Below, one piece after another: positions 1 to 34,846 of a stretch of DNA of 34,846 nt; the stretch's first letter is position 1; every line of letters begins with the position of its first letter. This DNA is from Anaerolineae bacterium (GTDB taxonomy: Bacteria > Chloroflexota > Anaerolineae > Aggregatilineales > Phototrophicaceae): contig JAUZRW010000236.1 of the NCBI GenBank assembly GCA_030950085.1, forward strand, positions 1 to 34,846. Reading direction: 5' to 3'. A model generated the notes under the pieces. It saw nothing but the letters and a program-made list of their open reading frames with translations, had not been told where the DNA came from and did not search any database. The position numbers and the translations under genes are program-made.

Positions 1-41
1 AGATGCTTGAGAAGTTCTTCGTTTTGAGGGATAGTTGACAT
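1..41 (-). CDS. 5' end of an unidentified leftward gene (partial)
   Basis: Reading leftward from an ATG at 41-39 gives MSTIPQNEELLKHL with no stop before the window edge. Only about 13 codons are visible, so no family can be named. The upstream bases have a purine-rich AGAAAG but no strong Shine-Dalgarno sequence. The call rests on an open frame at the edge followed by a long non-coding stretch, and it may be chance. Confidence 0.35.
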   Translation of the reverse strand, partial: MSTIPQNEELLKH

Positions 42-125
42 TAGAGTTAGACTTTCTAATCGCTGCTATTTACTAACTCAGCTTTTTAACGAAAGTCTTC
101 TCTTTTTGCAAATACAGCCAAAGTC

Positions 126-177
126 TAGGGGCGCAATGCCTTGCGCCCCTACATAAAAACTTTTTGGTGATGTACTA
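126..177 (-). repeat. Family B repeat, truncated copy in inverse orientation
   Basis: Read on the minus strand this matches the left half of the family B element: the CACCAAAAAGTTTTTATG block followed by the GGGGCGCAA...TTGCGCCCC palindrome. The right half (the ATTAAATTGGTC end) is missing. The core palindrome is at 128-149 and could form a stable hairpin on either strand. It lies in the otherwise gene-free interval 42-440. Confidence 0.8.
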
Positions 178-254
178 GAAGGCATTCGGCAAATCTTTGT
201 AGAAGCGCCATGAACGACGCTAGTTTGAGCGCCATTCAATGGTGCTTATCAGTC

Positions 255-345
255 TTGTTTAACAAACTATCTACGGTGATGCTCTAACGCTTGTCTCACT
301 TTGTAATTTTGTGTGAGGTGCGGTGAAACCTCGTAAGGGGCTTTT
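255..345 (+). repeat. Family A dispersed repeat, copy 1
   Basis: About 90 bp starting TTGTTTAACAAACTAT and ending in GGGGCTTTT. Near-identical copies are at 14311-14400 and 28649-28739. It contains two potential hairpins: CTCAC paired with GTGAG around a short loop, then a C-rich/G-rich stem followed by T residues. This copy has the second stem weakened (ACCTCGTAAGGGG against ACCCCGAAAGGGG elsewhere). It sits downstream of the OsmC-type gene, pointing toward it. Confidence 0.85.
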
Positions 346-366
346 ATTCATATTCGCTCTCCACAA

Positions 367-384
367 TCTCATGGATAGCTGAAC
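367..384 (+). repeat. Family C terminal motif
   Basis: TCTCATGGATAGCTGAAC matches, in the same orientation, the right arm of the element at 34710-34837 (TCTCACGGATAGCTGAA). The reverse form, TTCACCTATCCATGA, is at 14452-14466. It is probably one end of a small dispersed element; the other end was not identified here. Confidence 0.5.
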
Positions 385-440
385 ACTTACTGTCCGAAAA
401 CTGAACATAAAACATTGCACAAACTTGAGAATCACCGATT

Positions 441-872
441 TTAGTCTTCAACTAACTTTGCATCAAGCATAACGCCTACAGCAAGCAAGGCATTCGATAC
501 CGGACAATTATCTTTGGCGATTTTGGCATGTTGTTGTAATTGTTCTTGGGTTAAATTTGGAGCTTTGACCTTTGTATGGATGGCAATGCGCGATATTTTC
601 ATGCCGATACCGGACATGGATAAAGTAACTTTACAGGTCGTTTCAATATTTTGAACCTTAAAGCCTTGCTGACTCAAACGGGCAGACAGTGCCATGCTAT
701 AACAGCCGGCTTGGGCTGCGGCGATAAGTTCTTCGGGGTTTGTACTAGGATGTTCCTCATCGTTCATGCGCCTTTTGAATGAATAAGGATATTTTTGCTG
801 TGCGAGTTCTAGTGTTCCGTTGCCTTCTTTCATGCTACCTTGCCATTCGGCTTTTGCGCTACGTGTCGGCAT
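441..872 (-). CDS. OsmC/Ohr-family peroxide-reducing protein
   Basis: A 143-residue protein of normal OsmC length. The two redox cysteines expected of the family are present: Cys57 in AGCYSMAL on the central helix and Cys123 in DNCPVSNALL. An Arg pair (35-36) precedes the NPEELIAAAQAGC segment, as in OsmC proteins, which reduce organic or fatty-acid hydroperoxides in the cytoplasm. The IGMKISRIAIHTKVKAPNL segment fits the OsmC branch (rather than Ohr) in which the protein matures azole or peroxide responses, but substrate cannot be assigned. The start is an ATG with AGGAG seven bases upstream. It is a single gene separated from its neighbours by non-coding DNA containing repeats. Confidence 0.9.
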   Translation of the reverse strand: MPTRSAKAEWQGSMKEGNGTLELAQQKYPYSFKRRMNDEEHPSTNPEELIAAAQAGCYSMALSARLSQQGFKVQNIETTCKVTLSMSGIGMKISRIAIHTKVKAPNLTQEQLQQHAKIAKDNCPVSNALLAVGVMLDAKLVED

Positions 873-949
873 CAGATTCTCCTATTTGTATTGATTCCAT
901 TTGCCCAAGATGATACCACGCAAAACTTACAAGGCGCTATCTGAAAAAA

Positions 950-980
950 CACGCCCCACAAAGTCACAAAGGACACAAAG
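950..980 (+). repeat. ACAAAG-type simple dispersed repeat (family D)
   Basis: CCCCACAAAGTCACAAAGG followed by ACACAAAG is a degenerate iteration of a CACAAAG/CACGAAG unit. Related stretches are at 34742-34768 (CACCACGAAGG...GGACACGAAG) and, in reverse, near 23117-23152 (TCTTTGCGCC...GATCTTTGCGTTAA). Such iterations are seen between genes in many bacterial genomes. No coding role is visible. Confidence 0.55.
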
Positions 981-1046
981 ATTTCTATTCCAAATCATGC
1001 TCTGCGCCCCTGATTCTCTGTTCCTCTGCGTTACGCTTTTTTCGCT

Positions 1047-4000
1047 TTATATTTTTCTCAAAAATGACGATTCACGCGCTTTTGCTGGCAGCATCGGACG
1101 TAGAATAGCCAATTCATGTTCATTTAATGGCTTGAGCGCAAAAAACACCACGAGATAAATCACACTCGCCACAATGAGCGCCAGAATCATGTTAATCTGC
1201 AAAAGCAAAAGAACGACTATACCCATCACAATCGTCGCCACAACAGGTCGCCACATAAGGTCAAGCCAATTGATATTTTGCTGTGTGCCGCGATTCATCA
1301 ACCAGAAGAAGGGAATCAGCAGCACCAATTCACTGAAAATAGTCGTGATTGCTGCCGCCTGAAAACCATATATCGGGACGAAAATGATATTCGTGATGAT
1401 GTTGAACAGCACGGCGACAACAAAGGCGCGTGTGATATAGCGTTGTAAATCAAGCGCAATCAGGGCGTATTGCGTCAAACTATTCATCCACCCTAGCGGA
1501 ATACTCCATATCATAATCGTGAGGGCAATCGCGCCATTCGGGAGATAACTTTCCCCTGCGAGAATCAATGTCAGTGGAGTCGCCAAAACAGTAAATCCGA
1601 CAGCGACAGGCAGCGATAACGCTACCATCAACTTAAGTCCGAACGCATAAGTACGCCTAAATGCTGCTTTGTCTTCGCTTGCATGCCGTGACAGCAAGGG
1701 AAAGAGTGCCTGTGTGAAAAAAGACGGAATAATGTTAATTGCCAGCAACCATTTATAGGCAGTGCTGTACTGCGCGACAACAATTGCGCCGCGTTGTGCT
1801 TGTAATATCACAATATCAATCTGGAAAAATATCGTTGCCAGAAAATGATTGAGCAGTAGGGGATAACTCTCGCTAACCATCTCGCGGATGAGTTTGAATT
1901 GTGGGCGTTTCGGTAAATCGCGGATAAAATCTTTCCCTGCCCAAACCAAGACAGCCAACGTAATGAGGTTATTGACAATACTGACTCCTGCCAAGCCGAC
2001 AATGCCCCAGCCGAGTGCCAGTACAATCACACCAAAAACGGCTTTGTTGACACTGGTAATTGTGGCAATCGCTGCCGGTTTTTCGGCTTGTTCATGGGCA
2101 TAAAACAGTGAGGTCATGCCTTTGCTGAGACTTGCCGGAAATAAGCCAAAGTACAGCAATACGAGGGCAATCAAACCCTCTTTTGGTAGCGGTTCGCCGA
2201 TATTGTTCTGCCAGAAAAAAAGAAATAGCAGCAACAGCCCGAAACCGATGAGACTCAGCAAAAAGCGTAGAAAGCTGGTATTGAAAAAGTAGTAAGCACT
2301 GCGCGATTTGTCGCGGCTGACTTCGCGTATCTGAAATAAATCGAGTCCGAAATTAGTGAAAATATCAAACCAGACGAAGACAACAATTGCAAAGTTATAG
2401 ACACCCACCATCTCCTGTGTGAGCAAGCGATAAATGACAATCGCCAGCACAAAATCTATGCCACGATTGAATAAATTCAAGATAATCGGCGCGATGCTAT
2501 TACGGGCGACTTTTGCCGATTGTGACGACTCGCCGCTATTGACTCCGACAAATATCATCCAGAGCCACATGCCAATCATTAATGTGATGACAATCGCGCT
2601 GATGGCAGTGCCGAAAAAGCCAATCTGGACACTCTGCGGACTATAAACCATCCGCACCGTCCATTCACCGACGGGCAATATCACACTCTGAAATGTGCCA
2701 AGATACTGTTCAACCTCAAGCTGCTCTTCCGCCTCATCTGTCGCTATCGGACGAATGAATGCCTTCCATCCATCCGCATAATTTTCGCTGATAACCAGCA
2801 GGGAATCGGCTTCTGTCACGCTTATATCGAAGAATTTTTCGCGTCCGCTACTAGAATAATTCGTTGGGATGATGATTTCGTCGTCTGTGGGAATGTATAC
2901 TCGTGGGAGAACAGTCAGATTTTCGTAGATGACAACTGCATCATCGCTGTAGACTTGTTCATATTGCGTATCCGGCATGTCAACATCAGCATACGTGATG
3001 ATATAGCGCACATTGAGCAAATTGAGCAAGTCAGATTGCAATACCCCCAAATAATCTGAATCGGTATAGAAGCGGTCATCTATGAAAATGGGCGCAATAC
3101 GATTGAAATCGAGTTGGACTTGTGGCGCGACTTGGCGCATGAAATCGACATACTGTGCTGGAATGATACTGTCATAACCGCGAATATCGTCTAAGCCATA
3201 TTGCATCGTGCTATTGGCATTCAGAATCGGGCGCGTATTCGGGGGTTCGACTGTGGTATAGCGAAATGCTCCCTCTTCCTCATAGCGGTCAATGAGCCAC
3301 TGTATCGAAGGGGGCGTAAAGTCTAGTAGTTGTGGGTCACTTGCTGGGTTAAATCCCCATGAAGCAATCCACAAATCGACGACGACTATTCCCACCGCAA
3401 ATAGCGGATACATTTTCCGCAGCAACAAGGCAAGTCCCCCTCCTTGATGCTTCGGGGAGGGGGGTTTAGGGGGTGGGGTTTGTGCAAGACTCGCCCATAT
3501 AAACACCATGCCAGAAAATAACAACATCAGCGCAAAAATCAGGGCATTGATAAACTGATAACTATAGAATAAGCGTGGATTACTGAAAGCCTCATTTGCT
3601 TTAGCGAGACTATTCATCATATTGATGATAGTGCTTTCCAATGACGAATAAGCAAAATACGTCACACTGAGTCCGAGCAAAATGAGTACCGCTATCCCAA
3701 CTATGCCGTAGCCGATGCGTCTTTCTAGTGCTGTTGATTTTTCTTCTGCCCGTCGAATCAGTTTATCTAAGCCAAAAGCGGCTAATAGTGCAACGCAGAT
3801 TGTCAGGGCAAATATCCAGCGAAAGGGCGAATTGAGTTGGTTGAAGCCCGGCAAGGCAAATATAATGCGATATGTCGGCATACCGAACATAAACGTTAGG
3901 CTCAGTAGACCCAATGAGGCAAATATGATGCGAACCTCACCCCCCTTTTTATCCTTCTCCTCCCTTGATGTTTCGGGGGAGGTCGGGTAGGGGTAGAGCG

Positions 4001-5108
4001 CATATAAGGCTAGTATCAAGGGCAAAATACCGAGATAAACAGCCCCTTCGACATAATTCTTCATGCCCCATTCGGTATTCGTTTTTGAACCAAAATCATT
4101 GTTCCGCATAAAGTCGAAGACATCAAAGACATCATGATGCGCCGGATTGCCATAAAAGTTCGGCATCGCAAATTGCAAGACATCGCGTGTTGGGTGGGCA
4201 TAACTCAACACTGTTTCGAGGTCAGAGCGTTCACTGCGCCAGTTGCTATTGGCAAATTCGACCAGTGGGAAAAATTGAATTGCCGCTAATCCAATACCAA
4301 GAATCACCATCGACAGCAACCATGCCGCCGTTTCTAGTGCGGCACGATGGTCACGATTACGCCACCAATCAACGAACCAGCGTATGCCTGCATAATAGCC
4401 CGTGATAATCAGCGAATACAGCGTGACTTCAACATGTCCAGCGAGAATATTCATGCCAAGTGCGGCTGCGCCAATTGCTACCCATGGAATCGCTGTTTTT
4501 CGTGCAAAAAGTTCTCTTTTGCGGATGATAAATTCTGCCATCAGCAACATTAACGGCAACCATGGCAGCGCCCCTATCATCATCTGGAAAACGACACTCG
4601 CAATCACGAATCCAGAAAATTGATAAACCACCCCAGCAAGCATCGCACCCACCCGCCCGATACCTAATCCGCGCCCGAAAAGGTACATGAACACACCTGC
4701 CAGCCACAGATTAAGCACTGTAAACCAGCCATACGCTAACCACAACGGCATCACATAATAAATGATACTGACAGGGTAGAGTGCGCTATGTTGTCCGGCG
4801 GCTAAAAACGGAATCCCACTGAATTGATGCGGATTCCACAACGGCACTTCGCCTTGTGCGATTTGTTGGCGGATGAATGCCTTCCACTGGTAATTTTCGA
4901 GGATGAGGTCAGAAACGAGATGATTGTCTGGGATGTCTGGCGCATTAACGCTTTCTCGATACGTGGCATAAGGTTCATGTTGAAATAAATTTTCCGTCGG
5001 AATCAAAGTACGTCCGCCGAGTGTTTGCTGAAAGAAGAAGGCTAACGGCAGCAAAAACAGTAGACTCACAATGATGATATCTGGTACGAAACGGCGCAAA
5101 AATCGCAT
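1047..5108 (-). CDS. YfhO-family membrane protein fused to a polysaccharide flippase
   Basis: A 1353-residue protein made of two normally separate parts. Residues 1-855 are YfhO-like: an N-terminal membrane helix, an extracytoplasmic Asp/Asn-rich loop with the signature GEVPLWNPHQFSGIPFLAAG, about a dozen further helices and a large soluble domain (about 570-830). YfhO proteins are GT-C-type enzymes proposed to add sugars to cell-wall polymers using a lipid-linked donor. Residues about 865-1353 are a full-length MOP-superfamily (Wzx-like) flippase starting KVARNSIAPIILNLFNRGID, with 12-14 helices. One chain could therefore flip a lipid-linked sugar and host its transfer; this is inference. 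The ATG has GAGGA a few bases upstream. Two GC-rich repeat insertions interrupt loops at residues about 371-391 and 542-560 without breaking the frame. Confidence 0.88.
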   Translation of the reverse strand: MRFLRRFVPDIIIVSLLFLLPLAFFFQQTLGGRTLIPTENLFQHEPYATYRESVNAPDIPDNHLVSDLILENYQWKAFIRQQIAQGEVPLWNPHQFSGIPFLAAGQHSALYPVSIIYYVMPLWLAYGWFTVLNLWLAGVFMYLFGRGLGIGRVGAMLAGVVYQFSGFVIASVVFQMMIGALPWLPLMLLMAEFIIRKRELFARKTAIPWVAIGAAALGMNILAGHVEVTLYSLIITGYYAGIRWFVDWWRNRDHRAALETAAWLLSMVILGIGLAAIQFFPLVEFANSNWRSERSDLETVLSYAHPTRDVLQFAMPNFYGNPAHHDVFDVFDFMRNNDFGSKTNTEWGMKNYVEGAVYLGILPLILALYALYPYPTSPETSREEKDKKGGEVRIIFASLGLLSLTFMFGMPTYRIIFALPGFNQLNSPFRWIFALTICVALLAAFGLDKLIRRAEEKSTALERRIGYGIVGIAVLILLGLSVTYFAYSSLESTIINMMNSLAKANEAFSNPRLFYSYQFINALIFALMLLFSGMVFIWASLAQTPPPKPPSPKHQGGGLALLLRKMYPLFAVGIVVVDLWIASWGFNPASDPQLLDFTPPSIQWLIDRYEEEGAFRYTTVEPPNTRPILNANSTMQYGLDDIRGYDSIIPAQYVDFMRQVAPQVQLDFNRIAPIFIDDRFYTDSDYLGVLQSDLLNLLNVRYIITYADVDMPDTQYEQVYSDDAVVIYENLTVLPRVYIPTDDEIIIPTNYSSSGREKFFDISVTEADSLLVISENYADGWKAFIRPIATDEAEEQLEVEQYLGTFQSVILPVGEWTVRMVYSPQSVQIGFFGTAISAIVITLMIGMWLWMIFVGVNSGESSQSAKVARNSIAPIILNLFNRGIDFVLAIVIYRLLTQEMVGVYNFAIVVFVWFDIFTNFGLDLFQIREVSRDKSRSAYYFFNTSFLRFLLSLIGFGLLLLFLFFWQNNIGEPLPKEGLIALVLLYFGLFPASLSKGMTSLFYAHEQAEKPAAIATITSVNKAVFGVIVLALGWGIVGLAGVSIVNNLITLAVLVWAGKDFIRDLPKRPQFKLIREMVSESYPLLLNHFLATIFFQIDIVILQAQRGAIVVAQYSTAYKWLLAINIIPSFFTQALFPLLSRHASEDKAAFRRTYAFGLKLMVALSLPVAVGFTVLATPLTLILAGESYLPNGAIALTIMIWSIPLGWMNSLTQYALIALDLQRYITRAFVVAVLFNIITNIIFVPIYGFQAAAITTIFSELVLLIPFFWLMNRGTQQNINWLDLMWRPVVATIVMGIVVLLLLQINMILALIVASVIYLVVFFALKPLNEHELAILRPMLPAKARESSFLRKI
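3431..3481. repeat. GC-rich repeat inside the YfhO coding sequence, copy 1
   Basis: The plus strand reads CCCCCTCC-TTGATGCTTCGG-GGAGGGGGG followed by a G-run, able to form a long hairpin. It is translated leftward as the low-complexity segment AQTPPPKPPSPKHQGGGLA in a loop between membrane helices. A sister copy with the same TTGATG(C/T)TTCGGGG core is 450 bp away at 3936-3997. Confidence 0.65.
3936..3997. repeat. GC-rich repeat inside the YfhO coding sequence, copy 2
   Basis: The plus strand carries CTCCTCCCTTGATGTTTCGG then GGGAGGTCGGGTAGGGG, matching the core of copy 1. It encodes the hydrophilic segment YPYPTSPETSREEKDKKGG between two hydrophobic segments. The frame is kept on both sides, so the repeat adds a loop of about 20 residues rather than inactivating the gene. 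Confidence 0.6.
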
Positions 5109-5216
5109 GACCCATCCTCGACAGGAAATTCGTCAAACTATGGGCAAAACGATACCACAGACACGATTCATTTGGAACAATCGAAGCGCGAGGCAAGTAA
5201 ACACACGGTATCGTTA

Positions 5217-5645
5217 TTATGAACGCTGTTGGCTTTCGCTAGTTTCTATATAGAGGGCTTGCAAATCAATTTCGTCATCTGCTGATTCTAACGCGCTGAG
5301 GTCTTGGGGTTTCCGTTTTTTCTTCTGTAAGCGCATAGCACGATTATTCCACGCAATAGAAAAGATGAAACGGTAAAGCAAAAACATGAAAGTGTACATA
5401 TAAAAGGCAAATGCAAGTAATGTCAGTGGCGCATTATCGAGCAAAAAACAATCATCACATTGCAAGAAGCGTAATATAAACGGTATTGCAACGACGATTG
5501 CTCCAATCGTGCCATAATACACCGAAATTTTCAAAATACGAGGAGTCGTCATAACCTCATTTTTAGCCGGACGCAAAAAGAGCATCGGCCACCAACCCCA
5601 ATCAATATCGGACAACCAATTTAAGCTATCTTCAAGCCATCGCAT
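5217..5645 (-). CDS. Small membrane protein of unknown function, two helices
   Basis: 142 residues, not recognised as a named family. The N-terminus is Trp-rich and amphipathic (WLSDIDWGWWPMLFL), followed by two hydrophobic segments at about 40-60 and 72-97. A basic stretch (RLQKKKRKPQ) and an acidic cytoplasmic tail then end in a Ser/Gln-rich tip. The start is well supported by GAGAGG before the ATG. A TATAAT-like sequence lies about 30 bases further upstream on the minus strand. It is the nearest gene upstream of the YfhO-flippase gene, 108 bp away on the same strand, so co-transcription is possible. Confidence 0.75.
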   Translation of the reverse strand: MRWLEDSLNWLSDIDWGWWPMLFLRPAKNEVMTTPRILKISVYYGTIGAIVVAIPFILRFLQCDDCFLLDNAPLTLLAFAFYMYTFMFLLYRFIFSIAWNNRAMRLQKKKRKPQDLSALESADDEIDLQALYIETSESQQRS

Positions 5646-5820
5646 CGTAGTACCTCTCGTTTTTAGCGTTTATTATAGCGATAATGCACCATCAGTGTAC
5701 CTTACGCTATAGGTACGTTTGTCCTATATAGACTGTAAATGTATTGCCGTGTTATAACAAACTCCCTATGATTTGGTTCATAGATTATGCGAGTAGGCAT
5801 AACACTACCATCCCAACAGG

Positions 5821-5907
5821 CACTATTTTGATGAGATACTAGATTTTCTGGCATCGGCGCTGTCACAGAAAGATATTAACATTCCAGCAGAATTACATCG
5901 AAAAAAT
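5821..5907 (+). pseudogene. Possible remnant of an antitoxin-like protein
   Basis: An open but startless stretch reads YFDEILDFLASALSQKDI then NIPAELHRK. The FLAS-x-x-S-x-x-x-I...AEL-x-R spacing recalls the small FLASGPTPEEI-type proteins that often sit beside PIN-like toxins in cyanobacteria and Chloroflexota. There is no start codon, a TAA lies a few codons upstream, and the frame runs into the antisense of the next gene. The resemblance is from memory and short, so this could be coincidence. The rest of 5646-5907 shows nothing recognisable. Confidence 0.22.
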
Positions 5908-6108
5908 TCAATTGTCGTTTTTGGCTTTATTCTGCCGATTGCGCCAGACAATCAGAGCAATTCCAAGCGCAATAAAAATCACGCCAATGATAAGCCACTC
6001 GATTTGCCCTGTCATGAAGCTACCGGGTAAAATATTCGCACCCTGCAAACTCCAGATAATGCCAATTAGAATGAGTAATCCGCCAAAAATATTCGCTGCT
6101 GATTTCAT
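5908..6108 (-). CDS. Two-helix small membrane protein
   Basis: 66 residues: helix 1 at about 6-24 (FGGLLILIGIIWSLQGANIL), a short loop PGSFMTG, helix 2 at about 38-57, then a basic tail RNRQNKAKNDN. This layout, with the phrase ILIGIIWSLQGANILPGSFM, matches a widely distributed uncharacterised family of two-helix proteins whose members often read IWxLQGxNxLPGSxM. The ATG is preceded by AAGGAG at good spacing, which supports real translation. No function is known. Confidence 0.85.
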   Translation of the reverse strand: MKSAANIFGGLLILIGIIWSLQGANILPGSFMTGQIEWLIIGVIFIALGIALIVWRNRQNKAKNDN

Positions 6109-6419
6109 AAAATGGTCTCCTTAAGTGACAAGTGAAAATTTGTGCAGAAGTATGAGTACCATCAAAAAATTACTCATTCAAGTATTCGCGAAACAAAAAT
6201 CACAATAAAGGGATATCATGGTATTCACGAATTCATTGCTTGCCGCGAGCAGCGACCCATTAAGCCTTTGCCAATGACCAGAATATCAAACATGCTATCT
6301 CATACCTTCAGTTCTTGGTGTGTCTGCTATATCGCGGATATGAAAAATCATGTCCCTACGGGGCAAAAATCATGGTTCGTAGGGACTGGCTTCTGCCTAT
6401 CAGAAAGAATTACACGGGC
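6109..6419. other. Intergenic region with inverted repeat and repeat core
   Basis: There is no gene here. TCCCTACG at 6353-6360 and CGTAGGGA at 6378-6385 form a perfect 8-bp inverted repeat just past the 3' end of dnaN. On the dnaN strand it is followed by ATGATTTTT, so it could end dnaN transcription. The 20-mer GTAGGGACTGGCTTCTGCCT at 6379-6398 recurs exactly at 34791-34810, showing this is part of a dispersed repeat rather than a purpose-made terminator. Confidence 0.6.
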
Positions 6420-7544
6420 TTATTTACTCATCGGCATGATAACGTGTACAAAATCTTCACGATTTTCTGGACGTAGCACACCGGGATTCTCTGCCCCATT
6501 GCTCTGGAAAACCACGCGCTCTTCATTGACAACGCGCAGCACTTCAATCAAGTATTCAATATTGAAGCTAATATCCAAAGCCTCCCCTTCGACACTGGCA
6601 TCCAACATCCCGTCTAAATCACCGCGCTCGGCACTCTTACCCACAATCTGGACTTCACCGGGTTCATTGGGTCCACTCGCTGGTTTGACATATAGACGAC
6701 CACTATTGGCACTATCACGGGCAAAAATTTGGGCGCGACGGCAAGCCTTCAGCAAATCTTGGGTGTACATCGTTGTTGCTGTCACATAATTGCGTGGGAT
6801 GATAGCCGTAAAATCGGGAAAACGTCCTTCTAGCAATTGCGACGTAATATCGACATTGTTTAAGTGAAACGTGACAATATCACGGTCTTTCGGGAGCGTA
6901 ATACCGACTTCTTCATCACCTTCGATAATGCGAGCGACTTCCATCAGTGTTTTCGCTGGAATGACCATACTCATGGCATCGGGCGCAGCGTTGGAGAGTG
7001 TCCCATTGCGGACTGCCAGCCGATAGCCATCAGCCGCCGCCATCGTAATTTTCTCACCCTCTAATTCGGTGAAAACACCCGTGAGAATGGGGCGATTATC
7101 TTCTTTCGCTGCTGCAAAAGCTGTCTGATTAATCATCTCTTGCAGCACCTTGCCTTCAATGCGGATGTCTGCGCCTTCGCCGTGTGTAATCGGTGGGAAT
7201 TCTTGGGCATCAATGCCTTTGATATTGGAGTTGGTTGCGCCACAATGAATTGCTACGGAGTGCGTTTGCGCGTCTAACTGCAAATCAACCCGTTCTGGCG
7301 ATAGGTTGTTGACCAAATCAGTAAAAGTTTTCGCAGGGAGTGTAATCGCGCCGGGTTGGTCTACCTTTGCGCCAATCCACATGGTTACACTCATCTGCAA
7401 ATTAGTAGCCGCGAGTTTGAGACGGCTACCCTCTGCTTCGAGCAAAATATTGTGCAAGACGGGCAGTGAGGGGCGATTATCAACCGCTTTGCTGACTGTA
7501 CTAAGCCCTTTTTGCAGATTCTCCTGTAGAACACTAATAATCAT
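6420..7544 (-). CDS. dnaN: DNA polymerase III beta subunit (sliding clamp)
   Basis: 374 residues, the usual clamp length, with the expected three-domain character: MIISVLQENLQKGLSTVSKA at the N-terminus, SLPVLHNILLEAEGSRLKLAATN in domain 1, RPILTGVFTELEGEKITMAAADGYRLAVR in domain 2, and the typical C-terminal HVIMPMSK. The dimeric ring tethers DNA polymerase III to DNA and recruits repair and initiation-control proteins through its hydrophobic cleft. The start ATG has AAAGGA about ten bases upstream. It is not next to dnaA, which lies 25 kb away and points the other way. Its upstream region carries two TATCCCAAA motifs identical to those before dnaA, suggesting DnaA-linked control. Confidence 0.97.
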   Translation of the reverse strand: MIISVLQENLQKGLSTVSKAVDNRPSLPVLHNILLEAEGSRLKLAATNLQMSVTMWIGAKVDQPGAITLPAKTFTDLVNNLSPERVDLQLDAQTHSVAIHCGATNSNIKGIDAQEFPPITHGEGADIRIEGKVLQEMINQTAFAAAKEDNRPILTGVFTELEGEKITMAAADGYRLAVRNGTLSNAAPDAMSMVIPAKTLMEVARIIEGDEEVGITLPKDRDIVTFHLNNVDITSQLLEGRFPDFTAIIPRNYVTATTMYTQDLLKACRRAQIFARDSANSGRLYVKPASGPNEPGEVQIVGKSAERGDLDGMLDASVEGEALDISFNIEYLIEVLRVVNEERVVFQSNGAENPGVLRPENREDFVHVIMPMSK

Positions 7545-7631
7545 GGCTGGTATTCCTTTTTCGTATAGTTGAACTTGTTTTTCGTTGATTTATAGGTTTT
7601 TGGGGGCGAAATTGGGGCGCAAAACCCGAAT

Positions 7632-7660
7632 ATATCCCAAATTTGCGATAGTATCCCAAA
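7632..7660 (+). promoter_or_regulatory. Pair of putative DnaA boxes upstream of dnaN
   Basis: ATATCCCAAA (7632-7641) and GTATCCCAAA (7651-7660) lie 19 bp apart centre to centre in the 241-bp gap between surE and dnaN. They match the motif repeated five times before dnaA. Both are followed by TT. They are about 90-115 bp before the dnaN start, where initiator binding could regulate transcription. Confidence 0.55.
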
Positions 7661-7785
7661 TTATAGCGAAAATCAGGCACTTTGGATAGCGCACAAGTGT
7701 TTGGACTCTGTTCGGAAATAGACGACAAATAGCGAGGGCTGTTCAGTTCATTCTTATGAGGATGTATCAGCAAAAGCCGATTATG

Positions 7786-8634
7786 TTAATCCGCTTCTTG
7801 GGTCGAACCATATACCTGTTTTCCAGCCAAGATTTGGCGCAAACGGAACATATCGGTGCGCGAGGTCATATCGAGGCTCATAGGCGTGACTGCGACCACC
7901 TTATCGTGCATCAAGGCATAAACATCACTATCCGGTTCAGCATTGCTAGGGTCAGCCTTAAAATGATAACCGAGTTTTCCAGTTCCCTTAAGAGATGTTC
8001 GTTCGGGGCGCGTTGGCCAATAGACCCGTCGCCGACTCACCCGTGTCATGCGCCACTCAACATCTACAGAGGCTTGCCATGGCACATCAATTTTGAGGAC
8101 ATCGACATCATCTGGTAAGGTGTCATGATGAATCATAAATTCGCCAAATTTCCGTGTGAAGTGCGCCGCAGTGCTAAAATCTACGTCATCAGAATAAGAC
8201 AAGTGAAGGTCGAAGGGAGTTTGTTGGCTGACAGCCATTGCAGCGATACCGAAACTTGCGGCTTCTAATGCTGCACCAACAGTGCCAGAAATGGTCACAC
8301 CGTTACCGGTATTATCACCATAATTGATACCGGATACAACCAGCGATGGTTTACGATGACTGAGTTCTAAAATCCCATGTTGGACGGTCTGGGCAGGTGT
8401 CCCATCAGCAGCAAAGGCTCGGCAACGGGCAATCTCAAAAGGCAGTTTCCATTCATACAATTTGCCTTTGCTGAAACTTGGCATACTACGTGCCATACCA
8501 GATTGTTGTTCACGGGGGGCAACAACCAATAAATCGCCAAGACCCTCAAATGCCTTGACCACGGCCCACAATCCGGGTGAATCAATGCCATCATCATTTG
8601 TGAAGAGAATAAGGGGTCGTTCGTTATTTTCCAT
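7786..8634 (-). CDS. surE: 5'/3'-nucleotidase SurE
   Basis: 282 residues from the ATG at 8634. SurE dephosphorylates nucleoside 5'- and 3'-monophosphates using a divalent metal. The metal-binding signature FTNDDGIDSPG is near the N-terminus (Asp14, Asp15), followed by VVAPREQQSGM (Ser45) and SGINYGDNTG (Asn104), matching the Asp-Asp/Ser/Asn set of the family. TTG and ATG codons further upstream (8679, 8649) would add 5-15 residues not seen in SurE proteins, so 8634 is preferred. The Shine-Dalgarno for it is weak. It is slightly longer than the typical 250 residues. A near-perfect palindrome at 8661-8687 lies just before the start. Confidence 0.93.
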   Translation of the reverse strand: MENNERPLILFTNDDGIDSPGLWAVVKAFEGLGDLLVVAPREQQSGMARSMPSFSKGKLYEWKLPFEIARCRAFAADGTPAQTVQHGILELSHRKPSLVVSGINYGDNTGNGVTISGTVGAALEAASFGIAAMAVSQQTPFDLHLSYSDDVDFSTAAHFTRKFGEFMIHHDTLPDDVDVLKIDVPWQASVDVEWRMTRVSRRRVYWPTRPERTSLKGTGKLGYHFKADPSNAEPDSDVYALMHDKVVAVTPMSLDMTSRTDMFRLRQILAGKQVYGSTQEAD

Positions 8635-8660
8635 ATGTATTGCCCACATGAAGACAGATA

Positions 8661-8687
8661 AGTCCACTTTATATTTCAAGGTGGACT
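8661..8687. promoter_or_regulatory. 10-bp-arm palindrome upstream of surE (possible operator)
   Basis: AGTCCACTTT (8661-8670) and AAGGTGGACT (8678-8687) form an inverted repeat with one mismatch around the 7-bp spacer ATATTTC. The geometry suits a dimeric repressor. It lies between 27 and 53 bases upstream of the surE ATG. The 11-mer AGTCCACCTTG from the right arm recurs at 9300-9310, before the dehydrogenase gene. Confidence 0.4.
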
Positions 8688-8740
8688 ATTATCTTATGCT
8701 AGAAAAATTAACTTTACATTAATGCAACTGTAAATTGAGA

Positions 8741-9157
8741 TTATCCTCGTGTTGAGGATTGTTCTCGCCGGGCTTGTGCTTTAGCAAAGATTTTATAGGC
8801 GTTCGCGTCGTGGGCAACAAGATACAATTCATGGCGCGAACCGCCTGTCGTCGCATCATATAGACGTTTGAAGGTATTAAACGCAAAGCGCAGCAAGGGC
8901 GTAACACCGATGACGACAATCGTTCCCACATTGAGTGATGTGGTTTGGATGGCGTTTTGTGCATGGGTAAATAGGTGGCTTGGTAAGGATTTACTCGCAC
9001 GCATATCGACAATGACATCAATCATCGTAGTGGCTTGTTGGGTCAGTTTGCGGCTGTTTTGCAGTGCGCCATAATAATCATCCCATGTCCACTTAGCCAA
9101 AAATTGCCAGCGAATGATAGTTTTTTCTTCGTTATCCCAATTTACAGCAATCGGCAT
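8741..9157 (-). CDS. STAS/SpoIIAA-like small protein, paralog 1
   Basis: 138 residues from the ATG at 9157. This start has GGAG nine bases upstream; the alternatives at 9181 (GTG) and 9163 (ATG) are too far from or too close to that site. The sequence begins MPIAVNWDNEEKTIIRWQF, continues with a WTWDDYYGAL helix and MIDVIVDMRASKSLP, then GTIVVIGVTPLLRFAFNTF. This is the alternating beta/alpha pattern of the STAS/SEC14-like families common in Anaerolineae. A distant paralog lies at 14741-15118. Such domains often act as protein-protein switches, but no partner (anti-sigma factor or kinase) is visible here. Confidence 0.75.
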   Translation of the reverse strand: MPIAVNWDNEEKTIIRWQFLAKWTWDDYYGALQNSRKLTQQATTMIDVIVDMRASKSLPSHLFTHAQNAIQTTSLNVGTIVVIGVTPLLRFAFNTFKRLYDATTGGSRHELYLVAHDANAYKIFAKAQARREQSSTRG

Positions 9158-9383
9158 CAGCATGTTCTCCAATAATTTCACCCTACCTTACAGCTATTAT
9201 ATATTAAAATTGTAATTAAGATAGCAATTAAGGACGCAATTTTAGGGTAATCGCATATAAAACCTAAATGGGCGATACTATAAGGGGTGCTAAAAAGGCA
9301 GTCCACCTTGTTGCTACTGTTGTGGGTAATGGGTACAATCGCTGCGTATTGAGGACAATCTAACACACACGGAGCTATTGCCT

Positions 9384-10367
9384 ATGCCTGACTCAAAACC
9401 CCGTGTCTTTATCACACGTACTATTCCCGAAAAAGCACTTAAGATGATTGCGGCTGCATGTGAGGTCATCGTCTGGGATGCGGAAACGCCGCCACCACGC
9501 CCCAAATTGCTGGATGAATTGGCATTGGCGGATGGTGTCGTGTCAATGCTGACTGAGAAAATTGACCGCGAGGCTTTAGATGCTGCGCCCAAATTGCGAA
9601 TCATTAGCAATTACGCTGTCGGCTATGATAATGTCGATATCGAGGCGGCAAGCGAACGCGATATCCCTGTCGGAAACACCCCCGGCGTACTCACGGAAAC
9701 AACGGCAGACCAAGCCTTCATGCTCTTACTAGCGGCGGCGCGTCGTCTGCCGGAAAGCATCAAATACGTCAAAGAGGGTCAATGGCAAACATGGTTTCCC
9801 TTGCAGATGCTTGGACAAGAAGTATCGGGCGCGACACTCGGCATTATTGGCTTAGGGCGGATTGGCTATGCGATGACGAAACGGGCAAAAGGCTTTGGCA
9901 TGAAGTTTCTCTATCATGGGGGCAGCACTATAGAATATGTCGAACGTTCCGGCGCAAAAAAAGTCGATTTAGAGACACTGTTAACTCAAAGTGATTTTAT
10001 CAGCATCCATGCCCCTCTCAATGATGATACTCGTGGCATGATTGGCGCGGAAGAACTGAAATTGATGAAAAACACCGCTATTCTCATCAACACAGCACGC
10101 GGCGGCGTTATCCAAACTGATGCCTTGCTGCACGCCTTAAAAAATAACATCATTGCTAGTGCTGCATTGGATGTCACCGACCCTGAACCGCTACCCTCAG
10201 ACCACCCCTTATTGGCATTGGATAATTGTATTGTTGTACCACATTTGGGCAGTGCCACACATCAAACCCGTGAACGCATGGGAGAAATCGCGGCTGAGAA
10301 TCTGCTGCTTGGCTTACGCGGCGAACACTTGACGCATTGTGTTAATCCGCAGGTCTATCAAAACTGA
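9384..10367 (+). CDS. D-2-hydroxyacid dehydrogenase (glyoxylate/hydroxypyruvate reductase type)
   Basis: 327 residues from the ATG at 9384, which has GGAG nine bases upstream; a TTG at 9378 is too close to that site. It is an NAD(P)H-dependent reductase of 2-oxoacids. The Rossmann motif LGIIGLGRIGYAM (Gly at about 156-161) sits in the middle. The catalytic Arg (NTARGG, about 239), Glu (DVTDPEP, about 268) and His (VPHLGSAT, about 287) are all present. The N-terminal PRVFITRTIPEKAL and SNYAVGYDNVDIEAA favour the GyaR/GRHPR branch, which acts on glyoxylate or hydroxypyruvate; exact substrate is inference. A second, divergent member is at 29660-30673. It converges with the Uma2 gene with a one-base gap. 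Confidence 0.93.
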   Translation: MPDSKPRVFITRTIPEKALKMIAAACEVIVWDAETPPPRPKLLDELALADGVVSMLTEKIDREALDAAPKLRIISNYAVGYDNVDIEAASERDIPVGNTPGVLTETTADQAFMLLLAAARRLPESIKYVKEGQWQTWFPLQMLGQEVSGATLGIIGLGRIGYAMTKRAKGFGMKFLYHGGSTIEYVERSGAKKVDLETLLTQSDFISIHAPLNDDTRGMIGAEELKLMKNTAILINTARGGVIQTDALLHALKNNIIASAALDVTDPEPLPSDHPLLALDNCIVVPHLGSATHQTRERMGEIAAENLLLGLRGEHLTHCVNPQVYQN

Positions 10368-10368
10368 A

Positions 10369-10926
10369 TTATTCTTCTTCATCAGGGAAAATATCTGCAA
10401 CAGCGAGTGTGAAATCAGGCAAAACACGACCACCATTTAACATGTCATCTGTGGTGAGGACTTGTACGGCTTGTCGCGGCGCATGGATTTGAATTTCTTT
10501 CGTATCAGGATAAACCACCCAGACCACTGTTCCCGCAGCGAGATAATTACTAATTTTAATCGTCAATTTCTGTTTTCTATCACTAGGGGAAACCACTTCG
10601 ACAGCTAAATCAGGCGGGTTGGGATTGTAGCCTTGGCGTGCCAATTTAGGCTGTTTGACGTTTGAGATAAATGCCACATCCGGCGCATAACGCTCACCCT
10701 GTACTTGATAACCACCTGCTTCACCTGTGACATGCCCTAATTTATGCTTACGAACAAATGTCAATAATGCTCCTGCAATTAGGATAGAAATTTCAGATGT
10801 ATAAGGATTTGATGGCACTTCAATTATCTCCCCCCCGATAAATTCAAACAATCTATCCTCATTTTCAGGAAGGTTGGCGAAATTTTCAAATTCTTCAACT
10901 GTCACACGTCGAATATTGATAGTCAT
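10369..10926 (-). CDS. Uma2-family putative restriction-endonuclease-like protein
   Basis: 185 residues, the standard length of the Uma2 family (PD-(D/E)XK nuclease fold), which is expanded in Cyanobacteria and Chloroflexota. The family's landmarks are in order: RLFEFIGGEIIEVPS, GHVTGEAGGYQV, the catalytic Asp in YAPDVAFIS, and Glu in DLAVEVVSPSD, followed by KISNYLAAGTVVWVVYP. The active-site residues are intact. The biological role of the family is unknown, though mobile or defence roles have been suggested. The start ATG has AGAGGG upstream. Confidence 0.9.
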   Translation of the reverse strand: MTINIRRVTVEEFENFANLPENEDRLFEFIGGEIIEVPSNPYTSEISILIAGALLTFVRKHKLGHVTGEAGGYQVQGERYAPDVAFISNVKQPKLARQGYNPNPPDLAVEVVSPSDRKQKLTIKISNYLAAGTVVWVVYPDTKEIQIHAPRQAVQVLTTDDMLNGGRVLPDFTLAVADIFPDEEE

Positions 10927-10962
10927 ATGAACCCTCTAGTCTGCTATAATTCTATTGTAGCA

Positions 10963-12555
10963 CTAAATCCGACAGGGGCGCGTGAATAGCTCCCAATTGA
11001 GACCAATAATTTGGTCAGCGATGGCAACGCGCAAGACACCATCTGCCCCTAAGTCATGCCATTGATGAGCCTCGTCATTGCCCCATATTTGTATCTGATT
11101 GCAAAAACGCCCATCCTCAGTTATCACAGCGATATTGCCTGCATTGCTGGTCAACAAAATTAGATTATCAACAAAATCTAGTTCCACTAAGCCCGATACA
11201 AGCGGCACTGCCGAACGCCATATTGCTTGGCGGTTGAAATCATATGCCTGCAAGGTCACACCATCAAAAAGCAGCAATTGATGCGGCATGTTGAGCAGGG
11301 CGCTACTGTTGCTACCGCGTGGGGCATCTTCAATGTATAGTGACCACTCGCCGCTATTATCAATCTGCCATAATCCGCCCAGTGTGTAGGCTAAGAGTGT
11401 GCCGTCGGGTGCAGACGCAAAACTCGCCATTGCCCGTAGTGGGTTACGCTCAATGACTGTGCTATCGCTACTGAGATATAGTAATTCATTGTCCACACTG
11501 ATTAGAGCAATTTCATCGCGTGTCGTGACATATGCCCGTCTAAATGCAGGGATATCACCGACTTTCCAGATGATTTCACGGCGATTCGCGCTCACAGCAA
11601 GCAATCCACTATCAGACGGGTAAATCGCTGTATCATTTGTGCCATTGATGAAAATCGCTGCGCCTGTCAGTTGGGCTTCGATTTGCCATGACTCACCTAA
11701 GCCACCTGTTTCGACATTGACAAGTTGCATCGTGCCATCGGCATAAGTCAATAACGAATTTCCTTGCCAGCCCTCAATAGCGACTGCTGCACTATCCAAA
11801 CGCGCACGCCATAACACCCGTCCGTCATTTGTCGCACGCCGTAGAGTCATGCCATCACCACTGAGGTACAAGACACTGTTATCATTCAGAACGAGAAGTG
11901 GTGCGCGAGGGTTTCGTTCATCAGCCGAGGTTTCTGTGCCGATTGTGGTATGAAAAATGTGGGTCGGATGTAACCACGCTTGCTGATTACGAATAAATTT
12001 ACTTGGATTGCGATAATCTTCTGTATAAGGTATTTCACGGGTATAACCGGGACCCGGTTCTGTGCCATTGATGCCATTCGCACGGCGGATTTCAAAATGT
12101 ATATGGGGGGCAGGACGCGCATCACCGACTGAACCAATAATATCACCGATTGCTACACACGATAAGCGAGTTGGGAAAGGGTATTGTTCGGTATCTTGCA
12201 TGTGTCCGTACTGCGAATAATATAAACTGCCATCGGAAAATGTATGTTCAATGATGACCACGCCGCCATCACGCCCCCAACCTTGTGCAAAAGAATAAAC
12301 CACTCTGCCGCGTGCGACGGCTCTCACGGGTTGCCCGAAGCTATTGCCACGCCCACCATACCAATCTTCGCCTGTATGGAAACGCCCCTGATGACGCGGA
12401 CTAGCAGCCGCATAATCTTGTGCCAGTGTAAAACCGTCAGGATTCACCGGATAATCAATCGCATTGACCACGCCACACGTCGTTTGTGCCTGTAAAGGTA
12501 GCCCAAAAACCGCGCTCATCAGGAGTAGCAGTAATCGTATTCGCAAGTGTCGCAT
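10963..12555 (-). CDS. Secreted M23 metallopeptidase with C-terminal beta-propeller
   Basis: 530 residues. A signal peptide (1-23, cleavage after LQA) leads to an M23/LytM domain at about 40-160. The zinc ligands are His60 and Asp64 (HTGED), and His151/His153 (PHIHFEI); His118 (YGHMQ) is the additional catalytic His. M23 enzymes cut peptidoglycan cross-links or act as adaptors; this one has a full catalytic set. Residues about 200-530 form short repeats of the pattern LYLSGDGMTLRRATNDGRVLW, typical of a PQQ/quinoprotein-like propeller. The protein is presumably exported and may act at the cell surface. The ATG has AAGGA about 12 bases upstream. Confidence 0.88.
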   Translation of the reverse strand: MRHLRIRLLLLLMSAVFGLPLQAQTTCGVVNAIDYPVNPDGFTLAQDYAAASPRHQGRFHTGEDWYGGRGNSFGQPVRAVARGRVVYSFAQGWGRDGGVVIIEHTFSDGSLYYSQYGHMQDTEQYPFPTRLSCVAIGDIIGSVGDARPAPHIHFEIRRANGINGTEPGPGYTREIPYTEDYRNPSKFIRNQQAWLHPTHIFHTTIGTETSADERNPRAPLLVLNDNSVLYLSGDGMTLRRATNDGRVLWRARLDSAAVAIEGWQGNSLLTYADGTMQLVNVETGGLGESWQIEAQLTGAAIFINGTNDTAIYPSDSGLLAVSANRREIIWKVGDIPAFRRAYVTTRDEIALISVDNELLYLSSDSTVIERNPLRAMASFASAPDGTLLAYTLGGLWQIDNSGEWSLYIEDAPRGSNSSALLNMPHQLLLFDGVTLQAYDFNRQAIWRSAVPLVSGLVELDFVDNLILLTSNAGNIAVITEDGRFCNQIQIWGNDEAHQWHDLGADGVLRVAIADQIIGLNWELFTRPCRI

Positions 12556-12640
12556 CAGAAAACAACATCCTTAAGCAAAAATGTCATATAATAGGGATTA
12601 TAGGAAACTATAGCACATCAAAACATAAAGGAGAGGGACT

Positions 12641-13513
12641 GTGTTTGGTAGTTTTTCACGAAGTTGGCAACTTGTTAAGGCAAGTTGGGCTGTTCTGAAA
12701 GCAGATAAGGAATTGATTCTATTCCCAATCATTTCGTCGATTACCTTGGTGATAGTCAGTATCATCATGTTCATTCCATCGGCGATTATCGCTTTTTCGC
12801 TTGATGTCGCTGGATTAGGTGAAGGTGGCGCAGGTATTCTCGGCTACATTGGCTTATTCATTTCGTACTTTGTCTCGTACACCATCATCATTTACTTCAA
12901 TACGGGACTCATCGGCGCGGCTATGATTCGGCTTGATGGTGGCGACCCAACATTGAGCGATGGTTTTCGGATTGCCAATGAACGCATTAGCAAGATTCTC
13001 GCTTATGCCGCCATCAGCGCGACAGTCGGTGTGATTCTACGTATTATTGAAGAACGGGCGGGTTTCATTGGGGATATTATTGCGAGTATCATCGGTTTCG
13101 CATGGAATTTAGCCACTTTCTTAGTGATTCCAGTGCTGGTATCAACTGATATGGGACCCATTGAAGCGGTAAAACATAGTGGAAGTTTGCTCAAGAAAAC
13201 ATGGGGCGAACAAATCACAGGTAATTTCAGTATTGGTGGGATTTTCTTTTTGTTCTATCTGTTGGTGATTGTTGTGGGCGGACTTTTAGCATTTGCTATT
13301 GGTTCCATGACAGGTTCTGCTGCTTTAGTCGGCATAGTCATTGTTCTGATTGTGGCGGCGGTTTTGGTACTAGCCACGATACAAGGTGCGCTCAGTGGTA
13401 TTTATCAAGCAGCACTCTATCGTTATGCAGCATTAGGGGTTGCGCCGGATAACTTCGACATCGAAACCATTGAAGGTGCTTTTAAGCCAAAACGCAAACG
13501 GGGTATGTTTTAA
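12641..13513 (+). CDS. DUF6159-family integral membrane protein
   Basis: 290 residues starting from GTG with AAAGGAG seven bases upstream. The opening MFGSFSRSWQLVKASWAVLK then DKELILFPIIS is the hallmark of DUF6159. About six hydrophobic segments follow, with a conserved-looking cytoplasmic segment MGPIEAVKHSGSLLKKTWGE and a basic C-terminal tail (KPKRKRGMF). No biochemical function is known for the family. A TATAAT at 12587-12592 may be its -10 element, although no clear -35 box is visible. Confidence 0.9.
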   Translation: MFGSFSRSWQLVKASWAVLKADKELILFPIISSITLVIVSIIMFIPSAIIAFSLDVAGLGEGGAGILGYIGLFISYFVSYTIIIYFNTGLIGAAMIRLDGGDPTLSDGFRIANERISKILAYAAISATVGVILRIIEERAGFIGDIIASIIGFAWNLATFLVIPVLVSTDMGPIEAVKHSGSLLKKTWGEQITGNFSIGGIFFLFYLLVIVVGGLLAFAIGSMTGSAALVGIVIVLIVAAVLVLATIQGALSGIYQAALYRYAALGVAPDNFDIETIEGAFKPKRKRGMF

Positions 13514-13539
13514 GATAGCATGTTGATTGGGATTGGCAG

Positions 13540-13776
13540 ATGTGGCGCGAACTCATCACTTCATTAGCAGAAGATAGCGACTACACATATGAATTCGCGC
13601 CCCCTGCGACATACTTCCAATTAGACCGTCTGGAGCAAATTTTCGCGGCAAGTTTGCCAGATGCACTGCGGAAATTACTACTCGAAAGTAATGGTGTGCG
13701 CCAGATTTTGCATTACAAAGGTGAGCATGTTCCGATTGGGCAAATTATCTGGGATGCAGAAACGATTATCTGGTGA
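13540..13776 (+). pseudogene. Truncated SMI1/KNR4-like protein
   Basis: A 78-residue ORF covering only the N-terminal half of an SMI1/KNR4 (SUKH) domain: FQLDRLEQIFAASLPDALRK, LLLESNGV, then GQIIWDAETIIW. SUKH proteins are usually 130-200 residues and serve as immunity proteins or regulators. The ORF stops at a TGA exactly where the family continues with a Glu/Asn-rich helix. In the same frame beyond the stop, LNMRT is readable, as expected of the family, before homology disappears. The likely explanation is a nonsense mutation plus loss of the 3' half. No toxin gene is adjacent. Confidence 0.55.
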
Positions 13777-13867
13777 ATTGGATATTTGAACATGCGAACC
13801 CTGTATGGTCGCCCGTTCGGGAGCGCACATAGGCAGTACCAAAATTAGGATTAGTGCGTAATGTGAG

Positions 13868-14296
13868 TTAGTCGTCGCGTGTGTCGTTTTGAAGCCAATC
13901 CCCCACGACTTTTTGATAGCTTGTGTAGTGACTAGCACGCTGCATCGTTGTTCGGTCATAAAATGCTTGTGCATCATCCGTCCACAAATAAACATGCTGA
14001 CCTTGTAATTGTTCAAAAACGAGTTTTAACATCTGTCATGCGATGCCTTGTTTGCGATACGGTGAATATGTCCACACATCGACAATATAAGCATTGCAAA
14101 CACCATCAGATAGAGCGCGAACCGTGCCTATCACATGACCATCAGCATAGGCAATACAAACTGTATGAGTGTTCTCAAACGAGATTTTGTACTGCTTGAG
14201 TGTGCGTCCATTATCGAAGTCATCTTCAAGTAGGCGTTCCTTCATTTCTTGATAATCTATGCCTTCAATACCGATGCGATAGGTGATATTTGCCAA
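13868..14296 (-). pseudogene. GNAT acetyltransferase interrupted by an in-frame TGA
   Basis: From a TTG start at 14296 (AAAGGG seven bases upstream) the frame reads 86 codons of a GNAT N-acetyltransferase, ending in VWTYSPYRKQGIA, then a TGA at 14038-14036. The same frame continues after the TGA as QMLKLVFEQLQG, HVYLWTDDAQAFYDRTTMQR and a further 25 residues to a TAA at 13868-13870. This is the normal second half of a GNAT fold: the acetyl-CoA helix, then beta-6/7 with the W-T-x-x-x-A-x-x-F-Y motif. Only one codon separates an intact 142-residue enzyme from this form. Position 87 would normally be Arg, Ser or similar in R/Q-x-x-G-x-x. Confidence 0.8.
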
Positions 14297-14310
14297 AGTG
14301 CTGCCCTTTC

Positions 14311-14400
14311 TTGTTTAACAAACTATCTACAGTGATGCTCTAACGCCTGTCTCACTTTGTCATTTTGTGTGAGGCGCGGTAAAACCCCGAAAGGGGCTTG
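14311..14400 (+). repeat. Family A dispersed repeat, copy 2
   Basis: A near-identical copy of 255-345 with a perfect ACCCCGAAAGGGG second hairpin followed by CTTGTTT. It begins within 15 bp of the start codon of the broken acetyltransferase, on the opposite strand, so it sits where that gene's promoter should be. Confidence 0.85.
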
Positions 14401-14490
14401 TTTGGTTAAGAACTGCCAAAAACGTATGAGCTTTGATACCCCTAATTTTCATTCACCTATCCATGATATAGCGCGTGGCAGACACAATAG

Positions 14491-14580
14491 TACTCGACCA
14501 AAAAAGTTTTTATGTAGGGGCGCAATGCATTGCGCCCGAAAAACACCAATCTAATCAACAAGAATTAAATTGGTCAAGTA
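14491..14580 (+). repeat. Family B MITE-like repeat, copy 2 (complete)
   Basis: A 90-bp element with ends TACTCGACCAA and TTGGTCAAGTA, which are inverted repeats with one mismatch over 11 bp. The core is the perfect 20-bp palindrome GGGCGCAATGCATTGCGCCC. AATAGTA occurs at both edges (14486-14492 and 14580-14586), a possible target duplication or conserved element end. Together with copy A2, the family C motif TTCACCTATCCATGA (14452-14466) and a further palindrome at 14621, it fills the gene-free stretch 14401-14740. Confidence 0.85.
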
Positions 14581-14620
14581 ATAGTAACCTTGGGTAAGTT
14601 TTTAGAATTCCGTCGTAAGA

Positions 14621-14636
14621 GCATAGCGCGCTATGC
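14621..14636. repeat. 16-bp perfect palindrome
   Basis: GCATAGCGCGCTATGC is a perfect palindrome followed by CCCTACAAAA. On the minus strand it reads GTAGGGGCATAGCGCGC..., structurally parallel to the family B core GTAGGGGCGCAATGCATTGC. It may be a diverged relative of that core, 40 bp from a complete copy. Confidence 0.5.
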
Positions 14637-14740
14637 CCCTACAAAACCGAGATTTTATTTCCAATTACTTTCCAGACTCTACATTAAACATCATGACAAC
14701 ACGAAATTCTGATAAATCGGCAAGTGCGTGTCGGCAGTGA

Positions 14741-15118
14741 CTAATCAACAGGTAAACCGCTATCCATGCCAATAATTGACATGGCAGCTTGCAAGTCATT
14801 CAACACCAGATAACTTTGCCCGTGCATATTCATAGCCGCATCAACCAGCACATTTAGGAAGTGGTTGTCTGACAAGTAAATGACCCAGCCGATATTCTGT
14901 TCGCGTGTCCAATGCACAGCATGTTTGAAGTCCCGTACACTATGAGGATGTTCACGAGTTTCCAGCATATCTGTAATGAGGTGAAATGTTCCCGGTGCCT
15001 CGCGTGAATACATTAAGATTTTTTCGTTGATTTCAGCGAACTCGTCCATCGTGACACATTCTCCAGTTTGGACAAGTAAAACATGACCTTCGTTGAGTAA
15101 TCGCATTTGGTAGGGCAT
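14741..15118 (-). CDS. STAS/SpoIIAA-like small protein, paralog 2
   Basis: 125 residues from the ATG at 15118, which has AGGA seven bases upstream; the longer frame upstream (to 15277) is Lys/Asn-rich and unlike the family. MPYQMRLLNEGHVLLVQTGE begins a beta-rich N-terminus. The body has TFHLITDMLETREHPHSVRD, then NIGWVIYLSDNHFLNVLVDA, the same beta-Asp-Met-helix-beta-helix order as the 8741-9157 protein (VDMRASKSLP..., GTIVVIGVTPLLRFAFNTF). The similarity is distant and inferred by eye. No operon partner is evident; 390 bp separate it from the next rightward gene. Confidence 0.7.
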   Translation of the reverse strand: MPYQMRLLNEGHVLLVQTGECVTMDEFAEINEKILMYSREAPGTFHLITDMLETREHPHSVRDFKHAVHWTREQNIGWVIYLSDNHFLNVLVDAAMNMHGQSYLVLNDLQAAMSIIGMDSGLPVD

Positions 15119-15507
15119 CGAAATATCCTGCATGGCTATCTTGCATTGAGAATACATTGATTTGCAATGTAAAATCAATTCTTTTTTACAATTTTTTCTT
15201 TTTCTCTCATTCTTATCGTCGCCAACACGTCTTACGCCCTGATTGCGATTCTGTAAATATTTCGTGAAATCTCCCATATCCCCAATAATTGGGGGAATCT
15301 ACAACTGTGAATAAATTTATGATGAAAGCTGATATAAAAATATGCTGTCGGATGGATGTTGCAGTGTATAATGAAGATATCTTGCAGATGCCTTCCCGAC
15401 TGAAATTATAGTGGAGCATTCAATTATGAGTGATAAAATCAAGAATTTTTCCCAAAAACCCCATAAACAATCCGCCTCTACTTGTCGTAACTAAGAGGAG
15501 CTACCTC

Positions 15508-16071
15508 ATGAAAAAACCCAGTGCTGTTCTCCACATGACAGGTTATGGTCTGGTCTATGGTTTTCTACTCGCCATGCTATATACGTGGAGCTTTGTGATT
15601 GTTCTTGGCGGTACTGGTGGTGCAGATTGGGAAGCGATAGTCTTTACACTACCATTTGGTTTGCTATTCGGTGCCTTACCCGGTGCTGTTATGGGCTTCA
15701 TCGAAGGGTGGATTTTACGCTATAAGACTCGTGATATTCAAATACCACTTAATCAAACTGACTGGTCAAATACTCGAAAATCAGCAAGAAAAACCATCGG
15801 CGGATTAACCTTTCTGTTGATGTTTGGCTTATTATCGCTGCTATTCGGCGGATGGACGAATTTCTTGCTTACCACCATTCCGGCAGCCATTGCGGGCGGC
15901 GCGGCTGCCTATGCAGTCAATCGTTATATGAAGAAACTCCGCGTATGGGGCAACATCGGCAAAATGAAAAATGACTATAAGACCAAAAATCAACTTGCTG
16001 ATACAGACTCCACAAACAACGCCGCACATCTAACAACTGAAACCGATTCGCAAATACAGTCTCAGAGGTAA
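15508..16071 (+). CDS. Membrane protein of unknown function, tandem paralog 1
   Basis: 187 residues from the ATG at 15508 with AGGAG seven bases upstream (the longer open frame from 15430 lacks a ribosome site). It starts MKKPSAVLHMTGYGLVYGFL and has four hydrophobic segments (about 10-30, 42-65, 95-112, 118-138). A Gly/Ala-rich LFGALPGAVMGFIEGW segment lies between helices. The C-terminal tail is hydrophilic and ends HLTTETDSQIQSQR. The next gene, three bases downstream, is a diverged duplicate with the same start, same ALPGAVMG motif and same tail motif. Function unknown. Confidence 0.8.
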   Translation: MKKPSAVLHMTGYGLVYGFLLAMLYTWSFVIVLGGTGGADWEAIVFTLPFGLLFGALPGAVMGFIEGWILRYKTRDIQIPLNQTDWSNTRKSARKTIGGLTFLLMFGLLSLLFGGWTNFLLTTIPAAIAGGAAAYAVNRYMKKLRVWGNIGKMKNDYKTKNQLADTDSTNNAAHLTTETDSQIQSQR

Positions 16072-16074
16072 ACC

Positions 16075-16671
16075 ATGCAAAAACCGAACGCAGTCAAACA
16101 TATGGCACTCTACGGCTCTGTTTATGGGTGGTTGCTCGCTATGTTATTTTTGTGGGCTGGCATTATCGCCGGACGATTCGGTATCGGAGAGTATAGCTTC
16201 TTTGACAACGTAGGCTATTCTGCTGGGATATCGGTTCTTATTGGTGCGCTCCCGGGTGCTGTCATGGGTGCTATGCTAGGACATACCATTCGCCGTATAT
16301 TTGGCAAACTGAAACTGCCTATAGATGCGCTGGACTTCAAAGAAGCGCGTAAAAAGGCTTATCGCCATGTCGAAGTCAACACATTTTTAGCGATGAGTCT
16401 CTTGGTGTTGGCATCTTATTTAGCCTTTGCCCGTTCGCCAAGCGATGTTATCTTTTTTTCCTCGCCTCTCTTGATTGGGGTTTTGGCATCACTCTACACG
16501 ACAAATCGCTATATGGTGAAATTTCGAGCATGGGCAGAGTTCAGCAAGCGCAAAAACGAAGGCAAACCGAAAAAACTATTTGCCGATGATGACTCCCTTG
16601 ATGATGATTATCTCCTGACCACCGAATCCGACTCACAGGCACATTACACTAAAAGACATCAAACAAAATAG
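16075..16671 (+). CDS. Membrane protein of unknown function, tandem paralog 2
   Basis: 198 residues, three bases after the stop of its paralog and with AGAGGT before its ATG, so the two are surely co-translated. Shared landmarks: M(K/Q)KPxAVxHM..YGxVYG at the start, IGALPGAVMGAM in the middle, a TTNRYMVKFRAW segment matching AVNRYMKKLRVW, and the tail LLTTESDSQAHYTKR. Between these blocks the helices have diverged. Topology is about four helices with a long cytoplasmic tail rich in Asp/Lys. It converges with the HEAT/TPR gene, 12 bp away. Confidence 0.8.
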   Translation: MQKPNAVKHMALYGSVYGWLLAMLFLWAGIIAGRFGIGEYSFFDNVGYSAGISVLIGALPGAVMGAMLGHTIRRIFGKLKLPIDALDFKEARKKAYRHVEVNTFLAMSLLVLASYLAFARSPSDVIFFSSPLLIGVLASLYTTNRYMVKFRAWAEFSKRKNEGKPKKLFADDDSLDDDYLLTTESDSQAHYTKRHQTK

Positions 16672-16683
16672 CCATAGACCATA

Positions 16684-17178
16684 TCATTCTGTCGGTGGGG
16701 TGAGCAATGCCGCAACTGCTTCTTCAGAATCCATATTCATCACATCACAGGCAATACCGACATAATAAGAATCGTGCTGCAAATCAGGGTTGACTTGGAA
16801 GGCTTGACGTGCATATCCTTCTGCTTTGTCATAATCGCCTTTGACAGATTCATTGAGTGCCTTATCCATCAAGCCTTTCGCTTGTTCTTGTACTGCTGCG
16901 GAAACAGTGCTTGATACGACAGGTTGCTCACTGGTTGCAAAGCGAATATCGTCATCATTGACAACCCAATCGCTTGCGGCACGCATTTTCTTGACGTGCC
17001 GCCCCGCTTTAATGGCTAAGTTACGGACACCTTCATCGGGGTCTTTTTTGTAGATAGTTGCCAGATAACGCAATGCCTCGCTAGAGGTAGTTTGTCCCAA
17101 TGCTCGAACAGCTTTTTTCCGTTCTTCAGGGTCTTGGCTTTTGAGTGCTTCAACAATGCGCGAGTCTAACTCTTCCAT
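16684..17178 (-). CDS. HEAT-repeat plus TPR-like protein
   Basis: 164 residues from the ATG at 17178, selected because GGAGG lies about eight bases upstream. Residues about 1-65 form two HEAT-like helical repeats (SQDPEERKKAVRALGQ, PDEGVRNLAIKAGRHVKKM). Residues about 95-150 form one or two TPR units (NESVKGDYDKAEGYARQAFQ). Neither has enzymatic motifs; both build protein-binding surfaces. It is divergent from the glycosyltransferase gene, sharing a 163-bp promoter interval. Confidence 0.75.
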   Translation of the reverse strand: MEELDSRIVEALKSQDPEERKKAVRALGQTTSSEALRYLATIYKKDPDEGVRNLAIKAGRHVKKMRAASDWVVNDDDIRFATSEQPVVSSTVSAAVQEQAKGLMDKALNESVKGDYDKAEGYARQAFQVNPDLQHDSYYVGIACDVMNMDSEEAVAALLTPPTE

Positions 17179-17341
17179 GATGAAATCCTCCAAAATGACT
17201 GATATCCTTACTTTAATACTCAGTGTAAGATGAATTAGATTTCGTGGCAAGTCAGTCGAATCGAAAATTTGATTTTGCTGCTTGACATTCAAGGTGCTAT
17301 CTACGACTCTAAGACCTTAGCGAATTTTCAAAGGAATCTCA

Positions 17342-18490
17342 GTGCGCGTTGCAATTAATGGCTGGTTTTGGGATAAAGCCCATGCCGGAAGTGGACAATA
17401 TATCCGACGCTTGCTGCCGATGCTCAAGCGAGTTAATCCTAATCTGGAATTAACACTCATCATGCCGCCTCACAACCCAGAACCCGATAATATACCGGAT
17501 GGCGTGCAAGTCATCCCGACAGGAAACAAAAAGTCGTCTAGCAAATTTGGGAAAGTCTGGTTTGAGCAACGGACGTTTCCGCAGGCAGTGGGGCGCAGTG
17601 GAGCAGACCTCGCTCATGTGCCGTATTGGGGGTCGCCGCTTACTTTGCCCATCCCTATCGTCGTATCGGTGCTAGATGTCATCCCCTTAATGTATCCGAT
17701 ATATGCGAGGGGTGTTTTCAATCGCTTATATGTCTCGCTTGTCAGCACAGCCGCTCGTCATGCTGACCATATCATCACGATTAGTCAAACCAGTAAACTA
17801 GATATTGAGAATTTGCTGCATCGTCATTTTGATGATATTACGGTGACATATCTCGCACCGGATACGCATTTTCACCCTCGTATGGGTTCTGAGGGCGATG
17901 AGGCTGTTCGCAAAAAATATGACTTGCCAGAGCGCTTTGTCTTGGGCGGTATGGGCTTTGATGTCCGTAAGCAAGTTAATCAATTGCTACTCGCTTATAC
18001 CTATGTGGGCGAGGCAGAAGGCGATAATATCCCACTGGTATTAGCAGGGCGAGAACCCGATTGGACGAATCCTCTGTTTCCTGATTTGCGCGATTATGCC
18101 AAACGGCTCAATATCGAAAATTATGTGCGTTGGACAGGCTATATTGATGAAGATGATAAAGCCGCACTGTATCGTTTAGCCGATGTTTTCGTCTTTCCGA
18201 GTGAATATGAAGGTTTCGGTCTGCCGCCACTAGAAGCAATGGCTTGTGGAACACCCGTTATCGTCTGGGATTCTGTTGTTGCCGATGAAGTGCTAGAAGA
18301 GAGTGCTTATTTGGTCGATAGCGCACGCGATTTAGCTGGGGCAATTATCGCCTTGCTCTTACAAAAACCGCTCCGTGATACGATGATAAATCAAGGTTTG
18401 GCACAGGCGACAAATTATACGTGGCGTAAAACCGCACAGGGAACAATGATTGCCTATGAAAAAACCTTGCAGAATGCCAGAAAACGGTAA
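17342..18490 (+). CDS. GT4-family glycosyltransferase
   Basis: 382 residues from a GTG start with AAGGA six bases upstream. It has the GT-B two-domain layout: an N-terminal acceptor domain starting MRVAINGWFWDKAHAGSGQY and a C-terminal donor domain with the retaining EX7E motif in PSEYEGFGLPPLEAMACGTP (Glu290, Glu298). GT4 enzymes transfer a sugar from a nucleotide donor, typically onto lipid-linked or surface glycans at the inner membrane face. Sugar and acceptor are not predictable. It is not in a polysaccharide cluster here, though the YfhO-flippase elsewhere in the window suggests surface-glycan synthesis. Confidence 0.93.
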   Translation: MRVAINGWFWDKAHAGSGQYIRRLLPMLKRVNPNLELTLIMPPHNPEPDNIPDGVQVIPTGNKKSSSKFGKVWFEQRTFPQAVGRSGADLAHVPYWGSPLTLPIPIVVSVLDVIPLMYPIYARGVFNRLYVSLVSTAARHADHIITISQTSKLDIENLLHRHFDDITVTYLAPDTHFHPRMGSEGDEAVRKKYDLPERFVLGGMGFDVRKQVNQLLLAYTYVGEAEGDNIPLVLAGREPDWTNPLFPDLRDYAKRLNIENYVRWTGYIDEDDKAALYRLADVFVFPSEYEGFGLPPLEAMACGTPVIVWDSVVADEVLEESAYLVDSARDLAGAIIALLLQKPLRDTMINQGLAQATNYTWRKTAQGTMIAYEKTLQNARKR

Positions 18491-18513
18491 TTGCTGAACC
18501 TATCCAAAGCAAA

Positions 18514-18548
18514 ATCTCCCATCGGGAGCTGACGGGAGATATGTCTCC
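18514..18548 (+). other. Overlapping, mutually exclusive hairpins after the glycosyltransferase gene
   Basis: CTCCC (18516-18520) can pair with GGGAG (18524-18528). Alternatively, ATCTCCC (18514-18520) can pair with GGGAGAT (18534-18540). Alternatively again, GGAGA (18535-18539) can pair with TCTCC (18544-18548). No T-run follows, so it is not a plain terminator. It might be an attenuator-like RNA switch or 3'-end stabiliser. Between it and the lipoprotein gene no ORF is seen. Confidence 0.4.
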
Positions 18549-18762
18549 TGAAGGGGTAAACTTCATTTAAGGAGCAAATTCACTACCATCTTTAGGGTAA
18601 AATTTACCTGTGAAGATATCACGAAGAAGTCGTTACAATCTTGTCTGGTCTCTATGCAATTTCACACATAATGAGGGATTCGGGTTTTCGTCTGTAAATA
18701 TCTGCTAAAAAACATCCAAAAATGACAGATTGCGTTAGAATAGGGGCAGGAGATTGTTCATC

Positions 18763-19221
18763 ATGCGCGAATTAACGACTTTTGCCTGTCTCATCCTGAT
18801 ACTTGCTGCGTGTAATTCTGTCGTGCCAACACGCACTGCGACACACACGTTTGCTCCGACTTCTGTACCTCTAACGGATGATACGCCACCCACTGAGGTA
18901 GCCGTCCCCAGCCCGACAGTCCCACGTATCCAAGATTGTCCGGCAGCGCCAGCTATCCAACTGATTGTGCAAGAACGCGCACGAGTGACTGATAGTAATG
19001 AAACGCTCAATTTGCGGCGTGGACCGGGGACAAATTATGATGTCGTCACCCGTATGAATCCCAGTGATATTTTTACAGTGCTGGATGGACCGGCTTGTGC
19101 AGGCGATTATACGTGGTTTCGCATCCGCTATAAAGATGTTGAGGCTAACCTTTTTTACGACGGTTGGATTGCCGAAGGAGATTTTGAATCGTATTATGTC
19201 GAACCCTATCTACCCGGTTGA
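18763..19221 (+). CDS. SH3-domain lipoprotein
   Basis: 152 residues from the ATG at 18763 (AGGAG ten bases upstream; a TTG at 18754 is too close to that site). A lipobox LAAC ends the signal sequence at Cys17, predicting a lipid-anchored surface protein. A Thr/Pro-rich linker (about 20-60) is followed by a bacterial SH3 domain at about 70-145, with the signature ETLNLRRGPGTNYDVVTRM and WFRIRY. Bacterial SH3 domains bind cell-wall or glycan ligands. The Thr/Pro linker plus SH3 layout is frequent in Anaerolineae lipoproteins. Confidence 0.88.
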   Translation: MRELTTFACLILILAACNSVVPTRTATHTFAPTSVPLTDDTPPTEVAVPSPTVPRIQDCPAAPAIQLIVQERARVTDSNETLNLRRGPGTNYDVVTRMNPSDIFTVLDGPACAGDYTWFRIRYKDVEANLFYDGWIAEGDFESYYVEPYLPG

Positions 19222-19245
19222 CTTTTGCCTTAAAATCTGTAAAAT
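19218..19245 (+). promoter_or_regulatory. Promoter for tRNA-Leu
   Basis: TTGACT (19218-19223) and TAAAAT (19240-19245) are separated by 16 bp and place a start site near 19252, about 15 bases before the tRNA. The -35 box overlaps the stop codon of the lipoprotein gene. Confidence 0.6.
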
Positions 19246-19267
19246 AATGAGAATAGTTTCATAATTT

Positions 19268-19351
19268 GGGGCTGTGGCGAAATTGGCATACGCAGCAGAC
19301 TTAAAATCTGCCTCCTTAACAGGATTGTGGGTTCAAGTCCCTCCAGCCCCA
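19268..19351 (+). tRNA. tRNA-Leu(TAA)
   Basis: An 84-nt class II tRNA. The acceptor stem GGGGCTG pairs with CAGCCCC. The anticodon loop CTTAAAA on the GCAGA/TCTGC stem gives anticodon TAA. A variable arm TCCTTAACAGGA and T-loop TTCAAGT follow. CCA is not encoded. The T-stem has one T-T mismatch (GTGGG against CCCTC). Confidence 0.95.
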
Positions 19352-19370
19352 CAAAAAAACATAAACTTGA

Positions 19371-19392
19371 GCCAGCATTATTGCTGGTTTTT
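19371..19392 (+). terminator. Rho-independent terminator after tRNA-Leu
   Basis: CCAGCA-TTAT-TGCTGG followed by TTTTT, 20 bases after the tRNA 3' end. This is a short but regular intrinsic terminator. Confidence 0.8.
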
Positions 19393-19396
19393 GTCT

Positions 19397-19558
19397 TTAT
19401 TCATCATCACGACTCTGCACAAAATTGATTTGTTCATAGATATCGGCTAAGGCAAGTGTACAGCCGATTGAGACTAATTCGAGGCGGGCATCTAAGCCTT
19501 TGGCGGATGAGTAAAGCCACTTCCCGAAGTCATGACGAGAAAAAACTTCTACTTTTGC
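19397..19558 (-). pseudogene. Unidentified C-terminal gene fragment
   Basis: A startless open frame of 53 codons reads KVEVFSRHDFGKWLY, SSAKGLDARLELVSIGCTLA, LADIYEQINF to a TAA. The composition looks like real protein, with amphipathic helices and few low-complexity residues, but no start codon or N-terminal part is present. It begins out of frame right where the HEPN remnant ends, so it is probably the tail of a different, deleted gene joined by a deletion. Family not recognised. Confidence 0.4.
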
Positions 19559-19623
19559 CTAAGACGCAATAAACGAGTGATATTGGCTTGAATATGCAGT
19601 AAATGAGCGCGGTCTTTATTCAT
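19549..19623 (-). pseudogene. Remnant of a HEPN toxin gene
   Basis: Only 24 codons remain: MNKDRAHLLHIQANITRLLR followed by LRQK and a stop. MNKDRAxLLHIxxxIxR is the standard opening of HEPN partners in MNT-HEPN pairs. Its ATG overlaps the stop of the MNT gene in an ATGA arrangement, the usual translational coupling. The catalytic R-x4-6-H motif region is absent, so no toxin activity is expected. Confidence 0.65.
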
Positions 19624-19919
19624 AAGAGAATAGCTTCTTTTAAGACATCTTCTTTGAATAATGGGGATAAGCCTGTTTCCGAAATCACATCAACCGAACA
19701 ACCTAGCAGTTCTTCTAATGCCAAATCTAAACCGACCCCACCCCATGCTGACATTTGTTCATAATCCCACTGCACTAAAAAATCAATATCGCTATCAGAA
19801 CGTGCTTCGCCGCGTGCAACACTCCCAAAAACCCGAATATGCCTCGCGCCGTGTTCTTGCGCCAAAACAATGATTGCTTCTCGATACGGTTGTAAATCGC
19901 TCAATGATTTAATTGCCAT
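19620..19919 (-). CDS. MNT-type nucleotidyltransferase (orphan antitoxin)
   Basis: 99 residues. The nucleotidyltransferase signature GSVARGEARSDSDIDFLV (Gly32-Ser33, Asp44, Asp46) is intact and would bind metal and NTP. In MNT-HEPN toxin-antitoxin pairs the MNT protein adenylylates and silences the HEPN ribonuclease. Here the downstream HEPN is reduced to 24 codons, so this is an orphan. The intact signature means it could still be functional, perhaps acting on another HEPN in the genome. Confidence 0.88.
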   Translation of the reverse strand: MAIKSLSDLQPYREAIIVLAQEHGARHIRVFGSVARGEARSDSDIDFLVQWDYEQMSAWGGVGLDLALEELLGCSVDVISETGLSPLFKEDVLKEAILL

Positions 19920-19954
19920 TTAAGCCCTACTTCCTCGTGGACGAACAATCTACC

Positions 19955-20380
19955 TTAATTATACGCACATTCACTGGTTTGGGTGATGCGCGAACCCGTC
20001 CCATCAGGATTATCGCTGATTTGATTACGGGTTGTTGCCAAGCCGCGTGCCGCCCTTTCAGGGTTGTTTTCGTTGCGGATATTGGCTGTGATTTCTCGTC
20101 GATAGGCAGTATACCAATTGCGAACGGTGGCTGGGTCATCGTCTGTGACATAAATAATTTGTGAGATGCCCGATGCGCGTAAACGAAAAAAGCCGGATTG
20201 TTGCACTGTTTGAATTTCTGCATTGGGATAGACAGGCATCCAATGGTCGATATCTGCCCGACAGCGCAAATCAAGCGCCACGACGATACTCCCTGTACAA
20301 GCGACTGCGCCTATCATGATAGCAACAATGCTCAATAGCGTGCTTTTAATAGACCGTTTCTGATTGAGATGGGGTGCCAA
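19955..20380 (-). CDS. Single-helix anchored protein of unknown function
   Basis: 141 residues starting at a TTG with GGAG six bases upstream. A helix at about 13-36 (STLLSIVAIMIGAVACTG...) is followed by a soluble domain beginning RADIDHWMPVYPNAEIQTVQ. A Y-P-x-A-x-x-x opening and WYTAYRREI segment recall small extracytoplasmic domains of Anaerolineae proteins that I cannot name. It lies 34 bases after the TolB-like propeller gene on the same strand and is probably in its operon. Confidence 0.7.
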   Translation of the reverse strand: MAPHLNQKRSIKSTLLSIVAIMIGAVACTGSIVVALDLRCRADIDHWMPVYPNAEIQTVQQSGFFRLRASGISQIIYVTDDDPATVRNWYTAYRREITANIRNENNPERAARGLATTRNQISDNPDGTGSRITQTSECAYN

Positions 20381-20414
20381 AAATTACTCCTCAAAGTCTC
20401 GCCCGTAATCATAA

Positions 20415-21416
20415 TTAGGGTTGCCAGATAAGCGGCGGCAAAACAATCATGTCTAAATCTAGCCGAATCGTCTCTTCTTGCTGTATATCGTATATCTGTA
20501 TGCGCCGATTTTCAATATACGCAATGTAGCGAGCATCCGGCGACCAAACCGCACTCAAAGTTCGCTCAAAACCTTCTGTAAGTATCTGGATTGCGCCCGA
20601 TTCAACATCTAAGATAATCACCTGTTGCGTATCGAGTGTGAGGGTGATGAAACGACTATCCGGCGACCATGAAACGGGTTGGGCGCGAGGGGCTGCCATA
20701 GTCTCAAGTTGGCGGATATCACCGCTTGCAATATCTAAGAGATACAAGTGCCGCTTGCCGTTCATGCGGTCTACTCGCTGAAAAACAATCTGTGACCCAT
20801 CGGGCGACCAGACCGGATATTCTTCTGCTGCCGGACTATCCGTGATTCGTGTGATGCTATCATCTTGCATATCACGCAAGTACATATCACCTTGTAAGAA
20901 AAATAACAAATTTGAACCATTTGGCGACCAATCTGGGAATGCTTCTGATAGATTTTCTGACTGCGTGATATTGGTCACAGTATTATTGGCAAGTGAAATT
21001 AAATAGAGGTCTGAGGTGTTCTGGTAGCTGGAAAAATAGACGAGGCTTTGTCCGTCATTTGACCATGTGAGATTAAAAGCCTGCTGGGTTCTTAGACCTT
21101 GTACAAGCCGCCGATTACGCCCGACAGCATCCATGACAAATAAATCATCACCGGAATCAATAGCAATAGTATAGATGATTTGCCTGCCATCTTGTGACCA
21201 AACATACGACCAGTCATCAGCAGTGGGCGATTGTGTCAAATTGTGGACTAGGCGCGTGCGGGTATCCAACAGAAAAATATCACGGTTGCCATGCGTATTC
21301 GATATGAATGATAAAATTGGACTAGCGCGTAATCTTCCAAAAAGTGAAAAAAGACTAATCATGAGCATCATCAACATAAAGGAGAATGCCACAGACCGAA
21401 TACCAATTTTCGCCAT
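20415..21416 (-). CDS. TolB-like beta-propeller protein, membrane-anchored or secreted
   Basis: 333 residues. An N-terminal hydrophobic segment (about 8-27) acts as signal or anchor. The rest consists of about six PD40/WD40-like blades with repeated WSPDG/WSPNG/WSPDS motifs (SWSPDSRFITL, VWSPDGSQIVFQ, DWSPNGSNLLFF) and interblade phrases such as DLYLISLANNTVTNIT. This is the TolB/PD40 pattern. Such periplasmic or extracellular propellers act as docking platforms; no catalytic domain is attached. AAAGGAG precedes the ATG at proper spacing. The co-oriented gene 34 bp downstream is likely a partner. Confidence 0.9.
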   Translation of the reverse strand: MAKIGIRSVAFSFMLMMLMISLFSLFGRLRASPILSFISNTHGNRDIFLLDTRTRLVHNLTQSPTADDWSYVWSQDGRQIIYTIAIDSGDDLFVMDAVGRNRRLVQGLRTQQAFNLTWSNDGQSLVYFSSYQNTSDLYLISLANNTVTNITQSENLSEAFPDWSPNGSNLLFFLQGDMYLRDMQDDSITRITDSPAAEEYPVWSPDGSQIVFQRVDRMNGKRHLYLLDIASGDIRQLETMAAPRAQPVSWSPDSRFITLTLDTQQVIILDVESGAIQILTEGFERTLSAVWSPDARYIAYIENRRIQIYDIQQEETIRLDLDMIVLPPLIWQP

Positions 21417-21672
21417 TTCGTCTCCTTTGGTTTATACATCCACACAAATACGGTGATTAACCTGAGCTATATTATGTTTAATCATAAGTGCATTTCAGTA
21501 TTTCAGCAAAATGAGTTTAGCACGCCAATCCCCTACGATAATCACAGTATTTTGAGCGTAGGAGCAAGATGCTTCTTGTCCAATTGTGAAAGTGCCACTT
21601 TTCTGAAATGTACTTCTCACTATCTATCTTACAGCATCTTGTAGCGATAATAACCGTAAACGTGTTGATACG

Positions 21673-22650
21673 CTAAATTGCAACCCCACCCAGTATAAAA
21701 AGCAATACGGTTAACGTGATGATGCTGAGAAGCGTGCTGACAATCGTTACAGCCGTGACATAGGGTGCATCGCTACCAAACTCAGTCGCCAGTGCGGTTG
21801 CAAAAACAGCCGTCGGCATACTACTTTGGACAATCGCCACACTCAATACTGTCCCACGTAATCCTAGCACGATGGCGAATCCGACTGCGACAAGTGGCGC
21901 TATCAGCAATTTTAGTCCTACGCCCACAGTGATAGCTCGTATATCAGACGCGAGACTTTCTTCATGCGTATCATTTTTAGCTTTTTTATGTTGTTTGATT
22001 TGCTTAAATGACACACGCGACAGATGCAATCCTAGCAAAGCCAACATGAGGGGAATTGATGCACCGGATGCGATATCAATCACGCTGCGTTGAATGATTA
22101 AGGGCAATTCAATATTGTAGATATTAAAAAGCAAACCGAGACCAGCAGCATAAGCAATCGGTACTTTCAAGACATTCAGTAGCGAATCTTTGACCTTAAA
22201 TGTGCCACGAGAAGCAAAATAAACACCCAGAATATTGCCCATCATCGCTGTGGCAACATAATAGACAATCGCTACATTGCCGCCGTCTTCCCCAAAAGCG
22301 AAGGTATTGAGTGGGATGCCATAATTGCCGGCATTCATCAAAATTACCGCTAACGTCAGCGAACTGGCTGCCCGTTGCTTAAAATTGAGTAAACGGGCTG
22401 TGAGAGCCGCTATGACCATCATCGCAAGACTGACACCAAGAACCATTATCCCGATACGCCCTAATTCGCCACCGGAAAGCTCCGTTTGATAAATCCCTTT
22501 GAAAACTAATGCGGGTCCAAATAGATAAATCAAAAAGGGCGATAATGAACGGGGGTCAGGATTGAAACGTTTACCAATAAAAAATGTGATGCCCAAGACG
22601 ATGAAAATAGGCGCAATCACATTGAACATAATATTGAATAAGTCGGGCAT
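21673..22650 (-). CDS. AEC-family (auxin-efflux-carrier-like) transporter
   Basis: 325 residues from the ATG at 22650. The longer frame to a TTG at 22725 adds a hydrophilic leader not typical of the family. About ten helices are seen, with landmarks of AEC carriers: FNVIAPIFIVLGITFFIGKR at the start, an NAGNYGIPLNTFAFGE segment in helix 4 (conserved Asn-Gly motif), and SSMPTAVFATALATEFGSDA near the C-terminus. Bacterial AEC proteins export or exchange organic acids such as malate. A basic loop (KQIKQHKKAKND) splits the two halves. It follows tRNA-Gly and its terminator on the same strand. Confidence 0.9.
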   Translation of the reverse strand: MPDLFNIMFNVIAPIFIVLGITFFIGKRFNPDPRSLSPFLIYLFGPALVFKGIYQTELSGGELGRIGIMVLGVSLAMMVIAALTARLLNFKQRAASSLTLAVILMNAGNYGIPLNTFAFGEDGGNVAIVYYVATAMMGNILGVYFASRGTFKVKDSLLNVLKVPIAYAAGLGLLFNIYNIELPLIIQRSVIDIASGASIPLMLALLGLHLSRVSFKQIKQHKKAKNDTHEESLASDIRAITVGVGLKLLIAPLVAVGFAIVLGLRGTVLSVAIVQSSMPTAVFATALATEFGSDAPYVTAVTIVSTLLSIITLTVLLFILGGVAI

Positions 22651-22745
22651 GGACGCTGCTTTCTGCAATGTTGCTGCGATTTCCGCTTGGAGTGTACCTT
22701 GATTCGGGGGTATTTTGCAGCACAAGATTATGAGGTGGCATTAAA

Positions 22746-22771
22746 TAAAAAAACCCACACTTGGCGGGTTT
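22746..22771 (-). terminator. Terminator after tRNA-Gly
   Basis: On the minus strand AAACCC and GGGTTT flank GCCAAGTGT and are followed by TTTTATTT, two bases beyond the tRNA 3' end. Confidence 0.7.
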
Positions 22772-22773
22772 TG

Positions 22774-22846
22774 AGCGAGTGACGGGACTCGGACCCGTGA
22801 CCTACTACTTGGCAAGCAGTCGCTCTACCAACTGAGCTACACTCGC
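22774..22846 (-). tRNA. tRNA-Gly(GCC)
   Basis: 73 nt. The acceptor GCGAGTG pairs with CACTCGC, with discriminator T. The D-arm contains GTAGCTCAGTTGGTAGAGC. Anticodon loop TTGCCAA gives GCC, with one G-T pair in the anticodon stem. The T-arm has CGGGTCCGAGTCCCG. CCA is not encoded. Confidence 0.96.
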
Positions 22847-22868
22847 ATAACAACTGACTATGAACTGC

Positions 22869-22897
22869 ATTATACGGGGTTTAGCCCCCATTTGCAA
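22869..22897 (-). promoter_or_regulatory. Promoter for tRNA-Gly with a hairpin in its spacer
   Basis: On the minus strand TTGCAA (22897-22892) and TATAAT (22874-22869) are exactly 17 bp apart. The spacer contains GGGG-CTAAA-CCCC. It lies 30-80 bases downstream of the microprotein stop, so the tRNA has its own promoter. Confidence 0.65.
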
Positions 22898-22926
22898 GAG
22901 TCAATTTTGTATTTGTCATGGGGGAT

Positions 22927-23013
22927 TTAGCGTTTTTGCTTGTGAATACGCTGCATTTTACGAACGTGTTCACGGGTGCGTTGTTGTGTTTTACGAATTT
23001 GTTGCTTGGACAT
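22927..23013 (-). CDS. 28-residue basic microprotein
   Basis: Minus-strand ATG at 23013 with GGAG five bases upstream. The product is MSKQQIRKTQQRTREHVRKM then QRIHKQKR and TAA. It has about ten Lys/Arg, five Gln and no acidic residue but one Glu, so it is a single strongly basic helix without a membrane segment. Size and charge recall small ribosome- or RNA-binding peptides such as Thx, but the sequence is not one I recognise. It sits just before tRNA-Gly on the same strand. Support is the ribosome site and composition; conservation is unchecked. Confidence 0.55.
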   Translation of the reverse strand: MSKQQIRKTQQRTREHVRKMQRIHKQKR

Positions 23014-23175
23014 ACATGCTCCAGAGCTTACTTGTGCAATTTAGAACAATCTAAAAACAGTATAGTGCCAATTTTCACAAATTGATAGAGATAACTTGCT
23101 AGGAAATTGTAAAAAATCTTTGCGCCTTTCACCCTTTGGATCTTTGCGTTAAGCATTTTCTAAAAATAGCGAAGG

Positions 23176-23817
23176 TTACGCCAAGCGCATTGTCAGCAGG
23201 GCTGTAACTTCTGTGAGGAGCGTCATCATATAGCCCTCAGCCGGACAAGCATACATGCCATCTTGCACATAATCGGCTATAGCGCCACGCTGCACTTGTA
23301 AACCGACTCGTCCATAAGCATTGTTGATGATGTTGATATGCCATGTCTCGCTTTTGTGCGAGTAATCATGAACGTGATGCGAAAGGCGCGTACTAGCATT
23401 AAGCCAATCACCGTAAATTTGCTGAAATTGTGGCACAGCACTTTGGGTCGATTGGCACCGAATGAGGGCATAAACCCAATCGCGTAAGACATCGCCAAAA
23501 CTCGCTACAGCAAATTCAACTTCGGCGACTTTAAGACCAATCACATCGTTTATGCCGTACATACCATTGCGAAACACTGCTCGTAACGTATCCGCGACAG
23601 TAAGGGCATCCATCAGTGAAAATGCCTCTGGTATACTATCGAGAATACCTTGACGCAGTTCGTTCATTTCCGAACCACCCTTATCAATTGTTGCTAAACC
23701 TGTGAAATCTTTCGGTTCAAATAAGGCAACACCAAAGGTATCTGGTAAGTGATGTACGTCACGAAATATTTTTAGTGCTACAAAATCTTGTACTTGACCA
23801 TCAACTATTAAACGCAT
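23176..23817 (-). CDS. Conserved-looking protein of unknown function
   Basis: 213 residues; family not recognised. The N-terminus is MRLIVDGQVQDFVALKIFRD, then a mixed alpha/beta body with NELRQGILDSIPEAFSLMDA and a His-rich segment LSHHVHDYSHKSETWHINII around 140-160. The C-terminal part YVQDGMYACPAEGYMMTLLT is hydrophobic but not a clear membrane helix. The His/Asp cluster could bind metal; this is a guess from composition. AGAAG precedes the ATG. It is divergent from the GH114 gene with a 109-bp shared interval. Confidence 0.7.
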   Translation of the reverse strand: MRLIVDGQVQDFVALKIFRDVHHLPDTFGVALFEPKDFTGLATIDKGGSEMNELRQGILDSIPEAFSLMDALTVADTLRAVFRNGMYGINDVIGLKVAEVEFAVASFGDVLRDWVYALIRCQSTQSAVPQFQQIYGDWLNASTRLSHHVHDYSHKSETWHINIINNAYGRVGLQVQRGAIADYVQDGMYACPAEGYMMTLLTEVTALLTMRLA

Positions 23818-23926
23818 AATTTAGACTTCTATTGTGTGATTCTGAGGGTGAATAAAGATAGATGCTGTTTCGATTTCGCAAAGACTGTATTACAGGTATC
23901 ATAAGCCAAAATCAGGAGGAAATACA

Positions 23927-24784
23927 ATGCGCTATAGATGGATTTTACTATTGGCATGGATAATGGCGGTGATGACCGTTATCGCACAAGATATCACGAT
24001 AGAGACTTGGGCGTATCAACTGCAAAATGTCGATATAGATGCGCTTGCTGCGAGTGACTATGACCTCATTGTGATGGATTATTCTGCCGATGGCACGAGT
24101 GATGAGGCGTATAGTGCCGAAGAGATTGACCGTCTGCACGAAGCAGGAAAAATCGTTTTAGCCTATATGAGCGTTGGTGAAGCAGAAGATTATCGCTTTT
24201 ATTGGGATGATTCATGGGATGACAATCCGCCGACTTGGTTAGATGAAGAAAATCCCAATTGGGAAGGCAATTACAAAGTCCGCTATTGGGATGACGATTG
24301 GCAGGCATTGATTATCGACCATTATTTACAAGCGATTTTGGATGCTGATTTTGATGGCGTGTATCTCGATATTATTGATGCTTATGATTATTACGAAGCA
24401 CAAGGACGTGAATCTAGTGGGCAAGAGATGGTAGATTGGGTTGCTACGATAGCGACGGCTGCCCATGAACAGAATCCTGATTTCATGATTTTTCCGCAAA
24501 ATGGCGCACAACTCGCGCTTGATTACCCCGACTACCTTGATGTTGTAGATGGCATCGGTCAAGAAGATATCTATTATGGCTATGAGGCGGACAACGAAAT
24601 TATCCCCGATGATGCGCGTATCGAATTAGAAGCGGCTTTAGATGCCTTTGTTGAAGCCGATAAAATTGTTTTAGTCGTGGCATATACCGATGACCCCGAC
24701 CAAATAGCCGACCATACGACTCGTTCACAGGCACGCGGTTATATCCCATTGGCAACGTATCGAGACTTAGACCGCTTGCCCTAG
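23927..24784 (+). CDS. Secreted GH114-type putative glycoside hydrolase (TM1410/MJ1477-like)
   Basis: 285 residues with a strong Shine-Dalgarno (AGGAGG seven bases before the ATG). A signal peptide (1-20, cut near VIAQ) leads to one TIM-barrel domain. Landmarks of the endo-alpha-1,4-polygalactosaminidase/TM1410 superfamily are present: DLIVMDYSADG on strand 2, GKIVLAYMSVGEAEDYR, DFDGVYLDIIDAYDYY with the strand-end acidic residues, and FMIFPQNG. Family members cut galactosaminogalactan-type polymers or are uncharacterised, so a role in exopolysaccharide remodelling is inferred. The protein is very acidic, consistent with secretion. Confidence 0.88.
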   Translation: MRYRWILLLAWIMAVMTVIAQDITIETWAYQLQNVDIDALAASDYDLIVMDYSADGTSDEAYSAEEIDRLHEAGKIVLAYMSVGEAEDYRFYWDDSWDDNPPTWLDEENPNWEGNYKVRYWDDDWQALIIDHYLQAILDADFDGVYLDIIDAYDYYEAQGRESSGQEMVDWVATIATAAHEQNPDFMIFPQNGAQLALDYPDYLDVVDGIGQEDIYYGYEADNEIIPDDARIELEAALDAFVEADKIVLVVAYTDDPDQIADHTTRSQARGYIPLATYRDLDRLP

Positions 24785-24935
24785 CCATAAGTCATGCCCC
24801 CCATAGCATATTGTGTCTATCGAAAACTGAGACAAACAGCCTTTCATGTGATGCAACTTGCAGAGCTTGTGTTCGATATTGGAATTTTCTGTTAAAACTC
24901 AAGTCATTGATTTTATAAGATTTTGGAGTGAAACA

Positions 24936-26069
24936 ATGGCAGATTTTGTGATTATTGGTGGCGGCATATATGGTTGTACGGTGGCGTGGGAACTCGCACG
25001 GCGCGGTGCAGATGTACACTTGCTTGAGGCTAAAACCATTGCGAGTGGTGCTTCCGGCGGCTTGGGAAAACGCGGTGTCCGAGCCAATGGACGTGATTTG
25101 CGCGAACTGCCGTTTATGCGCCTCGCGTATGAGCAATGGGAAACCTTGCATGAGCAAATCGACGGCGAAACGGGCTATGAACGCTTAGGTCATCTATTGC
25201 TGATTGAGCGCGAAGCCGATTATGCCAGCGCAGCTGCCCACGCATGGCTTCAAGAGCAACAAGGCATCCCGACACGTCTCATTGCAGCCGATGAGCTACA
25301 CGAGATTGAACCCTATTTAAGCGAACAGGTTATCGCGGCTTTGTATTGTCCGCAAGATGGTGTTGCCGACCATACCCAAACCACAAAAAGTATGGCAAAA
25401 GCTGCCCAAAAACACGGCGCAATCATTCAAGAAAATACGATAGTGACAGGTTTGGAACGACAAGGCAACAAGGTGACAGCCGTTCTTGCCCAAACAAAAA
25501 ATGCTGAAATCCGTATCCCTGTGCATAAGCACGTTTTTCTATTGTCGAACAGCCATGCGCTCAAATTCATCCAAGAGCAATTCGGCATAACGCTTCCTGT
25601 TTGGTCAATGTTGCCACAGGTCATACGAACAGCTACTGTTAACCCGGTGCCTGTCAAGCACCTCATCGGACATGCCAACCGCACGTTAGCCATCAAGCCG
25701 CTTGCCAATAATGAGGTCATGATTTCTGGGGGATGGCATGGGAGGCAGAATCCTGAAACGGGACAAGCGGAAACTGTTCCCGAACAAGTGGAAGGCAATC
25801 GGGCAGAGGCAGTTGCAGTCTATCCAATCTTGGCGGATGTGCCAATTATTGAAGCCGCAGCAGACCGTAGCGAAGTGCTTTCCGCCGATGGTATCCCCAT
25901 CATTGATACTTTGTCTGCTGCCGAAAATATGATAATCGCTGTGGGGTGGTCAGGGCATGGTTGGGCAATTGCCCCAGCCGTCGGCAAAGTCATGGCAGAA
26001 TGGGCATTATCGAATAGCAAACCATCATTATTAAAACCATTTTGCTATAAGCGATTTGCACGGACTTAG
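24936..26069 (+). CDS. FAD-dependent oxidoreductase (DAO/glycine-oxidase fold)
   Basis: 377 residues from the ATG at 24936 with GGAG seven bases upstream; the longer open frame lacks a site. The dinucleotide motif FVIIGGGIYGCTVAWELARR is at the N-terminus. A flavin-binding stretch GASGGLGKRGVRANGRDLRE and the C-terminal IIAVGWSGHGWAIAPAVGKV follow, as in D-amino-acid oxidase/sarcosine oxidase-like enzymes. Substrate is not predictable. The sequence MISGGWHGRQNPETG precedes the C-terminal flavin region as in glycine oxidase/DadA relatives. A family B repeat begins at the next base after its stop codon. Confidence 0.92.
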   Translation: MADFVIIGGGIYGCTVAWELARRGADVHLLEAKTIASGASGGLGKRGVRANGRDLRELPFMRLAYEQWETLHEQIDGETGYERLGHLLLIEREADYASAAAHAWLQEQQGIPTRLIAADELHEIEPYLSEQVIAALYCPQDGVADHTQTTKSMAKAAQKHGAIIQENTIVTGLERQGNKVTAVLAQTKNAEIRIPVHKHVFLLSNSHALKFIQEQFGITLPVWSMLPQVIRTATVNPVPVKHLIGHANRTLAIKPLANNEVMISGGWHGRQNPETGQAETVPEQVEGNRAEAVAVYPILADVPIIEAAADRSEVLSADGIPIIDTLSAAENMIIAVGWSGHGWAIAPAVGKVMAEWALSNSKPSLLKPFCYKRFART

Positions 26070-26159
26070 TTCTCAACCAAAAAAGTTTTTATGTAGGGGC
26101 GCAAGGCATTGCGCCCGAAAAACACAAATCTAATCGTCAAGAATTAAATTGGTCAAGTG
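26070..26159 (+). repeat. Family B MITE-like repeat, copy 3 (complete)
   Basis: 90 bp with the CCAAAAAAGTTTTTATG block, GGGGCGCAAGGCATTGCGCCC core and ATTAAATTGGTCAAGTG end. Terminal bases TTCTCAACCAA against TTGGTCAAGTG are inverted repeats with some mismatches. It starts directly after the stop of the oxidoreductase and ends 21 bp before the PAC2 stop, filling the gap between two convergent genes. Confidence 0.85.
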
Positions 26160-26180
26160 ATAGTCACTTTGTTAAACAAG

Positions 26181-27137
26181 TTACTCAATTTCATCTTCAT
26201 CCAGCAAACGGCGAATTTCGTTTTCCCAAACGGATGCCAATGGATTAAATGGCACTTCATCGAAGGCATCAGCAAGCGTATCGAAGTACGAACGCAAACC
26301 GCTTTCCGGCGAGTTGCTATCGAGTTCTGCGATTTTTTCATCCAAGATACTGACCAATTTTTCGCTTTTGGTCTCCAAATCGGCAAGGTCAAAGCTAATC
26401 TTGAGGAAATGATTCACGCGGCGCATCACATTTAACCATGCCATGTAATCATTTTCCAAGCGCATTGAACTTCCGGTTATGGATACGTTGGTGAGGTCAA
26501 ATGTCGGCACAAAGGCATAGAAACTGACATAAGCCATCTGACGGTCAGCCGCTCGCCGACAAATGTACGCGCCAATACTTGCGCCGCCCTCATAATTGGA
26601 AAAGTTCACAGACAAGTCTTTTAACTCATCTTTGAGCGTGGGCAAACTATAAACGCTAGACACTGAGCGTTCTTTATCATAAGGCACTTCGGCATAAACA
26701 CCGCCAAAGCCAACAATGCGCGTCACATTGAGTTTCTTAGCCGCGTCTAACACTGTCGCCACATAGCGTTCGGCATCCAAATGTGGTTCTTCGCCCAAAA
26801 AGATAACAACCCCGTTGCCGTCAATCTCAGTATAATAGAATTTATTTTCTGGGATTTCTAAGGCTTTCGGGAAGCCATCCTTAAAGCGTATCACCGGACG
26901 CACTAGGTCATGTGTACCGGGAAATTGAAACAGATAAAAGCCGTCATTTTTGATGCTTCCAATAAAACGCGCCTTGTTTTCTTCAACAAGGTATTTGGGC
27001 AAAGCCGATGAGATAGAACCTGCGTCTGCCCATTGTCGCCACCCAATGAGCATCACGATATTGTCTGCTTGCGGAATTTCTTTCAGGTCAAGTGCTGAAT
27101 CCACAACTGTATCCTCCAACACGTCATTTACGTACAT
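26181..27137 (-). CDS. PAC2-family protein
   Basis: 318 residues with the PAC2 pattern: VMLIGWRQWADAGSISSALP near the start (conserved G-W-x-D-A-G), VIFLGEEPHLDAERYVATVL, RIVGFGGVYAEVPYDKERSV, and SNYEGGASIGAYICRRAADR, in which the GxxS/G-x-x-G helix is conserved. The C-terminal part (about 230-318) is a helical, acidic extension. PAC2 in eukaryotes chaperones proteasome assembly. Bacterial members occur in Actinobacteria and Chloroflexota, with unknown role; no proteasome genes are visible here. The Shine-Dalgarno is weak (TGGTTAG). Confidence 0.9.
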   Translation of the reverse strand: MYVNDVLEDTVVDSALDLKEIPQADNIVMLIGWRQWADAGSISSALPKYLVEENKARFIGSIKNDGFYLFQFPGTHDLVRPVIRFKDGFPKALEIPENKFYYTEIDGNGVVIFLGEEPHLDAERYVATVLDAAKKLNVTRIVGFGGVYAEVPYDKERSVSSVYSLPTLKDELKDLSVNFSNYEGGASIGAYICRRAADRQMAYVSFYAFVPTFDLTNVSITGSSMRLENDYMAWLNVMRRVNHFLKISFDLADLETKSEKLVSILDEKIAELDSNSPESGLRSYFDTLADAFDEVPFNPLASVWENEIRRLLDEDEIE

Positions 27138-27200
27138 AATTCTAACCAGTATATATCAGAAAATTACAGCACAGAAAATTCTGACAGGATTCATATTTTT

Positions 27201-27229
27201 AGGCGCGATGAAACCCTGAAAGGGACTTA
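27201..27229 (+). repeat. Family A repeat, 3' fragment
   Basis: AGGCGCGATGAAACCCTGAA then AGGGACTT matches only the terminal hairpin part of family A (GTGAAACCCCGAAAGGGGCTT). On the minus strand it reads AAGTCCCTTTCAGGGTTTCAT, which resembles a lone CRISPR repeat, but nothing repeats nearby. Confidence 0.55.
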
Positions 27230-27238
27230 TTGCAACCT

Positions 27239-27292
27239 TTGAAATAAGATATTTCACTATTTCAGAAATTGCAGTTTTTTGAAATAGCAATG
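27239..27292. other. Cluster of TTTCA/TGAAA inverted repeats
   Basis: GAAATA-AGA-TATTTC and then CTATTTCA...TGAAATAG form two adjacent perfect inverted repeats in the gap after the aminotransferase stop (27340). They may act as a transcription end or binding site; no T-run follows immediately on the minus strand. Confidence 0.35.
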
Positions 27293-27339
27293 GAAATTAC
27301 ATTATGAACTTAGAACATGACAAGTTGATAAATCAGTGA

Positions 27340-28554
27340 TCAGGTCACGAAATCAACGTTTTGACTATGCCTTTGCCAAGTGCCGTCTGCCAGAATATCT
27401 GTAATGCCATCAATCGCCAAACGCACTTCATCATCGGTGTTATAAAAATGCGGCGCAACCCGAATACCGGCATTCTCTCGATAGTCAATCTTGATATTGC
27501 GTGCCAGCAATTCACGCGAGACTTCGTAAGCATGAGGCGGATTCACCGTGACTGTTCCCCCTCGTACAGCCGAATCACGCGGCGATATCACAGGATAGCC
27601 CTTTTCGTCTGCTAGGGCGATAATCAGCGATGTTTGGCGAATCGATTTTTCGCGGATATTCTCAATGCCGACTTGTGCCAAAATATCGACACCGGGTTGG
27701 ATGGCATGGAGCGAGGCGATGCCCGGTGTGCCATTCATCAGGCGATAATTATCATCACGCCATTCCAAATTTTCAACATCAAAAGTAAACGGCGTTTTAT
27801 GAGACATCCAGCCGGTGACTTTCGGTTCAAGGGTCGTCAGCAAATCAGGGCGGACATACATGAAAACTCCACCCGGTCCCCCACACATCCACTTCAGCAC
27901 GCCGCCAATATAAAAATCGACATTCATTGCACTTACATCGACTGGAATCACACCGATACTGTGATAGCCATTGAAAACAACTTGTGCGCCGACAGCATGT
28001 GCTTTTTCGACGATTGCCTCTACGGGCATGATATAAGCACTCCGAAATAAGACATGCGAGATGCTGACCAAGCGTGTGTTTTCGTCAATGGCATCCAGCA
28101 TTTTTTGAGTATCAATCGTGATGCCATCCTCAGTTTTGACCATGTGAACCTGCATATGGTCGGGCAACCATCGCCGCAAGACATAAATATCACTCGGAAA
28201 ATCCATATCAGTAATGACCACTTTATTGCGTTTTTGGTCGCTAAAATCGAGCGCACCGAATAAGACACTATTGGCGATACTCGCATTTTGATGCACTAGC
28301 ACTGTATCGGGCGTTGCTCCCATAAGGGGCGCAATTTTATTGCCGACTGCACCATTCAGTTCAAACCATGTCGGATTATTGTCGTAAGAATTGCCCCATG
28401 CACTGACACCCAGCGTCGCCCATGAATCAGCATAGCTTTCGAGGCTTTGATAGACACCACGCGGCATTGCGCCCAGTGAATTACTAATCAGGTAGGTACA
28501 TTTTTCTAAAATCGGGAATTCGTCGCGCCATTTCAGAAGTGCATCGTTACTCAT
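27340..28554 (-). CDS. Kynureninase-like class V aminotransferase-fold enzyme
   Basis: 404 residues with GGAG before the ATG. The N-terminal YLISNSLGAMPR is typical of the kynureninase/class V branch of PLP enzymes. SISHVLFRSAYIMPVEAIVE precedes the PLP region. The PLP Lys is predicted at 221 (GGVLKWMCGGPGG). The residue 26 positions before it, normally the Asp that hydrogen-bonds the pyridine nitrogen of PLP, is Asn195 (VVFNGYHSIGVIPVDV). The C-terminal domain ends with ENAGIRVAPHFYNTDDEVRL as in kynureninases. True kynureninase activity (kynurenine to anthranilate) is doubtful because of that substitution and the lack of tryptophan-pathway neighbours. Confidence 0.85.
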   Translation of the reverse strand: MSNDALLKWRDEFPILEKCTYLISNSLGAMPRGVYQSLESYADSWATLGVSAWGNSYDNNPTWFELNGAVGNKIAPLMGATPDTVLVHQNASIANSVLFGALDFSDQKRNKVVITDMDFPSDIYVLRRWLPDHMQVHMVKTEDGITIDTQKMLDAIDENTRLVSISHVLFRSAYIMPVEAIVEKAHAVGAQVVFNGYHSIGVIPVDVSAMNVDFYIGGVLKWMCGGPGGVFMYVRPDLLTTLEPKVTGWMSHKTPFTFDVENLEWRDDNYRLMNGTPGIASLHAIQPGVDILAQVGIENIREKSIRQTSLIIALADEKGYPVISPRDSAVRGGTVTVNPPHAYEVSRELLARNIKIDYRENAGIRVAPHFYNTDDEVRLAIDGITDILADGTWQRHSQNVDFVT

Positions 28555-28648
28555 GCTTATCTCCAGATAAAAACTGCATTATGTCGCAGATTGTAACGCG
28601 CTTTCTATCACTTCCCAAACCCTCTCCGAAGCGTCAATCTTTCACACT

Positions 28649-28739
28649 TTGTTTAACAAACTATTTGCGATAATGCTCTAACACCGTCTTGCATTGCTAT
28701 TTTGTGTGAGGCGTGGTGAAACCCCGAAAGGGGCTTTTC
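28649..28739 (+). repeat. Family A dispersed repeat, copy 3
   Basis: TTGTTTAACAAACTAT opening, then a stem in which CTTGCA pairs with TGTGAG through G-T pairs, then ACCCCGAAAGGGGC and CTTTTC. Compared with copies 1-2 the first stem has base changes on one side that keep pairing. It lies in the divergent interval between the aminotransferase and the RdgB-type gene, 58 bases before the latter's -10 box. Confidence 0.85.
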
Positions 28740-28796
28740 TTGACATTTTGGCGCTTCAATGTCAGCATTTGCACTGTTAGCCATCAACCAGATTGT

Positions 28797-28802
28797 TATA
28801 AT
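28797..28802 (+). promoter_or_regulatory. -10 box for the RdgB-type gene
   Basis: TATAAT, about 30 bases before the gene's start codon. At 17-bp spacing the -35 position reads CTGTTA, a weak match. The gene-proximal position and lack of another candidate make it the likely promoter. Confidence 0.45.
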
Positions 28803-28835
28803 GATGCCGTTTGTTAAAATCATAGGACGTGACAT

Positions 28836-29438
28836 ATGGAATTACTGATTGCATCTCAGAATCAGGGCAAAATACGCGAGTATCAACGGCTATTGGCAGA
28901 TGTCGATTTTGAGGTGCTTGGTTTGGCAGATGTGGGACTCGATTCATTAGATGTTGAGGAGACGGGGACGACATTTGCAGAAAACGCAATTCTCAAAGCA
29001 AAAACCTATGCTGCGGCGAGTGGCAAATTAACGCTTGCCGATGATAGTGGCTTGGTTGTCGATGCACTTGATGGTGCGCCCGGTGTTTACAGCGCCCGGT
29101 ATGGTCAACCAGACTTTGATGATGGCGGACGGCGCAAATATCTATTAGAGAAGCTGACACATATTGCGAATGACCAACGCACGGCGCATTTCATGTGTGT
29201 GATTGCTGTCTATGACCCACGCACTGACACGACACATACTGTTGAAGGGCGTTGTGACGGGCAAATCTTAGAAGCAGAGCGTGACGGTGGCAAGGGCTTC
29301 GGCTATGATGCCCTCTTTCAACCCAATGGCTACACACAATCCTTTGCAGAACTCGCCCCTGAAGAGAAAAACCGCATCAGCCATCGTGGGAATGCGGTTA
29401 AGAAATTACCAGATATTCTCAAGCAAATTACAGGTTAG
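28836..29438 (+). CDS. rdgB: Non-canonical purine NTP pyrophosphatase (RdgB/HAM1 family)
   Basis: 200 residues. The family hydrolyses ITP, dITP and XTP to monophosphates, cleaning the nucleotide pool. Signatures: ELLIASQNQGKIREYQRLL (SxNxxK triphosphate-binding), FAENAILKAKTYAAASG with the catalytic Glu, LADDSGLVVDALDGAPGVYS (metal-binding Asp pair) and GKGFGYDALFQPNG, then RISHRGNAVKKL at the C-terminus. All are intact and the length is standard. ATAGGA lies eight bases before the ATG. It is the first gene after the family A repeat and its 3' end runs into a family B repeat. Confidence 0.95.
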   Translation: MELLIASQNQGKIREYQRLLADVDFEVLGLADVGLDSLDVEETGTTFAENAILKAKTYAAASGKLTLADDSGLVVDALDGAPGVYSARYGQPDFDDGGRRKYLLEKLTHIANDQRTAHFMCVIAVYDPRTDTTHTVEGRCDGQILEAERDGGKGFGYDALFQPNGYTQSFAELAPEEKNRISHRGNAVKKLPDILKQITG

Positions 29439-29459
29439 TTTTCAGTTTTCAGTTGATAG

Positions 29460-29550
29460 TACATGACCAAAAAAGTTTTTATGTAGGGGCGCAAGGCATT
29501 GCGCCCAAAAAACACATCATCTAATTTTCAAAGATTAAATTGGTCGAGTA
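29460..29550 (+). repeat. Family B MITE-like repeat, copy 4 (complete)
   Basis: 91 bp with left end TACATGACCAA and right end TTGGTCGAGTA, and core GGGGCGCAAGGCATTGCGCCC. It is bordered by TTTTCAG iterations on both sides (29437-29453 and 29560-29572). ATAG occurs on both sides of the element. The rest of 29439-29659 holds nothing recognisable. Confidence 0.85.
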
Positions 29551-29659
29551 ATAGTTGACAGTTTTCAGTCTGTTTGACTCTATATCTGAATTTTTCTTGG
29601 ACTGCCAACCTGATTAAACTTTATCTCATGATGATTATCGCTCGAAAGACTCAGAACTT

Positions 29660-30673
29660 TCAACTTCCTGCTTGCTGTGCTTCCCATTTCTCACGCACAC
29701 GAGACCACACATCGGGATTCAAGATACTGTGCGGACGTTCACCGCGTAGCACCATCATCACCTGTTCCATTGCCAGTTCATAAATGCGGAGTTTGCCCGC
29801 AAATGTGGCTGAGGCAACATGCGGCGTAATAATCACATTCTCATAGGTCATCAGAGGGCTTGTCGGCAAGGGGGGTTCGGGTTCTGTGACATCTAACCCT
29901 GCGCCCCAGAGATGCCCGTTTTCAATGACCTCTAACAAAGCCTCTTCATCAACGTGTCCGCCGCGTGCCGTATTGATGAAAATAGCGCCTTTTTTCATCT
30001 GTGCAAAGCGTTCAGCATTCATGATTTTGTGCGTTGCATCATTGAGGGGCAAATGCAGCGAGACGACATCGGACATACCTAGCAATTTTTCCATCGAATC
30101 AACTAAGTCGATATCAGCTTCGGCAGCTTTTTCCAATGGACAATAGGGGTCATAGGCTGCGACTTTCATGCCTAAGCCCTGCGCGATTTTTGCAACATGC
30201 GAGCCAATCCGTCCACATCCGACAAGCCCCATTTGCTTGCCATAGAGTTCATAACCGCGATATTCTCCATAAAAATTGCGCTTGCCACCGTCTGCGAGAA
30301 CTCGGCGCAGTTTAAGGTCAATTTGCCGCATACTCCGCGCTACACCCATCATCAGCGTAATCGCACATTCTGCTGTGGAAATTGTAGGACCATCGGGCGT
30401 ATTGCAAACCGCGACTCCGGCTGCTGTTGCTGCGTCAACATCCACACGGTCATAGCCAATACCGAGACGAACAATCATCAGGAGATTCGGTACTTGTGCC
30501 ATCACTTCGGCAGTGTAATGGAGTCCACCTGCGACAATAACCTGTGCGTCTCCGATTGCTTGTAAGCGATTATCAGGTGTCGCACTGCCCGGTCCTAAAA
30601 CGGTGATAGACTTATCCAGACGCGGCGCATATGACGCTAAAATATCTCTTTCAAACCAGACATTGTTATTCAC
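29660..30673 (-). CDS. D-2-hydroxyacid dehydrogenase (phosphoglycerate-dehydrogenase-like)
   Basis: 337 residues from a GTG with AAAGG 11 bases upstream. NAD-binding motif MGLVGCGRIGSHVAKIA (Gly at about 151-156). The catalytic Arg237 (NTARGG), Glu266 (DVTEPEP) and His285 (TPHVASAT) are intact. VRLGIGYDRVDVDAATAAGV is closest to the SerA/CtBP branch. There is no ACT domain, so it is not a full SerA. It is only moderately similar to the 9384-10367 enzyme and has a longer N-terminus, so it is a separate paralog and not a recent copy. Substrate unknown. Confidence 0.92.
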   Translation of the reverse strand: MNNNVWFERDILASYAPRLDKSITVLGPGSATPDNRLQAIGDAQVIVAGGLHYTAEVMAQVPNLLMIVRLGIGYDRVDVDAATAAGVAVCNTPDGPTISTAECAITLMMGVARSMRQIDLKLRRVLADGGKRNFYGEYRGYELYGKQMGLVGCGRIGSHVAKIAQGLGMKVAAYDPYCPLEKAAEADIDLVDSMEKLLGMSDVVSLHLPLNDATHKIMNAERFAQMKKGAIFINTARGGHVDEEALLEVIENGHLWGAGLDVTEPEPPLPTSPLMTYENVIITPHVASATFAGKLRIYELAMEQVMMVLRGERPHSILNPDVWSRVREKWEAQQAGS

Positions 30674-30757
30674 AATTCAAATAACCTTTCGGAAAATAGT
30701 TCCTAATGCAGCCACAAACCATCTGGCTTGAATGATTCGGGCGCACACGCAGGTCGA

Positions 30758-31480
30758 TTAAATCGCCTCATCCCAGACAGATTTCGGACGGTCACTGTCC
30801 ATTTCTTGACCTTCAGGAGTCATCGGCAGGAGTTTTTTCTCGAACAAGAAGAGCATCACAAAGCCGGTGATGAAACCTTGCCCTAGTACCGCTAGTGCCA
30901 TGATTAGCAGTGCAGCCCATCCAGAATCAAAATCGAGGAAAGACTGGTTGCGATATATCAATCCGCTAAAGACGATTCCTGCAATCGCATTACCGAGTAT
31001 CCATAACCATGCTTGTTTAACGGCGTGGCGCAGTGATAACCATTGAAATGCCGCAACACACAGCACAAAAACAGGCATCATCAAAAATGTCCCCCAATCA
31101 TTAGCATAGTAATAGAGATAGGAAGAGAAAATATTTTCAACAGCAGAAACCACGCCATAGACCGCAATCGCACCGACAGCGCCGCCGAGCATCGTCCATT
31201 TACGCCAACTATCTGCCGCCCAATAGAGTTTGTTCCGCAGCAACCAGCGTTGCAAAGTCGCTATGGCTATACTGATACTGATGCCCATTAAAGGCGCAAT
31301 CGTAACAGCGAGTATGATATCGTTATCTGGCATATAAGGAAAGACACCCTGCATCACAAAGGCAATCGGTACCATAACCAAGCCTATCATCAACACAGCG
31401 AGCGGCCATATAAATACACTACAAGCAACCCACCATAACAAGAAATGTAACGGGCGAATGCGATAGAGATTTTTCATCAT
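30758..31480 (-). CDS. Six-helix membrane protein, paralog A
   Basis: 240 residues from the ATG at 31480; a second ATG immediately follows, and the TTG at 31504 gives a longer form with an AAGAAGG. The start is therefore uncertain by up to eight codons. Hydrophobic segments at about 8-30, 45-65, 85-105, 118-140, 150-172 and 185-210. The block FQWLSLRHAVKQAWLWILGN then GIVFSGLIYRNQ is shared with the neighbouring 31529-32242 protein. The family (membrane proteins with a QWxxLR motif) is common in Cyanobacteria and Chloroflexota; function unknown. The gap to its upstream paralog is 48 bp. Confidence 0.75.
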   Translation of the reverse strand: MMKNLYRIRPLHFLLWWVACSVFIWPLAVLMIGLVMVPIAFVMQGVFPYMPDNDIILAVTIAPLMGISISIAIATLQRWLLRNKLYWAADSWRKWTMLGGAVGAIAVYGVVSAVENIFSSYLYYYANDWGTFLMMPVFVLCVAAFQWLSLRHAVKQAWLWILGNAIAGIVFSGLIYRNQSFLDFDSGWAALLIMALAVLGQGFITGFVMLFLFEKKLLPMTPEGQEMDSDRPKSVWDEAI

Positions 31481-31528
31481 AATGTCAGTTTTGCCCTTCT
31501 TCAAAATGACGATATTTACAACATTTGA

Positions 31529-32242
31529 TTATCGCTCTCGATTAGAACGACTGCGAATTTCTATATAAACAGGAACGGCTTCGGCATCTTCGTCGTTCCA
31601 TTCACTGATAGGTCTATCATAAAGCCATAAGATGATAATGCCCGTAATTGCGCCCTGAGCTAAGGTTGCCAAGCCCCATAAACCCAATAATATCCAAATA
31701 TATGCCGAATGATTAGCATCCGGTTGATTCAGGAATAATACGCCACTGAACACAATCCCACCCACAACATTGCCTAATATCCACAACGATGCTTCACGAG
31801 CGACTTGGCGTAAGACTTGCCATTGAGCGATACTCAGGCAAAGCACATAGATAGGCATATTTGCCATCAAGAAAAATTGGTGTGAGTTTAGGGAGTCTAA
31901 GAATAAAGTTTTGGCAACGACCAAAAAACCGCCGACTAAACCGCCGATGATGCTCCAGCGTGTCCAGCCGCGCAATGACCAACGCAAATGATGAGCAATC
32001 AAGTTCTCTTGCCTATCACCAACAGTATAGCCAACCACCATACCGGGGACTATCAGCAGAGCAATTGCCATAAACCAGCCCATCATTGGGTGTGTGATGA
32101 CCTCATCTAAGGTGAAGCCGTAAAAGATGGCGAATGGGGCTAAGGCAACAAAGCAGACAACGGCAGCAATTGGCAAAATCACAATACTATTGCCAATCCA
32201 ATCGCGGAGAAAACGATTCGGGTTGATGCTATGGCTTTCCAT
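31529..32242 (-). CDS. Six-helix membrane protein, paralog B
   Basis: 237 residues from the ATG at 32242, which has AGGA nine bases upstream. The motif AQWQVLRQVAREASLWILGN then GIVFSGVLFLNQ aligns with paralog A, including the spacing from the central loop. Topology is about six helices with an acidic, then Arg-rich C-terminal tail (EIRSRSNRER). It is the last leftward gene before the origin region, so it and dnaA diverge from the putative oriC. Confidence 0.78.
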   Translation of the reverse strand: MESHSINPNRFLRDWIGNSIVILPIAAVVCFVALAPFAIFYGFTLDEVITHPMMGWFMAIALLIVPGMVVGYTVGDRQENLIAHHLRWSLRGWTRWSIIGGLVGGFLVVAKTLFLDSLNSHQFFLMANMPIYVLCLSIAQWQVLRQVAREASLWILGNVVGGIVFSGVLFLNQPDANHSAYIWILLGLWGLATLAQGAITGIIILWLYDRPISEWNDEDAEAVPVYIEIRSRSNRER

Positions 32243-32559
32243 AGTCGATAATCCTAAACAACTCGTCGGTAGGATGGGGTTGTTTCTTATCAACAATACT
32301 CAATGGATGTTAAAACATAATTACTTATCTAAAAATATCCTGCTTTTGTAAGGCGTACCCGCGTGTGCGCCCGTTCTGATTTACAATGGGATGCCACATG
32401 GGTCATCCCCTACAATTTAGGCACTGAGATGAAATGCACCTACTACATCTACTATACACCACTTTTGCACTTTAAGATGAATCAACGTATAGAAGCCAAT
32501 CGATATCGTAGGGCAATAACCTATTAGCAACGAAATGCCAACATTGGCGAATTGCTAAA

Positions 32560-32830
32560 GCAATATATCCCAAATTGAGTCTCGGAATCGGGTTTCTCCG
32601 GACAATTATCCCAAATTTTAAGTAGTGACTATATTCACAATCACAAATACCACGTAATATTTTATCAGAATACTTTGGGATAATTTGGGATATAACAGCA
32701 TGAAAACACCAGAATATGCGATAAATACTATTAAATCGCCTATGACTCAACTTGATTTTGTAATATTTGTTTTTTGTTACATCGGATGAAATTGAATCAA
32801 CTTATCCCAACATTAATTTTTTGAGATTCG
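32560..32830 (+). other. Putative replication origin (oriC) with variant DnaA boxes
   Basis: Five copies of a (T/A)TATCCCAA(A) motif lie in 240 bp: ATATCCCAAA 32575-32584 (+), TTATCCCAAA 32616-32625 (+), minus-strand TTATCCCAAA 32674-32683 and ATATCCCAAA 32684-32693 (adjacent), and TTATCCCAAC 32802-32811 (+). The stretch 32694-32830 is AT-rich, including TAATATTTGTTTTTTGTTAC, suited as the unwinding region. No canonical TTATCCACA was noticed. The surrounding gene-free interval 32297-33251 otherwise holds a hairpin and a -10 box. Its position beside dnaA and between divergent genes supports an origin. Confidence 0.65.
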
Positions 32831-33073
32831 TCATTGAATCTGTTGAGAATTTTGGAGATTTCCGGTATCATTATAGATAATGAAGCGAAGGCAACTTTTG
32901 TCAACTCGCTAAACAGAAAAAAGGGATTGATAGTCACCCTTACACAATTCCCGATTGTGTTAAACGCAACACACCACCGTTCCAATCGGTGTGGAGACTA
33001 TATGGTACCAATACCTACGGGTAGTAGTAATTCCTTAGCTGAAAACTTTATACAGCTTGTGTTAAGGATGCTT

Positions 33074-33103
33074 CGTAATCGACGCGCACCCCAGCCGATT
33101 ACG
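33074..33103. other. Inverted repeat upstream of dnaA
   Basis: CGTAATCG (33074-33081) and CGATTACG (33096-33103) are perfect inverted arms around ACGCGCACCCCAGC. About 70 bp further on, GGGAGAC...GTCTGCCC (33150-33170) forms a second, imperfect hairpin. They may be protein-binding sites or mRNA leader structures for dnaA. Confidence 0.4.
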
Positions 33104-33175
33104 ATGTGATGTGTATTCAATTGTCTAAAATCGAAGTAATTTTCGTACCGGGAGACGGTTTTGTCTGCCCGTCTA

Positions 33176-33181
33176 TATAAT
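33176..33181 (+). promoter_or_regulatory. -10 box for dnaA
   Basis: TATAAT lies about 70 bases before the dnaA start; no convincing -35 hexamer is at 16-18 bp. It immediately follows the GGGAGAC/GTCTGCCC hairpin. Confidence 0.4.
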
Positions 33182-33251
33182 TTTGTCTCTCACTACGGGT
33201 CGGTTTCGTCCGACATCGCAGATTCATATTCTAAGGAAAGATAGTGACATC

Positions 33252-34694
33252 GTGAAACCTAAAGACGCTTGGAAAGCCGCGTATAATCAACTTGAACTCC
33301 AGCTAGACCGTGCCAGTTTTGATACATGGCTGCGTCCGGCTGTGCTTTTGAGTGCGGAAAAAGGCGTTTTTGTAGTCGGTGTTCATAATACTTATGCACG
33401 GGATATGTTGCAGCATCGCTTATATCGTAATATCTGGCGACTCTTGACTGATTTAACAGGTCAGGATGTGGAAATAAAGTTTGAAATCCACAAAGCCGAA
33501 ACACCTTCTACATCACAAGATGATAGTGATTCTGATGCGCCGCCTATGTTTCGCTTCTTGGCGATGAAATCACGCACGCCTGATTTACCAGAAACATCAG
33601 CAGTATCAACATCTCATGAAACTGCCTCGTCATCTCTGTATGATTATGTGCAAGCGCCGCAACGTGCAGACCTGCCCGAATCTGAATTGAACGCGCGTTT
33701 TACATTTGACCGCTTTATGGTGCAATCCAATCAAGTGGTGTATGAAGCGGCGCTGTCAGTTGCCGAACATACGGCTAGTCTCTATAACCCCTTTTTGATT
33801 TACGGAGGCGTTGGACTAGGGAAAACTCATCTCCTGCAAGCCATCGCTCATGTGTGCCAGCAAAAAGGCTTAAATACAGTTTATATCCCATCGGAAGTTT
33901 TCACCAACGACCTGATTTCTGCTATCCGCGAGCGTTCTACTGCGATGTTCCGTGATAAGTATCGCACGGCGGATGTTTTACTGGTTGATGATATTCAATT
34001 TATTGGCGGCAAAGAAAGCACGCAAGAAGAATTTTTCCATACCTTTAATGCCCTCGTGAATTTTAATAAGCAAATTGTCCTCGCTAGTGACCGTCATCCC
34101 AGTGAATTAAAAACATTGGAAGACCGTTTGCGTTCGCGTTTTCAGGGTGGTTTAGTCGCCGATATTCAACCCCCTTCATTTGAGACTCGTATCGCAATCA
34201 TGAAGATGTGGTCAGAGGAGCGTGGTATTCGCTTGCCGTATAGTGTGTTGGAGATGGTATCGAATCGAGTGCCAAAAAATGTGCGCGAATTGGAAGGGGC
34301 GTTTAATCAAGTTGTGGCGCAAACCCAATTTGGGCGACAAAATATGTCCTTGCCGAGTGTCGAATCGACTCTGAATCGCTATAACAGTCGGCGTGAGCGA
34401 GTCTCTATGGATGATATTATCGCTGTCACTGCCCAAAATTTCGGATTCACCAGTGCTGACCTCCGCAGCAAAAAACGCACTGCCCGCATTAGTAAAGCCC
34501 GTCAAATTGCGATGTACCTGTGCCGCGAATTGACAGAATTTTCTTTACCCCAAGTCGGTGCTGCATTCGGTGGACGTAGCCATACCACTGTACTGCACGG
34601 TACGAAAAAAATCACCGAAGAACTAGAATTTGATAGGGTACTAGAAGCCCGTATCCTCAAAATCCGTAAAAAGATTGTCACTGCACCCTGTTAA
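33252..34694 (+). CDS. dnaA: Chromosomal replication initiator protein DnaA
   Basis: 480 residues from a GTG at 33252; AAGGAAAG lies 12-19 bases upstream, a long spacing, and the TTG at 33183 would add residues outside the fold. Domain I is about 1-80 (DAWKAAYNQLELQLDRASFD), domain II a Ser/Asp-rich linker to about 145. Domain III (AAA+) has Walker A GGVGLGKTH at about 185-193 and Walker B VLLVDDIQF at about 242-250. Domain IV has the DNA-reading helix AAFGGRSHTTVLHG near 437-450. The usual GGRDHTTV is GGRSHTTV here, with Ser443 in place of Asp. ATP-bound DnaA opens the origin. The adjacent TATCCCAAA boxes are likely targets. Confidence 0.97.
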   Translation: MKPKDAWKAAYNQLELQLDRASFDTWLRPAVLLSAEKGVFVVGVHNTYARDMLQHRLYRNIWRLLTDLTGQDVEIKFEIHKAETPSTSQDDSDSDAPPMFRFLAMKSRTPDLPETSAVSTSHETASSSLYDYVQAPQRADLPESELNARFTFDRFMVQSNQVVYEAALSVAEHTASLYNPFLIYGGVGLGKTHLLQAIAHVCQQKGLNTVYIPSEVFTNDLISAIRERSTAMFRDKYRTADVLLVDDIQFIGGKESTQEEFFHTFNALVNFNKQIVLASDRHPSELKTLEDRLRSRFQGGLVADIQPPSFETRIAIMKMWSEERGIRLPYSVLEMVSNRVPKNVRELEGAFNQVVAQTQFGRQNMSLPSVESTLNRYNSRRERVSMDDIIAVTAQNFGFTSADLRSKKRTARISKARQIAMYLCRELTEFSLPQVGAAFGGRSHTTVLHGTKKITEELEFDRVLEARILKIRKKIVTAPC

Positions 34695-34709
34695 TATAGT
34701 GTGTAACAG

Positions 34710-34837
34710 TTCACCTATCCATGAGAAAATGCTAAAAAATTCACCACGAAGGTACGAAGGACACGAAGATAGGTTCAAAAAAGGCAAATTGTAGGGACTG
34801 GCTTCTGCCTGTCCGAAAAATCTCACGGATAGCTGAA
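34710..34837. repeat. Family C element with terminal inverted repeats
   Basis: TTCACCTATCCATGAGA (34710-34726) and TCTCACGGATAGCTGAA (34821-34837) are inverted with 15 of 17 positions matching. Inside lie a CACCACGAAGG-type iteration (34742-34768) and the 20-mer GTAGGGACTGGCTTCTGCCT (34791-34810), which recurs at 6379-6398. Single ends recur at 367-384 and 14452-14466. It starts 15 bases after the dnaA stop; no terminator for dnaA is evident. Confidence 0.6.
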
Positions 34838-34846
34838 TAGATACTA

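Follow-up and report, generated by a model that had tools for sequence, protein, structure and literature searches.

A conserved TATCCCAA site and a DnaA lacking Asp433 are probably two separate features of a family of Anaerolineae

DnaA usually regulates its own gene, and clusters of DnaA boxes also exist outside oriC, datA being one of them. A DnaA box is described in PMC4285127 as a site with at most two mismatches to TTATCCACA, and the E. coli consensus can be written TTWTNCACA, with C at position 6. Base 7 of the box is reported to be contacted by Asp433 of DnaA (PMC8235120, PMC7561715), part of a 433-434 dyad that PMC5043019 calls highly conservative. C at position 7 is reported for ATP-DnaA boxes, as in E. 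coli and H. pylori, and also, in PMC4285127, for the W-boxes of Caulobacter (TCCCCA); these sites are described as weak oriC sites. Furthermore, some lineages are reported to have origin boxes of their own, such as Epsilonproteobacteria (TTCAC core) and Thermotoga maritima (ACCTACCAC), with domain IV residues that differ from those of E. coli (PMC5043019, among other sources). Our literature search with the word TTATCCCAA gave no title on DnaA among the matches listed, and searches on DnaA of Chloroflexi or Anaerolineae and on divergent or non-canonical boxes gave nothing on TATCCCAA among the titles and abstract starts of the matches listed.

The DNA analysed here is a stretch of 34.8 kb (34,846 nucleotides, hereafter the window) that forms one whole contig of an Anaerolineae assembly of 5.09 Mb and 266 contigs. 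The genome belongs to a family that we call f1, and f2, f3, f6, f7 and f8 are among its sister families. A preliminary description had seen in the window a repeated word, common to the upstream regions of dnaA and dnaN, and a DnaA with an altered recognition helix, and had proposed that box and reader co-evolved. The features in question are the following:

6420 to 7544, minus strand: dnaN coding sequence
7632 to 7640, plus strand: TATCCCAA site before dnaN, ATATCCCAA
7651 to 7659, plus strand: TATCCCAA site before dnaN, GTATCCCAA
32565 to 32573, plus strand: TATCCCAA site 1 before dnaA, ATATCCCAA
32606 to 32614, plus strand: TATCCCAA site 2 before dnaA, TTATCCCAA
32675 to 32683, minus strand: TATCCCAA site 3 before dnaA, TTATCCCAA, 10 bp from site 4
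32685 to 32693, minus strand: TATCCCAA site 4 before dnaA, ATATCCCAA
32802 to 32810, plus strand: TATCCCAA site 5 before dnaA, TTATCCCAA, the likely counterpart of the gene-proximal TATCCCAACC box of relatives
33252 to 34694, plus strand: dnaA coding sequence (TIGR00362), inferred to start at a GTG
34578 to 34580, plus strand: codon of Ser443, in the place of E. coli Asp433, counted from the GTG start at 33252

TATCCCAA occurs 11 times as an exact word in the window, compared with a mean of 1.26 in shuffled sequences (maximum 5; none of 100 shuffles reached 11). An exact-word search places seven of these copies in two intergenic regions, as first described: five before dnaA (32566+, 32607+, 32675-, 32685- and 32803+) and two before dnaN (7633+ and 7652+). 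The interval originally given for the five dnaA-side boxes, 32575-32811, leaves out the first of them (32565-32573), and the matches elsewhere are indeed isolated, although they number four (3693+, 9133+, 17368- and 20223-) and not the two that had been named. The canonical box TTATCCACA is absent from the window as an exact word, and its 13 one-mismatch matches are near chance (shuffle mean 9.55; 10 of 100 shuffles reach 13). Genome-wide, single copies of TATCCCAA are about twice as numerous as its reversed-word control (315 versus 137), and the excess of the canonical word in the same genome is similar (98 versus 39). As both words exceed their reversed controls alike, we rejected genome-wide single-motif counts as evidence: the signal lies in the clustering and not in abundance. 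Two further clusters of four sites were seen in this genome (L032:5015-5055 and L033:499-538), before or at the starts of genes that look by eye lipoprotein-like and secreted-protein-like and are not replication genes; similar non-coding stretches in the same loci (L032:5395-5490 and L033:170-260; ctctgcgtctctgattctc...) suggest, also by eye, a dispersed repeat. The window additionally encodes, at 1047-5108, a membrane protein of 1353 residues that by eye looks like two fused membrane proteins.

The protein with the altered helix is DnaA, as judged from its full-length match to TIGR00362 (465 bits, cut-off 343.9). Alignment of its domain IV to E. coli 1j1v places Ser443, numbered from the GTG start at 33252, opposite Asp433, and the substitution had thus been read correctly. 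Recognition helices parsed by profile alignment (dnaA was readable in 38 of 41 relatives, including 22 of the 25 genomes of f1) show that Asp is found in none of the 22 f1 proteins, which have Ser (11), Thr (4), Lys (3), Ala (2) or Arg (2) instead, and the helix is hence altered in every f1 protein read. Among 16 proteins from sister families of the order the residue is Asp in eight, Asn in seven and His in one, and it is Asp in all 30 class members from outside the order, 24 of which were picked for carrying TATCCCAA pairs. In 80 DnaA loci from many phyla we found Asp in 76, His in three and Ser in one; this last protein (L042, 'Anaerolineae bacterium isolate Bin_50_3') is the closest DnaA among the named records found. 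These alignments establish that the DnaA of f1 has lost its base-reading Asp433.

Upstream of dnaA, TATCCCAA was found in 20 of the 22 f1 loci (62 copies, shuffle mean 0.5), where a de novo search returned it as the 8-mer found in most loci, and in none of 16 sister-family loci. The 300 bp that precede dnaN contain it in 11 of 22 f1 loci and in none of eight sister loci, so that the sharing of one motif by both upstream regions extends, less widely for dnaN, to the family. Five f1 genomes, including that of the window, have it before gyrA; since the gyrA loci (L195-L198) were picked by look-alike paired-site sequences, five is not a rate, and the identity of gyrA comes from a Pfam run on three of the five. 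Tandem pairs, that is, two TATCCCAA sites separated by 0-30 bp, are present in 23 of 25 f1 genomes, which contain 143 pairs where the reversed pattern gives 3. Of the 16 sister genomes, 3 contain such pairs (8 in all, control 1), with none in the 10 genomes of f2, f3, f7 and f8, all of which have DnaA. Canonical pairs (TATCCACA) are at control level in f1 (3 pairs in 3 of 25 genomes, control 4) but exceed it in the sister families, where 9 of 16 genomes carry 15 of them (control 4). Another word, CAACCTTAAAA, directly adjoins the site nearest to dnaA in many f1 loci (L007, L010, L025 and L028 in our set of f1 and sister loci, for example) and in some of them is part of an inverted repeat, AACCTTAAAA...TTTTAAGGTT; similar words are also seen in sister families that lack TATCCCAA before dnaA.

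The co-evolution model holds that the change from Asp433 to Ser switched DnaA from TTATCCACA to TTATCCCAA. In its favour, base 7, the reported contact of Asp433, differs between the two words, and canonical pairs do not exceed controls in f1. However, the same motif is arrayed in genomes that retain Asp433. Indeed, TATCCCAA pairs are present in 106 of 199 class genomes (the reversed control matches in 5 of 199), 99 of them among the 189 from outside the order, and all 24 pair-bearing class genomes whose DnaA was read have Asp433. Within f1, moreover, the motif stays constant while residue 433 ranges over Ser, Thr, Ala, Lys and Arg, and the likely origin boxes of the family (described below) keep A7-C8-A9 and vary at positions 5-6. 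If TATCCCAA is a DnaA box, it is one that does not change with the base-reading residue, its core being the same with and without Asp433. In G029, a member of sister family f6 whose DnaA has Asp, we observed four tandem TTATCCCAA at steps of 10-11 bp (L185:2280-2319).

As the TATCCCAA core was fixed by the selection of loci, the informative parts of the sites are their flanks and variants. The flanks of clustered sites are similar in f1 (207 sites) and in Asp433-type class and sister loci (98 sites), with W before and mostly A after (mostly W-TATCCCAA-A); the same one-base changes (A3>T, T4>A and C6>G/A) are tolerated in f1 and class sets, and variants at position 7 are few in all three sets (1, 4 and 3). 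Position 9 differs: it shows 15 variants, mostly A9>C, in the f1 origin loci (n=16, shuffle mean 1.4) and 6 upstream of f1 dnaA (shuffle mean 1.1), versus none in the TATCCCAA arrays of the class (shuffle mean 1.0). This difference could reflect a changed reader and it lowers our confidence, so we consider it quite likely, and not more, that the TATCCCAA box and residue 433 did not co-evolve. The co-evolution model is already largely refuted, and the switch from TTATCCACA to TTATCCCAA that it supposes is highly improbable. At the level of sequence, the comparison demonstrates a conserved site that is arrayed in many families of the class, and the two oddities of the window, the TATCCCAA repeats and the loss of Asp433, are probably separate.

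We then considered where the f1 origin lies. The preliminary description had itself held that an origin placed elsewhere by GC skew would count against it, and cumulative skew over 400 kb in two relatives (G008:C12 and G009:C28) indeed has no minimum at dnaA, which led us to reject an origin at dnaA in both. In a 383-kb stretch of G008:C9 the minimum is at 675,681, inside a GAF/histidine-kinase-related gene (675,285-676,523), with three TATCCCAA sites at 674,849-675,213, about 0.5-0.8 kb away. The kinase-gene locus was found via G005, in which 12 TATCCCAA occupy some 570 bp upstream of the corresponding gene; this interval (L265:1660-2340 on G005:C4), where ten TTWTGAACA and two TTWTGCACA join the 12 TATCCCAA in less than 700 bp, is the best-looking candidate for an f1 origin. 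Upstream of the kinase gene in 20 f1 loci there are 62 TATCCCAA (in 17 of 20; shuffle 0.9) and 145 TTWTNNACA (in 17 of 20; shuffle 11.3), and dnaN is just upstream of the gene in six genomes (G012, G019, G020, G021, G023 and G024). The kinase locus of G030 (sister family f7) is without a clear skew minimum. In the window's own genome neither the kinase locus nor the stretch downstream of dnaN has an array, and a pair search with TTTTGMACA/TTWTGMACA gave one isolated match and located no origin. Since a skew minimum placed the origin in one genome only, the position of oriC rests on one profile together with the repeat architecture; we judge it rather probable that oriC is not at dnaA in f1. 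In coarse samples of G008:C7 (L222-L241), GC skew is mostly positive over the first 2 Mb or so and negative beyond roughly 2.2 Mb, a change that may mark the terminus.

The TTWTNNACA boxes were also recovered de novo, as TTTTGAACA, upstream of the kinase gene in 12 of 20 f1 loci (57 copies). Their same-strand spacings, analysed in 16 of the 20 loci with gaps up to 34 bp counted, are mostly 10-12, 20-23 and 31-34 bp, as is typical of DnaA arrays, and together with the skew minimum near one locus they describe a helically phased array at the likely oriC. The constancy of the ACA end belongs to the search pattern and is not a measurement; the informative positions are 5 and 6. One doublet dominates at these positions in most f1 genomes (GA in most, CT in G012, CG in G013 and GC in G007), doublets are mixed in G008, G009, G023 and G024, and CC is the commonest in none of 14. 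Of 106 clustered boxes from these 14 f1 genomes, 17 have C at position 6, so the arrays depart from the E. coli consensus; the corresponding figures are 33 of 35 for 12 Asp433 loci of the class, 5 of 6 for two sister loci with Asp and 2 of 4 for two sister loci with Asn. The count covers 14 of the 20 f1 kinase loci (three lack an array, one is cut by a contig end and two lack a full dnaA); boxes within a genome are non-independent, and those of f1 come from the kinase locus, the others from dnaA. By these proportions, the loss of Asp433 tracks altered origin boxes, and not TATCCCAA. Residue 433 was rejected as a predictor of the exact doublet, since doublets vary by genome without following the exact residue and only Asp versus not-Asp separates them. 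In a broad set of 80 loci, C6 was found in 65% of 336 clustered matches from Asp loci, a lower figure that we think is due to chance matches of a loose pattern in AT-rich genomes; it weakens any universal association of Asp with C6 and leaves a clean contrast only inside the class.

Of the 30 Asp433 class genomes, 11 have TTATCCACA or TTTTCCACA (TTWTCCACA) immediately downstream of dnaA at steps of 20-22 bp, presumably the ancestral origin. TATCCCAA occurs there once in all 30 genomes taken together, and before dnaA once each in two; ten of the 11 array-bearing genomes have their TATCCCAA pairs on other contigs among the matches listed, and the eleventh has none among them. At similar distances after dnaA, sister family f3 (Asn433) has TTATCCACA, TTATCGACA, TTATCAACA and TTATGCACA, which vary at positions 5-6. 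The likely origin boxes of f1 are TTWTNNACA, with mostly GA at positions 5-6, and those of its Asp-bearing class relatives are TTWTCCACA. Like the divergent-box lineages named above, f1 would combine lineage-specific origin boxes with a domain IV that differs from that of E. coli; according to PMC5043019, however, the Epsilonproteobacteria retain the 433-434 dyad and differ at 435 and 438-439, whereas f1 has lost 433 and its boxes differ at 5-6. These arrays could conceivably be read by another initiator, TATCCCAA being the sole DnaA box in f1, and the doublets that vary by genome without tracking the exact residue 433 are compatible with this. Nevertheless, the arrays keep T1 T2 W3 T4 and A7 C8 A9 of the DnaA consensus on a lattice of 11, 21 and 32 bp and seem to correspond to the TTATCCACA arrays found in Asp433 genomes, which makes another initiator extremely unlikely.

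Whether DnaA also reads TATCCCAA is a more balanced matter. The word could be a DnaA box of the C7 type, akin to ATP-DnaA boxes and W-boxes, through which DnaA would autoregulate dnaA, dnaN and gyrA and bind around oriC while reading TTWTNNACA as well, with titration-type arrays in the Asp433 lineages. It matches TTATCCACA at 7 of 9 positions (TTATCC and A9), is likewise an asymmetric 9-mer with sites at near-helical steps, and in f1 clusters before dnaA and at the likely origin, though downstream of dnaA in the 30 Asp433 class genomes just one copy is present; C7 has its reported precedents, and the tolerance at position 9 differs between f1 and Asp433 loci. In three sister loci with Asp433 (L184, L187 and L190), TTATCCCAA and TTATCCACA are 20-22 bp apart and share an orientation, as in one DnaA lattice, and all seven TTWTNNACA-TATCCCAA combinations within 45 bp are same-orientated; because L184 and L190 have a common neighbour gene, these amount to two independent cases. 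Yet the sites have C7 A8 in place of A7 C8, and although TTATCCCAA, which differs at positions 7 and 8 as originally described, stays within two mismatches of the canonical box, the equally common ATATCCCAA differs at three. The core is common to lineages with and without Asp433, T4>A is tolerated and C5 and C7 are nearly fixed, unlike in DnaA boxes and in the varying f1 origin boxes, of which TTTTGAACA, for instance, matches only four of nine positions of TTATCCCAA; the 10 genomes of f2, f3, f7 and f8 have DnaA but no pairs. Contrary to the reported ATP-DnaA boxes and W-boxes, moreover, the sites conserve eight bases and are arrayed at promoters. The arrays of the Asp433 class resemble datA in lying apparently away from the origin, but their motif is TATCCCAA and they adjoin one conserved gene in 11 of 20 loci. 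A DnaA box of this type is a serious possibility that falls somewhat short of an even chance.

The product of the gene in question is about 457 residues long, carries AlbA_2 and HATPase_c_4 domains (Pfam, three copies; no NCBIfam match) and has a well conserved C-terminus that by eye is winged-helix-like. A TATCCCAA array follows the stop codon of the gene by 17-415 bp in 11 of 20 class loci (L389-L407) that had been picked for carrying such arrays; this arrangement recurs in six families of the class, and gyrA is near in four of the 11. Close copies (E <=1e-120) are found in 30 of 41 relatives, and TATCCCAA pairs in 25 of the 30 genomes with a close copy versus 1 of the 11 without (Fisher p 2.5e-5, ignoring phylogeny); outside f1 the figures are 3 of 6 versus 0 of 10 (p 0.036). 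This co-occurrence is confounded by phylogeny, and among the matches listed the gene does not adjoin the pairs of f1. Its adjacency to the arrays makes the AlbA_2/HATPase_c_4 protein the leading candidate for a reader of TATCCCAA.

The nearly constant C5 and C7, the tolerated T4>A, the absence of pairs from f2, f3, f7 and f8, and the adjacency and co-occurrence of gene and arrays lead us to favour, by a small margin, a separate reader over DnaA for TATCCCAA. Two features are superimposed in the window, a class-wide TATCCCAA site and a DnaA without Asp433, and the first description probably joined them wrongly. The comparison shows that f1 has gathered TATCCCAA before dnaA, dnaN and gyrA and around the likely origin. 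Under the reading that we favour as a whole, with about even confidence, a protein other than DnaA would read the word there, set the transcription of the replication genes and sit beside the origin, while the Ser443 DnaA would initiate at relaxed TTWTNNACA boxes located in another part of the chromosome; that the reader of TATCCCAA is not DnaA stands in equal balance. A fuller version, in which TATCCCAA would be the operator of an undescribed class-wide replication-control protein acting on dnaA, dnaN, gyrA and oriC, with the AlbA_2/HATPase_c_4 protein as candidate, and the Asp433-less DnaA would read relaxed TTWTNNACA, is tentative and clearly short of probable.

A whole family without Asp433, whose likely origin boxes differ beside the bases that this residue is thought to read, is a natural experiment on the evolution of initiator specificity. 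The case is also a caution: the word repeated most often upstream of dnaA is not necessarily a DnaA box, nor is dnaA necessarily a marker of the origin. Should TATCCCAA indeed have a reader of its own, that protein would be a new regulator that links dnaA, dnaN, gyrA and oriC.
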